Below the pieces are notes generated by a model. That model searched no databases. It saw only the letters and a list, made by a program, of their open reading frames with translations, and was not told where the DNA came from. DNA of 64,000 bases, taken from an uncultured Bacteroidales bacterium (GTDB taxonomy: Bacteria > Bacteroidota > Bacteroidia > Bacteroidales > Bacteroidaceae). A program made the position numbers and the translations under genes. The stretch spans positions 248,001-312,000 of the forward strand of contig CACXKA010000003.1 of assembly GCA_902768125.1 (NCBI GenBank), in the 5' to 3' direction. Shown piece after piece: positions 1 to 64,000 of the stretch (the stretch's first letter is position 1; every line of letters starts with the position of its first letter).

Positions 1-1
1 A

Positions 2-1261
2 AGTGACGACAAGCGTCGCTCTGTCTGCATTGACAAGTTGACTTTCAATGCTGACGGCACGATTCAGGAGGTGAAGCCAACCATGCGTGGTGTTGGTATC
101 AACAAAGCTACTGAAAAGATTGAGATTGACCGCTATAGTGAGGCAAGCAGCGATGTGAAAACAGAACTCATCGACACCATTAACACCTTCCGCAGCTATC
201 AGGCAGCTCTGCCTAAGAAGGGTAGTTGGCTTCGCTACAACGACATTGATTTCAATTGTATCAACAACGATGCCTACATGATTATCAGCGTCAAGGCTGC
301 AGGCAACACTTCGTTCGCTATTCGTGAGAAGTCTGCTACAGGTAAGGTGCTTGCAAAGATTACACTCGACAACATCGTTCCCCCAGAGACTCCTAATGCA
401 CCCGCTGGTGGTATGGGTGGTGGCATGATGGGCAGATTCCGTCGTGACATGAGAGGACAGTGGCTCACTCAGACTGCAGCTCTGGACTATGTGCCAAAGG
501 GTGTGACCGACCTCGTGATCACCAACGAAGGTGATGCTGAAATCGCTGTGGACTATGTGCTCTTCAAGAACCGTCCAAAGTACTTCTCTCCATCTACAGC
601 TGCTCCTATCGCTCCTGATGCTGAAGGTTTCATTCATCGTTGGTTGCTCCTGGAGCCTATCAACAAGCCTAACAGTGGCAATACTGTCTTCACCGACAGC
701 TATCTGCGTGAGCACTTCAACAGAGAGTACTTCAAGGGTCAGCAGACAATTCTGCCAAAGGATGGTCAGAAGGTTCAGGCTGTCTTCAAGCAGGAACAGG
801 CTCCTGCAGGCTTCGGTCGTGGCATGGGTGCTCAGCAGGCACCTGCTCAGCCAGAGGTGAAGACTGTGAAGCAGACACTCACTTGGCATGCACTCGACAG
901 CGAGAACATGAACGTGAAGCTCTTCCGCTTTGCTGAGAAGTGGGGTGAGCAGGTATATGGCGTGCTCTTCTGGGCTGTCACCATCATCGACTGTCCTGAG
1001 GAAATCAAGGACGTTCGTCTGGCAGTTGGTTCCAACTCTGCATCTATGTGGTGGCTCAATGGCGAAGAGACTTTGTTGCTCTCTGGCGACCGCCGTATGG
1101 TGAAGGACGATGCGATGTCTTCACGTATTACTTTGAAGAAGGGACGTAACGTGTTGCGTGGTGCCATTATCAATGGTCCAGGTATGAGCGACTTCTGTGT
1201 ACGCTTCCTCGATGAGAAAGGCAATCCTGTTACTAACTATTCAATCATAAACAACAAATAA
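2..1261 (+). CDS. C-terminal part of a secreted GH43-type glycoside hydrolase (5' truncated)
   Basis: The frame is already open at the left edge, so the true start lies upstream; an in-frame TTG at 38 is not a credible start. The first visible residues (KRRSVCIDKLTFNADGTI) resemble the segment that follows the five-blade propeller in Bacteroidetes GH43 xylosidases/arabinofuranosidases. A CBM6-like beta-sandwich follows (roughly window residues 60-180), then a further module of unknown family containing WWLNGEE. Two glycine/methionine-rich inserts (GGMGGGMMGRF and FGRGMGAQQAPAQPE) interrupt the fold. The stop is 4 nt before the next GH43 gene, so the two are probably co-transcribed and act on the same arabinose/xylose-containing glycan. 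The catalytic residues lie outside the window, so the GH43 assignment is inferred from the C-terminal part only. Confidence 0.7.
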   Translation, partial: SDDKRRSVCIDKLTFNADGTIQEVKPTMRGVGINKATEKIEIDRYSEASSDVKTELIDTINTFRSYQAALPKKGSWLRYNDIDFNCINNDAYMIISVKAAGNTSFAIREKSATGKVLAKITLDNIVPPETPNAPAGGMGGGMMGRFRRDMRGQWLTQTAALDYVPKGVTDLVITNEGDAEIAVDYVLFKNRPKYFSPSTAAPIAPDAEGFIHRWLLLEPINKPNSGNTVFTDSYLREHFNREYFKGQQTILPKDGQKVQAVFKQEQAPAGFGRGMGAQQAPAQPEVKTVKQTLTWHALDSENMNVKLFRFAEKWGEQVYGVLFWAVTIIDCPEEIKDVRLAVGSNSASMWWLNGEETLLLSGDRRMVKDDAMSSRITLKKGRNVLRGAIINGPGMSDFCVRFLDEKGNPVTNYSIINNK

Positions 1262-1265
1262 GAGC

Positions 1266-2738
1266 ATGAAAATACTTCGAAATATATTCGCTGCCAGCGC
1301 ATTGCTTGTGGCAGCAACAGCATCAGCACAATCAGGACAACCATTCATCCACGACCCTTCCACACTCGCCGAGTGTGATGGCAAGTGGTACACATTCGGA
1401 ACAGGTGGTGGTGGTATCATCACCGACGACGGATGGAACTGGCACAGTGGCGCTGAGCGTCCTGGTGGTGGTGCAGCTCCTGATATGATTAAGATTGGTG
1501 ATCGTTACCTCTGCATCTATGGTGCTACAGGTGGTGGTCTTGGTGGAGGTCACGCTGGTCGCATCCTCACTATGTGGAACAAGACCCTCGATCCCAAGTC
1601 TCCCGACTTCAAGTGGTCTGAAGGTGTTGAGGTTTGCTATTCCGACGGTATGGAAGACCAGGATGCCATCGACCCAGGTGCACTCCTCGACCCAACGACA
1701 GGTCGTCTGTGGGTGAGCTATGGTACTTACTTTGGCACCATCCGCCTCATCGAGTTGGATCCTGCAACAGGTTTCCGCAAGAGTGGCAACAAGGAGAAGG
1801 ACATCGCCATTGACTGTGAGGCTTCTGACCTCATCTATCGCGATGGCTGGTACTATCTCCTCGGTACTCATGGCACTTGCTGCGACGGTGTGAATTCCAC
1901 TTATAATATCGTGGTAGGTCGTTCTAAGAGCCCAGAAGGTCCTTACATTGACAACGTAGGTCGTGACATGTATCATGGTGGTGGTAAGATGGTCATCGCT
2001 GCGGGCGACCGCAAGACTGGTGCCGGACACTTCGGACGCACCATCATCGACGAAGGTGTTGAGGTGATGTCTTTCCACTGGGAGGCTGACTTCGACATGG
2101 GTGGCCGTTCAACTTTGGCAGTACGTCCTCTCCTTTGGAAGAATGGTTGGCCAGTAGGTGGCGACCAGCTTAAGGAAGGCACTTACGAGATTGAGTCTGA
2201 GCGTCGTGGCTATGCCCTCGAACTTGCTGTTGATTTCGTTCGCATGAACGTGGCACGTGCAGGTGGTTTTGGTGGCTTCGGTGGTGGTCAGCAGGCAAAT
2301 GCTGCTCCTCCACAGCCTGTGGCAGAACAAAAACTGGAAGATGTCATCAGCACATGGCCTTCTGGCAATATTCCTGCTCGTATCGGCGACTACATGTTCC
2401 GTCCTCATCAGAAGTGGACAATCACCGCTGTTCCTGAGGCAGGTGGTTACCTGAGCAACCCATACTTCAAGATCACCATCGCTGGAACTGACCGTGCGCT
2501 TGCTGCCACAGAAGATGTGGAAGTGACCACCGTTCCTTCTTACACAGGTGCTCCTGAACAGCTCTGGCGCATTGAGCAGCTTACTGACGGAACTTTCCGT
2601 ATCATGCCTAAGCAGATTCCTGGCAAGGAGGGTATCAACACGAAGTATGTGCTCTACTCAGCAGGTGACAGCACACCAACGCTGGCTGAGTATGACTTCA
2701 ACAGCGATAACTCCAAGTGGAACTTCCGTCAGCATTAA
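1266..2738 (+). CDS. Secreted GH43 family arabinanase-like glycosidase
   Basis: The 490-residue protein starts with a signal peptide (about residues 1-21, ending TASAQ). The GH43 catalytic triad is visible: Asp30 in IHDPS (base), Asp136 in IDPG (pKa modulator) and Glu185 in CEASDL (acid). The run GTCCDGVNSTYNI is typical of endo-1,5-alpha-L-arabinanases. A glycine-rich linker (about residues 330-360, GGFGGFGGGQQANAAPP) leads to a C-terminal domain of about 120 residues that looks ricin-like. Likely role: hydrolysis of arabinan side chains at the cell surface or in the periplasm. It lies 4 nt after the upstream GH43 gene and is followed by a strong terminator. Confidence 0.85.
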   Translation: MKILRNIFAASALLVAATASAQSGQPFIHDPSTLAECDGKWYTFGTGGGGIITDDGWNWHSGAERPGGGAAPDMIKIGDRYLCIYGATGGGLGGGHAGRILTMWNKTLDPKSPDFKWSEGVEVCYSDGMEDQDAIDPGALLDPTTGRLWVSYGTYFGTIRLIELDPATGFRKSGNKEKDIAIDCEASDLIYRDGWYYLLGTHGTCCDGVNSTYNIVVGRSKSPEGPYIDNVGRDMYHGGGKMVIAAGDRKTGAGHFGRTIIDEGVEVMSFHWEADFDMGGRSTLAVRPLLWKNGWPVGGDQLKEGTYEIESERRGYALELAVDFVRMNVARAGGFGGFGGGQQANAAPPQPVAEQKLEDVISTWPSGNIPARIGDYMFRPHQKWTITAVPEAGGYLSNPYFKITIAGTDRALAATEDVEVTTVPSYTGAPEQLWRIEQLTDGTFRIMPKQIPGKEGINTKYVLYSAGDSTPTLAEYDFNSDNSKWNFRQH

Positions 2739-2763
2739 TAGAACTCGTTTTACATAGATAATG

Positions 2764-2803
2764 AAGAGAGGTGTCGGAGTGATTTCCGATGCCTCTCTTT
2801 TTT
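2764..2803 (+). terminator. Rho-independent terminator after GH43 pair
   Basis: The arms GAGAGGTGTCGGA and TCCGATGCCTCTC pair fully if two G-T wobbles are allowed, and a run of T follows directly. It ends the GH43 transcription unit. Confidence 0.8.
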
Positions 2804-2853
2804 GTATTTGTCAACCCATAAACGCTGCGTTCTCTGCAAAAAGATAGAAGGAC

Positions 2854-2887
2854 TTTGGTGTGTTCTCAATAAAAATCATTACATTTG
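2854..2887 (+). promoter_or_regulatory. Bacteroidetes-type promoter for the 2920 gene
   Basis: The -7 element TACATTTG lies at 2880-2887 and a TTTG -33 element at 2854-2857, 22 bp apart. This matches the TTTG/TAnnTTTG consensus of the Bacteroidetes primary sigma factor and supports a start at 2920 rather than an upstream in-frame codon. Confidence 0.55.
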
Positions 2888-2919
2888 TCCCATCTTTTTA
2901 CATAACCATTAAAAACTCT

Positions 2920-3690
2920 ATGACAATGAAGAAAATGATTGTTTGCCTGATGGCATTGGTGACATGTTCCACTATCCAAGCACAGAGACTGGTTGCATTC
3001 AACGGATATGGAGCCAACTGGAGCAGATCGACAATCTCTTCCAAGAACAAACCCAACGGTTACATCTATCGCTTGCGTGAGGATGTACAATGCACCGACC
3101 TTCCCACCACACCCGAGACAGAGAAACTGAAACTCTTCATCGCCGAACCCATCGACATGGGATGGATGGCACTCTACCGACTTCCTTTGGGTGCCGATGA
3201 CTATGACTTCGTGGTGGTGCTCTACAACCATGACAAACAGCCCGTAGAGACAGTTAATCTTTGTGATGTGACCAATAACCGCTACTGCGAGGTGCAGGAT
3301 GTACGATGGGACAGCGACAATCAGCGCATCGTCTTCAATATGGCATGTCCCAGCTATGCCTCTGGAATCGATGGAAAAGGTAGCAAGCTTTATAGCTACA
3401 GCATCAAAGACAAACGCATTGCCTGGGAGACCGACTATCTCGTGAGCAACGACATCTTCATCCTCAACGAAAAATACGTATTCTGTTCTTACGGCTTTAC
3501 CGACGAGAAGAAATTCCTCTTCATGCTTGACAAGCAGACAGGCAAGCAGTATAGCAAGATTCCGATGGTCTATAAGGTGCAGTATATGGAGCTTCAGAAG
3601 AAAGGCAATGTCAATAAGCTTTTCGTCGTAGACTACAACGATAACCTCTACGAATACAATATCGTCAATACGCCCGCCAAGAAGAAATAA
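2920..3690 (+). CDS. Secreted protein of unknown function, possibly beta-propeller-like
   Basis: I do not recognise a family. The start at 2920 (or 2926) gives a clear signal peptide ending at STIQAQ; the frame extends upstream to 2860, but that would place the start inside the promoter. The mature part is about 235 residues, rich in short beta-strand patterns such as KLYSYSIKDKRIAWETDY and LFMLDKQTGKQY, which resemble WD/PQQ-like propeller blades where a value is compared or displayed. There is no lipobox and no catalytic motif. It is monocistronic between its own promoter and a terminator. Confidence 0.7.
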   Translation: MTMKKMIVCLMALVTCSTIQAQRLVAFNGYGANWSRSTISSKNKPNGYIYRLREDVQCTDLPTTPETEKLKLFIAEPIDMGWMALYRLPLGADDYDFVVVLYNHDKQPVETVNLCDVTNNRYCEVQDVRWDSDNQRIVFNMACPSYASGIDGKGSKLYSYSIKDKRIAWETDYLVSNDIFILNEKYVFCSYGFTDEKKFLFMLDKQTGKQYSKIPMVYKVQYMELQKKGNVNKLFVVDYNDNLYEYNIVNTPAKKK

Positions 3691-3705
3691 AATAGTCAAT
3701 GAATG

Positions 3706-3742
3706 AAAGGGGGAGTCCTAAGGATTCCTCCTTTTATTTTTT
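3706..3742 (+). terminator. Rho-independent terminator
   Basis: The arms AAAGGGGGAGTCC and GGATTCCTCCTTT pair with two G-T wobbles around a short loop, and a T-rich tail follows. Confidence 0.75.
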
Positions 3743-3816
3743 TCCTTTGTTCCGATAAATTTTAAATTCCTTCTGCAGAAATTCGTTAAACAAACTTAAA
3801 GTTATGGAGGAGAATG

Positions 3817-3847
3817 CTTGTGGTTAGGCGGATTGTTTATATCTTTG
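3817..3847 (+). promoter_or_regulatory. Promoter for LUD-domain gene
   Basis: TATCTTTG at 3840-3847 is a perfect -7 element. CTTG at 3817-3820 is a weak -33 element 19 bp upstream. The start codon follows 28 nt later. Confidence 0.6.
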
Positions 3848-3875
3848 TAAGTCTGAAAAAAATTATCAAAACTAT

Positions 3876-4517
3876 ATGAATATGAAACCACAAGAAGAAA
3901 GAAATGAACGTCTGGCAAAGACGGTGATTAAGAACCTGCAACGTCGCCACATGGAGGGCTTTTATTGTCCTACAGCTGAGGAGGCTGCAAAGAAAGTGTC
4001 GGAACTCATCAAGGATGGTAGCTATGTGACCTGGGGAGGTTCCATGACAATCCGTGACATGGGTATACCAGCTTTGCTCAAGGAAAGAAGAACGCTGGAG
4101 GTGTTGGACCGTGATGAGGCTGACACGCCCGAGGAGGTGCAGGCTATCTACTTGAGGGCTTTCTCTGCAGATGTGTACATCACGAGTGCGAATGCCATTT
4201 CTGAGGACGGTGTGATTGTGAACATTGACGGAAATGGAAACCGTGTGGCTGCGATTACTTGGGGCCCCAAGAAGGTGATCTTTGTGATTGGCATAAACAA
4301 GGTGGCTCAGACCGTGGAGGCTGCGTTGTCAAGGGTGAGGGGTACTGCTTCACCTGTGAATGCTGCCCGATTCAACATTACGACTCCTTGTAAGATTGAT
4401 GGTGTGTGCCACAATTGCAACTCTCCAGAGTCTATCTGTAACTACGTACACTTCCTCAGAAATTCTCCAAGAGGCAAGCATGTGGTTGTCTTGGTAGGAG
4501 AGAATCTGGGATATTAG
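3876..4517 (+). CDS. LUD-domain (LutC/DUF162-like) protein
   Basis: The 213-residue protein matches the lactate-utilisation LUD fold. It carries the WGGSMTIRDMGIP segment near residue 50, a central YITSANAISEDGVIVNIDG, and a C-terminal cysteine cluster CHNCNSPESIC found in many stand-alone DUF162 proteins. The cytosolic LutABC complex oxidises L-lactate, but no lutA or lutB partner lies nearby, so the substrate of this single-gene version is unknown. The start is ATG 3876, with an alternative at 3882. It has its own promoter. Confidence 0.85.
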   Translation: MNMKPQEERNERLAKTVIKNLQRRHMEGFYCPTAEEAAKKVSELIKDGSYVTWGGSMTIRDMGIPALLKERRTLEVLDRDEADTPEEVQAIYLRAFSADVYITSANAISEDGVIVNIDGNGNRVAAITWGPKKVIFVIGINKVAQTVEAALSRVRGTASPVNAARFNITTPCKIDGVCHNCNSPESICNYVHFLRNSPRGKHVVVLVGENLGY

Positions 4518-4520
4518 TAC

Positions 4521-4541
4521 TAGTTAATAATTAATAGTTTA
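4521..4541. repeat. Period-7 AT-rich tandem array
   Basis: Three units, TAGTTAA, TAATTAA and TAGTTTA, follow the LUD stop codon. It resembles other 7-bp arrays in the window but is the only one not in front of a start codon. Confidence 0.5.
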
Positions 4542-4567
4542 GAGTTCTCGCGTAGTCAATTGAAGAT

Positions 4568-4608
4568 AAAAAGCATCCAGTCGTTGTGAAAGGCGGCTGG
4601 ATGCTTTT
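4568..4608. terminator. Bidirectional terminator between convergent genes
   Basis: The arms AAAAGCATCCAG and CTGGATGCTTTT are perfectly complementary, with A and T runs on either side, so it can end both the LUD gene and the cytidine deaminase operon. Confidence 0.8.
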
Positions 4609-4632
4609 GTTGTTGGGGAACTCAGGGGGTGG

Positions 4633-5115
4633 TCAGGAGAGGAAGGAATCGTCGAAGCTGAGGGGCAGGAGGTCTTTGATGGAAGGAATGAGATAGATTC
4701 CCTCGGTGCCGTAGAGGAGCACCTGGATATTGGCTCCTGCACGTTGTTCGGCTTCGAGCAGCACCTGACGACAGGCTCCACAAGGGGAGATGGGGCGAGA
4801 CAGGAAGTTTCCCTCCGTGTCGCGTGCTGCAATGCACAGACGACGGATTGGTTGGTCAGGATGCTGTGAACCTGCGTAGAAGACTGCGGTTCGTTCGGCA
4901 CAAAGACCAGAAGGGTAGGCGGCATTCTCCTGATTGCTGCCCGAGATGATAGTGCCGTTGGCGAGTTCTACGGCTGCTCCCACGGAGAAGTAGGAGTAGG
5001 GCGCATAGCTGCGGTAGGTGGCACGGCGGGCTTCATCCAGAAGAGCCAGTTCCTGTGTCGTCAGTTCATCCTCTTGCTTGACGATGACCTGGATGTGTAG
5101 ATTGAGTTCCTTCAT
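4633..5115 (-). CDS. cdd: Cytidine deaminase
   Basis: The 160-residue protein converts cytidine/deoxycytidine to uridine/deoxyuridine in pyrimidine salvage. The zinc site is intact: Cys72 with catalytic Glu74 in LCAERT, and Cys112/Cys115 in SPCGACRQ. The substrate-binding segment is SVGAAVELANGTI. Length is slightly above the usual 130-140 for homotetrameric Cdd because of an N-terminal extension of about 20 residues. It is the last gene of an operon behind two lipoprotein genes, with an 11-nt gap. Confidence 0.93.
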   Translation of the reverse strand: MKELNLHIQVIVKQEDELTTQELALLDEARRATYRSYAPYSYFSVGAAVELANGTIISGSNQENAAYPSGLCAERTAVFYAGSQHPDQPIRRLCIAARDTEGNFLSRPISPCGACRQVLLEAEQRAGANIQVLLYGTEGIYLIPSIKDLLPLSFDDSFLS

Positions 5116-5126
5116 CTTACGTCTCG

Positions 5127-5750
5127 TTATTTGTTGGCTTCAACATACTTGTACATTTCGTCGTAGAGGTCGCTGCTGTTGTCACCCACTTCGTTCCATG
5201 TGCGGATCTTCCATTGGTTGTCTTCCCAATCGAGAGTCAACTTCGTGTACATCCATTGTTCACCAGAACTCAGTTCGAAGGTGGCTTCAGCAATGTTGCC
5301 AGTGAGGAGATTCACCTTGATGTTTTTAGGTGTGACAGGCAGGTCAAGTCCGTAAGTCCATCGGATTTGTTCATTCTCAAAGCGTTTGTTCGAAGATTTC
5401 TTGGCGTTGATGACGCGAACCTGGCGCTGCAGCTCATTGAAGTCTGCCGTGCAGAACATGCCGTCGAGGTCGGTGTTGCTCTCCTTGCCTGAAGCGTATG
5501 CTTTGCTCACCTCTGCATATATTTTTTTGAGTTGTTTCTCCACAGCTTCCTCTGTCCATTGGTCTTCGGGAGCCGTGTCAACGCCATCTGCCAACATCTC
5601 TGGTTCGTCGGCAACTTCGGTCGATTTCACGAGCGTGTCAGCTTTCAATGAATCGGTGTTCTCAGCGTCTGCATCAGCCTTGTTGCCAAGGTTGCAGCTG
5701 GTGGTCAGCATGATGGTTGCTGCCACAAGAAAGTAAGTCAATTTTTTCAT
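5127..5750 (-). CDS. Putative lipoprotein, paralogue of the upstream gene
   Basis: The 207-residue protein has a lipoprotein signal peptide with lipobox LTTSC (Cys at about 19), so it is probably anchored in the periplasmic leaflet or outer membrane. The mature part starts with an acidic, disordered stretch, then a globular region ending in KLTLDWEDNQWKIRTWNEV, which resembles DUF3828-like or NTF2-like folds. The end of the neighbouring lipoprotein (LTLKWKDQEAKVRLRMQ...MWKINDFV) has the same pattern, indicating tandem duplication. The genes overlap by 4 nt (ATGA), so translation is probably coupled. Function unknown. Confidence 0.8.
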   Translation of the reverse strand: MKKLTYFLVAATIMLTTSCNLGNKADADAENTDSLKADTLVKSTEVADEPEMLADGVDTAPEDQWTEEAVEKQLKKIYAEVSKAYASGKESNTDLDGMFCTADFNELQRQVRVINAKKSSNKRFENEQIRWTYGLDLPVTPKNIKVNLLTGNIAEATFELSSGEQWMYTKLTLDWEDNQWKIRTWNEVGDNSSDLYDEMYKYVEANK

Positions 5751-6331
5751 CCTGCTGCTCCGTTATTAAGTCCTAAGAAAGTTTCCAAGTCTGTGCGGAA
5801 TCCTACGCCGTCCATGTCGTAGTCGACAAAGTCGTTGATTTTCCACATGAGGTCTTCCAACTGCATGCGCAGACGCACCTTGGCTTCCTGATCTTTCCAT
5901 TTGAGGGTGAGAAACACCTCCACCTGTTTCTCTGTGGGGTCGGTGATGTCGTCGAACTGAACGGAAATAGGAGTGCCGAGACCTTGATACCAACGATAGC
6001 CTTCATCCTCGAAGTAAGCGTCGCTACCTTGGGCAATGGCTTGCATGCTCTTCTCCTCAGCCTGCTTCATCAAGTCGAGGAGGCTACGGGTGCAGGCGAT
6101 GGAATCGAGAGCGGACATGTTCATCTCACCATTGTTCACGTTGTTCAGTTCATTGTAGTAAGCAATGACCTGGTCCTTGATGTCTTCTTCCGTCAAAGGC
6201 TCATACACGGAACCTGGTCCGTCGAGCATGATAGTATCGGAGTAGTCGGTGCTGCCGTTGGTCTTGTTTCCACAAGCACTGAAACTCAAAGCTAATATTG
6301 CCAAGAGAATCAATACGTTATTTTTTTTCAT
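5747..6331 (-). CDS. Putative lipoprotein
   Basis: The 194-residue protein has a lipoprotein signal peptide with lipobox SFSAC (Cys at 20). The mature sequence contains a helical segment (EEDIKDQVIAYYNELNNVNNG) and the paired motif RWYQGLGTPISVQF...LTLKWKDQ, shared with the downstream lipoprotein (RWTYGLDLPVTPKNIKV...LTLDWEDN). It is the first gene of a cdd-containing operon; no promoter of its own is obvious in the 85 nt before it, which hold the terminator of the previous gene. Function unknown. Confidence 0.8.
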   Translation of the reverse strand: MKKNNVLILLAILALSFSACGNKTNGSTDYSDTIMLDGPGSVYEPLTEEDIKDQVIAYYNELNNVNNGEMNMSALDSIACTRSLLDLMKQAEEKSMQAIAQGSDAYFEDEGYRWYQGLGTPISVQFDDITDPTEKQVEVFLTLKWKDQEAKVRLRMQLEDLMWKINDFVDYDMDGVGFRTDLETFLGLNNGAAG

Positions 6332-6357
6332 TGTTTTATTCCTGAAGGTTTTGGTTT

Positions 6358-6394
6358 CTAAAAAGGTCTGGATAACCTTGGGCTACCCAGACCT
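6358..6394 (-). terminator. Rho-independent terminator after the TMEM43-like gene
   Basis: The arms AGGTCTGG and CCAGACCT pair, and on the minus strand a T run follows. It lies between the TMEM43-like gene and the lipoprotein operon. Confidence 0.7.
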
Positions 6395-6415
6395 CTCTAT
6401 TGTGTTGATTGTTAC

Positions 6416-7762
6416 TTATTCTGCTGGTGCCTCTGCTGGAGCAGCCTTGCCCTTGTTGGCAAGTTCGGCGAGCTTCTTCTTGCCATTGAAAGCAAACACC
6501 CAAACGAGGAAGCCTGCAATGAGCAAGAGGATGATGCCAAGCACTGGACGGTAGAAGATCCATGCCAATGCGATGACGATGAGTGAGTAAACAAGACCGA
6601 TGACGGTAGCGATGATACCCACGCCAAATGCGAAGAGGCTTGAGAGGAATGGAACCACCTTGAGGAGTGTCTCAACGAAGGAGAAGAGGTTCTTCACACC
6701 AGAAATCACGAGGATGATACCCAAGATACGGAGTACCCAAGTCCACATGTTGTTAGCTTCGTTCTCCTCTTCGAAGATTTCCTCGATGCTCTTCTTACCC
6801 ATGCGGAGCGTCTGGAACTTCTTCTTGTTCTTAGCTGTGTAAGGTTTGAAAGTGTTGCCTTCAACCTGAGAAACCACAGTCACCTTAGCAGGAACAGTCT
6901 TCTCGAAAGTGATGCGAACGTCACCAATCTCAGGAGCGTTCATCGTGCGACCGAAGTAGATCACGTTGCCTGCCTGATGAACATATTCGAGGTCAACCTT
7001 GTTGTCTTGCTTGATAGAGTCTGGAATAGCGGTCTGCAAGCTGTCAGCAACAGCGGCAGCAGGTTCAGCCTGTGCAGTAGTTGTAGTAGTCACAGCTGGA
7101 GCGCCCTTGATGCGAGCATAAACGTCAGCCACGCTCTTGTCGAAAGACTGGAGGATAGACTCGCTCACGTTCAGTTCGATAGCCTCAGTAGAGTTGATAG
7201 AGTGGATGAGTGACTCGTTGAGCATGTAAGCACCGAAGTTCACCTTCTCAGCCCAAACATCCTGGCTCTCGATTTCAGTAACCCAAGCGTAGTTCTTGCC
7301 CTGATAAGCAGGGTCTTTGAATTCGCTGCTGTTTATTGGGCTGCTCACCCATTCCTGGCTGTAAGTGTAAGTAGTGGTCGTTTCCTCCTTGCCACCCAGT
7401 TTGTCCTCACTCTTTGACTCAGAGTGCTCAACCCACTGGAAGTACTCCACCTTGCGGCTCAGGCTGATGGCATTTTCACTGATACCGAACTGAGAGTCGT
7501 TCAACACTTCGTCAGTAGTAGCCATTGCAGTGGCACAAACGAGTTCGCCTTCAAACTCAGAACTCTTCTTGTCTGGGTTAGGCATTTCAACGCATGCACC
7601 CTGTGCATCTTCGAGCATGTCGGCTGTCTTTACTGCGCGACCCTCATTCCACCAGAGCAGAATGGTAGCACCGATAATCAGGACAAAGCCTGCGAGAACA
7701 GCCTTGAGCGAATTGCCCACACGGGTACCATAACCCGTAGTTGTTTTTTCTGTGTAAGCCAT
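6416..7762 (-). CDS. TMEM43-family membrane protein
   Basis: The 448-residue protein matches the TMEM43 (LUMA, DUF1625) family. One membrane segment lies near the N-terminus (LKAVLAGFVLIIGATILLWW), with a large extracytoplasmic domain after it containing SRKVEYFQWVEHSES and IYFGRTMNAPEIGDVRITFE. Three or four further membrane segments follow from about residue 325, and the C-terminus is Ala/Pro-rich. Eukaryotic TMEM43 sits in the inner nuclear membrane; the bacterial role is not known. I chose ATG 7762, because the frame extends upstream to 7894 but a good promoter lies at 7821-7852, inside that extension. Monocistronic. Confidence 0.8.
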   Translation of the reverse strand: MAYTEKTTTGYGTRVGNSLKAVLAGFVLIIGATILLWWNEGRAVKTADMLEDAQGACVEMPNPDKKSSEFEGELVCATAMATTDEVLNDSQFGISENAISLSRKVEYFQWVEHSESKSEDKLGGKEETTTTYTYSQEWVSSPINSSEFKDPAYQGKNYAWVTEIESQDVWAEKVNFGAYMLNESLIHSINSTEAIELNVSESILQSFDKSVADVYARIKGAPAVTTTTTAQAEPAAAVADSLQTAIPDSIKQDNKVDLEYVHQAGNVIYFGRTMNAPEIGDVRITFEKTVPAKVTVVSQVEGNTFKPYTAKNKKKFQTLRMGKKSIEEIFEEENEANNMWTWVLRILGIILVISGVKNLFSFVETLLKVVPFLSSLFAFGVGIIATVIGLVYSLIVIALAWIFYRPVLGIILLLIAGFLVWVFAFNGKKKLAELANKGKAAPAEAPAE

Positions 7763-7820
7763 AATCTTTTGCTTTTTTTTGATTAGTAATAAATAGAAAT
7801 GTTTTAGTAATATTCGAATG

Positions 7821-7852
7821 CAAAGGTAGTCCTTTTTGTTAAGATACCCAAA
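7821..7852 (-). promoter_or_regulatory. Promoter for the TMEM43-like gene
   Basis: On the minus strand TACCTTTG (7828-7821) is the -7 element and TTTG (7852-7849) the -33 element, 20 bp apart. This is one of the best matches in the window and fixes the start of the gene. Confidence 0.75.
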
Positions 7853-7886
7853 AAAAACTCTTGTTTTTGTCTTTTTGGTTGTGCTT

Positions 7887-7920
7887 TTTGTCAAAAAGTA
7901 GGTAAAAAACCTTAACTTTG
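7887..7920 (+). promoter_or_regulatory. Promoter for tagaturonate reductase gene
   Basis: TAACTTTG at 7913-7920 is the -7 element and TTTG at 7887-7890 the -33 element, 22 bp apart. The ATG follows 25 nt later. It is divergent from the TMEM43-like promoter. Confidence 0.65.
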
Positions 7921-7945
7921 CACAACATTTTTACGACTAATTATT

Positions 7946-9424
7946 ATGACACTCAAAGCACTGAACGCTCGCACGGCTCCGAAGAGCCATGCACCCGAAA
8001 GAATCATCCAGTTTGGCGAGGGTAATTTCCTTCGCTGTTTTGTTGACTGGATCATCTACAACATGAATCAGAAGACCGACTTCAATTCCAGCGTGGTGGT
8101 GGTTCAACCCATCGAACACGGTATGGTGGATTGGCTCAACGGTCAGGATTGTCTCTATCACGTCAATCTGCAAGGTCGTCTGAATGGTGAGAAAGTGAAT
8201 TCGCTCACCCGCATCGACTGCATCAGTCGTGCCCTCAATCCTTACAGCCAGAATCAGGCTTTCATGGCATTGGCAGAACAGCCAGAGATTCGTTTCGTCA
8301 TCAGCAACACCACAGAAGCAGGCATCGCCTTTGATCCTGCCTGCAAGCTGACCGATACACCCGCCTCTTCTTATCCTGGCAAGTTGACCCAGTTGCTCTA
8401 TCATCGTTTTAAGACATTCAACGGAGCGGCTGATAAGGGACTCATCATCATGCCCTGTGAGTTGATTTTCCTGAACGGACACCATCTGAAGGAGTGTATT
8501 GAGCAGTACATCGAACTTTGGAAGAAGGACTTCGGTGCTGATTACGCCCCCTTCAAGGAGTGGTTCTCTAAATATAATTATGTGTGCGCCACACTTGTTG
8601 ACCGCATCGTGCCAGGTTTCCCTCGCAAGGAGATTGCTGAGATTCAGCAGAAGATTTGCTATGCCGACAACATGGTGGTGCAGGGTGAAGCTTTCCATCT
8701 CTGGGTGATTGAGAAACCTGAGAACATGGACATCGACACCCTCAAGGGAGAATTTCCTGCTGAGAAGGCGGGATTGAACGTGCTGATTGCCCCCAGCGAG
8801 AAGCCTTACCACGAAAGGAAAGTGACCCTGCTCAATGGTCCTCACACCGTGCTTTCTCCAGTTGCATACCTCAGCGGCATCAACATCGTGCGTGATGCTT
8901 GTAACGATGAGGTGGTGGGCAAATACATTCATAAGGTGCAGTTCGACGAGCTGATGCAGACACTCAACCTCCCGATGGAAGAGTTGCAGCAGTTTGCTTC
9001 CGATGTGCTGGAGCGATTCAACAACCCATACGTTGACCATCAGGTGACGAGCATCATGCTCAACAGCTTCCCCAAGTACGAGACTCGTGACCTCCCAGGC
9101 GTGAAGGTGTATCTGGAGCGCAAGGGCGAACTGCCACAAGGACTCGTGTTCGGTCTGGCGGCCATCATCACTTACTACAAGGGTGGCACTCGTGCCGATG
9201 GCGCAGTCATCGAACCCAACGATGCGCCTGAAATCATGCAGTTGCTCAAAGACCTCTGGGCAATGGGCGACACCCAGAAGGTGGCAGAGGGCGTGTTGGC
9301 TGCCGAGAACATTTGGAAGGAGAACCTCAACCAGACCGTTCCTGGTCTTACAGCCCTTGTCAAGAAAGACCTCGACCTCATTCAGGAGAAAGGAATGTAC
9401 GAAGCCGTGAAGACCATCTTGTAA
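7946..9424 (+). CDS. uxaB: Tagaturonate reductase (altronate oxidoreductase)
   Basis: The 492-residue protein belongs to the mannitol/hexuronate dehydrogenase family. ERIIQFGEGNFLRCFVDWII near the N-terminus and VVVVQPIEHG are near-identical to UxaB signatures and form part of the NAD site. The catalytic K-x-x-x-x-N-x-x-H pattern is seen in KVTLLNGPHT (about residue 292). It reduces D-tagaturonate to D-altronate in galacturonate breakdown, so it links to pectin use together with the hexuronate transporter at 49836. No uxaA or uxaC lies nearby. An unrelated full-length antisense frame exists but is a codon-composition shadow. Confidence 0.92.
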   Translation: MTLKALNARTAPKSHAPERIIQFGEGNFLRCFVDWIIYNMNQKTDFNSSVVVVQPIEHGMVDWLNGQDCLYHVNLQGRLNGEKVNSLTRIDCISRALNPYSQNQAFMALAEQPEIRFVISNTTEAGIAFDPACKLTDTPASSYPGKLTQLLYHRFKTFNGAADKGLIIMPCELIFLNGHHLKECIEQYIELWKKDFGADYAPFKEWFSKYNYVCATLVDRIVPGFPRKEIAEIQQKICYADNMVVQGEAFHLWVIEKPENMDIDTLKGEFPAEKAGLNVLIAPSEKPYHERKVTLLNGPHTVLSPVAYLSGINIVRDACNDEVVGKYIHKVQFDELMQTLNLPMEELQQFASDVLERFNNPYVDHQVTSIMLNSFPKYETRDLPGVKVYLERKGELPQGLVFGLAAIITYYKGGTRADGAVIEPNDAPEIMQLLKDLWAMGDTQKVAEGVLAAENIWKENLNQTVPGLTALVKKDLDLIQEKGMYEAVKTIL

Positions 9425-9497
9425 GGTTTCCATTCACGGAAAAAATAGAGAGTGCTTGCAATTTTTTCAGTTGCATGCACTTTTCTTTTGTTTTTCT

Positions 9498-9528
9498 TTT
9501 GTAGTCTCTTCGGTTTTCCGTACCTTTG
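9498..9528 (+). promoter_or_regulatory. Promoter for corA transcript
   Basis: TACCTTTG at 9521-9528 and TTTG at 9498-9501 are 19 bp apart. Transcription would begin near 9535, giving a leader of about 190 nt before corA. Confidence 0.7.
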
Positions 9529-9596
9529 CACACGATTTTGAAGGAAGACTTTGAAATCGCACAGAAAAAGAGAGTAATAACTAATTAAAAACAACT

Positions 9597-9638
9597 ATGG
9601 ACGATTATCCGGCGAATAGTACCAATTGCCTGGGATAA
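9597..9638 (+). CDS. Candidate 13-codon leader peptide upstream of corA
   Basis: ATG 9597 follows an A-rich stretch (aattaaaaacaact) typical of Bacteroidetes initiation sites in this window and encodes MDDYPANSTNCLG before TAA. The frame overlaps the 5' arm of the large corA leader hairpin (9614-9693), so ribosome movement over it could change that fold. Enterobacterial mgtA and corA leaders also use short peptides, some Asp- or Pro-rich, but this resemblance is only an analogy. Translation is unproven. Confidence 0.35.
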   Translation: MDDYPANSTNCLG

Positions 9639-9693
9639 GACTTACCTCTCACGCGGAGTTTGTATGAGTCTTTGCCCCGAATTTTTACTATTC
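9614..9693 (+). ncRNA. Structured 5' leader of corA (large interrupted hairpin)
   Basis: Nested complementary blocks form one long stem: GAATAGTA (9614-9621) with TACTATTC (9686-9693), AATT (9624-9627) with AATT (9680-9683), GGG (9632-9634) with CCC (9675-9677), and AAGACTTA (9637-9644) with TGAGTCTT (9665-9672, one G-T). Small internal loops separate them and a loop of about 20 nt caps the stem. There is no T run after it, so it is not a simple terminator; it ends 31 nt before the corA ATG. I do not recognise it as a known riboswitch class. Confidence 0.55.
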
Positions 9694-9724
9694 TTACATC
9701 AACAAAGCAAAGATTCAGAAAACA

Positions 9725-10651
9725 ATGCGAACATTCTGGAATTTTAACGGTGGTATCAAGCACATCGACGCTTGGGAACCCAATTGCTGGGTGCAGGTGA
9801 CATGCCCAGTGGACGACGATAGAGAGTTCTTGGAGCAGGAACTCGGTATGCCAGACTATTTCATGGACGACGTATCGGATGCTGATGAGCGTGCCCGTTA
9901 CGACATGGACGAGGGTTGGCTCATGATTATTTTGCGTATTCCCCACTTGAAGAGTGTGTCTTCTCGTAGCCCTTACACGACCATCCCTTTGGGTATTGTC
10001 ATCAAGGGCGACAAGATCATCACCATTTGTAATCAGGAGACGCGGATGATGCTCGACTTCGTGAATCACCAGATGCGTAGGGCAGAGGGCTTCACCGATG
10101 CTGCCGACCTCGTGTTCCGCATCTTCCTCAGCGCTTCTGTGTGGTACTTGAAATACCTGAAGCAGGTGAACAGTATCATTGAGAAAGCCAAGCGTGACCT
10201 CGACAAGCACATCGACAACAAGGATCTCGTGAACCTTTCCCGCCTGCAAGACTCACTCACATACTTTGGCACTTCCATCCGAGGCAACGAGTCCTTGTTG
10301 AGCAAGCTGAAGTTCCGTCTTCCTGTCGATGAACTGGACGCAGAACTCATTGAGGACGTGAACATTGAGATGAACCAGGCACGCGAAACAACTGCCATCT
10401 ACATCAACATCCTCGACTCCACGATGGACACCTATGCAAACATTATTAATAATAATATGAACATGGTGATGCGACTCCTCACGTCGCTCAACATGATCAT
10501 CCTCTTCCCAACCTTCATCACCTCGATGTTTGGCATGAACCTCATCAACGGCATGGAACACTGGAAAATGGGATTCCCCATCGCCATCATCGCCTGCGTG
10601 GTGTGCACGGCTGTCTCCCTCTGGTGGTTCAGACGGAAGAAATGGTTGTAG
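9725..10651 (+). CDS. corA: CorA-family magnesium/divalent metal transporter
   Basis: The 308-residue protein has the CorA layout: a soluble N-terminal alpha/beta domain, a long helical stalk (about residues 140-240) and two C-terminal membrane segments. The signature GMN is at residues 270-272 (SMFGMNLINGMEHWKMGFP), between TM1 (MNMVMRLLTSLNMIILFPTFITS) and TM2. The tail is basic (RRKKWL). It forms a pentameric Mg2+ (or Co2+/Ni2+/Zn2+) channel in the inner membrane. It is monocistronic, with a promoter about 200 nt upstream, a structured leader and a terminator. Confidence 0.93.
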   Translation: MRTFWNFNGGIKHIDAWEPNCWVQVTCPVDDDREFLEQELGMPDYFMDDVSDADERARYDMDEGWLMIILRIPHLKSVSSRSPYTTIPLGIVIKGDKIITICNQETRMMLDFVNHQMRRAEGFTDAADLVFRIFLSASVWYLKYLKQVNSIIEKAKRDLDKHIDNKDLVNLSRLQDSLTYFGTSIRGNESLLSKLKFRLPVDELDAELIEDVNIEMNQARETTAIYINILDSTMDTYANIINNNMNMVMRLLTSLNMIILFPTFITSMFGMNLINGMEHWKMGFPIAIIACVVCTAVSLWWFRRKKWL

Positions 10652-10681
10652 GAGAAATGAGTGGATAAGACTGAAAATGCA

Positions 10682-10729
10682 ATATGGACGTACCAATTCC
10701 GAATGGATGCGTCCATTTTTATTTTTTTT
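10682..10729 (+). terminator. Terminator after corA
   Basis: ATGGACG and CGTCCAT pair, with further pairing inside the loop, and a long T-rich tail follows. Confidence 0.75.
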
Positions 10730-10775
10730 GTAAACAAAAAGAGATGAAGATGCCGTTCGTTTTACGAATTATTAG

Positions 10776-10783
10776 TATCTTTG
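10776..10783 (+). promoter_or_regulatory. -7 element of the serC-serA promoter
   Basis: TATCTTTG matches TAnnTTTG. No clear TTTG is found at the -33 position. It shows that serC starts at 10850 and not at the in-frame upstream codon at 10781. Confidence 0.55.
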
Positions 10784-10849
10784 CAAACGATTTGGAAATT
10801 TGGTAAAAAGAAGGAAACATCATTATATCTTAATAATCACAAACTAACA

Positions 10850-11917
10850 ATGAAAAAGTACAATTTCAATGCAGGACCTTCTATCCTTCCTCGTGAGGTG
10901 ATTGAGCAGACTGCACAGGCTTGTCTTGATTTCAATGGTTCAGGACTCTCTCTCATGGAGATTAGCCACCGCGCAAAGGATTTTCAGCCAGTAGTTGATG
11001 AGGCAGTAGCTCTCTTCAAGGAACTTCTCAACATTCCAGAGGGTTACTCCGTGCTCTTCCTCGGTGGTGGTGCAAGCCTCGAATTCTGCATGGTTCCTTA
11101 CAACTTCCTCGAGAAGAAGGCTGCCTATCTGAACACTGGTGTTTGGGCTACCAAGGCACAGAAGGAAGCAAAGGCATTTGGTGAAGTGGTGGAAGTCGCA
11201 TCTTCTGCTGACAAGAACTTCACTTACATCCCACGCAACTTTGAGATTCCTGCTGATGCGGACTACCTCCACATCACGACCAACAACACCATCTATGGTA
11301 CGGAACTTCGCGAAGACATCGACTCTCCAATCCCAGTGATTGCCGACATGTCTTCTGATATCTTCAGCCGTCCTGTTGATGTGAGCAAGTACGCGCTCAT
11401 CTATGGTGGTGCTCAGAAGAACCTCGCCATGGCAGGTCTCACTTTTGTGATCGTGAAGGACGATGCGCTGGGTAAGGTTTCTCGCCACATCCCAACAATG
11501 CTCGACTACCGCACTCACGTGAAGAAGGGTTCTATGTTCAACACTCCTCCAGTGGTGCCAATCTACTCCGCATTGATGAATCTCCGCTACATGAAGGCTC
11601 ATGGTGGTGTTGAGGCTATGCAGAAGTTGGCAGAGCAGCGTGCTGAGATTCTCTATGCAGAAATCGACCGCAACAAGCTCTTCGTCGGCACAGCAGAGAA
11701 GGACAGCCGTTCACTCATGAACATCACTTTCGTTCTGAAGCCAGAGTATCAGGATTTGCAGGACGAGTTCCTCAAGTTCGCTACCAGCCAGGGCATGGTC
11801 GGCGTGAAGGGTCACCGCGACGTAGGTGGTTTCCGTGCATCTTGCTACAACGCCATGAGCGTGGAAGGTGTTCAGGCGCTCGTGAAGTGCATGCAGGAAT
11901 TTGAAGCTCAACACTAA
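10850..11917 (+). CDS. serC: Phosphoserine aminotransferase
   Basis: The 355-residue PLP enzyme converts 3-phosphohydroxypyruvate and glutamate to phosphoserine, the second step of serine synthesis; it also acts in pyridoxine synthesis. The N-terminus [12 protein letters not shown] is diagnostic, the phosphate-binding loop is LGGGASLEF (about residue 75), and the PLP lysine is Lys190 in [13 protein letters not shown]. The C-terminus [19 protein letters not shown] binds substrate phosphate. ATG 10850 was chosen because the frame upstream runs into the promoter. serA follows 14 nt later, so the two form an operon. Confidence 0.96.
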
Positions 11918-11931
11918 TTGAAAAAATAATT

Positions 11932-12852
11932 ATGGCAAAAGTTTTAATTGCAACAGAGAAGCCATTTGCTGCTCCTGCCGTTGCTGGTATCAAAGAAATC
12001 ATCGAAGGTGCAGGTTTCGAGCTTGCTCTTCTGGAAAAATACACAGAGAAGGCACAGTTGTTGTCTGCTGTAGCTGACGTGGATGCCATCATCATCCGTT
12101 CCGACAAAATCGATGCTGAAGTGCTCGACGCTGCCAAGAACCTCAAAATTGTGGTTCGTGCAGGTGCTGGTTACGACAATGTGGACCTCGAGGCTGCCAC
12201 TGCTCACAAGGTGGTTGTCATGAACACTCCTGGTCAGAACGCCAATGCAGTGGCTGAGCTCGTGCTTGGTTTGCTTGTGTTCACTGTTCGTAACTTTTAC
12301 AACGGCAAGGCTGGTTCTGAGTTGATGGGTAAGAAACTGGGTATCCTCGCTTTCGGTAACGTGGGTCGCAACGTGGCTCGTATTGCCAAGGGCTTCGGAA
12401 TGGAAGTTTCTGCTTACGACGCTTACTGCCCAGCAGAGGCTATAGAGGCAGCTGGTGTTCACGCCGCAGCATCTCAGGCTGAACTCTTCGAGACTTGCGA
12501 CATCGTGTCTCTCCATATCCCAGCAACCGCTGAGACCAAGCAGAGTATCAACAAAGCACTCGTGGGTAGCATGAAGAAGGGTGGTATTCTCATCAACACA
12601 GCCCGCAAGGAAGTCATCAACGAGCCTGAGCTCATCGAGCTTCTTGCAGAGCGTACCGACCTCAAGTACATCACCGACATCAAACCAGATGCTGATGCAG
12701 AGTTCGCCAAGTTCGAGGGTCGCTACTTCTCAACTCCTAAGAAGATGGGTGCCCAGACTGCTGAGGCAAACACCAACGCAGGTCTTGCTGCAGCCAACCA
12801 GATTGTTGGTTACATCAAGGACGGCATCACAAAGTTCCAGGTGAACAAATAA
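11932..12852 (+). CDS. serA: D-3-phosphoglycerate dehydrogenase, short form
   Basis: The 306-residue NAD enzyme oxidises 3-phosphoglycerate, the first step of serine synthesis. It has VVRAGAGYDNVDLEAA, the Rossmann motif GILAFGNVGRNVA (about 141-153) and the catalytic Arg in LINTARKEVINEPEL. It lacks the ACT and intervening domains, so feedback inhibition by serine is not expected. The usual catalytic His of the PHIGAST motif is replaced: the sequence reads TPKKMGAQT, with Lys270/Lys271. This matches the lysine-type short PGDHs (type IIIK, as in Entamoeba and many Bacteroidetes). Second gene of the serC-serA operon. Confidence 0.93.
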   Translation: MAKVLIATEKPFAAPAVAGIKEIIEGAGFELALLEKYTEKAQLLSAVADVDAIIIRSDKIDAEVLDAAKNLKIVVRAGAGYDNVDLEAATAHKVVVMNTPGQNANAVAELVLGLLVFTVRNFYNGKAGSELMGKKLGILAFGNVGRNVARIAKGFGMEVSAYDAYCPAEAIEAAGVHAAASQAELFETCDIVSLHIPATAETKQSINKALVGSMKKGGILINTARKEVINEPELIELLAERTDLKYITDIKPDADAEFAKFEGRYFSTPKKMGAQTAEANTNAGLAAANQIVGYIKDGITKFQVNK

Positions 12853-12876
12853 ATTCCATCTATAAACACACAAAGC

Positions 12877-12914
12877 AAAGGGTCACACACCGAATGGCGT
12901 TGTGACCCTTTTTC
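12877..12914 (+). terminator. Terminator after serA
   Basis: The perfect arms AAAGGGTCACA and TGTGACCCTTT enclose a short loop and a T run follows. Confidence 0.85.
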
Positions 12915-12965
12915 GTGCTTGTTGAAAACCGCTTGTGATTATTTCTTGGTCAGTCGATTGAGCGT

Positions 12966-13072
12966 GGACTTTTCCCTGAAAGTCTAGGATTTTTGGTGAA
13001 AAGTCTTAAGACTTCTTTCTCATCGAGCGTGGACTTTTGCACGAAAGTCTTGGATTTTCTACTAAAAGTCCA
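12966..13072. repeat. Tandem 21-23 bp hairpin-forming units
   Basis: Four near-copies start GGACTTTT or GGATTTTT and end AAAGTC (12966, 12987, 13031, 13052), with a divergent 23-bp unit at 13008. Each unit is itself an inverted repeat (GACTTT near one end, AAAGTC near the other). No coding function is credible here. Confidence 0.65.
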
Positions 13073-13082
13073 TACCCAGTTG

Positions 13083-13170
13083 CTCAATCGGACGTGTTCA
13101 ATCGTTCAATCGGACGTGTTCAATCGTTCAATTGGACGTGTTCAATCGTTCAATTGGACGTGTTCGCTTG
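13083..13170. repeat. Four exact-period 22-bp tandem units
   Basis: Units start at 13083, 13105, 13127 and 13149 with core TTCAATYGGACGTGTTCAAT and differ at only a few positions, the last being degraded at its end. There are no variable spacers, so it is not a CRISPR array. It directly follows the 21-bp hairpin units. Confidence 0.85.
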
Positions 13171-13226
13171 TCAACTAAAGAATTGTGGCCGACATCGTTG
13201 TATTCCAACTTTTTCCACATCAATAT

Positions 13227-13260
13227 GGGCTATTCGTTTTCTTGCGAAAATGAATAGCCC
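13227..13260. repeat. Palindromic element, copy 1
   Basis: GGGCTATTC and GAATAGCCC flank TTTTC-TTGC-GAAAA, giving a stem of about 15 bp with a 4-nt loop. A diverged copy lies at 20658-20690. It could be a small dispersed repeat or a terminator for either strand. Confidence 0.6.
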
Positions 13261-13294
13261 CAACTAACCCGAAATATATGTGGTCGTAAGCGAA

Positions 13295-13330
13295 GAATCG
13301 CCGTGTGTGGATGGACACATACGGCGATTC
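13295..13330 (-). terminator. Hairpin downstream of CotH gene 1
   Basis: GAATCGCCGTGTGT and ACACATACGGCGATTC pair with one mismatch. On the minus strand it lies just past the stop at 13339; the following sequence is only moderately T-rich. Confidence 0.6.
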
Positions 13331-13338
13331 ACTTGCTC

Positions 13339-16300
13339 TTATCTGACGGAGAACTTGAAGCTGGTCTTGCTGCCGTTTGCTCCCTTCACGCTGGCGATGT
13401 AGATGCCTGCTGGAAGGTCGCTTGTGGATACCGTGGCGGTGCCGCTGGTGAGGTCGATGGTGAACTGCTGCTGTTGCAGACCTGCGATTGAGTAGATGTC
13501 AAGTGTGGCTGTGGTTGCCTCGCCCTGGATGATGAGCTGTGTGCCAGCCAGACGGATGCTGATCTGGTCTTCGTTCCTTGCCAGGATTGGTGCGATGTCA
13601 TCAGGCTCCTCGACAATGATGCCTGTGTCCTTGCCAATGTATTTGTCGTAGGTGTGGAGGGAGTTGGTCTGACCGATGGTTGGACGGTTCATGATGTAGA
13701 AGTTGTTGCCGCCATCAGGATAGCGTCCCACGGTCTGGTCGCCCTTGTGTGGCTGATAGACGATGTGGTCAGCAAAGTACTTGAGGGATGGATGTGCCTC
13801 GAAGTATGCCTGGTTGTTGGCGATGAATTCGTCTGACCATGTGAGGACGACTTCCATGTTCTTGTCTTCGCCGTTGTTGAGCTTGAAGTCGGAGTGGAGG
13901 TTGGAGAAGTAGATGCCTTCGCGAACCACGCCGAGTGGGGTGTTGGTGAAGACGAGATCCTTTGAGTTGAGCTTGTCGCACCAGATGATGAGCTTGCCGC
14001 CTGGCTTGATGACGGTCTGCACTTCTGGGTTGCCTGCAGGAATCTGATACTTGTATGGCTTCTCAGGGTTGTCGCTCAGGTAGAGACCTGCCACGTTGAG
14101 GGTCACGTCGGTGGGGTTGTACAGCTCAATCCAGTCGTTCTTCTTGTAGTGCTCGTTCACGTAGATGGTGTTGGCTGCACTCACCTCGTTGATGCGGATT
14201 GGAGTGTATGGGGCTGCCTCGCGGTTGGCGATGATTTCTTCGTCGGCGATTGGCTCGAACCATGCTGTGATGGTGGTGTTGCTGGTGGTGGTGACGACGT
14301 CCTTGAGGTCAATCGTTGATTTACTCCTGTTCTTCAACGTTGAGCTGGTTCCAATCTTCCAGCCTTTTAACTCATAGCCAGCAGGAGCGGTTGCAGAGAT
14401 GACTGCTGGTGCGAACACGGTGCCCACGAGCTTGCCAGTGGGAATGGTCACGTCGTTGAGCTTCAGCACAGCCTTGTCGAGATTGCTCTGGATGGTGACG
14501 TTGTAGCTCTTGTCGAGATTGAAGAAGTTCTTCAGCGCGTTCATGCGGGTGGTGCGCTTTGACTTGTTGGTGATGTCGTCGAGCAAGTCGTTGCCTGAGA
14601 TGCTGTTGCCGGCAGCGTTGTGCTTCTCCTTTGCCGTCCAAGGGTTCAGACCGTCGAGCGCCAGTGCTGCCTCGCTGTAGGCTGCCATGCTTTTGATGAT
14701 CTCGGTGGAGCGGTCGATGTCGAAGATACTGCCGTTGATAACGCAATAGGTGTCGATGAAGTTCTGCTTGAATTCAGCACGGGTGAAGAGGTTGGAGAGC
14801 AGGTCGGTGAGGGAGGTCTCGTCGAACCAGCCGCCGCCTCCCCAGCCTCCCCAGCCTCCCCAGCCTCCACCGCCTTGGTTCTGGCTGCCTTTGTTGGCGT
14901 TGAATTTGCTGAAGAGGTCGGTGCGCTTGAAGGCTTCATCCACGTCGAAGAAGACGAAGTGGAACTTGCCGTCGTTGCGGTCACGGAACAGCTTGGTGTT
15001 GTTGTTGTTGGTCACCCAGTCCTCCGAACCCACGTACAGCTGTGTGGCGAAGTAGTTGCACACCTCGTCGATGTCGCAGAGGTCGCAGATCTGATTCCAG
15101 ATGTCGTCGTCGGTGGGATTGGATGAGAGGTCGTTGCAGAGGGATGTCCACTTCCTGTATGTGGTGTCATCACCAGCCTTCACGTTATAACCACCGCTGT
15201 ACTCCATCTGGTCAATTTCGTCTTTGTCGATGCCATAGTTGGCATAGGCGTAGTTCTTGTTGGAGGTCTCACGGAGATTGTACATGAACTTGTACTGACC
15301 GTTGATGAACACGTGGGTTGGCTGATAAGCCTGACAGTCAATATAGAATCCGCTGCTTGAGAGTATCTCATGGATGGCTGCATCCACGATGCGGCATTCG
15401 CAGTCGTTACCACCGTTGCGCACGACGATGGCCTTGTTCTTGGTGTAGGGCTTCTGAGTGAAGATAGGGTAGGAGAAGTAGTTTTTCTCCTCGCCATATA
15501 ACTTCCCGGCTTTCAGCTTGAAGGATGGGGAAGGACCGAAGTGACGGCTCCATCCACCGCTCACCTCAAGGTCAACTCCCTGGTTGAGCGCCACACAATA
15601 TTCCTTGTCTTTGTTGGGCACAATCAGCTCGAAGTTGACGGGACGTTCCCATCCACGGTTCTTGTTGCTCTTGGGACCTCCATTGGGACCACGTCCTGTG
15701 ATACCGTTGGTGCCGTCAACGAGAACGCCAATCTTGTCGCCATAGACATTGTCAGAAGCTGTGACGACCGATACGATAGGGAGGTAATAGCTGCTGGAGT
15801 TATAGATATAAGAATGTGTGGCTACGTCGCTGGGGAGGAAGCCATCCTTGTAAAGACGGAAACGGTAAACGTAGTTCTTCTTGTTGCCGATGCTGAACAC
15901 GCCGTCCTCGCTGGTTGAGCCGTTGTCGAGGTCTGGCACAGAGCCATCGGTCGTATAGCGGAGGGTGGCTCCTTCAGGAATGGTGACGCGGATGTCGAAG
16001 CCTGTGGAGTAAACAGTTCCTGTCTTGTCAACCACTGGCGTCTCCAATTGCTCTTCGGCAAAGATGCTGCCGGCATTCGTCTTGCCCTGGGTGGGCGTGT
16101 AGGTGTAGCCCCATTCGTCACCCCCGTCGGTCTTGCGGGCATAGCTGCAACGTGCAATGGCCTTTGGACAGATCTGTTTGATGATGAGCTTGCCGTTCTT
16201 GTCGGAAATATAAAGCGTATCGGCTTCTGGGTCAATCTTGAAATCAATCTGATTCTTGGCTTTGTCGCTATATTCGCTGCCTGTGTCGTAGTGGTCAAAC

Positions 16301-16593
16301 CACAAGGTCTTGAATCCCTTGGCAGGCACGGAGCCGTTTCCGCTGGGAATCTGTACCAATTTGAGGTTGTTTTTGTCCCAACTGATGTACATGCCGTTCA
16401 GGCTGATTGCGGAACTGGTTGGATTGTAGAGTTCTATCCATCCACCATAATTGTAAGATGGATCGAGCATCATGTCGATGTTTCTCGCCATGATCTCATT
16501 GACGACAAGATTAGTGGTACTGGTACTTTGCGCATTAACAACTTGGAAGCATGACAATACTGCCAATGCTACCAAACTTATTTTTCTCTTCAT
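13339..16593 (-). CDS. Secreted CotH-kinase / lamin-tail-domain protein with T9SS tail (CotH 1)
   Basis: The 1084-residue protein has a signal peptide (about 1-21), a lamin-tail domain (about 28-140, VVNEIMARNIDMML), a chitobiase-like beta domain (about 180-260, ATLRYTTDGSVPD), then a CotH kinase domain (about 310-640), a second lamin-tail domain (about 800-920, RINEVSAANTIYVNE) and a C-terminal T9SS sorting domain (DIYSIAGLQ...LPAGIYIASVKG). Kinase residues look intact: Asp525 in EDWVTNNNN and Asp550/Asp552 in FFDVDEAF, plus VVRNGGND and YNLRET. CotH of Bacillus phosphorylates spore-coat proteins on serine; here the protein should act outside the cell on an unknown target. A paralogue lies at 22005. 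A Gly-Trp minisatellite follows the DVD motif. Confidence 0.88.
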   Translation of the reverse strand: MKRKISLVALAVLSCFQVVNAQSTSTTNLVVNEIMARNIDMMLDPSYNYGGWIELYNPTSSAISLNGMYISWDKNNLKLVQIPSGNGSVPAKGFKTLWFDHYDTGSEYSDKAKNQIDFKIDPEADTLYISDKNGKLIIKQICPKAIARCSYARKTDGGDEWGYTYTPTQGKTNAGSIFAEEQLETPVVDKTGTVYSTGFDIRVTIPEGATLRYTTDGSVPDLDNGSTSEDGVFSIGNKKNYVYRFRLYKDGFLPSDVATHSYIYNSSSYYLPIVSVVTASDNVYGDKIGVLVDGTNGITGRGPNGGPKSNKNRGWERPVNFELIVPNKDKEYCVALNQGVDLEVSGGWSRHFGPSPSFKLKAGKLYGEEKNYFSYPIFTQKPYTKNKAIVVRNGGNDCECRIVDAAIHEILSSSGFYIDCQAYQPTHVFINGQYKFMYNLRETSNKNYAYANYGIDKDEIDQMEYSGGYNVKAGDDTTYRKWTSLCNDLSSNPTDDDIWNQICDLCDIDEVCNYFATQLYVGSEDWVTNNNNTKLFRDRNDGKFHFVFFDVDEAFKRTDLFSKFNANKGSQNQGGGGWGGWGGWGGGGWFDETSLTDLLSNLFTRAEFKQNFIDTYCVINGSIFDIDRSTEIIKSMAAYSEAALALDGLNPWTAKEKHNAAGNSISGNDLLDDITNKSKRTTRMNALKNFFNLDKSYNVTIQSNLDKAVLKLNDVTIPTGKLVGTVFAPAVISATAPAGYELKGWKIGTSSTLKNRSKSTIDLKDVVTTTSNTTITAWFEPIADEEIIANREAAPYTPIRINEVSAANTIYVNEHYKKNDWIELYNPTDVTLNVAGLYLSDNPEKPYKYQIPAGNPEVQTVIKPGGKLIIWCDKLNSKDLVFTNTPLGVVREGIYFSNLHSDFKLNNGEDKNMEVVLTWSDEFIANNQAYFEAHPSLKYFADHIVYQPHKGDQTVGRYPDGGNNFYIMNRPTIGQTNSLHTYDKYIGKDTGIIVEEPDDIAPILARNEDQISIRLAGTQLIIQGEATTATLDIYSIAGLQQQQFTIDLTSGTATVSTSDLPAGIYIASVKGANGSKTSFKFSVR
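14824..14876 (-). repeat. In-frame 9-bp minisatellite coding Gly-Gly-Trp repeats
   Basis: Tandem copies of a 9-bp unit (plus strand CCAGCCTCC) encode GGGGWGGWGGWGGGGW inside CotH 1, about 25 residues after the DxD metal-binding motif. Unit gain or loss would keep the frame. The paralogue at 22005 lacks it. Confidence 0.8.
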
Positions 16594-16989
16594 TGGAATA
16601 AATTAATAAAAAACTGTTCTTTTGCTTTTGACGTAAGAATTAGGCGAATGGTTTAGTTTGGTTTTGACTATTTTACCCTTTTCCGAGTGTAAAATTAGGC
16701 ATTTTTTTTGGAACGGAACTTATGATTTTTCCTAATTAACTCTATCGGAGCTGTTATTCAGATAAAAGAGGCGAAAAATCGCAAAAATAAGTGTCCGTTT
16801 TGGTAATAATGAATCTATTTTGTGCTTTTTTAAAAGTTTTTCACCAAAAATGAAGTCGGGTAAATATTTATTGTGTATCTTTGCTAACTGAAAACTAACA
16901 TTACCGACCAATTCACTATTTTGGGGAATTACTTATACATTATTAATTATTATCAATATTTTATCAATCTTATTACTACTAATTAAATC
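16594..16989. other. Divergent intergenic region between CotH 1 and the secreted phosphatase
   Basis: The 396-bp AT-rich spacer separates two divergent large secreted genes. TATCTTTG at 16876-16883 is a good -7 element for the rightward gene. CAAAAATA at 16782-16789 is a possible -7 for the leftward gene, without a clear -33. No open frame or RNA gene is seen, and the 100 nt before 16990 would be an AT-rich leader. Confidence 0.5.
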
Positions 16990-19900
16990 ATGAAAGAGAA
17001 ATTTAAATGGTTCATTGCCTCTTTGATGGTAATGGTGTGCTTGCAGATGGCTGCACAGCCTGAAGGCAAGTTCTACCTGTACAACACCGCCTACAAGGTG
17101 TTTCTCAGTCGTACGACTACAGGTACTAATGTTGACCAGTTCGGTGTTCCTGTCGAAATCAAGATGGCATTGCCGGGCTGTTCTCTGATGTTCCTTGACA
17201 ACGGTCGCTATGTAGCTGTTAATGGCTCAGCGATCAAGAGTGATTCGGAGACTGCTTCGAAGGTTACGCTCGAAGCCGTTGAGGGTGGCTACACTTTGAC
17301 ATTTGAGGATGGCAACCTTCTCGGTGTGGAAGGAAACGACGGTGCTTTGGCTTGCAAGAACAAGCCTGCATCGTCAAGCTTTGCAACATTGTGGCAGTTG
17401 AAGAGTCAGGCAGAGCGCGATGCTATCGTGGAAGCTCAGCAAGTTGCGCAAATTGAGGCTATCGCCAAGGCTGCAGAAATCACCTTGGGTGATGGCGACA
17501 AGAAGGCACTGTTCTTGGAGGCTTTGAAGGAGTTCAAGACGGAAGACGCTACTGATTTGATCAGCAATCCAACTTTGGCGACCAGTCAGGACGATTGGAC
17601 AGTGAAAGTGTTGGCAGGAAACAACAATATTGCCTACAAGGATGCGTATCCAATGACACTGTATCAGAACACGGCTATGGAGATTTCACAGTCTCTGGAA
17701 GTGCCTAATGGTATCTACAAAGCAACTATCCAGAACACCTATCGTTCTTCAAAGCGTGAGACACTGGATAATTATGCAACGAAAGAAGGCATCAGCATCT
17801 GCAACGCATATTTCGCTGCTAATGACAATCAGGCTCAGGCTGTTGAGTGGTCCAAGATTCGCACATCTTCCACTTTGCCTTACTCTCGTGGTGACTTCGA
17901 TAATTTCACCACCAACACTAAATACACCACAACGGTGTGGGCTTATGTGGCTGACGGAAAGCTGACGCTGAAGTATGCAGTGCCTGCCATTAACAATTCA
18001 GGTGGTGACTACGACCTTGACTGGTTCACTTTCGCCAATGTAACCCTGACTCGCTACTATAAGGCTTCAGCAGAGGTTGATGAGACTCAGTTCGATCTTT
18101 ACAATGAACTTGCTGCCCAGTCGTCAGACCCATCTTCATACTATACTGCTCTGAACACCTTGAAAGATCAAGTGGCTGGAGGAAGTATGACGGCGGATGA
18201 CGCAATAGCTAACTTGCGTACGGAAATCTTCAAGTTGATGAAGACTGTTCCTGCCCTCGCGGGTCAATATGACATCACCAGCTTCGTGAAGAATCCTTCA
18301 TTCGATAATGGTGTCAAAGACTGGACATCACCAGGTAAAAACTTCAAGGCTGCAAGCAAAATTGTAGAGTGCACGGGAATCAAGACAATGGACCGTATTG
18401 CTCAGACTCTTCCAGACATGCCTGCTGGTGAATATACAGTCAAGGTGCAGGGCTTCTATCGTAATGGTGGATGGAAGCAGGCTTTGGCTAACTATGAACG
18501 TGGCAAGGACGAAGTGAAGGCAAGCCTTTACGTGAACAACCAGTCCAACATGAAGCCACTGAAGAGCATCTTCGCTGACGGATGTTACATGTTGGTTGGT
18601 AAGCATCACAAATCTGCAGATGTATATTCAGTCGTAAGCGGCAAAGGTTATCCTCATAGCCACTACATCGACGAAAACAATCGTTCGAATTCCATCAAGA
18701 CTCCAGACATTGCAAAACAGGCAATAGATCATGGTCACTATTGGAATGAAATAACAGTTACTCAAGAAGAGGAAGGCGACTTGACCATCGGTGTCTATCT
18801 GGCTGCAGGTGCTCCTACTGACAATTGGGTTGCCATTGACAACTTCCGTCTCTACTACGGAACTCCAGCTCCTGTCACTATTGCTGCATCTCCAAGCATC
18901 GGTCCAGCTGTGTTCGATGACACCTATGCTGGCGTTGTGGTGAAGAAGAGCCTCAAGGCTGATGAACTTACTCCATTGGCAGTTCCTTGCGACATCCCTG
19001 CTTCTAAGTTCAAGGCAGTTTATGCTATTGGTTCACTCGATGAGAAGACTCAGACAGCCGTTCTCTGTCCTGTTGACCATGTGAGCGCAAATGTTCCATG
19101 CTATGTGGTGGCTGACAAGGATGTTGAAGAGATTACAGTGGAGGAGACTACTTATATTGCAGCTGCACAACCCGACCAGATTCCTGTGATGTGGGATGGC
19201 GGAGTTGTTTACAGAGTGCCTGGCACCTTCACTTGGAAGACTACTGCGATAGACAAGCAGGAGTACGAGGCTTCTCACTTCACTAATTTCAAGTATGTTG
19301 ATGAAAAGGACATGGATTTCGTTGCCAATATCGAAAACTTCCGTGCTCGCCAGTATTTGGAGAACACTGATTATTCAGATCCAAAAGCGCCTTCAGTGAT
19401 TGCAGAATACTTTGCTCCAGCTCCTCCACGTCTCGACGTTCCTCACAACATTGGTGTGCCTGTACCAGCAGCTAAGGTGAAGGACGCAGTTGTGAAGTAT
19501 GGCCTTGAGAACGACCTCAGCGATGCAACCAGCCGCTTGGTGCTTGATGGCTCAGATATGGCTTACATGCCAAACCTCATCCCTGGCAAGACCTATTATT
19601 TCCAGGTTGAAGCTGGTGAGGAAGTGCTGACCAAGGGTAAGGTCCAGGTTGAAGGTCCTGTCCGCATGGTTTATGCTCCAAGTATCAACAACGTCCGTGA
19701 CCTTGGTGGTTGGACTGTAATTGATGGTAGAACGGTGCGTTACGGAAAGATCTTCCGTGGTGGTGAAGTGAATGGTCTTCACCCATCTGTGGCAGAAGAC
19801 CGTCAGACGCTCATCGATCTTGGTGTTGGTGCAGAGATTGACCTACGCAAGGACAATAACTACGACAGTGGTAACGGTGGAGTAGGTAAGTGTGAATTTG

Positions 19901-20508
19901 GATTCAACCAAACGAAAGACTACTTCTTCAAGGAGGGTGGTTATGACTGTAAGGTGGAGCATTTGAAAGCTACAGATTCCAGAGCGCGCTTCAAGCAGTG
20001 GTTCCCATTCATCGTCAACCATCTCAAGGAAAACAAGGGCATTTACTACCACTGTGTATGGGGTGCTGACCGTACAGGTCTCGTGTCTGTATTGCTCGAA
20101 GGTCTCCTTGGTCTCTCTCAGGAGCAAATGAATCTTGACTATGAGTTGACTTCACTCTCATTCGCTGGACTTCGTCCAAAGGGTGGATATGAGGATGGTG
20201 ACCACCAGAAGCTCATTGAATATATCAAGACTTTCGATGGTGAGACACTCCGTGACAAGTTCGACACTTACTGGATCAGCCAAGTTAAGATTACCAAAGA
20301 ACAGATTGAAGAATTCCGTGATCTTATGCTCGAAGGTGTTCCAACAGACATCAAGGAGATTACGAATCAGGCAGATGCTCAACAATTTGATGTCAAGGCT
20401 GTTTACAGCATCACAGGTGTTGAACTGCCAATGAGTGCACTCGATGAGAGTGGCATTTACGTAGTGAAGTATAGCAATGGCGTTTCGAAGAAGATTGTGG
20501 TGAAATAA
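16990..20508 (+). CDS. Giant secreted protein with tyrosine-phosphatase-like domain
   Basis: The 1172-residue protein has a signal peptide (about 1-22), a beta-rich N-terminal domain (GKFYLYNTAYKVFLSR), and two repeated jelly-roll-like modules beginning LISNPTLATSQDDW (about 185) and SFVKNPSFDNGVKDW (about 435). The last third resembles Y_phosphatase3: NVRDLGGW, GKIFRGGEV, IDLRKDN and the P-loop HCVWGADRTG with Cys1022 and Arg1028, i.e. an intact C-x5-R site. It ends in a short T9SS-like tail (YSITGVELP...GIYVVKYSNG). Known relatives dephosphorylate tyrosine/serine or phosphoinositides; the target here is unknown. It is divergent from CotH 1, with CotH 2 further downstream. Confidence 0.85.
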   Translation: MKEKFKWFIASLMVMVCLQMAAQPEGKFYLYNTAYKVFLSRTTTGTNVDQFGVPVEIKMALPGCSLMFLDNGRYVAVNGSAIKSDSETASKVTLEAVEGGYTLTFEDGNLLGVEGNDGALACKNKPASSSFATLWQLKSQAERDAIVEAQQVAQIEAIAKAAEITLGDGDKKALFLEALKEFKTEDATDLISNPTLATSQDDWTVKVLAGNNNIAYKDAYPMTLYQNTAMEISQSLEVPNGIYKATIQNTYRSSKRETLDNYATKEGISICNAYFAANDNQAQAVEWSKIRTSSTLPYSRGDFDNFTTNTKYTTTVWAYVADGKLTLKYAVPAINNSGGDYDLDWFTFANVTLTRYYKASAEVDETQFDLYNELAAQSSDPSSYYTALNTLKDQVAGGSMTADDAIANLRTEIFKLMKTVPALAGQYDITSFVKNPSFDNGVKDWTSPGKNFKAASKIVECTGIKTMDRIAQTLPDMPAGEYTVKVQGFYRNGGWKQALANYERGKDEVKASLYVNNQSNMKPLKSIFADGCYMLVGKHHKSADVYSVVSGKGYPHSHYIDENNRSNSIKTPDIAKQAIDHGHYWNEITVTQEEEGDLTIGVYLAAGAPTDNWVAIDNFRLYYGTPAPVTIAASPSIGPAVFDDTYAGVVVKKSLKADELTPLAVPCDIPASKFKAVYAIGSLDEKTQTAVLCPVDHVSANVPCYVVADKDVEEITVEETTYIAAAQPDQIPVMWDGGVVYRVPGTFTWKTTAIDKQEYEASHFTNFKYVDEKDMDFVANIENFRARQYLENTDYSDPKAPSVIAEYFAPAPPRLDVPHNIGVPVPAAKVKDAVVKYGLENDLSDATSRLVLDGSDMAYMPNLIPGKTYYFQVEAGEEVLTKGKVQVEGPVRMVYAPSINNVRDLGGWTVIDGRTVRYGKIFRGGEVNGLHPSVAEDRQTLIDLGVGAEIDLRKDNNYDSGNGGVGKCEFGFNQTKDYFFKEGGYDCKVEHLKATDSRARFKQWFPFIVNHLKENKGIYYHCVWGADRTGLVSVLLEGLLGLSQEQMNLDYELTSLSFAGLRPKGGYEDGDHQKLIEYIKTFDGETLRDKFDTYWISQVKITKEQIEEFRDLMLEGVPTDIKEITNQADAQQFDVKAVYSITGVELPMSALDESGIYVVKYSNGVSKKIVVK

Positions 20509-20546
20509 CCGTCGCACATACACATATTATATAATGTGTAATTGTC

Positions 20547-20584
20547 AAGCGGACAAAGGTTGAAAAGCTTTTGTCCGCTTTTCT
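20547..20584 (+). terminator. Terminator after the secreted phosphatase gene
   Basis: AAGCGGACAAA and TTTGTCCGCTT form a perfect stem and are followed by TTCTTGTC. It ends the rightward gene. Confidence 0.8.
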
Positions 20585-20657
20585 TGTCTTTTGGTTCTTT
20601 ACAAAAACTTTTCTATTTGTTCTTCGCACACATGGAAATATGTTCTTCGCAAAAAAA

Positions 20658-20690
20658 GGGCTACCCCTTTTCTCACGAAAAAGAATAGCC
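20658..20690. repeat. Palindromic element, copy 2
   Basis: GGCTA and TAGCC flank TTTTC-TCAC-GAAAA, with the same outer and inner arms as the element at 13227-13260 but a less perfect middle. Confidence 0.5.
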
Positions 20691-20730
20691 ACAACACAAA
20701 CACAAAATAAAACACGACAAACGATTCTGG

Positions 20731-20787
20731 TATATCCACCAGAACGTTGCTCTGGCACGTATCGGGGTGTGTTCAAATCCCGAAACG
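20731..20787 (-). other. Two hairpins downstream of galE
   Basis: TTCTGGT/ACCAGAA (20733-20752) and ACGT-A-TCGGG/CCCGA-A-ACGT (20758-20787) are two stable stems between the end of galE and the palindromic element. They may stabilise or end the galE mRNA, though neither has a strong T run. Part of the second stem resembles a tRNA T-arm loop (GTTCAAATCC), but no tRNA can be folded. Confidence 0.4.
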
Positions 20788-20796
20788 TTATGTGAT

Positions 20797-21831
20797 TTAC
20801 TGCACGCCGTCAGCGCGGAGTTTCTCCTGCCATTTCCACGCGGAGCGCAGGATCTCGTCGAGTGGAGTGTCGGCACTCCAGCCGAGCACTTTGTTTGCCT
20901 TGTCGACGTTACCCCAGATGGCTTCGATATCGCCTTCACGACGGGGTGCATATTCCCATGGGAGTTTCACACCTGTTGCTTTCTCGAATCCTTCTACGAT
21001 TTCGAGGGTGGAGTAACCGTGACCTGTGCCAATGTTGAACACCTCAACAGGGTCGGTTTCCTGTTCGAGCACTCGCTGCATTGCCTTCACGTGTGCCTTG
21101 GCGAGATCGACCACGTAGATGTAGTCGCGGATGCAAGTCTTGTCGGGGGTGTTGTAGTCATTGCCAAACACCTTCAACTGTTTGCGGATGCCAATGGCGG
21201 TCTGAGTGACAAATGGAATGAGGTTCATGGGAACTCCGTTGGGCAACTCACCGATGAGTGCGGATGGGTGTGCGCCGATGGGGTTGAAGTATCGAAGGAT
21301 GACGGACTTGATGGGTGCACCCGAATGGATGTAGTCCTGAATGATTTCCTCGTTGATTTGCTTGGTGTTTCCATAAGGAGACAAAGCTTTCTGGATGGGT
21401 GCCTGCTCTGTGACAGGAAGGTTCTCCTTGGTGGGCTGTCCATAGACGGTGCAGGAAGAGGAGAAGATGATGCCCTTGCTGCCATACTTGGTCATCAACT
21501 CCAGCACGTTCATGAGGGAGTTGAGGTTGTTGCGATAGTAGAGCAGGGGCTTTTCCACAGATTCTCCCACAGCCTTGGAAGCAGCGAAGTGGATACAGCC
21601 TTTGATGGAGTATTTCTTGAAAACGGCTTCTGTTGCATCAAAATCATTCAGGTCCACCTTCTCAAAAGCTGGACGGATGCCTGTGATTTTTTCAATGCCG
21701 TCAATGACTGAGGCATTGGAATTGGATAAGTTGTCAATAATCACCACATCGTAACCTGCTTGTTGCAGTTCGACAGTGGTGTGTGAACCAATGAAGCCGG
21801 TTCCACCCGTTACGAGGATTGTTTCTTTCAT
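20797..21831 (-). CDS. galE: UDP-glucose 4-epimerase
   Basis: The 344-residue extended short-chain dehydrogenase interconverts UDP-glucose and UDP-galactose, for the Leloir pathway and cell-surface glycans. The NAD-binding motif is TGGTGFIGSH (about residue 8), the catalytic pair is Tyr153/Lys157 (YGNTK), with Ser/Thr in SSSCTVYG. C-terminal APRREGDIEAIWGNVDKA is typical of GalE. It has a -7 element on its own side and is convergent with the secreted phosphatase gene. Confidence 0.95.
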   Translation of the reverse strand: MKETILVTGGTGFIGSHTTVELQQAGYDVVIIDNLSNSNASVIDGIEKITGIRPAFEKVDLNDFDATEAVFKKYSIKGCIHFAASKAVGESVEKPLLYYRNNLNSLMNVLELMTKYGSKGIIFSSSCTVYGQPTKENLPVTEQAPIQKALSPYGNTKQINEEIIQDYIHSGAPIKSVILRYFNPIGAHPSALIGELPNGVPMNLIPFVTQTAIGIRKQLKVFGNDYNTPDKTCIRDYIYVVDLAKAHVKAMQRVLEQETDPVEVFNIGTGHGYSTLEIVEGFEKATGVKLPWEYAPRREGDIEAIWGNVDKANKVLGWSADTPLDEILRSAWKWQEKLRADGVQ

Positions 21832-21913
21832 GTCCGTGTATTCTAATTTTTACTTGATAGTCATTTACAATGAATGACGAAGAGTGAATCGTTCTGTTTT
21901 TTTATTTGATTTG

Positions 21914-21921
21914 CAAATATA
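21914..21921 (-). promoter_or_regulatory. -7 element of the galE promoter
   Basis: The minus strand reads TATATTTG, matching TAnnTTTG, 83 nt before the galE ATG. No good -33 TTTG was found. Confidence 0.45.
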
Positions 21922-22004
21922 GAACAAATAATTCATTCCTCGTCATCCAATAATCAATTATTTTTAGCGAAAGTGCGCTTTACATCATAAAATACCTCTT
22001 TTTC

Positions 22005-25000
22005 TTACTTTATGATGAATTTTATATGACATTCATCGCCTTCTTCGGTGGTTGCCCTGACGATATAGATGCCTCTTGGCAGGTTAGCCACGTTGATGGT
22101 GACAAATTTGTTGCCTGCATGAGTGAAGTTGAAAGCCTCCATCTTCATACCTGCCATGCTGAACACCTCAGCGGAACTGATGACAGCATCCTCGCTCTTG
22201 ATGTTGACCACACCATTCACGTAAGCGATGGTGATGCCGCCTTCACGAGTGTAGGACTGGATGGCATCTGGCGTTGGTTCGATAGGCTTGACATAGAGCG
22301 TGTCGTAAGAACCTATCTTGTTTGCCTTGGCGATGGTTGGGATGTTCATCACGTACACATCGTTGGCACCGTCAGGATAACGACCATAAGTTTCTGTGCC
22401 CAGATGCTGCTCGTAAGCCAGCGTATCCTTGTATGTGTCGGTGGCAATGATAACTTCACCGCCCTTGGTCTCCAGTTTGAAGCTCGTGTGGATGTCTGCA
22501 CCGATGATGTCGAGCTTGTCGCACCAGATAACCTTGTAACTATGGGCTGGGATGATGGTGTTGAGGGTCACGTTGTCGGATGGCACTTGGAAGTCATGAC
22601 GTTTCTCGTTCTTGGATTTGTCGGTGACAAGAGAAATATTCATGCCCTTGATGTCAATGTCTCCATCTGTAGTATTGTACAGCTCAATCCAATCATTCTT
22701 CTTATAATAATCATTAATGTAGATGGAATTGGCTGCACTCACCTCATTGATGCGAACAGGGGTGATACCCTCTGCCAAGATGTCAATGTCTGAATTGTTC
22801 TCGAACACAGCAACGATATTCTGTTGACCTGTAGCGGGGAGTGTGTATTCAGCTTCTTTCGACACGAAGTTTTGTGCATTGTCCTTTTCAATTTTTGAGA
22901 GAGATGCTTCCCAAAGAATGTCTGTAGATGTCGCACTGTTGTTGTGCACCTCCACAGCAATCACATTCGTTCCCTTCTTGAAGAGAGAACCATTCAACTT
23001 CATCTGTCCCTTATCTGGGTTATTGTTGGCATGTGTGGTTGAATAACTTTCGTATGTGATAGAGCCTGATGGCATATTGTAGCGTCCAGCCTCCACGCCG
23101 TTGACATAGACAATCATACCGTCGTCGATAGTGTAGTCAAGAATGAATTCATCGCTTGCAGCAGGAGCGCTGCTAAGATTGAAGGATTTCCGGAAATAGT
23201 AGGTGGGGCGTTTGTTGTTGGAGTCGGTACCATAATCAAGCGTTGTGACCACACCGCTCTTGCTGTATCCGAGTGGTGCCTTGCCTGATGTCCAGGTGGA
23301 GGTGCTGTAGCTTGATGCCTGCCAATTCTTCCCGTTCAAAGAGCCTTTGTCGTAGTACATCCAACTCTCGCCAGTGGCAAATATACTGATTGTCTTGGTT
23401 GTGCCCGCATTCTTCCATCCCACAAAACTGTATCCCGCAGGAGCCTGTGCTTTCAACGTAATCGGAGAGAAGAGATAACCATCAAATTCGGAGTAGGGCA
23501 GTTCGAGCCCGTTCACCATCACCTTGGCATCGGAGGCTCCACTGGTGGCTATCTGAACCTTTTGGCGTTCCACACCTCCCAGTTGCATGTGTGAACAATT
23601 CTGCAAGGCATTCGTGGCACCATTGTTGCGTGCGCCCAATTTTGACATCACGTCGTTGGCGGTGTTCCATGGATTCACGAAGTTGTCTGTTGCCAGGTAA
23701 CTCGCCATTTCGTTCACAATCTCCTCCACCTTGTATTGCTGGAAAACAGAACCACCTACGATACAGAAGGAATCAATGAACTGCTTGCGGAACTGCTCGT
23801 TCTTGAGCAGATTCTTGAAGAGTGTCACCACCTCCAGTTGCTTCTGATTGCGCTTTCCCTCAATACTCTCATTCCTCGAGTAATCGTAGCCATGCAGCGT
23901 GTCAAACCTGTAGTTCTCCTTGTTGAAGAATGTATTGAACATGTCGCTTGAGCCCAGATTGAACGAACCATCGAGATCGAACAGCACGAAATGGAACTTG
24001 CCGTCATTTTGGTCGCGGAAAGCCTTTACGTTGTTTTGAGGCCAATCCCAGTTGCCGATATGCAATTCAACAGCCATATAATTGATATATTCATCAATAT
24101 CCAGTAACTGACGGATTTCCTCATATGACTTTTCATCCTCTGCCGTCTCACTCAATGTCAACAAACGATCAAAGCTTTCTTTTGTTCCTTCCATCTGCAC
24201 ATATCCAGAGTCTGGTGACACTTCGAATTGATCCATCTCGTCAGTATCGATGCCATAGTTTGCGTAGGCATGGTGCTTATTGTTCGGCTCACGCATATTG
24301 AGCACGGCATAATGGCTGCCATTGATGAACACATGCACAGGTTGCCATGCCTGATGATCCACATATATTCCGCTACGTGACACCACTTGTTGAATGGCTG
24401 CATCCTTGATACGGCAGCTACCATCATTGCCACCATTGCGAATCTGCAACGTCTTGTTCTTGATGTATGGCTTCTCTGCAAAGAATTGTGCTGCAAAGAA
24501 GTTGTTGAAGTCGTATGTCTTAGAAGCCTTTAATTTGAAAGCCTTTGGATTAGATGCACGTGTCCATCCACCACAAATGGAGAGGTCACATTCTTGAGAG
24601 ATGAGACACTTGTTATCTGTGGTGATGTATTCAAATGCCACAGGCCTGTCCCAATCCATGTTCCAATTACAGTTTTCCGATCGTCCATTGCCTGGGCGTC
24701 CGTTGGGTCCCTGCTTGAACACACCATATTCTTTTGAATTGAGATTTTCATCCTTTGTCACAACCGATATGATAGGGAAAGGATAATTACGGTCATTTTT
24801 GATGTAGGATCGTGTTACAACGGTCGAAGGCAGATATCCGTTTTGGAAGAGACGGAAACGGTAGCATGTTGTATTGCTGACAGTAAAGAGTCCTGTCTTA
24901 GATACTTCTCCATTCTCCTGTGTCGGACAGGTGCCATCTGTCGTGTATTTCAATGTCGCTCCCTTGGGAATGTTGACACAAACCTGCAAGTTGCCCGTAA

Positions 25001-26405
25001 AAAGTTGTCCGTCTTTATCCACTACAGGTGCATCAAGCTGTTGGCTGGCAAATCCACCATTGGCTTGGTTCGATGTACCAGGTGAGGGATTTCCCGTCGT
25101 ACCCCATTCTGCACCTCCATCTGTAGTGCGGGCATAAGAGGTACGTGAAATGACTTCTGGATAATCTTGCTGGGCAATGATGTTGGTGCCATCAGAGATA
25201 ATGATGGTTCCACCTTCGCAGTCTAATTTGTCATCAATCTGCCGATACGATGCTTGTGTCCACACTTCAAAATGGTCAAAGTTGAGCAAGGCAAAACCCT
25301 TTGCTGGCAACGCACCATAGGTACTTAGCAGCTTGTTTTTCTTTAGATTCTTTGGGTCATCACTAATGTAGAGTCCTCCTAAAGCCACACTCTTGTCTGT
25401 TGGGTTATACAACTCCACCCAACTGCCGTAATTGAAAGAGGGGTCGAGATAGACATCCACGTTGGCAGCCATAATTTCATTGATGATAAGATTCTCAGCC
25501 GTAGGTTGTTCTCTCTTCACCGTCACTTTGCATTGTGTCTTTTTCCCGCTGCCATCCTTGGCTGTAGCTATGATGTAGCACACACCAATACCAATGGCTG
25601 TAATCTGTCCTTTGCTATCTACGGTGGCGATCGTTTTATTCGTCGATGACCAATCCACATTCAAATAAGTAGCATTAGAAGGAGATACCGTTGCTGTAAG
25701 GTCTGTGATCTCGCCTTGAGACATTTCTACACTTGTCTTAGAAAGAGTGACCGAAGTGACCTGAACCATCGTACCCCAATATTCCAATTTCCAATTGTCC
25801 AAACAGGTCCAATCCATCCCAATCCATTCATCTTTTCTGATTCCGATGGTCAACTTTCCATCGTTGTCCACTTCACAATCTACGTAATTGTTGTAATAAC
25901 CTGCATTGAACCAATAGTAGGCTGCTTCCATGTTGTTGGGTATGTAACGTCCTCCCTGTATCGTCATCAAGTAGCTGGCATCTCCTCCCAAAGATTTCTC
26001 TAATGCCGCTGAAGAAGCCAAAGCAATGGGAGAATCGTAGTAGCCCTTGTTTGAACGAGCATACAAACGAGCATATTGAGAGTTTTCGTAATTGCCAGAA
26101 GAGAATATGCTGTAATCACTATTGGAATCTCCACAACGATAGAACGCGTTGAGGCTTACACGATAGATACCAGCTTTCAGTCCTGAAAGGTTCTGGTACG
26201 AATCATAGGTCTTTTCGTAATGTTCAGCATTCTCCACAGGATTGGCTGCTCCGAATCCTGTTCCTTCCCATCCTGTGGTAATGTTGTTGTTGTCAAATCT
26301 TGGATTGATGATAGATGCATCAGTGATGTCAATCCAACCTTCCTGCGCATAGCTTGCAAGTGACAAGCATGCAAGAATAATGAAAGCGTGTAGTTTATTT
26401 GTCAT
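22005..26405 (-). CDS. Giant secreted CotH-kinase / lamin-tail-domain protein with Big_2 and T9SS tail (CotH 2)
   Basis: The 1466-residue protein has a signal peptide (about 1-20), a carbohydrate-binding-like N-terminal module (about 25-210), a bacterial Ig-like Big_2 domain (about 215-298, VTLSKTSVEM...VDWSSTNKTIATVDSKG), a lamin-tail domain (about 300-420), a chitobiase-like segment, and a CotH kinase domain with Asp787 in NWDWPQNN and Asp810/Asp812 in LFDLDGSF. A galactose-binding-like insert (YYFRKSFNLSS), a second lamin-tail domain (RINEVSAANSIYIND) and a T9SS sorting domain (EVFSMAGMK...LPRGIYIVRA) follow. It is a paralogue of CotH 1 with extra modules. The oxidoreductase and DUF4421 genes lie upstream on the same strand, 58 nt away, so co-transcription is possible. 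Confidence 0.88.
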   Translation of the reverse strand: MTNKLHAFIILACLSLASYAQEGWIDITDASIINPRFDNNNITTGWEGTGFGAANPVENAEHYEKTYDSYQNLSGLKAGIYRVSLNAFYRCGDSNSDYSIFSSGNYENSQYARLYARSNKGYYDSPIALASSAALEKSLGGDASYLMTIQGGRYIPNNMEAAYYWFNAGYYNNYVDCEVDNDGKLTIGIRKDEWIGMDWTCLDNWKLEYWGTMVQVTSVTLSKTSVEMSQGEITDLTATVSPSNATYLNVDWSSTNKTIATVDSKGQITAIGIGVCYIIATAKDGSGKKTQCKVTVKREQPTAENLIINEIMAANVDVYLDPSFNYGSWVELYNPTDKSVALGGLYISDDPKNLKKNKLLSTYGALPAKGFALLNFDHFEVWTQASYRQIDDKLDCEGGTIIISDGTNIIAQQDYPEVISRTSYARTTDGGAEWGTTGNPSPGTSNQANGGFASQQLDAPVVDKDGQLFTGNLQVCVNIPKGATLKYTTDGTCPTQENGEVSKTGLFTVSNTTCYRFRLFQNGYLPSTVVTRSYIKNDRNYPFPIISVVTKDENLNSKEYGVFKQGPNGRPGNGRSENCNWNMDWDRPVAFEYITTDNKCLISQECDLSICGGWTRASNPKAFKLKASKTYDFNNFFAAQFFAEKPYIKNKTLQIRNGGNDGSCRIKDAAIQQVVSRSGIYVDHQAWQPVHVFINGSHYAVLNMREPNNKHHAYANYGIDTDEMDQFEVSPDSGYVQMEGTKESFDRLLTLSETAEDEKSYEEIRQLLDIDEYINYMAVELHIGNWDWPQNNVKAFRDQNDGKFHFVLFDLDGSFNLGSSDMFNTFFNKENYRFDTLHGYDYSRNESIEGKRNQKQLEVVTLFKNLLKNEQFRKQFIDSFCIVGGSVFQQYKVEEIVNEMASYLATDNFVNPWNTANDVMSKLGARNNGATNALQNCSHMQLGGVERQKVQIATSGASDAKVMVNGLELPYSEFDGYLFSPITLKAQAPAGYSFVGWKNAGTTKTISIFATGESWMYYDKGSLNGKNWQASSYSTSTWTSGKAPLGYSKSGVVTTLDYGTDSNNKRPTYYFRKSFNLSSAPAASDEFILDYTIDDGMIVYVNGVEAGRYNMPSGSITYESYSTTHANNNPDKGQMKLNGSLFKKGTNVIAVEVHNNSATSTDILWEASLSKIEKDNAQNFVSKEAEYTLPATGQQNIVAVFENNSDIDILAEGITPVRINEVSAANSIYINDYYKKNDWIELYNTTDGDIDIKGMNISLVTDKSKNEKRHDFQVPSDNVTLNTIIPAHSYKVIWCDKLDIIGADIHTSFKLETKGGEVIIATDTYKDTLAYEQHLGTETYGRYPDGANDVYVMNIPTIAKANKIGSYDTLYVKPIEPTPDAIQSYTREGGITIAYVNGVVNIKSEDAVISSAEVFSMAGMKMEAFNFTHAGNKFVTINVANLPRGIYIVRATTEEGDECHIKFIIK

Positions 26406-26463
26406 ATTTGTTTTGTTTGTGAATCAGATTAGTTGTTGATATTTGTGAGTAGTCATTTGTTCC

Positions 26464-27588
26464 TTAGTCTTTAGGTCGTGGCTTTCTCCAGAAGTTTACT
26501 CCCAGTAGATATTTCAATGTTCCGTAAGTGTTAGTCAGACCAAACTTGTCCTGTCGGTAATCATAGGTGTGAGCCTCCAGAATCAAACCGCTGAACATCC
26601 GCGTGTTGTTCCAAAATACAGACATACGCAAGTTGAGGTCGGTCGAGAGATTGTTCAACGTCAGTTTTTTCAAGTCAAATCCCTCTGTGATGTTTGACCT
26701 GCGATAACCGATATTAGGGATGAACGATATGGCAAATAGGACGTTGCGTCCCAGCACACAGTTATAGTTGTATCCCACGCTTACGCTGTAATCTTGGTAG
26801 CTCACGTGATTGAATAGCAGCGTTGAGTCGATGTCCTCCTTGATGTAGTCAGGCAATTCCTCCTTGTCGAAAGAGATGCTCTGATGGTTGTATTGAAAGC
26901 CTATGCTCCAACTTCCACAACTTTTTCTTTGTACGGCGTTTGCACCGAAGGCTGCAGGCCAGGAGAAATGGCGATTGTTGAACATATACACGGCGCTGAA
27001 TCCATCGCATCTTGAATCCAAACCGTGAAAAGTGCGGTCTTTTCCCTTCGTTTCAATCCCACTTACGCTTCGAATCTCCGCACCCTTTCCGGAGTTGAAC
27101 GTATAGAATTCAGCAAATATCTTCGCCGTATGAATCACCAATGATTGCCTGAGCGAAGTTCCGTTCGTCTTACCAGCCTTAATGCCAATGTCGTTCAGGT
27201 TCCACACCGCTCCATATCCGAAGATGCTGTAATAGACATATCCTCCGAGAATAACTGAAGGATCGGACTGAATGACCATCGTATTGCCTGTTTGAGAAGA
27301 CCGTAGGAAATAGTAGTCGTGCCAGAGTGACAATTCCAATTGAGTGGTCAGGTTGTACTTCTGCGGCGTGACGTAATTGGTGTCGCACCCCATGAAGAAG
27401 TTCTCAATGCCTGTCATTATACGACGGGGTAGGGACTGTTTCTTCTTTTTGGTCACCACCACGCTGTCAAGGGTCTGCTCATGAAAGTTTTCTAAGCGCT
27501 GTAGAGAATCCTCTTGGGCATAGGCAACTGCACATGTCACAGTCGCCAGCAATGCTGCACACCAGATTCTTTTCAAAACCCTACACAT
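26464..27588 (-). CDS. DUF4421-like outer-membrane beta-barrel protein
   Basis: The 374-residue protein has a signal peptide (CRVLKRIWCAALLATVTCAVAYAQ). The mature part has alternating aromatic strand patterns (YSVSVGYNYNCVLGRNVLFAISFIPNIGY) and ends in LLGVNFWRKPRPKD, as in DUF4421 proteins of Bacteroidetes, predicted outer-membrane barrels of unknown role. I prefer ATG 27588 (21 nt after the upstream stop) to the in-frame ATG 27642 because the signal peptide then starts at residue 1. It sits between a Gfo/Idh/MocA gene and CotH 2. Confidence 0.75.
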   Translation of the reverse strand: MCRVLKRIWCAALLATVTCAVAYAQEDSLQRLENFHEQTLDSVVVTKKKKQSLPRRIMTGIENFFMGCDTNYVTPQKYNLTTQLELSLWHDYYFLRSSQTGNTMVIQSDPSVILGGYVYYSIFGYGAVWNLNDIGIKAGKTNGTSLRQSLVIHTAKIFAEFYTFNSGKGAEIRSVSGIETKGKDRTFHGLDSRCDGFSAVYMFNNRHFSWPAAFGANAVQRKSCGSWSIGFQYNHQSISFDKEELPDYIKEDIDSTLLFNHVSYQDYSVSVGYNYNCVLGRNVLFAISFIPNIGYRRSNITEGFDLKKLTLNNLSTDLNLRMSVFWNNTRMFSGLILEAHTYDYRQDKFGLTNTYGTLKYLLGVNFWRKPRPKD

Positions 27589-27608
27589 AACCCCGTTTTC
27601 TCTTTCTC

Positions 27609-28604
27609 TTAGATTCTTCCTAATATTCGATCCATCACCCAATTGGTGGGTGTTGCGCTCACTGAGTCACAATCGCACTTTTCTTCACCTCTCAAATGCT
27701 TCACCACTTTCTCAATCAGCCCCATCTGCACATGTGGCGGATTAGGAATGACGATTTGTTCCTGTCCCCGCTCTGTGTCCAACACAATTGGCTCGTAGTC
27801 AAACACAGAGAACACCACTTTTCCTCTCGTCCCGACAATGGAAATACGATCTCTTCTTGCAGATTCATGTGCCACAAAACACCATGACGCACTGCCTGTA
27901 AGTCCATTACTGAAACGGAAACATGCATTGAAAGTGTCTTCGACTTTGTATAGTCCAGCCATGTTTTGGCAAAATCCCTCTGCCTCCACTATGGGACCGA
28001 ACCAATATTGCAACAAGTCTATCTGGTGTGACGCAAGGTCGTAGAAATATCCACCTCCTCCAGCTACTTCTGGCTGCAATCTCCATGGCAGTTCTTTCCC
28101 GCTTTTATAATCCAATTCTCTGGGGGGAACGGCAAAACGGATCTGTACCGTCAATACTTCCCCGATTTCTCCTTCTATCACAATCTGTTTCACCTTTTCG
28201 AAATAGGGTAGGTATCTTCTGTAGAAAGCCACAAAACAAGGGATGCCCGTGAGGTCGCTGATGCGGTTCACTCTCAAACAATCTTCATAACCTGCAGCCA
28301 AAGGCTTTTCGATGTAAGCAGGTTTGCCAGCTTTCATAGCCATAATGGCAAAAGTGGCATGAGACGAAGGGGGAGTCGCAATATAAACGGCGGTCACTTC
28401 AGGGTCGCTCACCAATGACTGGGCATCGGAATAATACTTCTTGATTCCGTGACGCTCAGCATACGATTTTGCCTTTCCCTTGTCGCGACTCATGACTGCC
28501 ACGACTTCACTTCCTTCGATTTTGCCAAATGCGGGACCACTTTTCTTCTCCGTCACTTCACCGCAACCAATGAATCCCCATTTCACTATGTTTTGTACTT
28601 CCAT
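27609..28604 (-). CDS. Gfo/Idh/MocA family NAD(P)-dependent oxidoreductase
   Basis: The 331-residue protein has an N-terminal Rossmann fold (KWGFIGCGEVTEKKSGPAF), the family motif EKPLA at about residue 95 (AYIEKPLAAGYED) and the C-terminal alpha/beta domain with GGGYFYDLASHQIDLLQYWFG, which carries the usual catalytic His region. It most likely oxidises or reduces a sugar or inositol; the substrate cannot be read from sequence. ATG 28604 was chosen, because the -7 element CAAAGTTA (minus TAACTTTG) at 28644-28651 excludes the in-frame ATG at 28646. First gene of a possible three-gene unit. Confidence 0.88.
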   Translation of the reverse strand: MEVQNIVKWGFIGCGEVTEKKSGPAFGKIEGSEVVAVMSRDKGKAKSYAERHGIKKYYSDAQSLVSDPEVTAVYIATPPSSHATFAIMAMKAGKPAYIEKPLAAGYEDCLRVNRISDLTGIPCFVAFYRRYLPYFEKVKQIVIEGEIGEVLTVQIRFAVPPRELDYKSGKELPWRLQPEVAGGGGYFYDLASHQIDLLQYWFGPIVEAEGFCQNMAGLYKVEDTFNACFRFSNGLTGSASWCFVAHESARRDRISIVGTRGKVVFSVFDYEPIVLDTERGQEQIVIPNPPHVQMGLIEKVVKHLRGEEKCDCDSVSATPTNWVMDRILGRI

Positions 28605-28643
28605 TTCTTTCGCAAATAAAACAAAAAGTGACTTTTTGCTTTG

Positions 28644-28651
28644 CAAAGTTA
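28644..28651 (-). promoter_or_regulatory. -7 element of the oxidoreductase promoter
   Basis: The minus strand reads TAACTTTG about 40 nt before the chosen ATG. The -33 is not clear. It is divergent from the rlmD promoter. Confidence 0.5.
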
Positions 28652-28694
28652 CAGATTAATTCTCAAACCTACATTCTTAATCCCTATTTTTTCC

Positions 28695-28702
28695 TACCTT
28701 TG
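28695..28702 (+). promoter_or_regulatory. -7 element of the rlmD promoter
   Basis: TACCTTTG matches the consensus, 31 nt before the ATG. No convincing -33 element is seen. Confidence 0.5.
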
Positions 28703-28732
28703 CAGCCAAATTAACAAAAACGATACATTTTT

Positions 28733-30154
28733 ATGGCTCGAAATAAGAAGAAACAGCTTCCGTTGATTGAAAATGTCACCATCACGGCATGTGCATCCGA
28801 AGGAAAGGCATTGGCACGTGTTGATGACAAAGTGGTCTTTGTCCCATTCGTTGTTCCTGGGGATGTGGTTGACCTGCAAGTGAAGAAAAAGAAAAGCTCC
28901 TATATGGAAGCTGTTGCCGTTAAGTTTCATGAGAAATCTCCGTTACGAACGGAACCTCTATGCCGCCACTATGGTGTATGTGGAGGGTGTAAGTGGCAAT
29001 GTCTTCAATATGAAGAACAACTACGTGCCAAGCAACAACAGGTTTATGACAATCTCACTCGAATTGGAAAGATTGAATTGCCTGAATTCATGCCGATTCT
29101 TGGTAGCAAGAAAATCTATGGCTATCGCAATAAGCTTGAGTTTGGCTTTTCCAACAAACGTTGGTTGACGGAGGAAGAAGTGAAGCAAGATATCCGTTAT
29201 GATGTCATGGATGCTGTGGGCTTCCACATCACAGGAGCATTTGACAAGATTCTCGATATTACAGAGTGTCATTTGATGGACGATATCAACAATCAAATCC
29301 GTAATGACATTCGTCAATATGCCCTTCAACATGGGCTTGAATTTTATGATCTCCGACAGAATCATGGCCTGCTTCGTTCCTTGATGATTCGAACCAGCAA
29401 CACGGGCGAATTGATGTTCCTTGTGCAGTTCAGAATAGACTCTCCTGAAGAGCAGAAAAAGGCAGATGATTTGATGCACCACTTGAGTGAAACCTTTCCT
29501 CAAATAACATCACTTCTTTATGTTGATAATCATAAAGCTAATGATACTTTTTCTGATCAAGAGATTCATGTCGTGAAAGGGAAGGATTACATCTACGAGG
29601 AGATGGAAAACTTGCGCTTTAAAGTGGGACCAAAATCCTTCTATCAGACAAATACTGACCAAGCATACGAACTCTACAAGGTGGCGCGTGATTTTGCAGG
29701 GTTGACAGGTGAAGAATTGGTGTATGATTTATATACGGGTACAGGTACGATTGCCAATTTTGTGGCGGGCCAATCACGACAGGTAATAGGAATAGAGTAC
29801 GTGCCCGAGGCGATTGAAGATGCCAAGGTTAATTCCGATATCAACGGAATCAAAAACACGCTCTTCTATGCAGGCGATATGAAGGATGTGCTCAATAAAG
29901 ATTTTATTGCAGAACATGGGCGTCCAGATGTCATCATCACAGACCCTCCACGTGCTGGTATGCATCAAGATGTTGTTGACACCATTCTTTTTGCAGCCCC
30001 ACGCCGAATCGTGTATGTTAGTTGCAATCCCGCCACTCAAGCGCGTGACCTTCAATCACTTGACGTGGATTATAAAGTAGTGAAAGTACAACCCGTTGAC
30101 ATGTTCCCTCATACACAACACGTGGAAAATGTCGTTTTGTTAGAAAGAAGATGA
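28733..30154 (+). CDS. rlmD: 23S rRNA (uracil-C5)-methyltransferase, RlmD/RumA family
   Basis: The 473-residue protein has a TRAM domain (about 10-62), a 4Fe-4S cluster site with Cys77, Cys83, Cys86 (CRHYGVCGGC) and a SAM-dependent methyltransferase domain with YDLYTGTGTIANF and TDPPRAGM. The nucleophile Cys431 is in VSCNPATQARDL. It transfers methyl to C5 of uridine in 23S rRNA (U1939-type); which uridine is modified is inferred. It overlaps the next gene by 4 nt (ATGA), suggesting a two-gene RNA-modification operon. Confidence 0.9.
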   Translation: MARNKKKQLPLIENVTITACASEGKALARVDDKVVFVPFVVPGDVVDLQVKKKKSSYMEAVAVKFHEKSPLRTEPLCRHYGVCGGCKWQCLQYEEQLRAKQQQVYDNLTRIGKIELPEFMPILGSKKIYGYRNKLEFGFSNKRWLTEEEVKQDIRYDVMDAVGFHITGAFDKILDITECHLMDDINNQIRNDIRQYALQHGLEFYDLRQNHGLLRSLMIRTSNTGELMFLVQFRIDSPEEQKKADDLMHHLSETFPQITSLLYVDNHKANDTFSDQEIHVVKGKDYIYEEMENLRFKVGPKSFYQTNTDQAYELYKVARDFAGLTGEELVYDLYTGTGTIANFVAGQSRQVIGIEYVPEAIEDAKVNSDINGIKNTLFYAGDMKDVLNKDFIAEHGRPDVIITDPPRAGMHQDVVDTILFAAPRRIVYVSCNPATQARDLQSLDVDYKVVKVQPVDMFPHTQHVENVVLLERR

Positions 30155-31071
30155 GTACATATTTCGATTATAAAGCAGCCAATCATTACACCACTTACAC
30201 TGTCAAGGAACCAGCAGAACTGATGCAGTTTCTGATGAATACGATTTCAGGTATTTCTCGTACGAAAGCAAAGGAATACCTCAGTCAGCGTATGGTGTAT
30301 GTCAACAAAGAGATTATCACACAGTTCAATTACCCCCTCAAGCCTGGACAGATAGTTCAAGTGGCAAAGAATCGCCATAAGCATGCTCTTACCAGTCCTT
30401 GGGTGCGTATTGTGTATGAAGATGCCTTTCTGATCGTTGTTGAAAAGAAAGAGGGAATCCTCACCAATGCAATGGCTGGTGACCGTCACGAAAATGTGAA
30501 ATCCATATTGGATGAATATGTTAAGCGACAAAGTCGTTCCTTTTCCGTCCATACTGTTCATCGTCTTGATCGAGGTACTTCTGGTCTTTTGCTTTTTGCC
30601 AAGCGTCGCGATATCCAGAAGACTTTTACGGACAATTGGCAAGATATCGTGACAGACCGTCGCTATATTGCTGTGGTTCAGGGTGAAATGGAAAAGGACA
30701 ATGGTACGGTCACTTCTTGGATTAGCGATAGCAGAATGTTTATTTCCTATTCGACGCCATACGACAATGGTGGCAAGCAAGCTGTCACTCATTATCATAC
30801 GCTGCAACGTAAAAATGGTTATTCCTTGGTGGAATTCAAACTCGAAACTGGACGTAAGAATCAAATTCGTGTTCACATGCACGACCTTCATCATCCCATT
30901 GTGGGTGACCATAAATATGGAAGTACCGTAGAAACGTACGGAGAACGTAGTAATCCTGTCGGTCGTTTCTGCCTCCATGCCTATCGTTTGGCTTTCCGAC
31001 ATCCCATTACAGGCGAAGAACTCAAATTTGAAACACCTTGCCCGGATGCTTTCACACGCTTGTTGCGATAA
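30151..31071 (+). CDS. RluA-family pseudouridine synthase
   Basis: The 306-residue protein has an S4-like RNA-binding domain (about 35-80, SRTKAKEYLSQRMVYVNKEIITQ) and a catalytic domain with the RluA motif HRLDRGTSGLLLFAK, in which Asp140 is the nucleophile, plus ETGRKNQIRVHM and GDHKYGS. It isomerises uridine to pseudouridine in rRNA or tRNA; the target cannot be told apart from RluA/C/D sequence alone. It is coupled to rlmD by a 4-nt overlap. The N-terminus is about 20 residues longer than the minimal S4 start. Confidence 0.9.
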   Translation: MSTYFDYKAANHYTTYTVKEPAELMQFLMNTISGISRTKAKEYLSQRMVYVNKEIITQFNYPLKPGQIVQVAKNRHKHALTSPWVRIVYEDAFLIVVEKKEGILTNAMAGDRHENVKSILDEYVKRQSRSFSVHTVHRLDRGTSGLLLFAKRRDIQKTFTDNWQDIVTDRRYIAVVQGEMEKDNGTVTSWISDSRMFISYSTPYDNGGKQAVTHYHTLQRKNGYSLVEFKLETGRKNQIRVHMHDLHHPIVGDHKYGSTVETYGERSNPVGRFCLHAYRLAFRHPITGEELKFETPCPDAFTRLLR

Positions 31072-31106
31072 ATTTGATGGGATTCCATCATAAATTATGT
31101 GAAAGA

Positions 31107-31138
31107 TTTGAATTATCGAAGAAAATGTGCTATATTTG
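31107..31138 (+). promoter_or_regulatory. Promoter of the primary sigma factor gene
   Basis: TTTG at 31107-31110, a 20-bp spacer and TATATTTG at 31131-31138: a full consensus match. The ATG follows 22 nt later, so the gene is still under a strong promoter in spite of the frameshift. Confidence 0.75.
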
Positions 31139-31160
31139 CACGCTTTTTTACGCGTAAAGT

Positions 31161-32032
31161 ATGAGACAATTAAAAATTACCAAGTCAATCACGAACCGTG
31201 AGAGTGCTTCGTTGGATAAGTACTTGCAGGAAATTGGTCGTGAGGAGTTAATCACTGTTGAGGAAGAAGTTGAATTGGCTGCGAAGATTCGCAAGGGCGG
31301 TGTCGAAGGCAGAAAAGCCTTGGAGAAACTGACAAGAGCGAACCTTCGTTTCGTCGTTTCTGTGGCAAAGCAGTATCAGAATCAGGGTTTGAGTTTGCCT
31401 GTGACCTGATCAATGAAGGCAATTTAGGTCTGATCAAAGCCGCAGAGAAGTTTGATGAAACACGTGGTTTCAAGTTCATCAGTTATGCCGTTTGGTGGAT
31501 TCGTCAGTCTATCTTGCAGGCATTGGCTGAGCAGAGCCGTATTGTGCGTTTGCCTCTGAACCAAGTAGGTTCGCTCAACAAGATTGGCAAGGCTTTTTCG
31601 AAGTTTGAACAAGAGAACGAGCGTCGTCCTTCTCCTGAAGAATTGGCCGCTCAACTGGATTTGCCTGTTGACAAGGTGGCAGATACGATGAAAGTGAGTG
31701 GACGTCATATTAGTGTGGACGCTCCTTTCGTGGAAGGTGAGGACAATAGTCTGCTTGACATCCTTTCCAATCCAGATTCTCCATCTGCAGACCGCACGCT
31801 GGTGACAGAGTCGCTACAGAAGGAAATTGAACGTGCGCTGGATACGCTGACAACACGTGAGAAAGAAATTATCAAGATGTTCTTTGGCTTAGGCGAACCT
31901 GAAAAGACGTTGGAAGAGATTGGTGACCGCTTCAATTTGACTCGTGAACGTGTTCGCCAGATTAAAGAAAAGGCAATTCGCCGTTTGCGTTCGCAGTCAA
32001 AGAGCCGTCTGTTAAAGACCTATTTGGGATAA
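31161..32032 (+). pseudogene. rpoD: Primary sigma factor RpoD/SigA, frame broken by a 2-nt insertion
   Basis: Two adjacent frames together make a complete Bacteroidetes-type housekeeping sigma factor of about 289 residues. Frame 1 (31161-31409) carries region 1.2 and the start of region 2 ([21 protein letters not shown] ... [18 protein letters not shown]) and then hits TGA. Frame 2, in register from 31403, carries the rest of region 2 ([33 protein letters not shown]), region 3 and region 4 ([37 protein letters not shown]). The join reads CCTGTGACC where CCTGACC would be in frame, i.e. a duplicated TG. No slippery heptamer is present. Because this sigma factor is essential in Bacteroidetes, an assembly or sequencing error is the simplest explanation. 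Confidence 0.85.
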
Positions 32033-32075
32033 CCGAACTCGCATGGTTGGTGTTTTTCACGGAAAATAGAAAAAG

Positions 32076-32516
32076 ATGGATAGGATGAGAAGAATCTTGA
32101 TGATGGTCATGATGATGACGGTGGTATTGGCTGCAAGTGCCAAGTCGAAATCTTCATCTTATGGTCGCGGTAAAGGAACGGTGTATCTATTTGGTGTGAG
32201 TCAAGAATTAACAGACTCTATTGTGTACATCACGTTCATCAATGAGGTGGATAGTTTGGATTTGGAGAAACGTACGAAGTTTCTTCCATACCGTTCCGAG
32301 TTCAGTCTTCAATTGAAGGAATATATGGAGGGTACATTGAACAAAGACCACCAGACCACTTGTGTGTTTTATTCTTCCAACCGGAAAAAGTTGTCGAAGA
32401 AGTATTATAAGATAAAGAAGCGTTTTCTAGACAACCCCTATACGAAGATTATGCCGATAGATGGGTTCAAGTTTAGGCATCCATTGGATTCATTTGTCAA
32501 TGAAAAAGTTGAATAG
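32076..32516 (+). CDS. Small secreted protein of unknown function
   Basis: The 146-residue protein has a methionine-rich signal peptide (RRILMMVMMMTVVLAASA). The mature part is basic and contains GKGTVYLFGVSQELTDSIVYITFINEVDSL and a lysine-rich tail (KKLSKKYYKIKKRF). It resembles small Bacteroidetes-only conserved proteins, but I do not recognise a named family. Its last 17 nt overlap the next gene, so it opens a tightly packed cassette with the C11 peptidase, HprK-like, S26 and PqqD-like genes. Confidence 0.75.
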   Translation: MDRMRRILMMVMMMTVVLAASAKSKSSSYGRGKGTVYLFGVSQELTDSIVYITFINEVDSLDLEKRTKFLPYRSEFSLQLKEYMEGTLNKDHQTTCVFYSSNRKKLSKKYYKIKKRFLDNPYTKIMPIDGFKFRHPLDSFVNEKVE

Positions 32517-33765
32517 TTTTTTCCGAATCATTCAGTACAGAACGTATGGCACAGTTGCAGCTATGTTTTTCATGGTTGCAACTTGTTCGTTTTTTGCGTG
32601 TTCGAAAGATGATGATGCACCAGTCATTATTTCACCTTATGCAGAGAGTCGTACGGTGATGGTGTATATGGTGGCAGAGAATTCGCTGAGCGGAAATGCG
32701 ACGGCGGATGTGGGGGAGATGTTGTTGGGTATGCATAATGACACGTTGAAGGCTGGTGATAGGTTGGTGATTTATTTGGATGACGTGCGTTTGCCGCGTA
32801 TCTATGTAGTGGACAAGACGACCAAGGCAACCTCTTTGTCTGAGTTGGAACCAGTCTTGACGTATAAGGAGGATGTGAATTCTTCGTCTGCTCAGGAGTT
32901 GGCGAAATTTGTAGACTATGCCATGACTTATTATCCGGCAGATAGTTATGGATTGGTGTTGTGGTCGCATGCATCGGGATGGACTTCTTCAACTTATTCG
33001 GGTGACAAGAATTTTGAGGCAGCCTCGGTTCGGAGGTCTTTTGGACTGGACAACGGACAGAATTCGAGCAGTAAGTATGTGTCTGGACACCAGATGAACA
33101 TTCCTGACATGGCTGCTGCTTTACAAGAGAAGGCATTGGATTTTATCTTCTTTGATGCTTGCTGCATGCAGAATATCGAAGTGGCGTATGAACTGCGTCG
33201 TGCGACGAAATATGTCATTGCTTCTCCTGCAGAGATTCCTGAGCCAGGAGCCAATTACAAGACAATGGTGAGAGCGATGATGAGAGAAGGTGACTATGTG
33301 GAGCAGATGCTTTCTGACTATTATCAAGAATATCGTCGTTCTGGTTATGGTGTGGTAATTTCGGCAATCAACACGGAAAAGTTGGATGACTTTGCCACGA
33401 GGATGCGCACCTTGGTCGCAACTCATAAGGAAGAATTGATGGGCTTGAATAGTTTGTCGATGCTGAATTATTTTTGGTATCCAAACTGGTCATCGGCGAT
33501 TCCGGATTTTCTTGACATGCAGGGTGTCATGTTGAACGTGCTGGATGAGTCTGAATATACGAAATGGAAGGAAGGAATATCTACGATGATCACCTGCTGG
33601 CATGCTGGCAAGTGGTATAGTGCTTATCCCAAGAAAACGATTTCAATTGATGATGCTCAATGCTGTGGTGTGACGATGTTCATCCCGTTTGAGAAATATG
33701 GTTCAAGGTCTTTCAATGAGGATTATTTGAACACCTCGTGGGCGAAAGCCGTGTGGAAGGAATGA
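32500..33765 (+). CDS. Clostripain-family (C11) cysteine peptidase lipoprotein
   Basis: The 421-residue protein starts with a signal peptide and lipobox SFFACS, so it is a lipoprotein, probably facing the periplasm or cell surface. The peptidase C11 domain has SRTVMVYMVAENSL, catalytic His157 in LWSHASGW and catalytic Cys221 in FFDACCMQNIE, followed by ASPAEIPEPGANY. Clostripains cleave after Arg or Lys; specificity cannot be assigned here. ATG 32500 was chosen over 32461 because the signal peptide then begins properly. It overlaps the upstream gene by 17 nt and the downstream gene by 4 nt. Confidence 0.88.
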   Translation: MKKLNSFFRIIQYRTYGTVAAMFFMVATCSFFACSKDDDAPVIISPYAESRTVMVYMVAENSLSGNATADVGEMLLGMHNDTLKAGDRLVIYLDDVRLPRIYVVDKTTKATSLSELEPVLTYKEDVNSSSAQELAKFVDYAMTYYPADSYGLVLWSHASGWTSSTYSGDKNFEAASVRRSFGLDNGQNSSSKYVSGHQMNIPDMAAALQEKALDFIFFDACCMQNIEVAYELRRATKYVIASPAEIPEPGANYKTMVRAMMREGDYVEQMLSDYYQEYRRSGYGVVISAINTEKLDDFATRMRTLVATHKEELMGLNSLSMLNYFWYPNWSSAIPDFLDMQGVMLNVLDESEYTKWKEGISTMITCWHAGKWYSAYPKKTISIDDAQCCGVTMFIPFEKYGSRSFNEDYLNTSWAKAVWKE

Positions 33766-34667
33766 TGATGGAGCAGAAGGGGAAGGCATATTACAGAGTG
33801 GGATGTCACGTTTATTGTGTGAACTTCCGTGATGAACGGAATACGATGGCGTTGTTACCCTCGAGTGAACCCTTTCGTTTGGCTTATTCTCCCAAAGATG
33901 AGCCGCTGCTGTTTGAATTGAAGGTGGATGATGCGTGGCGTCCAGAGCAGAAAGGAAAAGAGGTCGGACAGTTTGACTGTGGAGGTAACAATCATGGCGT
34001 GTATCTACTGCCAGATGGTGGTTACCAGATTGTGGTGAGTGATGTGGCTGGCAGACAATGCTGCCTGATGCAGACAACTGCAGATTTTTCCTTGGCGAGG
34101 GTGTGTCTGAATGGAAACGATGTGATGCGAAATTTCGGTCTGAACAATGCGTTGATGATGATGTATGCCTTTGCCGGTGCCGACAAGATGACGGTGTTGA
34201 TGCATGCATCCGTGGTGAGGAAGGATGGAAAAGGATATCTTTGTTTGGGCGTGAGTGGTACAGGAAAGAGCACTCATACGCAGAACTGGCTTAAATACAT
34301 CCCAGATACGGACTTGATGAATGATGACAATCCTGTGGTGAGGGTGTGTGATGATGGAGTGGCTCGTGTGTTTGGCTCGCCTTGGAGTGGTAAGACCCCT
34401 TGTTATCGGAATGTGGAAGCGCCTATTGGTGGCTTTCTTCAATTGAAGCAGGCTCCGTTCAATAAAATTCGTCGCATGAATGCGGTGGAGGGTTATGCTT
34501 CATTGTTGCCATCATGCTCGGTCATGAAATGGGATAGGCGTGATTATGTGGGTGCAAGTGACACGGTGTCAAAACTTCTGGAGCAGGTGCCTGTTTTTTT
34601 CTTGGAGAATCTGCCGAATGAAGAAGCTGTGTGGATGAGTTATCGGGCATTGACAGGAAAGGAGTAG
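33762..34667 (+). CDS. HPr-kinase-like P-loop protein
   Basis: The 301-residue cytosolic protein has a beta-rich N-terminal half and a kinase-like core with Walker A GVSGTGKST (about 163-171), a HprK/PEPCK-like acidic motif DLMNDDNPVVRV and SPWSGKT. Similar HprK-related kinases occur next to PqqD-like proteins in peptide-modification loci. There is no HPr gene nearby, and the true HPr phosphorylation site motif cannot be checked. ATG 33762 overlaps the stop of the C11 gene (ATGA). The next gene starts 6 nt after the stop. Confidence 0.75.
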   Translation: MMMEQKGKAYYRVGCHVYCVNFRDERNTMALLPSSEPFRLAYSPKDEPLLFELKVDDAWRPEQKGKEVGQFDCGGNNHGVYLLPDGGYQIVVSDVAGRQCCLMQTTADFSLARVCLNGNDVMRNFGLNNALMMMYAFAGADKMTVLMHASVVRKDGKGYLCLGVSGTGKSTHTQNWLKYIPDTDLMNDDNPVVRVCDDGVARVFGSPWSGKTPCYRNVEAPIGGFLQLKQAPFNKIRRMNAVEGYASLLPSCSVMKWDRRDYVGASDTVSKLLEQVPVFFLENLPNEEAVWMSYRALTGKE

Positions 34668-34673
34668 GGTTGT

Positions 34674-35153
34674 ATGCAACGGATTTCTGTGGAGAACAAC
34701 ATCTTCCTGCCTCAGGTAGTGCAGTTAATAAAAGAGGGACATAAAGCAACCATCATTGCACGTGGTAACAGCATGCGGCCTTTCATTGAAGATGGCAGAG
34801 ACAAACTGGTGTTTGGCAAGGTGGATTCTCTTGCTGTAGGTGATGTGATACTGGCAGAAGTGACCGAAGGACATTTTGTTTGTCATCGTATAGAAAAATT
34901 AGAGCATGGTGTGGTGACGATGCGAGGTGATGGCAATGTACAAGGTACGGAAGTGTTTCCTGAGGCGAATGTGCGGGCGAAACTGGTGCAAGTGGTGAGA
35001 AAAGGAAAAACCTACACGTTGGCAACATCAAAGATATGGAAATGCTATTCGGCAGTCTGGCCTAAACTGCTCCCCGTACGTCGCTACTTGCTGGCATTGT
35101 ATAGACTCTTGTGGTTGCATCAATTGCCCGAGAGATGGAAAAGAAGACAATAA
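34674..35153 (+). CDS. S26-type (signal-peptidase-like) serine peptidase
   Basis: The 159-residue protein has the S24/S26 fold signature ARGNSMRPFI with Ser33, and FVCHRI with His71, i.e. a Ser-His arrangement as in ER/archaeal-type signal peptidases rather than the bacterial Ser-Lys dyad. RGDGN follows. There is no N-terminal membrane anchor; a hydrophobic stretch near the C-terminus (RRYLLALYRLLWLH) may attach it to the membrane. It lies between the HprK-like and PqqD-like genes, so it may process the product of this cassette. Confidence 0.8.
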   Translation: MQRISVENNIFLPQVVQLIKEGHKATIIARGNSMRPFIEDGRDKLVFGKVDSLAVGDVILAEVTEGHFVCHRIEKLEHGVVTMRGDGNVQGTEVFPEANVRAKLVQVVRKGKTYTLATSKIWKCYSAVWPKLLPVRRYLLALYRLLWLHQLPERWKRRQ

Positions 35154-35154
35154 C

Positions 35155-35433
35155 ATGACTCACTATATGAAGATTAAGAAAGGTTTTGAGTTGCGCAAGA
35201 TTTGTGGCGAAAACATCGTCATTGCACATGGCGTGGAGAATATCGACTTCACGAAAATCATCACGCTAAACGAATCGGCAGCATTCATCTGGCAACAGGT
35301 GGAGGGTAAGGAATTCACAGAGGAAGAGATGGCAAAACTCCTGTTCGATGAATATGAGGTGGATGAGACACAGGCATTGGCTGATGTGAAAGCGTTGGCT
35401 GAATCTTGGAAACAAGCAGGATTGGTGGAATAA
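35155..35433 (+). CDS. PqqD-like protein
   Basis: The 92-residue protein matches the PqqD (coenzyme PQQ synthesis D) winged-helix fold: LRKICGENIVIAHG, FTKIITLNESAAFIWQQVEG, LLFDEYEVDETQALADV and a final KALAESWKQAGLVE. In ribosomal-peptide pathways such domains (RiPP recognition elements) bind the precursor leader peptide. Starts at 35155 and 35167 are both possible. It begins 1 nt after the S26 peptidase stop. No radical-SAM gene or obvious precursor peptide is seen near. Confidence 0.85.
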   Translation: MTHYMKIKKGFELRKICGENIVIAHGVENIDFTKIITLNESAAFIWQQVEGKEFTEEEMAKLLFDEYEVDETQALADVKALAESWKQAGLVE

Positions 35434-35460
35434 ATAGTAAATTGTCAAATTGTAAATAAA
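35431..35460. repeat. Degenerate period-7 array before ung
   Basis: TAAATAG, TAAATTG, TCAAATTG and TAAATAAA run from the PqqD stop codon to 2 nt before the GTG start of ung. One unit is 8 nt long. Confidence 0.4.
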
Positions 35461-35461
35461 A

Positions 35462-36127
35462 GTGGCTAAGGTACAAATAGAAGCATCGTGGCTTGAGAAA
35501 TTGCAGTCGGAGTTTAACAAGCCCTATTTTGAGCAATTGATTCAGTTTGTCAAGACTGAATATGCGCAGGGGACTTGCTATCCTCCTGGTGCACTTATCT
35601 TCAATGCTTTCAATCTGTGTCCGTTGCCAAAGGTGAAGGTGGTGCTCATCGGACAAGATCCTTATCATGAACCACAACAGGCACATGGCTTGTGCTTCTC
35701 GGTGAATGATGGTGTTCCTTTTCCTCCGTCGCTCCGCAATATCTTCCAAGAGATTCAGACCGACCTTGGCAAACCTGTGCCACAATCTGGTAATCTGACC
35801 CGTTGGGCAGAGCAGGGTGTACTCCTTTTGAATGCCACATTGACGGTTCGTGCCCACATGGCAGCCAGTCACCAGAAACGTGGTTGGGAAGAGTTTACCG
35901 ATGCTGTCATTCGTCTGGTGAGTGCTGAACGGGAACATGTGGTGTTCATCCTGTGGGGCAGTTATGCACAGAGTAAGGCACCTTTGATTGATGCTTCGAA
36001 GCATTGCATCCTGCGTTCTGCACACCCATCGCCGCTCTCTGCCTATCGTGGTTTCTTTGGCAACCATCATTTCAGTCTCTGCAATCAATATTTACAACAA
36101 CATAACTTGACTCCAATAAATTGGTAG
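35462..36127 (+). CDS. ung: Uracil-DNA glycosylase
   Basis: The 221-residue protein removes uracil from DNA in base-excision repair. The active site [17 protein letters not shown] has catalytic Asp66, and the family motif [13 protein letters not shown] is at about residue 187. The start is GTG; the first upstream ATG is out of frame. A period-7 AT-rich array lies directly before it. It follows the PqqD-like gene by 28 nt and may be read from the same transcript, though its function is unrelated. Confidence 0.95.
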
Positions 36128-36128
36128 A

Positions 36129-37355
36129 ATGATGAAAAGGCTTTTGCTTTTATTGATAGGGTTGACACATTTCTTTTTCGTGGTGAATGCCCAGACTTCC
36201 GACTCCATTATGGCAGCACACTTGCGTGCCAGAGGGGTGAAGATCTATGATGGCAACTCGGTACACCTGCTCAAGACCGGACATGACAAGTTTGAAGACA
36301 TGTTCGAGGCGGTCCGTAATGCCAAGTCATTCATCCATCTCGAATACTTCAATTTCCGTAACGATTCCATTGCTGGACTTCTCTTCCACCTGTTGGCACA
36401 GAAAGCTGCTGAGGGAGTGGAAGTGCGTGCGTTGTATGACGCTTTTGGCAATTCTTCTAACAATCAGCCTATCAAGGCACACATGCATGATTCCATCAAT
36501 GCCTTGGGTATTAAATTGGTGAAGTTCGACCCGATCCGTTTTCCTTGGGTCAATCATATCATTCCCCGTGACCATCGCAAGATTGTGGTGATTGATGGAA
36601 AGATTGCCTATACTGGTGGTATGAATGTGGCTGATTACTACATTGAGGGTATTCCCGAGATAGGCGATTGGCACGACATGCACATGCATATCGAAGGACC
36701 AGTGGTGAACGAGTTGCACACGATTTTCTGTCGAATGTGGTACAAGGCGACCAAAGAGTACATTGCTGGGGAGAAGTATTTCCCTTCCAAGATTTCCAGC
36801 AACGACAATCTGCGCATCGCTGTGATCGACCGCCACAAAGGTCAAACCTCCGATGCCATCCGTGACCTCTTTGCAGAGATGCTCAATACTGCCCAACATA
36901 AGGTGCTCCTTATCAATCCTTACTTTGTACCGACTCATCGGGTAAGAAAAGCTTTGAAGCGAGCTATCGACCGTGGGGTGGATGTGCAAATCCTCTTGTC
37001 TGCCAAGAGTGATATCCCGCTCACTCCTGAAGCATCCCATTATGTGGGTAATAATCTTGCCAAACGAGGTGCCAAGGTGTATCTCTTTCATGGAGGATTC
37101 CACCACACCAAGATTATGATGATAGACGACCTCTACTGTACCGTCGGTTCCAGCAATATGGATGCTCGCTCGCTCCGATGTGACTACGAGGTGAACACCG
37201 TGATATTCAGTAAGAAAACAACCAAAGAACTGACCGACCTGTTCAATGAGCAACTCAAATCCTCTACACTTATGCAGAAGGGCTATTGGGGCACTCGTTC
37301 CACAGGCAAGAAGTTCCAAGGCTGGTTTGGCAACCTCTTAACCCCCTTCTTATAA
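36129..37355 (+). CDS. Secreted phospholipase D / cardiolipin-synthase-like protein
   Basis: The 408-residue protein has a signal peptide (RLLLLLIGLTHFFFVVNAQ) and two HKD motifs: DHRKIVVIDG with His149, Lys151, Asp156, and HHTKIMMIDD with His326, Lys328, Asp333, the second followed by GSSNMDARS. Both match bacterial cardiolipin synthases, but the cytoplasmic N-terminal membrane helices are absent and an export signal is present, so a periplasmic phospholipid-modifying or degrading role is likely. The gap to ung is 1 nt and the next gene starts 2 nt after its stop. Confidence 0.85.
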   Translation: MMKRLLLLLIGLTHFFFVVNAQTSDSIMAAHLRARGVKIYDGNSVHLLKTGHDKFEDMFEAVRNAKSFIHLEYFNFRNDSIAGLLFHLLAQKAAEGVEVRALYDAFGNSSNNQPIKAHMHDSINALGIKLVKFDPIRFPWVNHIIPRDHRKIVVIDGKIAYTGGMNVADYYIEGIPEIGDWHDMHMHIEGPVVNELHTIFCRMWYKATKEYIAGEKYFPSKISSNDNLRIAVIDRHKGQTSDAIRDLFAEMLNTAQHKVLLINPYFVPTHRVRKALKRAIDRGVDVQILLSAKSDIPLTPEASHYVGNNLAKRGAKVYLFHGGFHHTKIMMIDDLYCTVGSSNMDARSLRCDYEVNTVIFSKKTTKELTDLFNEQLKSSTLMQKGYWGTRSTGKKFQGWFGNLLTPFL

Positions 37356-37357
37356 AT

Positions 37358-38848
37358 ATGAAAAAAATCCTTTTAATTCTATTATGTAGTGTTTCACTAC
37401 TATCCACCTCCGCCATCACCAACCCCAAGCGTGAGTTTCGTGGCGCATGGATTCAATGTGTGAACGGACAATATCTTGGCAAGACACCCGCTCAGCTTCG
37501 TCAGATGCTTTCCGACCAGTTGGACACTCTTCAGCAATGTGGTATCAACGCCATCCTTTTCCAAGTGCGTGCCGAAGGCGATGCCCTCTACAAATCCAAC
37601 TATGAACCATGGTCTCGTTATCTGACCGGCACGCAAGGTGTTGCTCCTGCTGACGGATGGGATCCTCTTGCATGGATGGTTGCCGAATGTCACAAGCGTG
37701 AGATGGAATGTCACGCATGGATTAATCCTTATCGTGCCAAGACGAAAGGAACAACAGCTTTGGCACAGAACCATGAAGCTATCCGCCATCCCGAACGGAT
37801 GTTTGAATACGATGGACTCTATATCTTCAATCCTGCCATCGCAGAGAACCGCCTCCACACCTGCATGGTGGTGGAAGACATTCTTCTGAACTACGATGTC
37901 GATGGCATTCACATGGACGACTACTTCTACCCTTATCCTGTCAAAGGACTTCCAATGCCTGATCAGGCATATTATGATGCTGACCCACGTGGGTATGCAT
38001 CCATTGATGACTGGCGACGTGATAACGTGAATATGCTCATTCACGACCTCCATCAGTTGGTGCGTGAAGTCAAGCCTTGGGTAAAATTTGGTATCTCTCC
38101 TTTTGGTATCTATCGCAATAGCCCTACTGGCATGAATTGCAAAGAGGGTAGTGCCACCTCTGGCACCCAGAATTACGATGACCTTTATGCTGATATCGTT
38201 TATTGGGTGAAGCAGGGATGGATTGACTATAATATTCCTCAGATTTATTGGAATTTGGGCACCAAGGCAGCTGATTACGAAGTACTCGTCAATTGGTGGA
38301 ACGACTATTGCGGAGGACGTCCTCTTTTCATCGGTCAGGACATCGAACGTACCGTTCAGGGTGTTGATCCCAACAATCCGAATTCTCATCAGATGTTGGT
38401 CAAGTACAACCTTCAGCGTTCTCTACCCAACATCCAAGGTTCTTGCCAATGGTATGCGGCTGCTTGTGTCAACAATCCAGGCAACTACCGTACCGTGCTG
38501 GAACAGATGTACCATTCCACACCAGCCCTTCAACCCCTCATGCCGTTCATCGACAAGAAGGCGCCAGGCAAACCAAAGAACGTGAATGCGCATAACTATG
38601 CGATGACAGGTACCGTCCTCACTTGGGAGGCTCCTAATGCCAAGAAGGAACTTGACCGTGCTCGTCAGTACGTCATCTATCGGTTCAATCCGGGTGAGAA
38701 GATTCGTCTTGATAATCCCGAGAATATCCTCGCTATCACGAGTGCCAACACCTACACGCTTCCATCTCTGAAGCGAGGCACTACGATTGTTGTGACCGCT
38801 CTCGACCGTCTTCACAACGAGTCCAAACCAGTGAAAGTAAAACTATAA
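37358..38848 (+). CDS. Secreted glycosyl-hydrolase-like protein (GHL10 family)
   Basis: The 496-residue protein has a signal peptide ([19 protein letters not shown]) and a GHL10 (YngK-like) TIM-barrel domain: [50 protein letters not shown] and [16 protein letters not shown] with acidic residues near the barrel ends. A fibronectin-III-like domain (about 410-496) ends it. The exact substrate is unknown; relatives may act on cell-wall or capsule glycans. ATG 37358 was chosen over the in-frame start at 37286, which would overlap the previous gene and precede the signal peptide. Confidence 0.85.
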
Positions 38849-38862
38849 TATATTATATAAAT

Positions 38863-40470
38863 ATGCAGAAAATCATTATCTTAGACTTTGGTTCGCAAAC
38901 CACTCAGTTGATTGGACGTCGTGTCCGTGAACTGAATACGTTTTGCGAAATCATGCCTTACAACAAGTTTCCGCAGAATGATCCAGACGTGATTGGTGTG
39001 ATTCTGTCGGGTTCTCCTTACAGCGTTTACGAAGAACGTGCATTCAAGCTTGATTTCGCACAGATTCGTGGCAAGTATCCCATCCTCGGCATCTGTTATG
39101 GTGCCCAGCTGATGGCACACACCTTTGGCGGAAAAGTGGAGCCAGAGGGTACTCGTGAGTACGGACGTGCCAACCTCGAGTTCATGGAGGAAGGCAATCC
39201 TATCCTGAAGGGCTTTGCCAAGAACAGTCAGGTGTGGATGTCTCATGGTGACACCATCACCAAGTTGCCTGAAGGCTTCCGTTGCATTGCTTCCACCTCT
39301 ACCGTCAAGTATGCTGCTTATGCTGCTAACGATGAGAAGATTTGGGGTGTGCAATATCATCCAGAGGTGTTCCATTCTATCGATGGAACCCAGTTGCTGA
39401 AGAACTTCGTGGTGGACATCTGTGGTGGCAAGCAAGACTGGTCACCAGCATCCTTCGTTGATCAGACGGTGGCAGAACTTCGTGAACAGGTAGGTGATGA
39501 TAAGGTCATCCTTGGTCTCTCTGGTGGTGTCGATTCTTCTGTGGCAGCTGTTCTGCTCAATCGTGCCATTGGCAAGAATCTCACTTGTATCTTCGTGAAC
39601 AACGGACTTCTCCGTAAGAACGAGTTCACCGACGTGCTTCGCGATTACGAGTGCCTCGGACTCAACGTGGTGGGTGTCGATGCTTCTCAGAAATTCTATA
39701 CCGAACTGGCAGGTGTTTCCGAGCCCGAAAAGAAACGCAAGATTATTGGTGCTGGCTTCATCGATGTGTTCGAGGCAGAAGCCAAGAAGATAGATGGTGC
39801 TAAGTGGTTGGCACAGGGTACTATCTATCCCGACCGCATCGAATCCCTCAACATCACAGGTAAGGTGATCAAGTCTCACCATAACGTGGGTGGACTGCCA
39901 GAGAAGATGGGCCTCAAGCTCTGCGAACCCCTCAAGTGGCTCTTCAAGGACGAAGTGCGCCGTGTGGGTCGTCAGCTTCAGATGCCTGAACATCTGATTA
40001 CGCGTCATCCATTCCCTGGTCCAGGTTTGGCTGTCCGCATCCTTGGTGATATCACTCCTGAGAAAGTGCGTGTATTGCAGGATGCCGATGACATCTTTAT
40101 TCGTGGTCTCCGCAACTGGAAAGTCAAGCTTTCTGGCGAAGAAGCTCGTAGAGTCCTTGCTGCTGGAGTGCCAGCTGACATGCAGGATGGCGAGATTGAA
40201 GTATCTCTCTACGATCAGATTTGGCAGGCAGGTGCCATCCTCCTTTCCGACGTGAAGAGTGTCGGTGTGATGGGCGATGAGCGCACCTATGAGAACCCTG
40301 TATCACTTCGTGCTGTCACCTCTGCCGATGCCATGACTGCCGACTGGGCAAAGCTCCCTTACGAGTTCCTTGCCGACGTCAGCAACCAAATCATTCGCAA
40401 CGTTAAGGGAGTGAATCGCGTATGCTACGATGTGTCCTCAAAACCACCAGCAACGATCGAATGGGAGTAA
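38863..40470 (+). CDS. guaA: GMP synthase (glutamine-hydrolysing)
   Basis: The 535-residue protein makes GMP from XMP, ATP and glutamine. The class I amidotransferase domain has Cys78 in GICYGAQ and the His/Glu pair in QYHPEVFHS; the ATP pyrophosphatase motif GLSGGVDSS is at about residue 220, and the C-terminal dimerisation domain ends [17 protein letters not shown]. It has no promoter of its own in the 14-nt gap, so it is probably read with the upstream GHL10 gene. The GH51 gene follows 31 nt later. Confidence 0.97.
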
Positions 40471-40501
40471 TTCCAATATACCTGAAACCTATAACACGAA
40501 C

Positions 40502-43027
40502 ATGAAGAAGACCTTATTGTTAGTGTTTCTGGCAATCAGTATGGTTGCCAGAGCACAGAGTGAGTACACAATCATAGTCGATAGTCGGAAACCCTCTGGC
40601 ATGATTGACGAGATGCTCTATGGACAACTCTTTGAGCATATCTATTTTAGTGCCAACAATGGTGTGTGGCAGGAACTGATTCAGGAACGTTCCTTCGAAC
40701 CTGAGCAGTATCCTGGCATCCATCCACGTGATGGCTATTTCGACGGTTGGTTTATGGATGACGACCAAGTGTTGCATTCGCCTACCCGTTACGAACAGCC
40801 ACTCAAGATCGACAGCATCAACACTTGTGACTTCGACTTGACGATGGATGTGAACTGGCGTGCTTACAAGTTGGCACGACGTAGTTGGAGTGGAGGTCTG
40901 ATGGACATCCGTTTCGCTTTACGCAACAAAGCAGATGGCACTCCTTATTTTGTCCGCATTCACGATCCTTATTATGAGAGCCGTACTTTCACGCCAGCTC
41001 AGACACAGTCGCAGATTGATGCTGCCAACGAAGCTGCTGCCCGTGCAGCCCTTCAGCAACAGAGTGCTACAGCCGACTTCTCTATCTGTCAGATGGAAGT
41101 ACGTGAATCGCAGGGCTTTGGAGGACGTCCAGGACGTCGCATGAATATGTTAACGCCATTGGTGTCGGCTCCTGCTTCGAAAGAGCAGGTGAATGAGGAT
41201 CAGAAGTGGCACAAGCTGCGTGTGGAAAGTCGTGGTAGCAAAGTGACCGTGTTTTGGGACGGCAAGGAAGTGCTGAGTTACGATGGTCTGGAGAAAGCCG
41301 ATCGCAACTTCCTCACGTTCTGGGTTAACTATACTGAGGCTACTTATCGCAACATCAAACTGACAGCCACCGATGGCAAAGTACTCTTCGAGGGCACTCC
41401 AGGAGATGTGCAAACCCCAGCTGTTGCTCAGCAATGGACAGCCTTTGGCGAGGGTGGCAAGTATCGTCTCATTAAGGACGATGCCGTGAATATGCGTTAT
41501 TCGCAGGAAATTACGGCAAAGACAGAAGCTGGTATTTTCCAAGGTCCACAGAACATCATCTCTGGCGAGAAATATGTCGGTTCCATTTATGCCAAAGGCA
41601 AGGGAGAACTGATTGTTGGTTTGCGTAATGCGAATGGTCAGTTTGTGGCACGTCAGTCACTTGGCAAGGTGGGTAAGGATTGGCAGAAGTATTCTTTCAC
41701 ATTGACACCTCAGACCAGTTGCGACGGCGATTTCGCTATCGTCGTGAAGGGTGGTACCGTTCAGGTGGATATGGCAACCATGACCACACTGACGGGTATC
41801 AATTTGGGTGGATTCCGTCCTGACATCCTGCAGGCGGTCAAGGAGCTGCATCCTACCTGTCTGCGTTGGCCAGGTGGTGGCTACGTGGCGCAGTACGATT
41901 GGAAGTGGGGTATTGGTCCACAGGAGAATCGTGAACGCTGGGCACATTGGATGTGGATGGACTACGACCAGAATTGTTTCGGTACTGATGAGTTCATCCG
42001 CTTCTGCCGTGAGGTCAATTCCGAACCCGTCATCGTGGTGAGCGTCAAGTTTGAACGCCCTGCTGAGGAGTACGACCAAATTTTGCAGGATGCTGTCAAC
42101 TGGCTGCGTTATTGCAATGCTCCTGCCACAGACGAGTGGGGCGCGAAGCGTGCCGCCAACGGACATCCTGAACCCTATAATGTGAAATACTGGGAGATTG
42201 ACAACGAGATGTGGGAGATGGGTATCGACCGCTATGAGAAGTGCGTGCGTGACTTCAGTACGGCGATGCGTAAGATTGATCCTTCCATCAAGATTATTGC
42301 TTGTGGTGGTTTCCAAGAGGATGAGCAGTTCATCAAGCGTAGCGGCAATTATTTCGACTACCTCAGCTTGCACCACTACGAGCAGCAAGGCGGCTATGCA
42401 ACCGGTCCCGTACGCTTGGGACAACAGTATGACCGCTATGCCAAGATGATAGCCGAAGGTCCCAATCCGAACATCAAGCTGTTCATCTCAGAATGGAACC
42501 TGAACAGCATTGACTGGCGAACTGGTCTCTTTGCCGGTGGATTCCTGAATACGTGCGAGGCTCGTGACGTGGTGGCGATGGGTGCAGCGGCTTTGTTCAT
42601 TCGTCGTACAGATGCCCCTGACTGGAACAACGCCTTCATCAACTTCGATTACAAGGATATGTTCAAGGCGCCGAACTGTCAGGTGACAGAACTTTGGTAC
42701 GACCATTTCTCCAAGTATCGTCTTGCTTACAGTGGTAAAACGGGGAATCTGAGCGTGAGCACCACCATGCAGGAGAATGGTTCGGGCGTGATTGTCAAGG
42801 TGGTGAATCCTACCGACCAACCTGCCACCTTGCGTGTCAAGGGTGATTGGAATGGTGTCAAAGGTGCTGCCTTCGAGTATTATGCTCCAGGTTCGCTGAC
42901 CGTAGCCAACAGTATGGAAAACAAGAACGCCGTTGCCTTGCAGAAAGCAACGCCAAAGACAGAAGGAACTGATGTGGTGCTTTCCCTGCCAGCTCTTTCT
43001 GCCGGTGTTCTGACGATTACAAAATAA
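40502..43027 (+). CDS. Secreted alpha-L-arabinofuranosidase, GH51
   Basis: The 841-residue protein has a signal peptide (KKTLLLVFLAISMVARAQ), an N-terminal concanavalin/LamG-like insertion (about 120-330) and carbohydrate-binding segment, then the GH51 catalytic barrel: RWPGGGYVAQYDWKWGIGP, acid/base Glu569 in WEIDNEMWEMG and nucleophile Glu664 in LFISEWNLNS. A beta-sandwich domain closes the protein. It releases terminal arabinofuranose from arabinan or arabinoxylan. A Gly/Arg-rich insert (GFGGRPGRRMN, about residue 204) resembles inserts in the GH43 proteins. ATG 40502 was chosen because the signal peptide starts there. Confidence 0.9.
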   Translation: MKKTLLLVFLAISMVARAQSEYTIIVDSRKPSGMIDEMLYGQLFEHIYFSANNGVWQELIQERSFEPEQYPGIHPRDGYFDGWFMDDDQVLHSPTRYEQPLKIDSINTCDFDLTMDVNWRAYKLARRSWSGGLMDIRFALRNKADGTPYFVRIHDPYYESRTFTPAQTQSQIDAANEAAARAALQQQSATADFSICQMEVRESQGFGGRPGRRMNMLTPLVSAPASKEQVNEDQKWHKLRVESRGSKVTVFWDGKEVLSYDGLEKADRNFLTFWVNYTEATYRNIKLTATDGKVLFEGTPGDVQTPAVAQQWTAFGEGGKYRLIKDDAVNMRYSQEITAKTEAGIFQGPQNIISGEKYVGSIYAKGKGELIVGLRNANGQFVARQSLGKVGKDWQKYSFTLTPQTSCDGDFAIVVKGGTVQVDMATMTTLTGINLGGFRPDILQAVKELHPTCLRWPGGGYVAQYDWKWGIGPQENRERWAHWMWMDYDQNCFGTDEFIRFCREVNSEPVIVVSVKFERPAEEYDQILQDAVNWLRYCNAPATDEWGAKRAANGHPEPYNVKYWEIDNEMWEMGIDRYEKCVRDFSTAMRKIDPSIKIIACGGFQEDEQFIKRSGNYFDYLSLHHYEQQGGYATGPVRLGQQYDRYAKMIAEGPNPNIKLFISEWNLNSIDWRTGLFAGGFLNTCEARDVVAMGAAALFIRRTDAPDWNNAFINFDYKDMFKAPNCQVTELWYDHFSKYRLAYSGKTGNLSVSTTMQENGSGVIVKVVNPTDQPATLRVKGDWNGVKGAAFEYYAPGSLTVANSMENKNAVALQKATPKTEGTDVVLSLPALSAGVLTITK

Positions 43028-43043
43028 AGATTTATTCATCAAT

Positions 43044-43077
43044 AAGAGAGGGGCGCGAATCATCGCGTCCCTCTCTT
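43044..43077. terminator. Bidirectional terminator between GH51 and sppA
   Basis: The arms AAGAGAGGG and CCCTCTCTT enclose a second inner stem CGCGA/TCGCG. It serves both convergent genes. Confidence 0.75.
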
Positions 43078-43097
43078 GTGTTGTTGATGCTATCGTC

Positions 43098-44882
43098 TTA
43101 GAGCTTGAACTTCAGACGATAGGGGAGAGCAGCCTGCATGCCACTCTTTTGGCGTACATTCTTGATATCTGCCCAGAATGAATAGTATTCGCCGAGGGTT
43201 TCCTTGAGTTGCTTGTCGGCATAGCTGCTGCCTTGCATCTCTTCGAGGAGTTGGTCAAAGACGGTGGTCTTGGCGGGATAGTTCATGATAGATGCCTCAT
43301 CCACCTTGGCGAGTTTCTTAGCCTTCTCAATGGCAGCATCGAGACTACCGAGTTCGTCAACCAAACCGATTTGCTTGGCATGGAGTCCTGTCCACACGCG
43401 GCCCTCGCCAATCTTCTTGATGTCATCTTGTTTCATCTTGCGGCCATCAGCACAACGCTTGGTGAAAAGTTCATAGCCATTGTTGATGTACTTCTGGGCG
43501 ATGGCACGTTCCTGTTCTGTGAAAGGACGAGAGATGTCGCCGAAGTCAGCATACTGGTTCGTCTTGACCGTGTTGAAATGCACACCCAGTTTGTCGTTCA
43601 GCAGTCCGCTGGCGTTGGGGAACATGCCGAAGATGCCGATGGAACCTGTGATGGTGGTGGGCTCGGCATAGATGTAGTCTGCAGCACAGCTGATGTAGTA
43701 TCCGCCAGAAGCGGCCATGTCGCCCATGCTGACCACGATGGGTTTCTTTGCCTTGATCTTCATCACCTCATGCCAGATTTGTTCGCTGGCAAAGGCGGAA
43801 CCGCCACCAGAATTCACACGCAGCACGACGGCTTTCACGTTGTCGTCATCGGCAAGTTTCTGTAAGTCTTTGCTCACAGTCTTACCCACGATTTCAGGTG
43901 AGTAGTCCCACTCCGAAGTGGGTTCTTCCACGATGTCTCCCACGGCATAATAGACTGCCACGACATTGCCGCTGATACCCTTTGGCTCGTTGTTGGCGAT
44001 GCCGGCAAGGTCTTTCACGGAGATGGTGTTGTAGTCGTCAGGACTGTCCACCTTCATCATGTTGGCGATGGTCTGCTTCACGGCGTCGCTGTAGGCAATT
44101 TTATCGACCAGCTTCTCCTTCTTATAGACGGTTGTCTCACGCAGAAGCATCATGGAGTCAGCGAGTTCGTTGAGCTTTGCCTCGCTGATGCCGCGGCTCT
44201 TGCTGACCGCCTTGGTGATTTCGCTCCAGATTTCTCTGTCGTAGGTTTCAATCTGTTCGCGGTTGGCATCGCTCATTTCAGAGAGCAGGTAAGGCTCCAC
44301 GGCACTCTTGTAAGTACCCACTTTCACCACCTGCATGTCCACGCCAATCTTGTCGAGCAAGTCCTTGTAATAAGTGACGGTGCTGCTCAGTCCGTCCCAC
44401 TCGATGACGCCTTGTGGATTCACAATCACGGAGTCGGCAGCCGAACAAAGGTAATAAGCACCTTGCGTGTACAGGTCTCCATAGGCAACGATGAACTTGC
44501 CTTCCTTCTTGAAGTCCTCCAGCGCCTTGCGGATGGTCTGCAAAGTGGCTGGCATCGCACCTGCGAATGTACCTGCTTCCATATAGATGCCCTTCACTTT
44601 CGGTTCCTTCTTGGCATGCTCAATGGCGTTGAGGATGTCGTCAAGACCCTGTTCCGTCAAAGCTGAGTTACCCAAGAGGTCGGCAAAAGGATTCTCCTCA
44701 CTACGTTCGTTGATGCTTCCCTCCAACTGGATGACCAGCACGCTGTTGTCTTTCACGTTGGCAGTCACGCTGTCCATGGATGCCATGCCCATCAGACAGA
44801 AGATGGACAGGATGGTGATGATGGCCACCACCAGGAAGATGCCCACGACGGTGGCGCATACATACTTAAAGAACTGTTTCAT
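43098..44882 (-). CDS. sppA: Signal peptide peptidase SppA (protease IV)
   Basis: The 594-residue inner-membrane serine protease digests leftover signal peptides. It has one N-terminal membrane segment (VCATVVGIFLVVAIITILSIFCL), the 67-kDa form's duplicated S49 domains, general-base Lys192 in VGTYKSAVEP and nucleophile Ser392 in GDMAASGGYYIS, equivalent to E. coli Lys209/Ser409. SGGGSAFASEQIW and TGSIGIFG are conserved. ATG 44882 was chosen; longer in-frame starts run through the upstream CPBP gene. It overlaps that gene by 17 nt. Confidence 0.93.
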   Translation of the reverse strand: MKQFFKYVCATVVGIFLVVAIITILSIFCLMGMASMDSVTANVKDNSVLVIQLEGSINERSEENPFADLLGNSALTEQGLDDILNAIEHAKKEPKVKGIYMEAGTFAGAMPATLQTIRKALEDFKKEGKFIVAYGDLYTQGAYYLCSAADSVIVNPQGVIEWDGLSSTVTYYKDLLDKIGVDMQVVKVGTYKSAVEPYLLSEMSDANREQIETYDREIWSEITKAVSKSRGISEAKLNELADSMMLLRETTVYKKEKLVDKIAYSDAVKQTIANMMKVDSPDDYNTISVKDLAGIANNEPKGISGNVVAVYYAVGDIVEEPTSEWDYSPEIVGKTVSKDLQKLADDDNVKAVVLRVNSGGGSAFASEQIWHEVMKIKAKKPIVVSMGDMAASGGYYISCAADYIYAEPTTITGSIGIFGMFPNASGLLNDKLGVHFNTVKTNQYADFGDISRPFTEQERAIAQKYINNGYELFTKRCADGRKMKQDDIKKIGEGRVWTGLHAKQIGLVDELGSLDAAIEKAKKLAKVDEASIMNYPAKTTVFDQLLEEMQGSSYADKQLKETLGEYYSFWADIKNVRQKSGMQAALPYRLKFKL

Positions 44883-45813
44883 TGTTGTTAGGTATTTGAT
44901 TTGTTTGTTCTGTTGATTCGATGATTTCACTTGATTCGACGATTTCTGTGGCTTCACTCAGTTCCACGGCTGCTGTCGGTGTGTCGACAAATCGCTCGCT
45001 CTGATATTTCTGCCAGAAGGCTTTGAGCCAAAAGATGCCGATGACAATGATGGGAATGCAGATGCCCGAGGCCATAGCTGGTCCGCCCAGAAAATCCGAC
45101 AGTTGGGCTTCTTCGGCTTCCTCGCCCATCATCACCATCATCACCACAGCTGTGCTGTTGTTGACGATGTGCAATATACTTGGAATAACGATATTTCCTG
45201 TCTTATAGTATATGACACCGAAAACAAAACCAATAATGGTCGCAAAAGGAATCTGTGCTGGGTTCCAATGGATGATGCCAAACACCAATGCGCTTGCTGT
45301 GATTGCCACCCATTTATTCATGCCTCCTCTCAGCATCGAGCCGAGCAATGCCTCGCGGAAGACGAACTCCTCCACGATGGGACCGATGACACCAATCGAC
45401 AAGGCGCCTACCACGCTGAGGGACATGCCGGTGAAGATCTTCGACATGTCGTCGGGGAGGTCTAACATCTCGGAAAGGATGTCCGAGTAGAAGATCAGAC
45501 AGACAGCTCCGACGATGGCGAAGAGACCAGTCTTCCAGTCAATCATCTTGAAGTTCACCACGTACTTCCAGTCCACCAGTCGTAACAAGGCGAGGATGCC
45601 AATCATGAGGATGTCGCTGACGATGAGTCCCCAAGCCAATGCGTCGCCCATCATGAAGTAACTCATGAATGCCTCTTGGTTGCCCGACTTTGCAAGCGTC
45701 ATGAACACATCTGGATTTTTGGCAAATGCCACGGCCGCCATGACCAGCGCACCCACCACCTGCATCACCAGAAACATGATGATCACCAATATAGGATATA
45801 ATACTTTTTTCAT
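44866..45813 (-). CDS. CPBP-family intramembrane metalloprotease
   Basis: The 315-residue protein has about eight membrane segments and the CAAX-protease/bacteriocin-processing motifs: EEFVFREALLGSML (EExxxR), FGIIHWN and HIVNN, which bind zinc in this family. The C-terminal 50 residues are acidic and repetitive (SSEIIESTEQT). Such proteases process prenylated proteins or bacteriocins, or act in self-immunity; the substrate is unknown. It lies between the XRE regulator and sppA, so it may belong to a membrane-protein quality or stress operon. Confidence 0.87.
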   Translation of the reverse strand: MKKVLYPILVIIMFLVMQVVGALVMAAVAFAKNPDVFMTLAKSGNQEAFMSYFMMGDALAWGLIVSDILMIGILALLRLVDWKYVVNFKMIDWKTGLFAIVGAVCLIFYSDILSEMLDLPDDMSKIFTGMSLSVVGALSIGVIGPIVEEFVFREALLGSMLRGGMNKWVAITASALVFGIIHWNPAQIPFATIIGFVFGVIYYKTGNIVIPSILHIVNNSTAVVMMVMMGEEAEEAQLSDFLGGPAMASGICIPIIVIGIFWLKAFWQKYQSERFVDTPTAAVELSEATEIVESSEIIESTEQTNQIPNNNETVL

Positions 45814-45817
45814 AAGT

Positions 45818-45852
45818 CTTTAACCTTTAACCGTTAACCGTTAATCTTTATA
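45818..45852. repeat. Period-7 array before the CPBP gene
   Basis: CTTTAAC, CTTTAAC, CGTTAAC, CGTTAAT and CTTTATA lie in exact 7-bp register. The array ends 5 nt upstream of the CPBP start and includes the stop codon of the XRE gene. Confidence 0.7.
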
Positions 45853-46041
45853 TTCAAGAATGTCTCCGGGCTGGCAGTCCAACACCTTGCAGATAGCCTC
45901 CAAGGTGGAGAAGCGTACAGCCTTTGCCTTTCCCGTTTTCAGCACCGACAGGTTGGCTTGCGTGATGCCGATGCGTTCAGCCAATTCACCTGATGACATC
46001 TTCCTGCGTGCCATCATCACGTCTAAGTTCACGATGATCAT
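45841..46041 (-). CDS. Small XRE-family helix-turn-helix regulator
   Basis: The 66-residue protein is a single Cro/C1 HTH domain: RRKMSSGELAERIGITQANLSVLKTGKAKAVRFSTLEAICKVLDCQPGDILEY. It matches the small YozG-type regulators that usually lie next to DUF2975 membrane proteins, as is the case here. It probably binds DNA as a dimer and controls its own operon. It overlaps the upstream small membrane gene by 4 nt (ATGA). Confidence 0.9.
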   Translation of the reverse strand: MIIVNLDVMMARRKMSSGELAERIGITQANLSVLKTGKAKAVRFSTLEAICKVLDCQPGDILEYKD

Positions 46042-46256
46042 GATTCCGATGTTTTTTTAGAATGAGTTAATGCGAAAAATGCGTTTACAATGGAGCAAAT
46101 AGCAAAGGTGATGGTGCACCAGGTGTGGACGGTTACCTCTTCTCCTACCAGTTGCTGGTAGATCATCACACCCAGCACGCCGACAGCCACTACGCTACAT
46201 ACCAATAATGTCACCCACAATATGCGTTGTTTCGTTGTCAAATTATTCCATTCCAT
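46038..46256 (-). CDS. Small membrane protein with two predicted helices
   Basis: The 72-residue protein has two membrane segments (RILWVTLLVCSVVAVGVLGVMIY and TWCTITFAICSIVNAFFAL) and no recognised motif. ATG 46256 was chosen over the upstream in-frame 46289. It sits between a DUF2975 gene and the XRE regulator, suggesting a small membrane partner in the same system. Function unknown. Confidence 0.7.
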   Translation of the reverse strand: MEWNNLTTKQRILWVTLLVCSVVAVGVLGVMIYQQLVGEEVTVHTWCTITFAICSIVNAFFALTHSKKTSES

Positions 46257-46283
46257 AATATTCCTGATTTTATTGTTCTTAAA

Positions 46284-46318
46284 CCTCAAATCTCAAATCT
46301 CAAACCTCAAATCTCAAA
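46284..46318. repeat. Period-7 array before the small membrane gene
   Basis: Five exact 7-bp units, YCTCAAA with alternating C and T at the first base, lie between the DUF2975 stop and the next start on the minus strand. Confidence 0.8.
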
Positions 46319-46321
46319 CCT

Positions 46322-46996
46322 TTAAATCGTCAACTCCTGTTCCTCCTTCATCTGGCGACCGATCTTGAAGATTTGTCCCATCAGCAGCATGCCGAAGGCA
46401 GAGTAGAGCAGGGCAGAGTCAGGAAACTGCGTGATCATGTGGTTGTAATCGGCAAACTCAAATGTCTGCACATTCAGGAAGTGGTTTGTCAGCTGTGTGA
46501 CCCATCCCAGCACATACATGCCAAACACAGACCATCCGCCCCAAGCCAGTTGTGTCTCCATGCTCTTCTCGAAGATCTTTCCTTTGTTCACCGCAATGAT
46601 GAGTTTGATGAATGCAATCCAGAAGATGATCATGAACGCCCAGCTGAAATAACCGATGGCCTGAATAATCTGCATTCTGTGTCCAGCGTCCTTCGACCAT
46701 ACAACAGCCACAACTGGCATGAACCCCATCTTCTCGCCCGTCTTTTCGTTCACGATGCTGTCTGTAATCTCCAGCGGATTCTTTCGCATCATCTCCACAG
46801 GCACCATCTCATTCACCATCTTCATTCCCCAGAGTGGGTCGCGCTTCACGCCTTTCTCGTTGTCACTCTTTGCCAGTTCCCATCCAGCCTTACCGCCAGT
46901 GTACATCTGATACCCAGTTTGAACCATTGTCAGACCGATTCCAAATACGATAGCTGCTATCAGCAGACCGCAATACAAATTAAATTTCTTTTTCAT
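46322..46996 (-). CDS. DUF2975 membrane protein
   Basis: The 224-residue protein has about four membrane segments (LLIAAIVFGIGLTMVQTGYQ, FSWAFMIIFWIAFIKLIIAV, GGWSVFGMYVLGWVTQLTNHF and SALLYSAFGMLLMGQIFKIG) with the motif NKGKIFEK between them, which is the DUF2975 pattern. Such proteins are usually encoded with an XRE regulator. First gene of a minus-strand operon (DUF2975, small membrane protein, XRE, CPBP, SppA) under the promoter at 47075-47106. Biochemical role unknown. Confidence 0.85.
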   Translation of the reverse strand: MKKKFNLYCGLLIAAIVFGIGLTMVQTGYQMYTGGKAGWELAKSDNEKGVKRDPLWGMKMVNEMVPVEMMRKNPLEITDSIVNEKTGEKMGFMPVVAVVWSKDAGHRMQIIQAIGYFSWAFMIIFWIAFIKLIIAVNKGKIFEKSMETQLAWGGWSVFGMYVLGWVTQLTNHFLNVQTFEFADYNHMITQFPDSALLYSAFGMLLMGQIFKIGRQMKEEQELTI

Positions 46997-47074
46997 CTTG
47001 TTTTAGGTTTTAATTGTGAATAATTTATTGTTTGTTTTGATGTATTTATCGTTATTCGAGAAATATTTTCGGTG

Positions 47075-47106
47075 CAAAGGTAAAACATCTTTTGATAACT
47101 TCCAAA
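47075..47106 (-). promoter_or_regulatory. Promoter of the DUF2975-to-sppA operon
   Basis: On the minus strand TACCTTTG (47082-47075) and TTTG (47106-47103) are 20 bp apart. The leader to the DUF2975 start is about 75 nt. Confidence 0.75.
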
Positions 47107-47231
47107 TAAAAACGGAAAAATTTTATCGAAAAACAATAATTTTTTTATTTTTTACGTGACGAACCCCTCAAAACGCCCTAAAATAGTGACAAACTCCCTT
47201 TTCTCGTGAATTGATAAAAAGTGCTAAATTC

Positions 47232-47262
47232 TTTGCCGTTTTGTGGATTTGGTCTATCTTTG
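47232..47262 (+). promoter_or_regulatory. Promoter of the TlpA-like gene
   Basis: TTTG at 47232-47235, 19 bp and TATCTTTG at 47255-47262. The ATG is 48 nt downstream. The 310-bp spacer 46997-47310 holds this and the divergent DUF2975 promoter, and nothing else was found in it. Confidence 0.75.
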
Positions 47263-47310
47263 TAGCGAAAATCTCGTCAAGCCTATACATCTTTTATATA
47301 TAATACACCT

Positions 47311-49104
47311 ATGAAACCTTGGAACAAAACCATCATGTTGCTGATGTTCCTCTTGCTGAGTCTGGGAGCATGGGCACAGAAAACAGTCGTGTGGGATCAG
47401 CCCATCATCGGCTACACCAAGTACAACTACTTCAGCATTCAGAAAGTGGAACTGGCAAAGGACAGGACTTCGCTCTACATGTCCATCACCTTCCCCTCAG
47501 AGGCTTGGTTCCGCTTCTCGCCCGATTCCTACATCGAGGCGGACGGCAAGCGCTATGCCATCACTGGGAGCGACAGCATTGAACTGGGCAAAGAGGCATA
47601 CACTTCACCCCAAACCATGAAGAAGGAATTCGTGCTCCACTTCCAGCCGATGCCTCAGAAGACCAAGGTGTTCGACATGCTGGAAAGCACGCAGAAGAAT
47701 GACTTCACCTTCTTCTACATCCATCCGAACGACTACAAGATGCCCAAGACAGCTGTGCCTGCCGACTTCCGTGCCGACTCTCCTGGAGACGATGCGTTGC
47801 CAGAAACGGTGTTCAGCGAGGAACCTGCCGTTGTCCATTTCAAGGCGATGAACTATAAGAAGGGGATGGATGCAGAGATTCAAACATTGTATTTTGACAT
47901 CACCAATCCGAATTCCTACAACGAATATTATTTCAATTTGGATGATGAAGGCTGTGCCGATTTCCGTTGCAAGGTGTATTATCCCACGATAGTGCAGTTT
48001 TCTATGCCATCTGCAGAAGGAATCTCTTTTGCCAAGGCGATGGTTACTCCAGGCAAAGAAGTCACCATTTTGTTCGATATGTTGCGTGACGACAAGTATC
48101 CCCAATCAAAGGTTGTTGGATACAAAGGCTATATGGCCAAGTTGATGAATGGCGGGTTTGAGAAACAGATCAGGCGTTGTATGAGAAACAGACCTTATCC
48201 CTCTTTCCCCAACTCATACGAGCAGTATAAAACAGTCGATGACCTTGCCACACTCCACGATTCCCTGATGCTTGCCTTCGATAAAAGTATTGTTAAGTTA
48301 CAAGAAATTCCCGAAGTGCTGAAACGGATTTGTCAGGATTGGGAACTACAATTCTTCAGCGCGTTGGCAGAAGAGTGTCCTTCACTATTCAACACGCAGG
48401 AATTCCGCGACTATGTCTATCGCACCCGTCCCAGATGTTTCTATGGAGACTATCTAAAGAATGATTTCGGTCTCAAAGTTTTTGCACCGCTTTTTGTCAA
48501 CACAAAGGAACAAGGGCTTGCTCCTGATAGGATACGCTTCATCCATTCGATGTCAGAACTGAACAGCGGCGTTTTCAATCCCAAGCCGCAACTCTATGAC
48601 CCCCTCCTCTCACGGCTCTATGACCAGAAACGCCAGGAACTGTCAGTCAAAATCAGCCAACAGAAAGAAGGGCTGGCAACCAACGTTCACTATCTGGAGT
48701 TGGCAGATGTGGCACCCGAGAACACGCTTCAATTCCTGCTCGACCGCTACAAAGGCAACGTCGTGATGATAGACCTCTGGGCAACATGGTGCGGACCTTG
48801 TCAGTTGGGACATCGGGAAATGGCACCCGTGAAGGAAGAACTGAAAGACAAGAACATCGTCTATCTCAACCTCACCTCTTCCACCTCTCCATTCGAAGAC
48901 TGGAAACGCATGGTCAAGGACATCCCAGGCGAACACTACTATGTCTCCAACGCCCAATTCGATGCCCTCCACGACCTCTACAAATCAGAGGGTGGAGTAC
49001 CCGCCTACGCCATCTACAACCCCAAAGGCGAGCTTGTCCTACAGCAACTCGGCTTCTCCTCCGTCGAACCCCTCAAGGCAGGACTGCTAAAAGCGTTGGA
49101 GTAG
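47311..49104 (+). CDS. Exported TlpA-like thioredoxin-fold protein
   Basis: The 597-residue protein has a signal peptide (TIMLLMFLLLSLGAWAQ), a long N-terminal region of about 430 residues with no recognised family (beta-rich, then helical), and a C-terminal thioredoxin-like domain with active site WCGPC at about residues 493-497 (Cys494/Cys497) in IDLWATWCGPCQLGHREM. It probably reduces or isomerises disulfides, or senses redox, in the periplasm. Proteins with this layout are common in Bacteroidetes and the large N-terminal half may be the real substrate-binding part. It has its own promoter and is alone. Confidence 0.85.
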   Translation: MKPWNKTIMLLMFLLLSLGAWAQKTVVWDQPIIGYTKYNYFSIQKVELAKDRTSLYMSITFPSEAWFRFSPDSYIEADGKRYAITGSDSIELGKEAYTSPQTMKKEFVLHFQPMPQKTKVFDMLESTQKNDFTFFYIHPNDYKMPKTAVPADFRADSPGDDALPETVFSEEPAVVHFKAMNYKKGMDAEIQTLYFDITNPNSYNEYYFNLDDEGCADFRCKVYYPTIVQFSMPSAEGISFAKAMVTPGKEVTILFDMLRDDKYPQSKVVGYKGYMAKLMNGGFEKQIRRCMRNRPYPSFPNSYEQYKTVDDLATLHDSLMLAFDKSIVKLQEIPEVLKRICQDWELQFFSALAEECPSLFNTQEFRDYVYRTRPRCFYGDYLKNDFGLKVFAPLFVNTKEQGLAPDRIRFIHSMSELNSGVFNPKPQLYDPLLSRLYDQKRQELSVKISQQKEGLATNVHYLELADVAPENTLQFLLDRYKGNVVMIDLWATWCGPCQLGHREMAPVKEELKDKNIVYLNLTSSTSPFEDWKRMVKDIPGEHYYVSNAQFDALHDLYKSEGGVPAYAIYNPKGELVLQQLGFSSVEPLKAGLLKALE

Positions 49105-49178
49105 GGATCCCCTCGTGAGGAAGGACAAAAAGCAAAAAACACACTTAAGGAACATGAAAGGAGCACGAGGGAAAAAAG

Positions 49179-49244
49179 AGTGCGCACAGGACGTACTGCA
49201 AGTGCGCCCTAGACGCACCAAGAGTGCGCTCTCGACGTACTAAA
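49179..49244. repeat. Three exact-period 22-bp tandem units
   Basis: Units start at 49179, 49201 and 49223 with AGTGCGC at positions 1-7 and GACGYAC at about 12-18. No spacers and no coding frame. The period equals that of the array at 13083-13170, but the sequence differs apart from the GACGT core. Confidence 0.8.
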
Positions 49245-49260
49245 ACTTTCTTCGTGTTCT

Positions 49261-49292
49261 TTTGGTGATTTTCTCGTTTATTTGTAATTTTG
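49261..49292 (+). promoter_or_regulatory. Promoter of the 49312 gene
   Basis: TTTG at 49261-49264, 20 bp and TAATTTTG at 49285-49292, 20 nt before the ATG. Confidence 0.7.
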
Positions 49293-49311
49293 CAGTCAGT
49301 TCATAAAATAA

Positions 49312-49764
49312 ATGATTGCAAATATGACAGAACAAGAGATATTCAAGGAAAAAGCCAATGACGGCTACACCGTTTGCTTTGTGAAAGATTGTCCCTTGAA
49401 GGAGCAATGCCTGCACTTTCTGGTGGGGCAACTGGTGCCTGCAACCAAGAGCACCTATCGTTGCGTCAATCCGCACTATCAAGATGTGGCTACGGAAAGT
49501 TGTTCACTATTCCGTGACCGAAAGAAGGTGAAATTTGCGAAGGGTATGAAGCATATCTTTAATGCTGATATGCCTCGCAAAGTGGAACCATTCGTGCGCC
49601 TAAAAATCATGAGCAAGCATTGCCGCACTTATTATTATGAGTATCGTCGTGGAGAACGTCTCATACCTCCTGCCGTTCAGGAAGAAATACGTGGTTTCTT
49701 CCGCGAGGCTGGCTGGAACGAAGAGGTTCACTTTGACAGCTATGTGGATGAATATGAGTGGTGA
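49312..49764 (+). CDS. Small cytosolic protein, DUF6078-like
   Basis: The 150-residue protein has an N-terminal cysteine set (CFVKDCPLKEQCLHF and YRCVNPHY ... ESCSLFRD), which might bind a metal, and a basic C-terminal half (RLKIMSKHCRTYYYEYRRGERLIPP, then FREAGW). It resembles DUF6078 proteins of Bacteroidales; the role is unknown. Starts at 49312 and 49324 are both possible. It is alone, between a promoter and a terminator shared with the convergent transporter gene. Confidence 0.75.
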   Translation: MIANMTEQEIFKEKANDGYTVCFVKDCPLKEQCLHFLVGQLVPATKSTYRCVNPHYQDVATESCSLFRDRKKVKFAKGMKHIFNADMPRKVEPFVRLKIMSKHCRTYYYEYRRGERLIPPAVQEEIRGFFREAGWNEEVHFDSYVDEYEW

Positions 49765-49775
49765 CACTCAAATGA

Positions 49776-49816
49776 AAAAGTCGGGCAGGACACGTGGTGT
49801 GTGCTGCCCGACTTTT
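49776..49816. terminator. Bidirectional terminator
   Basis: AAAAGTCGGGCAG and CTGCCCGACTTTT form a perfect stem with A and T runs on either side, serving the 49312 gene and the convergent transporter gene. Confidence 0.85.
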
Positions 49817-49835
49817 GTATGGATGAGGGTAGGGG

Positions 49836-51287
49836 TTATTTCGTGATGGGCTTGTACTTGGGCACGAGGGTCTTCATGATGAGCCAGCCAATGAGGTAGG
49901 CAACGGCACAGTAGCAGAAGACGATCATGTAGCCTGCGGGTTTGCCTGTGGCTCCGAAGAACTGGAAGGCGTCGCCGAGTTCGTCGGCATAGGTGAAGAG
50001 CATACCAGAACCCTTGTTGATGGCGAAGGAACAGAGTCCGCCAAACATGGTGCCGATGCCTGTGATGGTGGCAATGGCACTCTTGGGGAACATATCGCCA
50101 ATGGTGGAGTAGAGGTTGGCTGACCATGCCTGATGTCCTGCACCGGCGAGACCAATGATGACGCAGGGCCACCAAGGGGAGATGTGTGCCAAAGGTTGTG
50201 CGAACATGGCGAAGATGGGCAGGAAGGCGAAGATGAGCATGGCGCGCATACGACCTGCATAGGGGTTCATGCCCATTTTCTCGACGAAGAGTTTGGGCAG
50301 GTAGCCACCATAGATGGAGAGTAGGGTGACGATGAGGTAGAGCACGAAGATGAGTGCCTGTCCCATGCCTGAGGAGGATGGATAGCCGAGTTCGGAGAAG
50401 TAGGCGGGTGCCCAGAAGAGGAAGAACCACCAAACGCCGTCGGTCATGAGCTTGCCGACGATGAATGCCCAGGTCTGACGATACTTGAAGCAGTCGAGGA
50501 AGGAGAGCTTGATTTCGTCTTCTTCGTTGGTGTCGGCGGTTTTCTCTTCGACGACTTCACCCTTGTCGGACTCGATGTATGCCAACTCTGACTTGTTGAC
50601 GAACTTGCTGTCGGCTGGTGCGGAGTACATGAAGAGCCATGCACCTGCCCACACGAAGCCGATGGCACCGATGATGATGAATGCCCATTCCCAGCCCATG
50701 TGCTCGGCAAGAACAGGGATGGTGAGGGGAGCGGCAAGGGCTCCTACGGACGCACCTGCATTGAAGATGGAGGTGGCGTAGGCACGGTCTTTCTTGGGGA
50801 AGTACTCGGCGGTCACCTTGATGGCTGCTGGGAAGTTGCCTGACTCACCTGTCGCCAAGATGATGCGGCAAGCGAGGAAGAGCCACACGCTGGTGGTGGA
50901 GATGACGAGGGCAAGGTCGGTGCCTTTCTCCACGGCACGGAGGGCTTCGATGTCGGCAATGCCTGTCATCTGCATGGTTGCCCATCCGCAGGCTGCATGG
51001 AGACATGCACCGAGCGACCAGATGACGATTGCCCAGATGTAGCCTTTCTTCGTGCCCATCCAGTCGATGAACTTGCCTGCAAAGAGGGAGATGAAGGCAT
51101 AGAAGATGGAGAACGTGGCGGTGATGTTGCCGTAGTCGTTGTCGTTCCAATGGAAATCGAGGGCGATGAAGTCTTTCCATGTGAGTGAGAGCACCTGACG
51201 GTCCATGTAGTTGACCGTGGTGGCAAGGAAGAGCATCGCACAGATGACCCAACGGTAGTTGGTCATTTTGTTGGTGTTTGTACTCAT
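49836..51287 (-). CDS. MFS hexuronate transporter (ExuT-like, ACS family)
   Basis: The 483-residue protein has 12 predicted membrane segments and the anion:cation symporter signature: NYMDRQVLSLTWKDF in helix 1, ATGESGNFPAAIKVTAEYFPKKDRA in helix 4-5 and DGVWWFFLFWAPAYFSE. It probably imports galacturonate or glucuronate with protons, linking to tagaturonate reductase at 7946. The start may be M1 or M8. The charged loop VVEEKTADTNEEDEIK between helices 6 and 7 is typical. It lies behind folB and the NrdJ-like gene on the same strand, 69 nt after folB. Confidence 0.88.
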   Translation of the reverse strand: MSTNTNKMTNYRWVICAMLFLATTVNYMDRQVLSLTWKDFIALDFHWNDNDYGNITATFSIFYAFISLFAGKFIDWMGTKKGYIWAIVIWSLGACLHAACGWATMQMTGIADIEALRAVEKGTDLALVISTTSVWLFLACRIILATGESGNFPAAIKVTAEYFPKKDRAYATSIFNAGASVGALAAPLTIPVLAEHMGWEWAFIIIGAIGFVWAGAWLFMYSAPADSKFVNKSELAYIESDKGEVVEEKTADTNEEDEIKLSFLDCFKYRQTWAFIVGKLMTDGVWWFFLFWAPAYFSELGYPSSSGMGQALIFVLYLIVTLLSIYGGYLPKLFVEKMGMNPYAGRMRAMLIFAFLPIFAMFAQPLAHISPWWPCVIIGLAGAGHQAWSANLYSTIGDMFPKSAIATITGIGTMFGGLCSFAINKGSGMLFTYADELGDAFQFFGATGKPAGYMIVFCYCAVAYLIGWLIMKTLVPKYKPITK

Positions 51288-51323
51288 TGTTTTTGGTTAT
51301 TTATATGATTATTATTCTATTCT

Positions 51324-51368
51324 TAAACTGTAAACTGTAAACGGTAAACAGCCCCTTTAACCTTTAAC
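51324..51368. repeat. Period-7 arrays before the hexuronate transporter
   Basis: TAAACTG, TAAACTG, TAAACGG, TAAACAG (51324-51351), then CTTTAAC twice (51355-51368), the second set identical to the unit before the CPBP gene. It covers the folB stop codon. Confidence 0.75.
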
Positions 51369-51716
51369 CGTCACTTCAACACCTGCTCCCAAGCAGTCGG
51401 CTCCCATTGGAGGGTTTTCTTTCATGAGGCGGATACGGACGGATTTGGCTTTGGGGTATTCGTGAAGGATGGCATTGGCGATGCGTCCTGCTGCATGCTC
51501 GACCAGGAAGGAGGGGGTTGCCATTTCGCGCTTGATGGTCTCGTAGATGTCGGCATAGCTGATAGTGCCATCCACGAAGTCGTGTTCGATGGCTTCTTTC
51601 ATGTCGGCTTCCACTTCGCAGTCGATGGTGAAGTAGGCACCCACTTGCCGTTCTTGCTCCATCACGCCGTGATAGGCATAGAGGCGCAGTCCGCTGATGA
51701 TGATTTTATTCTCCAT
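51357..51716 (-). CDS. folB: Dihydroneopterin aldolase
   Basis: The 119-residue protein converts dihydroneopterin to 6-hydroxymethyldihydropterin and glycolaldehyde in folate synthesis. Typical features: IISGLRLYAYHGVMEQERQVG with Glu22-like residue near the N-terminus and a C-terminal SVRIRLMKENPP (catalytic Lys in MKENPP). Length matches the family. ATG 51716 was chosen, because a longer in-frame start (51758) would lie deep inside the upstream gene. It overlaps that gene by 11 nt. Confidence 0.9.
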   Translation of the reverse strand: MENKIIISGLRLYAYHGVMEQERQVGAYFTIDCEVEADMKEAIEHDFVDGTISYADIYETIKREMATPSFLVEHAAGRIANAILHEYPKAKSVRIRLMKENPPMGADCLGAGVEVTVKG

Positions 51717-52374
51717 TCCGAAGGTCGTCTTTGAAGTCGTCGCCGAAGTCTTCCTCACCTGTGGTGTACTTCTTCAGGGCTCGCGCCACACCATTTGCCC
51801 AGGTGTTGATGTTCTCGTTTTCAAGTTGCAGGGAACCCACCAGTTTGATGACGTTATCCAATGGCATCCTGTATCGGAGAATGCCGCTGATGAGCTTGGC
51901 GTAGTTCCAGTATTCCTTGTTGAATCGCTCGGACAAACCTTCGATGGTGGTCTTGTAGCCACGACGATTGACGAAGGTAAAGTCGTAACGCTTGTTGCCG
52001 TTCTCATCCATATGCTTGATGATGTGTCCCTTGGTGACGGTCTTGGGCAGGGCGATGCCGTCTTCGTCGTCGAGCACGCCCGTGAAGATTTCGTAGGGAT
52101 AGCCATCGAGGAGTCCCACGAATGCCACCCAACGCTCTTTCTTGTTCTGGAATTTCACCACGTCGCATTCGAGGCTGATGGGGCGCTTCTCCGTGATCTC
52201 GAACTGAGGACGGTAGGAGTAGATTTCGTTGTCAAGTATCGACATCAGTTCCGCACGTTCCTTGTTCATTCCGACCTCGGGGTCGTAGGGCTTCAATGCC
52301 TTCTTCAACTTCTTGTCGCCAAACTCTGCAATGGTGTTCAGAATGGTGGCTGATAAAGTCTGTACTGGTGACAT
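51706..52374 (-). CDS. Stand-alone C-terminal-domain homologue of class II ribonucleotide reductase
   Basis: The 222-residue protein matches the C-terminal region of Bacteroidetes adenosylcobalamin-dependent ribonucleotide reductases (NrdJ): KRPISLECDVVKFQNKKERWVAFVGLLDG, YEIFTGVLDDEDGIALPK, RGYKTTIEGLSERFNKEYWNYAKLISGILRY and NTWANGVARALKKY. The catalytic core and its cysteines are not encoded here, and the usual C-terminal CxxC/zinc-ribbon is absent. It may be the minor subunit of a split enzyme, a regulator, or a remnant. ATG 52374 was chosen because of the promoter just upstream; the frame goes on to 52476. folB follows. Confidence 0.8.
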   Translation of the reverse strand: MSPVQTLSATILNTIAEFGDKKLKKALKPYDPEVGMNKERAELMSILDNEIYSYRPQFEITEKRPISLECDVVKFQNKKERWVAFVGLLDGYPYEIFTGVLDDEDGIALPKTVTKGHIIKHMDENGNKRYDFTFVNRRGYKTTIEGLSERFNKEYWNYAKLISGILRYRMPLDNVIKLVGSLQLENENINTWANGVARALKKYTTGEEDFGDDFKDDLRNGE

Positions 52375-52411
52375 GTTAGGTCTATTTATTGCAAAAATTG
52401 TTAAGTAAAGG

Positions 52412-52442
52412 CAAAAATACGGCGATTTTGCGACATGACAAA
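52412..52442 (-). promoter_or_regulatory. Promoter of the NrdJ-like/folB/transporter genes
   Basis: On the minus strand TATTTTTG (52419-52412) and TTTG (52442-52439) are 19 bp apart. This excludes the longer upstream start. Confidence 0.6.
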
Positions 52443-52463
52443 ATAAATGTGGCAGGAAATGCG

Positions 52464-52471
52464 TATCTTTG
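52464..52471 (+). promoter_or_regulatory. -7 element of the nitroreductase promoter
   Basis: TATCTTTG, 38 nt before the ATG. The -33 is not clear. Confidence 0.5.
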
Positions 52472-52478
52472 CACAATT

Positions 52479-52500
52479 GTAAATCGCAAATCGTTAAATT
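52479..52500. repeat. Period-7 array before the nitroreductase gene
   Basis: GTAAATC, GCAAATC and GTTAAAT in 7-bp register, ending about 10 nt before the ATG at 52510. Confidence 0.5.
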
Positions 52501-52509
52501 GACATTCTT

Positions 52510-53250
52510 ATGGAATCATTTATCAATAGACGCACCATCCGCAAGTACAAGCAGGAGAACATCCCAGCAGAGAAGATTGAAGCACTCTTGTTTCAGGCTT
52601 CGAGGGCTGCCACGATGGGCAACATGCAGCTGTATAGCGTGGTGGTGACTCGTTCGGAAGAGATGAAGGAGAAGCTCTCACCCCTGCATTTCGGACAGCC
52701 GATGGTGAAGGGCGCGCCTATGGTGCTCACGTTCTGTGCCGACTTCAACCGCTTCACGAAATGGTGTGAACAACGCCATGCGGATGCGGGTTATGACAAT
52801 GTGCTTTCGTTCCTCAATGCCGTGAGCGACACCTTGTTGTATGTGCAGGCATTCTGCACCCTGGCTGAGGAGGCTGGCTATGGCACTTGCTATCTGGGCA
52901 CGACGCTCTACAATCCGCAGGGCATCATTGACGTGCTGAAACTGCCGAAACTCACATTCCCCGTGGCGACCATCACGGTGGGCGTGCCTGATGAGTGTCC
53001 TGAACAGCCCGATCGCTTGCCACATCTGGCATACATCCACGAGGAAACGTACAAGGACTACACGCCCAACCAGCTGGACATCATCTATTTCTTCAAGGAA
53101 AATCTGGAGGAGAACCAGAAGTTTGTGGAAATCAACAAGAAGGAGAACTTGGCGCAAGTGTTCACGGATTGCCGCTACACCCGCAAGGACAACGAAGCTA
53201 TGTCGGCAGGACTGTTGGAAACGCTGAAGAAGCAAGGTTTTCTTTCCTGA
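52510..53250 (+). CDS. Nitroreductase-family FMN oxidoreductase (NfsA-like)
   Basis: The 246-residue protein has the nitroreductase start SFINRRTIRKYKQENIP, then FQASRAATMGNMQLYSVVV, and the C-terminal LPHLAYIHEETYKDY typical of the NfsA/FRP group. It reduces nitroaromatics, quinones or flavin with NADPH; the physiological substrate is unknown. It is monocistronic, with a promoter in the spacer shared with the NrdJ-like gene, and a bidirectional terminator after it. Confidence 0.88.
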   Translation: MESFINRRTIRKYKQENIPAEKIEALLFQASRAATMGNMQLYSVVVTRSEEMKEKLSPLHFGQPMVKGAPMVLTFCADFNRFTKWCEQRHADAGYDNVLSFLNAVSDTLLYVQAFCTLAEEAGYGTCYLGTTLYNPQGIIDVLKLPKLTFPVATITVGVPDECPEQPDRLPHLAYIHEETYKDYTPNQLDIIYFFKENLEENQKFVEINKKENLAQVFTDCRYTRKDNEAMSAGLLETLKKQGFLS

Positions 53251-53276
53251 TTGCCAACTTTCAGGTAACAGACAAA

Positions 53277-53307
53277 AAAGAGGGGTCTCATCACGAGGTC
53301 CCTCTTT
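53277..53307. terminator. Bidirectional terminator between nitroreductase and dnaA
   Basis: AAAGAGGG and CCCTCTTT pair around an inner CTC/GAG stem, with flanking A and T runs. Confidence 0.75.
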
Positions 53308-53362
53308 CCATTAAACATAAGTTATCTATAGGAATTGGTTAGTATGGATTCTGTTTTATTTA

Positions 53363-54775
53363 CTAGGATTGTTTCAATTTCATCTTGATTTCTTCCACGT
53401 CGTCGCGCACATGGTCGTCCACCTCAATCATGTCATGAATCTGCTTCATGGCGTGGAGGACGGTGGCATGGTTGCGGTTTCCAATCTGACGACCAATCTG
53501 TACGTGGGAGTTGTCGGTCAACTGCTCGGAGAGATACATCGCGATTTGTCTTGCATAGGCAATGCGCTGGGTGCGCTCGCGTGAATCGAGCTGGTTGATC
53601 TTGATGCTGAAGTGCTCGCAGACAGACTGCTTCACGTCGTCGATGGTGATTTCCTTGCTGTGCTTCTCGACGAATTGTGGCATGAGCTTGCGTACGAGCG
53701 TCATGTTGATGTCGCAGTTGTACACCACAGAGTTGACCATCAGGGAGTTGATGATGCCTTCGAGGTCGCGCACGCTGTCGTCAATGTTCTCAGAAATGAA
53801 CTTGAGCACATTGGCTGGGATGCTCAGACCTTCCTTCTCCACTTTGGCTGAGAGGATGTTCAGGCGCAGGTTCTGCGTGGGCTTCTGAATCTCTGCCAGC
53901 ATGCCCCACTTGAAGCGGGTGAGGAGTCGGTCTTCCAAATCTTGGATGGCGATAGGAGGACGATCGGCAGAAAGGATGATCTGCTTGCCGTTGACGTGCA
54001 GATGGTTGAAGATGTGGAAGAATGTGTTTTGGGTGGCACCCTTGCCTGAGAGTTCCTGCACGTCGTCAAGAATCAACACGTCGATGCTCTGATAGAAGCG
54101 GATGAACTCGTTGGTCTTGTTCTGACGCACGGCATCTGTGTATTGCACGGTGAAGAGGTGTGCGGAAAGATAGAGCACACGCATTTGTGGGTGCAACTCC
54201 TTGATGCGATGTCCGATGGCATTGATGAGATGGGTCTTGCCACATCCTGAAGGACCATAGACGAAGAAGGGGTTGAAGGTCTTGGCAGGGTTGTTGGCGA
54301 TGGATTCGCCCACAGAACGTGCCAGACGGTTGCTGTCGCCTTCGAGATAACTCTCAAACTTGTAGTCGGGAATCAGCTGAGAATCGAGATCCTGCACCTG
54401 TGGAGCTGTCACGTCACCAGGTGCCGTGTTTCCTTGGGTACGAACTGGACCGTTGAGCACCTTGACAGGCATGTTGCCTTTCTCTTTCACATTGCCTCCG
54501 CGTTTGGTCTTCACCACCTTTACATTATAATATAAAGAGCTGACGCTATTGCCAAACACGCGCTTGAAGGTAGAAGCCATGAGCCTCAAGTAGTGCTCCT
54601 CCAAATACTCTTTCACGAATTCGCTAGGCACATCGAGCACCAGTTTGCCGTTTTCGAGGCTATTCAGCTCGACAAAGGCAAACGATGTTGCGAATTGTTG
54701 GGGGGTTATGTTATCTCGAATGATGTCGAGGCATTTCCCCCACAAGAGTTTTGGATTTTGTTCTGTTTCTACCAT
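53363..54775 (-). CDS. dnaA: Chromosomal replication initiator DnaA
   Basis: The 470-residue AAA+ protein has domain I (about 1-80), a variable linker (about 90-135), the AAA+ domain with Walker A GPSGCGKTHL and Walker B LILDDVQEL, and the DNA-binding domain IV with QIGRQIGNRNHATVLHAMKQI. It opens the origin in initiation. It has its own promoter and is alone. No cluster of DnaA boxes is visible near it, so this need not be the origin. Confidence 0.97.
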   Translation of the reverse strand: MVETEQNPKLLWGKCLDIIRDNITPQQFATSFAFVELNSLENGKLVLDVPSEFVKEYLEEHYLRLMASTFKRVFGNSVSSLYYNVKVVKTKRGGNVKEKGNMPVKVLNGPVRTQGNTAPGDVTAPQVQDLDSQLIPDYKFESYLEGDSNRLARSVGESIANNPAKTFNPFFVYGPSGCGKTHLINAIGHRIKELHPQMRVLYLSAHLFTVQYTDAVRQNKTNEFIRFYQSIDVLILDDVQELSGKGATQNTFFHIFNHLHVNGKQIILSADRPPIAIQDLEDRLLTRFKWGMLAEIQKPTQNLRLNILSAKVEKEGLSIPANVLKFISENIDDSVRDLEGIINSLMVNSVVYNCDINMTLVRKLMPQFVEKHSKEITIDDVKQSVCEHFSIKINQLDSRERTQRIAYARQIAMYLSEQLTDNSHVQIGRQIGNRNHATVLHAMKQIHDMIEVDDHVRDDVEEIKMKLKQS

Positions 54776-54814
54776 TTTAGCTTTTGGTGATTCTCATGTG
54801 AATTTTTCCGAATG

Positions 54815-54845
54815 CAAAGTTAGGCTATATTTTTGAAACTGCAAA
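54815..54845 (-). promoter_or_regulatory. dnaA: dnaA promoter
   Basis: On the minus strand TAACTTTG (54822-54815) and TTTG (54845-54842) are 19 bp apart, 40 nt before the ATG. Confidence 0.7.
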
Positions 54846-54979
54846 ATTTATTTTTTTCGGTGTTTTAAATCCGAAAGTAAAAAGTGCTTCATTTCAATCA
54901 TTTACGTTTTTCTAGTTCTTGGCGGTCTTGATTTGTATTGTTTTTTTCTTAACTGCTGATTATTAGTGAGTTGCTGATT

Positions 54980-54997
54980 TGTTCCACATGTGAAACA
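54980..54997. other. parS-like palindrome with a 2-bp wider centre
   Basis: TGTTCCACATGTGAAACA is made of the two halves of the common parS site (TGTTNCAC and GTGAAACA) with AT added between them. It lies about 200 bp upstream of dnaA. It may be a ParB site variant or an operator; the 2-bp increase changes half-site phasing. Confidence 0.35.
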
Positions 54998-55073
54998 ATT
55001 CGTTCAAAATATTTTTTTTTACCCCCTAATTTATTGTATTTGATAGGCTTTCAAATGTTCCAAAAACGCTCTC

Positions 55074-55114
55074 AAAAAAGAAAGATGTTGTTTGAACTAA
55101 ATCCAAATAACATC
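55074..55114 (-). terminator. Terminator after the MCE gene
   Basis: On the minus strand GATGTTATTTG and CAAACAACATC pair with one mismatch, and TTTCTTTTTT follows. The rest of the 54776-55143 spacer is AT-rich and holds only the dnaA promoter and the parS-like palindrome. Confidence 0.7.
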
Positions 55115-55143
55115 CTTCTTTCATCTTTTTTTCAATCTTTTTT

Positions 55144-56043
55144 TCACTTGTCTTTTCTGCCGAAAAGAGAGAAGTGAACATAGCGTTTCGGATGCAATCT
55201 GAAGTCCTCGAGCAGACGTGAAGAATTCTGCATGGTGGAGTCAAGATGCAGGGCGATAGAATTGTCGTTCATCAGCATGCCGAGCGAGGTCTCCTTGCTG
55301 GTCATGGCGGTGTTCATCTTGAAGGTCATATCCTGCACGCTGCTCATGGTGGCATCTGCCTTTTGTGCCATGCCCACCAAGTCTATCTGGTTCAACTGAC
55401 CTGTCGTGGTTTCGAGATTGGTGCAAATGTTGTTGGTCTTTGCCATCAGCTGGGGCACATCTCTTCCAAGCAGCCCATTGATCTGGCTGGTGGTGACACG
55501 AAGATCAGCAGAAACGGCTTCCATGTTGTGCATGGAGGTGGCGATGGATGGGTCGTTCACCAACGTGTTCATGGCGGTGAGGATAGAGTCCACCTTAGGC
55601 AGAAGGGCTTCCACCTTAGGAATCATGTTGCCTGCCTCCGTCATCAAGTCAACCATCGGTTCGCCCAGAATGGTGTCGCCTGGATGGAGGACGGCTGTGG
55701 GGTTTGGACCTAACTTGAGATTCATCATGGCACTACCCAGCATCTCCTTCGTCATATAGACCGTAGTACCTTCTGGAATCTGGAATTGAGGATTGACGGT
55801 GATTTCAACCGTGAGGTTCTGCTTGCCAGCATTGAAATTGATGGCTTTCACAGTACCAACCTTCAGGCCGTTGGCACGCACATCGGATGCTGTGGGCATA
55901 CCTTGCACATTGGAAATCTCCACGAAATAGGACACCTCATCACTAAAAAGCTTCAGCCCTTTGAGGAAGATGATGCCGACATAAATAAGGATGGCGGAAA
56001 GGATTGCCACCGATGCGATTTTGATTTCTTTGCTTATTTTCAT
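55144..56043 (-). CDS. MCE/MlaD-family lipid-transport substrate-binding protein
   Basis: The 299-residue protein has one N-terminal membrane segment (IKIASVAILSAILIYVGIIFLKGL), then an MCE domain (about 38-115, YFVEISNVQGMPTASDVRANGLKVGTV), then a long amphipathic helical region (about 130-270). MCE proteins form hexameric channels for lipid movement between inner and outer membrane. ABC-transporter partners (mlaE/mlaF) are not in this window. Starts at 56043 and 56055 are possible; 56043 leaves 1 nt to the amidase stop. Confidence 0.88.
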   Translation of the reverse strand: MKISKEIKIASVAILSAILIYVGIIFLKGLKLFSDEVSYFVEISNVQGMPTASDVRANGLKVGTVKAINFNAGKQNLTVEITVNPQFQIPEGTTVYMTKEMLGSAMMNLKLGPNPTAVLHPGDTILGEPMVDLMTEAGNMIPKVEALLPKVDSILTAMNTLVNDPSIATSMHNMEAVSADLRVTTSQINGLLGRDVPQLMAKTNNICTNLETTTGQLNQIDLVGMAQKADATMSSVQDMTFKMNTAMTSKETSLGMLMNDNSIALHLDSTMQNSSRLLEDFRLHPKRYVHFSLFGRKDK

Positions 56044-56044
56044 A

Positions 56045-57145
56045 TTATTCTTCAAATGTCACGATAAATGCTTGGGGAAATTTGTCGAGGATGGATTGCC
56101 TGATCTGCTTGGCTTCTTCCAAAGTGCTGGCCGAGCCGTAAGTGTAGGCATAGCGTCCATCTTTTTCGTGCATCTCACACTTCAGCCCCTTGAATTGCTT
56201 GTCGTTGCTTTTCAGTTTGGCGCTGCCTGAGAAGATTTGCACTTTATACACGGTTCGCTTTTCGCCGCTGGTGTTGGAGGTTGCCACCTCGGGAACATCG
56301 TTGGTGGGCGTTGTGGGTGTCGTTGTCTGCACAGGAGTGGTGGATGGCTTTTCCAGTTTGGATTGCTTGCCTGTTCTCTGTGCCTTATACTTGGCGATGG
56401 CATTGTAGATACTCTTTGCCATGGTCTGCCTACCTGCCGTGGACATCAGGAACTGCTCTTCGGAAGGGGTGGAGATGTAGCCCACTTCCAACAAGACGCT
56501 GGGCATGTAGGTGAGACGCAATACTGCCAGATTGGCTTGCAACACGCCCATGTCCACTCTTCCTGCCGTGTGCACCATCTCGCTCTGCACCATCTTGGCG
56601 AAGTTCACACTCTCCTTCATGTCGTGGTCTTGCATCAACTCGAACATGATGTTGCTTTCGGGCGAAGGGTTGTAGTTGTATTTCTTGGCTGCATCCCCTT
56701 CGAGGGCGATGACGGAGTTCTCTCGTTTCTCGACGGCAAGGTTGGTCGATGCCGTACGAAGGGTGAGGGTGTAGGATTGCACGCCCGTTGCCTTTCGAGC
56801 ATTCTTGGGAAGGGCGTTGGTGTGGATGCTGACGAAGAGGTCGGCTTTTGCCTTATTGGCAATTTCGGCACGACGTCCCAATTCGATGAACACATCCGTA
56901 CTCCTCGTGTATATGAGTTTCACGTCTGGACAATTCGCTTTCAGGAGTCTTCCCACTTCAAGTGCAATGGCAAGATTGATGTCTTTCTCACGGTTGGCAG
57001 AGGTAGAACCAACGGCACCAGGGTCTTTGCCTCCGTGTCCGGCATCGAGCACCACCACGAACTGATCTCCTTCAGCCAAGACTGAGGCAGGGAAGGCAAA
57101 TAGTAGCACTCCTATATATATAATAATGTGTAAGAATCTTTTCAT
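56045..57145 (-). CDS. N-acetylmuramoyl-L-alanine amidase with C-terminal SPOR-like domain
   Basis: The 366-residue protein has a signal peptide (LHIIIYIGVLLFAFPASVLA), an Amidase_3 domain with zinc residues His37 in DAGHGG and Glu53 in NREKD, then SIHTNA (His) and catalytic Glu in LLEVGYIS. A Thr/Pro-rich linker leads to a SPOR-like tail (VYKVQIFSGSAKLKSND ... YTYGSASTLEEAKQIRQSI). It cleaves the peptide from MurNAc in peptidoglycan, with the tail binding denuded glycan at division sites. Paired with the MCE gene. Confidence 0.92.
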   Translation of the reverse strand: MKRFLHIIIYIGVLLFAFPASVLAEGDQFVVVLDAGHGGKDPGAVGSTSANREKDINLAIALEVGRLLKANCPDVKLIYTRSTDVFIELGRRAEIANKAKADLFVSIHTNALPKNARKATGVQSYTLTLRTASTNLAVEKRENSVIALEGDAAKKYNYNPSPESNIMFELMQDHDMKESVNFAKMVQSEMVHTAGRVDMGVLQANLAVLRLTYMPSVLLEVGYISTPSEEQFLMSTAGRQTMAKSIYNAIAKYKAQRTGKQSKLEKPSTTPVQTTTPTTPTNDVPEVATSNTSGEKRTVYKVQIFSGSAKLKSNDKQFKGLKCEMHEKDGRYAYTYGSASTLEEAKQIRQSILDKFPQAFIVTFEE

Positions 57146-57163
57146 ACGTACTTAAAATTGTTG

Positions 57164-57171
57164 CAAAGGTA
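57164..57171 (-). promoter_or_regulatory. -7 element before the amidase gene
   Basis: The minus strand reads TACCTTTG, 19 nt before the ATG. No -33 is seen at the usual distance. Confidence 0.45.
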
Positions 57172-57245
57172 CAAAAAATCAATTAAATAACGTATGAAAC
57201 AGAAAAAGAATACCGTTTCCGATATTCTTTTTTCTATTTGCTTCC

Positions 57246-59318
57246 TCAGAAAAGAGGAAATAGTTTCATTTTCACGCCCGCCATCAACCAGATGCCAGGT
57301 TGTTCTACATTGGCAAAATCGTAGTACCGATGGTTGGTGAGGTTGTTTGCTTGCACGTAGAGGGTGTAGTGGGGGACATTCCATTGCACTTTCATGTCTA
57401 ACGTGCCGTAAGTGCCAAATGCCTGTGGCTTTCCCGTCTTCTCATTGTCGAACTCTCCCTCGCGATTCTTCAGCGAGAAATCCCATTGGGCAGAAAGATG
57501 GCTGACGATGCGATGGTGGAAGGAGGCAACGAACTTGTGACGCAGGAAGGTCATGCGCGAGATGTACTTGGCTTCCTGCTCGGCATTGATGCGATATTTG
57601 TAGTTGTAACAATAGCTGAGCGTGAGCCGTTGGGGCAGGGCGTTCTCTCCACATAGACGGGCAAGGTTGAACTGGAGAAGGGCTTCCACTCCGATATTGT
57701 CAATGTCGCTATTGGCAGTCACATAGCCTGTTGCATCCTCGTTCTTCACCCAGTCAATCATGTCGGTTCCATGACGGAAGAAACCCTTTGCCTGCGCGAT
57801 GAAGCATGTGCCTGTGTAGGTGGCTCCCACATGCCAGTCAGTACTCTTTTCTGGCTTCAAACGGGTGTTTCCTTGCAGACCAGGACCGTTGTAGTAAAGA
57901 TCTGTGTAAGTGGGAGTTCGAAGGCTTTGATTGAAGGATGCGTAGAACTTCCATTCATCGGAAGGTCGCCAGGAAACATCGATGCCTGGATAGAAGTGCA
58001 TGCCGCCCGTGACGGAGGTGTTGTGATGGGCAAGCATTCCGAACGAGAGGGTCAGGTTGTCCAAGAGAATGTCATGCTCGAAGTAAAGTCCAAGCGTGCT
58101 CCTGCCGTCTTTGTATTTGTAGTGCTCGTCATGTCCAGGCACCTTGTACTTGTGTTGTTCTGAAGCAGGAATTTCTTTGCCGAGTCGCGTGGAGAGAATG
58201 TTTTCACGTCGGAACTCGATGCCCACAGCCGTCTTGCCTAACGCCCAAGTGGTGTAGGCATTGAGATTGGCTCCATAGACGTTGGTCTGGTGGAAATTCT
58301 GATAGGCCTCAGGATTGGAGCGTCGCCACACATAGTGGTCGAGGGAGCGGTTCCAATACATCTGTACTGGTACATGAATCATTCCTTTGTACTCCGCCTG
58401 TAAAGCGACGAGGTAGCGTCTGTCCTGTTCGTATTGAGAGTCGGAACCCGTGCCATAGAAGGTGTTGGCTCCATAATTCATGGTGCTCAGCCCCGCTTGT
58501 ATGCTCGCCTCAAAGAGCGCACTCGAGTAGTGACCGTTCCAATAAGCGTTCCCCTTATTGAAATCGTCGTTGCCGTCGGCGCCATCGCTACGGCTGTAAG
58601 CTCCGCTGATGCGGTTGTTAAAGTGTGGAGTTTGGAGAGAAACATGGGCGTTGGTTCCAAATGTCCCGTAGGAACCGCCTTGCATGTGTGCTCCGAGTGT
58701 GTTTTCCTTGTCTGTGCGTGTGACGATGTTGATGGCTCCTGCAAATGCCATGCTGCCATACACGCGACTGGCTCCGCCTTCAATGACTTCGATTCGTTCG
58801 ATGTCGTCCACGTTGATGGGCAGATCGACGGTCAGATGCCCTGTGTGGGGATTGGAGATGTTGATGCCGTTGAGCAGGACGGTGAGTTGGTCTTCGGTGC
58901 CTCCGTTCACACCGATGTCCGTCTGGATGCCGAAGCCTCCGCGTTGGCGTACATCCACGCCAGCTACGAGTTTCAGCAGGTCGTTGACCGAATGCGCACT
59001 CGACGCCTCAATGTCCTGTCGGTTAATCACTTGCACGAGGCGCACAGCCTTGTCGGCAGGCAGGGGGGCGAGTGTGCCCACCACTTCGGCATCATCCAGC
59101 GTCAGTTCCAGCTCCTCCTTGTCTTCGGTAGGAACAGTAGCCTGACTGTAGGCCATGATGGCCGCAGCAGAATCGGGGCAGGCGGCTGCCAATGTGGCTA
59201 CGCTGAGCACGCCGATGCGCACCTCTCTCCTCAGACTGAGGAAAATGGCATCGCCACGACGAGTGAAGTGTGTCCACACCACCGATTCTGGCTTTCTGAA
59301 TCTTGATTTGATGTTCAT
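57246..59318 (-). CDS. TonB-dependent outer-membrane receptor, BtuB-like
   Basis: The 690-residue protein has a long basic N-terminal export signal (MNIKSRFRKPESVVWTHFTRR ... VRIGVLSVATLAAA), a plug domain (VINRQDIEASSAHSVNDLLKLVAGVDVRQRGGFGIQTDIGVNG) and a 22-strand barrel (about 230-690) ending in a strand with terminal Phe. A TonB-box-like LDDAEVVGT precedes the plug. The N-terminal leader resembles those of Bacteroidetes cobalamin receptors, so B12 transport is a guess. It lies 33 nt after rodA, as the last gene on this strand block; no cobalamin riboswitch fits in that gap. Confidence 0.85.
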   Translation of the reverse strand: MNIKSRFRKPESVVWTHFTRRGDAIFLSLRREVRIGVLSVATLAAACPDSAAAIMAYSQATVPTEDKEELELTLDDAEVVGTLAPLPADKAVRLVQVINRQDIEASSAHSVNDLLKLVAGVDVRQRGGFGIQTDIGVNGGTEDQLTVLLNGINISNPHTGHLTVDLPINVDDIERIEVIEGGASRVYGSMAFAGAINIVTRTDKENTLGAHMQGGSYGTFGTNAHVSLQTPHFNNRISGAYSRSDGADGNDDFNKGNAYWNGHYSSALFEASIQAGLSTMNYGANTFYGTGSDSQYEQDRRYLVALQAEYKGMIHVPVQMYWNRSLDHYVWRRSNPEAYQNFHQTNVYGANLNAYTTWALGKTAVGIEFRRENILSTRLGKEIPASEQHKYKVPGHDEHYKYKDGRSTLGLYFEHDILLDNLTLSFGMLAHHNTSVTGGMHFYPGIDVSWRPSDEWKFYASFNQSLRTPTYTDLYYNGPGLQGNTRLKPEKSTDWHVGATYTGTCFIAQAKGFFRHGTDMIDWVKNEDATGYVTANSDIDNIGVEALLQFNLARLCGENALPQRLTLSYCYNYKYRINAEQEAKYISRMTFLRHKFVASFHHRIVSHLSAQWDFSLKNREGEFDNEKTGKPQAFGTYGTLDMKVQWNVPHYTLYVQANNLTNHRYYDFANVEQPGIWLMAGVKMKLFPLF

Positions 59319-59351
59319 TAGTTGTAAAAAAAAAATTAAATAATGACGCCA

Positions 59352-60821
59352 CTATTGGCGTTTCAGGTTTCTCTCCGCATCCATACGAAGGAAGATAAAC
59401 AGCAACAACGTGAATCCCCATAGAGAGGAACCTCCATAGGAGAAGAAAGGGAGCGGAATGCCGATGACAGGCGTCAATCCCAGCACCATGCCCACGTTGA
59501 TAAATAGGTGGAAGAGGAAGATGCTCAGCACGCAATAACCATAGACTCGTCCCATCGTGTCGGTTTGTCGTTCTGCCACAATAATCAATCGCCAGATAAA
59601 AAGCAGATAGACGATGAGCACACCTGCCGAACCGATGAATCCTTCTTCTTCACCTACCGTGCAGAAGATGAAGTCGGTGTGCTGTTCTGGCACATATCTG
59701 AGCTTGGTCTGCGTGCCGTTGAGGAATCCCTTGCCAAACAAGCCTCCCGAACCAATGGCTATCTTTGCCTGATTGACGTTGTAGCCAGCTCCACGAGGGT
59801 CGTCCTTCATACCCAACAGCACCTCGATGCGGATACGTTGGTGGTCGTCCAGATGCTCGAAGAGCGTGTCGGTCATATAGTAGAATGCCGTCGACGCAAC
59901 GGCGAAGAGGGCAATAAGTCCGTAGCGGATGTATCGATGGTATAATGCCAGTCCGATCAGATAGAGAATCATGAGGATGCAAATGGGCAGCATCACGTAG
60001 CAGACGTCGAACGGAATGACAAAGGCTGCAAAGATTAAGGCAATCAAGGTGGAACCGAAACAAATGTAGGACATGAGTTTCACGGTAAATATGTCCTTGC
60101 AATAGATCCATACCATGCTGATGGTGAATATCATGGCCAGCAAAAGAACCGTGAACTCTCCGACGGACGTGGGAATGTAAGTGAGGTGATCCTCGCTATA
60201 CTTCATGCCCACTACGAAATAGACCACGAAGGCAAATCCGCTGAAAAGCAGGGAACCTGTCATGCCCTCACGATAGAGCATGAGGAAAAAGGCAAGATAA
60301 ACCAGGGCAGAACCCGTCTCCTTCTGTCCAATGATAAGCAACATCGGGAAGACAATCAAAGCGATGGCGATGCTGATGTGTTTGGTCTTTCGAATGCTGA
60401 ATCCGTATTCGTCCATCAGTTTTCCAAGTGCCAAAGCTACGGCAAACTTGGCAAATTCGGCTGGCTGTATTTTGACGGAGGAACCTAACGGCAACCAAGA
60501 GCGAGAACCTTTCGTGTCGGGCGCAATGACGATGGTGACAGCCAGCAGTATCATCATGGCACCATAGATGACGTAGGCAGCGGTGTCGTAGAAACGCTTC
60601 TCGATGAGCATCAACACGGCTGCCAACACCAACGACGTGCCTGCCCAGACAATCTGCTTGCCTGAGTTGGTCTCCCAACTGAAAAGGTCGGGATTGTTGA
60701 AGTCGTAGCAGGCACCACACACACTAAACCATCCCCACACGATGAGGATGACATAGAGCATGATGGTCATCCAGTCGATGCTCAGGAAGATGCCTTTGCT
60801 GCCTTGTTCTTGTATTGTCAT
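59352..60821 (-). CDS. rodA: Rod-shape-determining protein RodA (SEDS glycosyltransferase)
   Basis: The 489-residue polytopic protein polymerises peptidoglycan glycan strands in the elongasome with PBP2. SEDS features: KGSRSWLPLGSSVKIQPAEFAKFAVALALGKLMDEY, KDDPRGAGYNVNQAKIAIGSGGLFGKGFLNGTQTKLRYVPEQHTDFIF and VIGIPLPFFSYGGSS. About ten membrane segments. It is slightly longer than the E. coli protein because of an insert before the second half. mrdA lies 12 nt upstream. Confidence 0.94.
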   Translation of the reverse strand: MTIQEQGSKGIFLSIDWMTIMLYVILIVWGWFSVCGACYDFNNPDLFSWETNSGKQIVWAGTSLVLAAVLMLIEKRFYDTAAYVIYGAMMILLAVTIVIAPDTKGSRSWLPLGSSVKIQPAEFAKFAVALALGKLMDEYGFSIRKTKHISIAIALIVFPMLLIIGQKETGSALVYLAFFLMLYREGMTGSLLFSGFAFVVYFVVGMKYSEDHLTYIPTSVGEFTVLLLAMIFTISMVWIYCKDIFTVKLMSYICFGSTLIALIFAAFVIPFDVCYVMLPICILMILYLIGLALYHRYIRYGLIALFAVASTAFYYMTDTLFEHLDDHQRIRIEVLLGMKDDPRGAGYNVNQAKIAIGSGGLFGKGFLNGTQTKLRYVPEQHTDFIFCTVGEEEGFIGSAGVLIVYLLFIWRLIIVAERQTDTMGRVYGYCVLSIFLFHLFINVGMVLGLTPVIGIPLPFFSYGGSSLWGFTLLLFIFLRMDAERNLKRQ

Positions 60822-60833
60822 TGTTTCAGTTAC

Positions 60834-62678
60834 TTATCTTGCACGGGTTCCGTAATCGATGTGGCGACTCTGGAAGGATGCCGCCTTTGCTTCGCTGGCT
60901 GGTGTGAGCTTGCCGTTGATATATTGCTCCATGATCAACGAACCGATCGGTACGCCGTATGTGGCACCAAAACCACCATTCTCCACATACACGGCTACGG
61001 CTATTTTGGGATTGTCCTTCGGAGCAAAGCCCATGAAAGCGGAGTGGTCCTTCCCTCGGTTCTGAGCTGTACCTGTCTTACCACATACCTCATACATGGA
61101 AGTGTTGGCACTTCGACATGTACCACCCAACACCGCCTTGCGCATACCTTCTGCCACCATGTCGTAGTATTTCTTCTCCACTTTGGTCTTGTGCTTGACC
61201 AGCAAGCTGTCAGCGAGGTGGCCTCCCTCAATACGCTTCACAATGTGTGGGGTGATGTAGTAGCCGCGGTTGGCGATGGTTGCTCCGAGGTTGGCAATCT
61301 GGAGAGGCGTCAGCGTGACCTCACCTTGACCGATGGCAATGGAAATGACACCGAGTGCATTCCATTGACCCAGTCGGCTGTCGTAGTAATCGGCATTGGG
61401 AATCATGCCTCGTGCTTCACCAGGAAGATCCACGCCCAGTTTATAGCCAAAACCCATCGACACCATATAGTTCTTCCACGTGGTCATCGCCTCTTGGATG
61501 TTCTTGTATTGCTTGCGGTTGTTCAGCATGTGGTAGAGTCCCCAACAGAAATATCCATTACACGAAGTGGCAATAGCAGGAATCAAGGGGAGGGGAGAGC
61601 CGTGTCCGTGACAGCCCACTCTCATGCCTTTGGTGACGAAACCTCGATAGCAAGGATAGGCGGTGGAGGATGTGATGATGCCTTCTTGTAAGAAAGTCAG
61701 TCCCTGTGATGTCTTGAACGTTGATCCAGGAGGATAGGTTCCCGAGATGGCACGATTGAGCATCGGCTTCATCGGGTCACGTTGCATCTCCATCATTTGT
61801 GCCCCTCGCTGCTTTCCTTCCATGCGATGTGGGTCGTAGCTGGGTGCGCTGACCATGCAAAGAATCTCGCCTGTCTTAGGTTCGATGGCAACAATAGCCC
61901 CCATCTTTCCCTCCATCAATCGTTCTCCCAATGCCTGAAGCTTGGCGTCAATGGATAACGTAAGGTTTTTTCCAGGGATGGGTTTTCGGTCAAGGGCACC
62001 ATTGCGGTAATGTCCCTGAATGCGTCCACGGGCATCTCGCAACAGAATTTGTACACCTTTCACACCTCGCAGTTCTGGTTCATAACTACGTTCCACGCCC
62101 TGCTTACCGATATAATCGCCTGGGTCGTAGTAATCGTCGTTCTCCACTTCTGCAGGCGACACCTCTGCCACATCGCCCAAGATGTGGGCACAATGGTCGG
62201 TGGCATAACGTCGGATGGTGCGCTCGCGAATGTAAAAGCCATGAAAGCGGAAGAGTTTTTCCTGAAACACGCCATACTCCTGCGAAGAAATCTGTGGTAT
62301 GAAAAGCTGCTGAGTGTAAGTGGAATAACCAGGATTCTTGTTGCGGTCCTTGATGAGCGCCATGCGCTCGTCAAACTGCTTCCTGGTGATTCCAAGTGTC
62401 TTGCAAAAATCGAGTGTGTCGAGGTTGTGCACCTCTCGCATAATCACCATGACATCGTAGGCAGGTTGGTTGAAGACCAACAACTCACCATTGCGGTCAT
62501 AGATAGCACCACGGGCAGGGAAGATGACATTGTTGAAAAAGGCATTGTCATCGGCACGGGTCTTGTATTCCCCATCGGAGAGTTGGAGAAAAGCCAATCG
62601 GGCGATGTAGCAAAGGACAATCACCAATGCTATACCGGCAAGAACGTACTTACGATTTTCGTAAATGTGGCTTTTCAT
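60834..62678 (-). CDS. mrdA: Penicillin-binding protein 2 (elongation transpeptidase)
   Basis: The 614-residue protein has an N-terminal membrane anchor (KYVLAGIALVIVLCYIARLAFLQL), a dimerisation/pedestal domain and the transpeptidase domain with Ser319 in GSTFKT (SxxK), SCNGYF (SxN) and KTGTAQ (KTG). It cross-links peptidoglycan during cell elongation as partner of RodA, under MreC/MreD. It is in the mreC-mreD-mrdA-rodA operon, with gaps of 17 nt before and 12 nt after. Confidence 0.95.
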   Translation of the reverse strand: MKSHIYENRKYVLAGIALVIVLCYIARLAFLQLSDGEYKTRADDNAFFNNVIFPARGAIYDRNGELLVFNQPAYDVMVIMREVHNLDTLDFCKTLGITRKQFDERMALIKDRNKNPGYSTYTQQLFIPQISSQEYGVFQEKLFRFHGFYIRERTIRRYATDHCAHILGDVAEVSPAEVENDDYYDPGDYIGKQGVERSYEPELRGVKGVQILLRDARGRIQGHYRNGALDRKPIPGKNLTLSIDAKLQALGERLMEGKMGAIVAIEPKTGEILCMVSAPSYDPHRMEGKQRGAQMMEMQRDPMKPMLNRAISGTYPPGSTFKTSQGLTFLQEGIITSSTAYPCYRGFVTKGMRVGCHGHGSPLPLIPAIATSCNGYFCWGLYHMLNNRKQYKNIQEAMTTWKNYMVSMGFGYKLGVDLPGEARGMIPNADYYDSRLGQWNALGVISIAIGQGEVTLTPLQIANLGATIANRGYYITPHIVKRIEGGHLADSLLVKHKTKVEKKYYDMVAEGMRKAVLGGTCRSANTSMYEVCGKTGTAQNRGKDHSAFMGFAPKDNPKIAVAVYVENGGFGATYGVPIGSLIMEQYINGKLTPASEAKAASFQSRHIDYGTRAR

Positions 62679-62695
62679 TGTTCTTACAAGGGAAA

Positions 62696-63217
62696 TTAGT
62701 GAGTCGTGATGTTCTTTCTCGCACGAATCATCAACTCAATGAAAAGGATGATGAGTGTGCTGAGCACGGCACCACCGGCAATGGAAAGGATGGTTAGGAA
62801 CCAGTCGTAGAGCGTAAAGGCATCCAACAGGTAGAAACAACCATGCAACACAACCATCAACAGGATTATATACAAGATGTAATTCCAGAATCCCATCGTA
62901 ATCATCGTGGGCGTGAAGTCATCGGCAGAATCACGTGGAGCCAACAGGTTGAGCCAATATGGCTGAATCATCGCAATCAAGGTGCATGAAGCCGCACCCA
63001 TTCCCGCCGTATTGCTGAAAAGGTCGGATATGAAACCTGTGACAAATCCCCAGATCAATATCTCCGTTTGGGAGGTATTACGATGGAAGCACACCACCAT
63101 GTAGCCTATCACGAGAGGTGTGATATAGCCGAACAGGTGAATGTTGTTGAATACCAGCACCTGAAGCACTATCAGGATCAAGAGCCTGAAGACACGCGTT
63201 AATATGATAGAATTCAT
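62696..63217 (-). CDS. mreD: Rod-shape-determining protein MreD
   Basis: The 173-residue protein has five membrane segments (FRLLILIVLQVLVFNNIHLFGYITPLVIGYMVV, EILIWGFVTGFISDLFSNTAGMGAASCTLIAMI, TMGFWNYILYIILLMVVLHGCFYLL and FLTILSIAGGAVLSTLIILFIELM), typical of MreD. It links MreC to the RodA-PBP2 enzyme pair. It overlaps mreC by 4 nt (ATGA). Confidence 0.9.
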   Translation of the reverse strand: MNSIILTRVFRLLILIVLQVLVFNNIHLFGYITPLVIGYMVVCFHRNTSQTEILIWGFVTGFISDLFSNTAGMGAASCTLIAMIQPYWLNLLAPRDSADDFTPTMITMGFWNYILYIILLMVVLHGCFYLLDAFTLYDWFLTILSIAGGAVLSTLIILFIELMIRARKNITTH

Positions 63218-64000
63218 CTGATAGTATCGGGGCTTAAGTTGTTCTTCTTCTCCTCCAGTTCTTTTTGCTTCTCCTGCGAGTTGAGGACGCTGTCTTGTTT
63301 GGCTGGGTCTTCTGCCATTTCCTCCAACATGCGTCGCTCAGCGGAATGATAGTTCGTGATGACAGAAACCTCACGCAGGGTGGGGAAGTTCGTAAAGAGT
63401 TTCACCCGAAGGAAATAAGACATACCGTCGGGAGAATCGCCAACTTGCTGTACCACACCAATGGGTAATCCAGGAGGAAAGATGTCGGAATATCCATTGG
63501 TTTCCACGATGGCTTTTTTCTTGACGGGGGCATGTCGGGGCACGCTGGTTACGTAGGCGATGTCAGCATAGCCACGTTGCCAGACAAGCGAGCCGAAATA
63601 ATCGGAACCACGCAACCGGCAACTGATTTTGCTGTTCACGTTGAGCAGGGGCATGACGATGCTGTAGTGGCGACTGGTCATATAGACGATGCCCACTACA
63701 CCACGAGAACAGACAACACCCATCTCTGGACGGATTCCGTCAGCCTCACCTTTGTTGATGGTGATGAAGTTGGTGGCTTTGTGAAGAGTCATGTTGACGA
63801 CTTGTGCAGGAACCACCTCATACCTGAGTGGCAATGCTTGTGGTCGCTTCATGCTGTCCTGTTGGATGGCCTCCAGCTGCTGACGCATCGCATATACCTC
63901 CTTGCGCAGTTCTTCGTTGGTGGCTTCCAACTCATTGTTCACTTCCTGCAGATGGAGATATGACGTAATGCCACTAATGACGTTGTAGGTTGAACCTACC
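63214..64000 (-). CDS. mreC: Rod-shape-determining protein MreC (5' part beyond the window)
   Basis: The frame is open to the right edge; the visible residues begin VGSTYNVISGITSYLHLQ, so the N-terminal membrane anchor lies outside. A coiled coil (NNELEATNEELRKEVYAMRQQLEAIQQ) precedes the beta-barrel region with ARVVNMTLHKA-like VPAQVVNMTLHKATNFITINKGEADGI and MGVVCSRGVVGIVYM, diagnostic of MreC. The C-terminus has a basic/acidic tail (KQKELEEKKNNL). It is the first visible gene of the mre operon. mreB would be expected upstream. Confidence 0.92.
   Translation of the reverse strand, partial: VGSTYNVISGITSYLHLQEVNNELEATNEELRKEVYAMRQQLEAIQQDSMKRPQALPLRYEVVPAQVVNMTLHKATNFITINKGEADGIRPEMGVVCSRGVVGIVYMTSRHYSIVMPLLNVNSKISCRLRGSDYFGSLVWQRGYADIAYVTSVPRHAPVKKKAIVETNGYSDIFPPGLPIGVVQQVGDSPDGMSYFLRVKLFTNFPTLREVSVITNYHSAERRMLEEMAEDPAKQDSVLNSQEKQKELEEKKNNLSPDTIR

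What the first reader, a model, noticed from the sequence alone, without database searches (positions are those of the whole stretch)
13339..26405. Secreted CotH kinases and a secreted tyrosine phosphatase in one neighbourhood
Two giant T9SS-tailed proteins with apparently active CotH kinase residues (CotH 1: Asp525, Asp550/552; CotH 2: Asp787, Asp810/812) lie around a giant T9SS-tailed protein with an intact C-x5-R phosphatase loop (Cys1022, Arg1028), which is divergent from CotH 1. CotH is known in Bacillus to phosphorylate coat proteins; a matched kinase/phosphatase set exported by type IX secretion would suggest reversible phosphorylation outside the cell. Neighbourhood is seen; the joint function is inference.
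Basis: partly seen in the sequence, partly recalled or inferred. Interest (0 to 1): 0.75.

Follow-up and report, generated by a model that had tools for sequence, protein, structure and literature searches.

The report
Secreted CotH kinase–phosphatase gene pair
A gut bacterium carries exported relatives of a spore-coat kinase beside an exported phosphatase, and some related rumen and gut bacteria keep a smaller version of this kinase–phosphatase pair together so consistently that the two probably work on the same target outside the cytoplasm.

Summary
In detail: CotH1, a PF13350 Cys-phosphatase (PTP) and CotH2 lie where stated, with the named residues. The reading is partly supported. CotH1 and PTP orthologs occur in the same 7 of 45 genus genomes, divergent neighbours in all 7. 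The PTP orthologs seen outside the genus have no CotH beside them. CotH1/CotH2-type proteins occur in 43 of 45 genus genomes, so CotH2 is not specific to PTP. The PTP's T9SS tail is below cut-off. CotH1 keeps the D/N/D/D residues but lacks conserved basic residues, so "apparently active" is too strong.

The better evidence is a second, smaller pair that I found: a ~360–410-aa PTP beside an ~840-aa CotH, probably a lipoprotein. Among 399 family genomes, exactly the same 12 carry both, always within 2 kb. A scan by phosphatase alone gave CotH neighbours at 29 of 33 such loci but 1 of 45 others. The 30 paired loci share no third gene family, and orientation has changed about 4 times. My searches showed no report of this pairing. 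Activity, substrate and ATP source are untested.

The parts
13339..16593 (-). CotH1: signal peptide (by eye), LTD, CHB_HEX/Fn3-associated (below Pfam cut-off), CotH domain (about 342-652), InlB-like, second LTD, T9SS tail
   Evidence: D525/N532/D550/D552 present, KK pair and LIRN Arg absent
14623..15585 (-). CotH kinase-like domain of CotH1
   Evidence: own HMM envelope plus 5 residues each side, aligned to PDB 5JD9 through profile A2
16594..16989 (.). divergent intergenic region between CotH1 and phosphatase; conserved block with a TATCTTTG element (Bacteroidota -7 consensus, recalled) upstream of the phosphatase
   Evidence: present in all 6 genus genomes aligned
16990..20508 (+). secreted multi-domain PF13350 phosphatase: beta-trefoil-like and carbohydrate-binding-like modules before an Ig/Fn3-like region, catalytic domain, weak T9SS-like tail
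   Evidence: order of the non-catalytic modules inferred from the model's secondary structure, since one search gives no aligned ranges
19660..20346 (+). phosphatase catalytic domain with HCVWGADRTG loop (C1022, R1028)
   Evidence: H, C, G, A, D, R of the loop invariant in 18 aligned sequences, window included
20797..21831 (-). GalE-like NAD-dependent epimerase between phosphatase and CotH2; bystander
   Evidence: same place in L067, L068, L069, L157
22005..26405 (-). CotH2: signal peptide (by eye), Big_2, LTD, CHB_HEX, CotH domain (about 608-914), LTD, T9SS tail; not specific to the phosphatase

Best explanation
In Bacteroidales, some exported CotH-family kinases work with an exported PF13350 Cys-phosphatase as a kinase-phosphatase pair acting on the same surface-located target. 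In the clearest form (shown by genomics) the pair is a ~840-aa CotH, probably a lipoprotein, with intact catalytic residues, and a ~360-410-aa Sec-exported phosphatase. My proposed mechanism (inferred): CotH adds phosphate to Ser residues, or to a glycan, of an envelope-exposed partner, and the phosphatase removes it, so the phosphate state can be reset. The window locus is a larger, T9SS-exported relative in one genus: CotH1 and the phosphatase are co-inherited divergent neighbours whose extra lectin/CBM-like and LTD modules would place them on the same glycan-rich surface. CotH1 is sequence-divergent in the N-lobe region, so whether it is still a kinase is open. CotH2 is an independent paralogue.
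For: Pair-type phosphatase (profile A4, 552-664 bits, next 247) and pair-type CotH (profile A3, 635-1398 bits, next 280) are present in exactly the same 12 of 399 family genomes, each on one contig within 2 kb. In 344 order-wide genomes both occur only in G510, adjacent (5 further genomes had weaker CotH relatives at 340-351 bits). Scan by phosphatase alone (best 80 of 145 relatives kept, 78 loci): CotH in the held flanks at 29 of 33 loci with the GCDR[CT]G loop versus 1 of 45 other loci (recount). Merged non-duplicate set: 30 of 34 loci have CotH, 25 of these within 250 bp and all 30 within 2 kb; arrangements 20 P>C, 1 C>P, 7 convergent, 2 divergent; 4 changes on the tree; mirror-tree r 0.87 over 29 loci. 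At those 30 loci only these two families are in all; the next is in 7. Paired CotHs keep K, K, R, D, N, D, D in 23 of 23 aligned rows; these positions are also invariant in the 20-sequence alignment, which includes the 3 loci missing from the 23. Window type: CotH1 and phosphatase orthologs in the same 7 of 45 genus genomes, adjacent in all 7. The phosphatase tree puts the window clade and the GCDRCG clade apart, so the association probably arose more than once; in L086 a third kind of pair lies 15 bp apart on one strand.
Against: Window-type phosphatase orthologs outside the genus lack adjacent CotH (L071-L074, some flanks short; L244, L253 with 5.5-7.8 kb flanks). Most PF13350 ORFs examined have none: 19 of 68 do, flanks often short. 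Three GCDRCG loci (L184, L190, L210) and L252 lack CotH. CotH1 has lost KK and Arg. No structural test of the kinase site. CotH is a Ser kinase in Bacillus whereas PF13350 enzymes are usually assayed on pTyr or phosphoinositides (recalled), so the chemistry need not match. No ATP source outside the cell is known to me. Co-inheritance of a neighbouring pair also follows from joint transfer. No fusion protein among the ORFs held.
Confidence: 0.5

Rival explanations
1. In the window the neighbours are functionally unrelated: the phosphatase is a secreted hydrolase for dietary or host phospho-compounds (phosphoglycans, phosphoinositides, phytate-like esters), and CotH1 a surface protein that happens to lie beside it in one genus.
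For: Orthologs of the window phosphatase elsewhere have no adjacent CotH; most PF13350 ORFs examined stand without one (49 of 68); lectin/CBM-like modules; genomes G021, G145, G102, G086 have a phosphatase relative and CotH1-like proteins, but on different contigs.
Against: 7 of 7 adjacency with identical presence in the genus; independent CotH-phosphatase pairs in other clades.
Confidence: 0.3
2. CotH1 is a pseudokinase or structural scaffold; only the phosphatase is catalytic, acting on material phosphorylated by other enzymes.
For: CotH1 lost both lysines (P, S) and the LIRN Arg (V), which are invariant in the 23 paired CotHs aligned; structural roles are suggested for cellulosomal CotH beside regulatory ones (PMC12484212, passage seen).
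Against: D525, N532, D550, D552 are invariant in the 13 aligned CotH1/CotH2 relatives.
Confidence: 0.25
3. The pair acts on a glycan or small molecule rather than protein serine: CotH as a sugar-type kinase, the phosphatase trimming the phosphate, like the FAM20B xylose kinase and its phosphatase in animals (recalled).
For: CotH shares sequence similarity with Fam20C (PMC12189002, passage seen); lectin or CBM-like modules on the window phosphatase and on one CotH (L092 ricin-type lectin).
Against: The CotH chemistry I know of is Ser phosphorylation of coat proteins (PMC7821199, start of abstract and passages).
Confidence: 0.2
4. The pairing is only a mobile cassette: the two genes travel together without shared function.
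For: Patchy presence in 12 of 399 genomes over five genera; flanking genes differ among most loci.
Against: Pair kept through 4 orientation changes, 25 of 30 within 250 bp; catalytic residues conserved in both partners; no other gene family in more than 7 of the 30 loci, so no common transposase.
Confidence: 0.1

Closest known systems
Bacillus CotH spore-coat kinase (PF08757, PDB 5JD9/5JDA)
   Same: Same kinase-like domain; a profile of these CotHs hits 5JD9 at E 1e-19; D166/N171/D184 equivalents present in both window CotHs.
   Different: Here exported (T9SS tails, or a probable lipoprotein) with LTD modules and paired with a phosphatase. [quoted passage not shown]
PF13350 PTPs: C. difficile PTP (8dhi/8dhj), M. 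tuberculosis PtpB (1ywf/2oz5)
   Same: Catalytic fold (Foldseek TMt 0.50-0.58) and C-x5-R loop.
   Different: Loop is GADRTG (window) or mostly GCDRCG (paired) where the short canonical relatives mostly have GKDRTG or GKGRTG; linked to CotH; large added modules in the window protein.
LTD-Fn3-CotH cellulosomal protein Cthe_0239
   Same: LTD, LTD, Fn3, CotH architecture listed in PMC6083626 (passage), much as in the paired Bacteroidales CotH.
   Different: Cellulosomal in Clostridium; no phosphatase partner mentioned in the passages seen.
Bacterial kinase/phosphatase gene pairs (BY-kinase with PTP, PrkC/PrpC) (recalled)
   Same: Neighbouring genes for opposing activities.
   Different: Those catalytic domains are cytoplasmic (recalled); here both partners carry export signals and the kinase is of the CotH/Fam20C kind.

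Membership tests
CotH kinase family (PF08757) | Pfam match above gathering score | tested here: met
   CotH1 72.7, CotH2 102.4 vs 23.8 bits
CotH kinase family (PF08757) | Catalytic/metal residues equivalent to PKA D166, N171, D184 | tested here: met
   CotH1 D525/N532/D550; CotH2 D787/N792/D810 aligned to 5JD9
CotH kinase family (PF08757) | Conserved Lys pair and Arg of the N-lobe region (conserved in alignment; role not established here) | tested here: not met
   CotH1: P,S and V; CotH2: P,K and K; 23 of 23 paired CotHs have K,K,R; over all 98 rows K1 47, K2 81, R 83
CotH kinase family (PF08757) | Kinase activity | not testable with these tools
   no assay; AF2 model of the domain unusable
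PF13350 Cys-phosphatase | Pfam match and intact C-x5-R loop | tested here: met
   84.7 vs 22.2 bits; C1022/R1028
PF13350 Cys-phosphatase | PTP fold | tested here: met
   Foldseek hits to 8dhj (TMt 0.55) and 1ywf (0.58) on a model of mean pLDDT 77.6
T9SS type A cargo | C-terminal sorting domain above cut-off | tested here: inconclusive
   CotH1 28.6 and CotH2 32.3 vs 23 bits met; phosphatase 11.3 not met
T9SS type A cargo | T9SS sortase in the genome | tested here: met
   PorU NF033707, 923 bits vs 420
Co-conserved kinase-phosphatase pair | Co-occurrence across genomes | tested here: met
   pair type: same 12 of 399; window CotH1+PTP: same 7 of 45; CotH2 fails (CotH1/CotH2-type in 43 of 45)
Co-conserved kinase-phosphatase pair | Adjacency kept beyond one genus | tested here: inconclusive
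   pair type met; window type not met outside the genus
Co-conserved kinase-phosphatase pair | Opposing activities on one substrate | not testable with these tools
   needs biochemistry

The most novel reading that the evidence does not exclude
Rumen and gut Bacteroidales carry a dedicated, self-contained reversible phosphorylation switch outside the cytoplasm: a Fam20C/CotH-type secretory kinase paired with a Cys-phosphatase, in a compact lipoprotein form and an enlarged T9SS form, acting on surface proteins or glycans.
Probability: 0.35. Interest if true: 0.85.

Novelty: new variant of a known kind. Interest (0 to 1): 0.6.

Why it matters
CotH proteins are common in this bacterial family (matches in 105 of 151 genomes), yet what they do in gut bacteria is, as far as I know, only guessed at; in Bacillus their phosphorylation is thought possibly irreversible because no phosphatase is known to be expressed at the right stage (PMC7821199, passage). 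A phosphatase that, in the 399 genomes searched, was never found without one particular CotH gives a concrete partner, a small two-gene system to express and assay, and a way to ask whether bacteria run reversible phosphorylation outside the cytoplasm, and with what ATP.

Tried and rejected
Rejected: CotH2 as part of the matched set (CotH1/CotH2-type proteins in 43 of 45 genus genomes regardless of the phosphatase). Rejected: a third conserved partner or substrate gene near the pair (none above 7 of 30 loci). Looked for and not found: kinase-phosphatase fusions (0 ORFs with both domains among 104 CotH and 221 PTP ORFs). Rejected: an anti-phage reading (only two weak PADLOC matches, E 0.0023 and 0.00045, in 7 proteins). 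Not usable: AF2 model of CotH1; I did not run a fold search on it. Foldseek's top-ranked insecticidal-protein and ectodomain hits to the phosphatase model were set aside as probably shared jelly-roll modules (TM about 0.1). Mixed: a simple lipobox pattern matched 5 of 6 CotHs looked at, in some of them at a Cys other than the aligned one; the lipoprotein claim rests on the Cys that is invariant in 20 of 20 aligned sequences. Literature: 9 searches, several with more papers than were listed, showed no paper on a CotH-phosphatase pair in the listings; no held paper contains both Pfam accessions (6 papers hold one of them). The main CotH paper (Nguyen 2016) is not held and is cited only through others.

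Dropped or limited: of the non-canonical PF13350 places listed, I fetched 60 regions and left 10 places unfetched. In one search, 12 duplicate loci were removed (L177, L182, L187, L188, L200, L256-L262), L252 (a Lachnospiraceae-labelled bin with the same loop motif, no CotH) was skipped, and L142 and L143 (clipped copies of L167 and L087) appear among its 35 rows; I count 33 loci plus L252 = 34. The 29 of 33 includes L252 and the duplicates of earlier loci. In one search, 3 of the 26 paired loci named (L191, L194, L209) fell out because the domain hit was split. In some searches only the best 5 or 4 (phosphatase) and 2 (CotH) first-look candidates per genome were scored. Part of the output was cut. 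Co-occurrence figures are not corrected for phylogeny.

Full report
Observation. The three ORFs are at the stated coordinates and strands. Pfam gives CotH for both flanking proteins and Y_phosphatase3 for the middle one, all above cut-off. The named residues are there. CotH1 and CotH2 have T9SS tails above cut-off; the phosphatase tail is below it, though PorU is in the genome. The genome (2.78 Mb, 41 contigs) has six CotH domains and one PF13350 domain, so two CotHs round the only PF13350 protein is unlikely to be chance, but it is one event.

Conservation of the window locus. In 45 genomes of the genus, full-length phosphatase orthologs (71-75% identity in the six others) occur in 7 (G000, G185, G172, G063, G141, G014, G081). 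CotH1 orthologs (76-84%) occur in the same 7 (in G172 split over two contigs), and the two genes are divergent neighbours in all 7 (in G172 from match coordinates, about 0.4 kb). G169 has CotH1-like fragments and a partial phosphatase paralogue on different contigs. In another genus (anonymised g21) the phosphatase ortholog sits among other genes without CotH (L071, L072; L073 and L074 have short flanks on one or both sides); two further such phosphatases from named bins, L244 and L253, have none either. Four g21 genomes have CotH1-like proteins (54-59%) on other contigs. CotH1/CotH2-type proteins are in 43 of 45 genus genomes, so CotH2 is not tied to the phosphatase.

Active site. Aligned to 5JD9, both window CotHs keep the residues equivalent to PKA D166, N171 and D184 and the second Asp. 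CotH1 has P,S in place of the Lys pair and V in place of the Arg of the LIRN motif; CotH2 has P,K and K. Over 98 aligned rows (some duplicate loci) the first Lys is kept in 47, the second in 81 and the Arg in 83; 23 of 23 paired CotHs have K,K,R and all Asp/Asn residues. A review states that CotH keeps D166, N171 and D184 and binds the adenine between two aromatics, Tyr142 and Trp245 (PMC12189002, passages). I read the residue before D184 as that Trp position: it is Phe in both window CotHs and Tyr in the 23 paired rows. This placement is my inference. The AF2 model of CotH1 was too poor to test the site.

The phosphatase. The AF2 model (mean pLDDT 77.6, pTM 0.56) matches C. difficile PTP and M. 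tuberculosis PtpB (TMt 0.50-0.58), and also CBM and beta-trefoil structures, which I assign to the N-terminal half (the search gives no aligned ranges). The H, C, G, A, D and R of the loop are invariant in 18 aligned sequences.

A second pair. Looking round the non-canonical PF13350 hits (60 regions fetched, 10 listed places not), 19 of 68 phosphatase ORFs, window included, had a CotH within 10 kb, with flanks often short. Several were directly adjacent and different in layout from the window: a short phosphatase next to an LTD-CHB_HEX-CotH protein with an N-terminal Cys invariant in 20 of 20, consistent with a lipoprotein. A scan of a collection of 84,980 species genomes with the short phosphatase alone found 145 relatives and kept the best 80, 78 loci; all but a few are labelled Bacteroidales or families within it, and many titles name rumen or other gut sites. 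CotH was present in the held flanks at 29 of 33 loci with the GCDR[CT]G loop and 1 of 45 others. The exceptions are L184, L190 and L210 (6.6-8.0 kb flanks without CotH; L210 is a second copy in a bin whose other copy, L202, has CotH) and L252, labelled Lachnospiraceae. In the merged non-duplicate set 30 of 34 loci have CotH, 25 of these within 250 bp, in four arrangements (20 P>C, 1 C>P, 7 convergent, 2 divergent), with 4 changes on the tree and mirror-tree r 0.87 (L252 added by me as the 34th). Among 345 predicted genes at the 30 paired loci only these two families are in all 30; the next is in 7. Those 30 were chosen for having both, so the result speaks to a third partner only.

Presence and absence. 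Profile searches of the same 399 family genomes gave pair-type phosphatase in 12 (552-664 bits; next 247) and pair-type CotH in the same 12 (635-1398 bits; next 280), at most 2 kb apart, in five genera. Over the order (344 genomes) both were found only in G510, adjacent; five other genomes had weaker CotH relatives of 340-351 bits without the phosphatase. These figures are uncorrected for phylogeny, and only the best few candidates per genome were scored.

Independent origins. In the phosphatase tree (169 tips, midpoint-rooted) the window clade and the GCDRCG clade are separated by CotH-less branches, and L086 is a third layout (15 bp apart on one strand, with a collagen-repeat CotH). Some internal supports are low.

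Mechanism. Shown: co-conservation and adjacency, N-termini that look like export signals, intact catalytic residues in the paired proteins. Inferred: opposing activities on one target. Unknown: target, phosphate acceptor, ATP source. Against: PF13350 enzymes are mostly known as pTyr or phosphoinositide phosphatases (recalled), while Bacillus CotH phosphorylates Ser. [quoted passage not shown]

Verdict. New variant of a known kind.

Noticed in passing
L260:9597-9881 (also L180:9109-9393, same contig): A 42-bp tandem repeat (4.8 copies) encodes a Ser/Asp-rich peptide (SPSDCSDSDSGFYF-like) right after the paired phosphatase and before CotH. Among the gaps looked at it was seen only in this genome; it resembles a possible Ser-rich kinase substrate.
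   Followed up: partly
L199:11731-14133 and L213:11712-14159: A second CotH follows the first in tandem behind the paired phosphatase.
   Followed up: no
L189:9228-10331, L196:9146-10219, L202:9167-10339: An ORF that looks LTD-only, with a lipoprotein-like start, lies between the phosphatase and CotH; perhaps a duplicated or split N-terminal part of CotH.
   Followed up: no
L086:9884-12556 and L092:4379-6322: CotH joined to collagen-like repeats and DUF4988 (L086) and CotH joined to a ricin-type lectin (L092).
   Followed up: no
window 26464-27642: A DUF4421 protein lies 58 bp upstream of CotH2 on the same strand; a similar protein has that place in L067, L068, L069 and L157.
   Followed up: partly
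L071 and L072: Outside the genus the window-type phosphatase is followed by a conserved run of five other gene families, not CotH.
   Followed up: no
L255:3941-4107: A g21 genome has a CotH1 start (82% over 59 aa) at a contig end beside a different upstream gene, so CotH1 can occur away from the phosphatase.
   Followed up: partly
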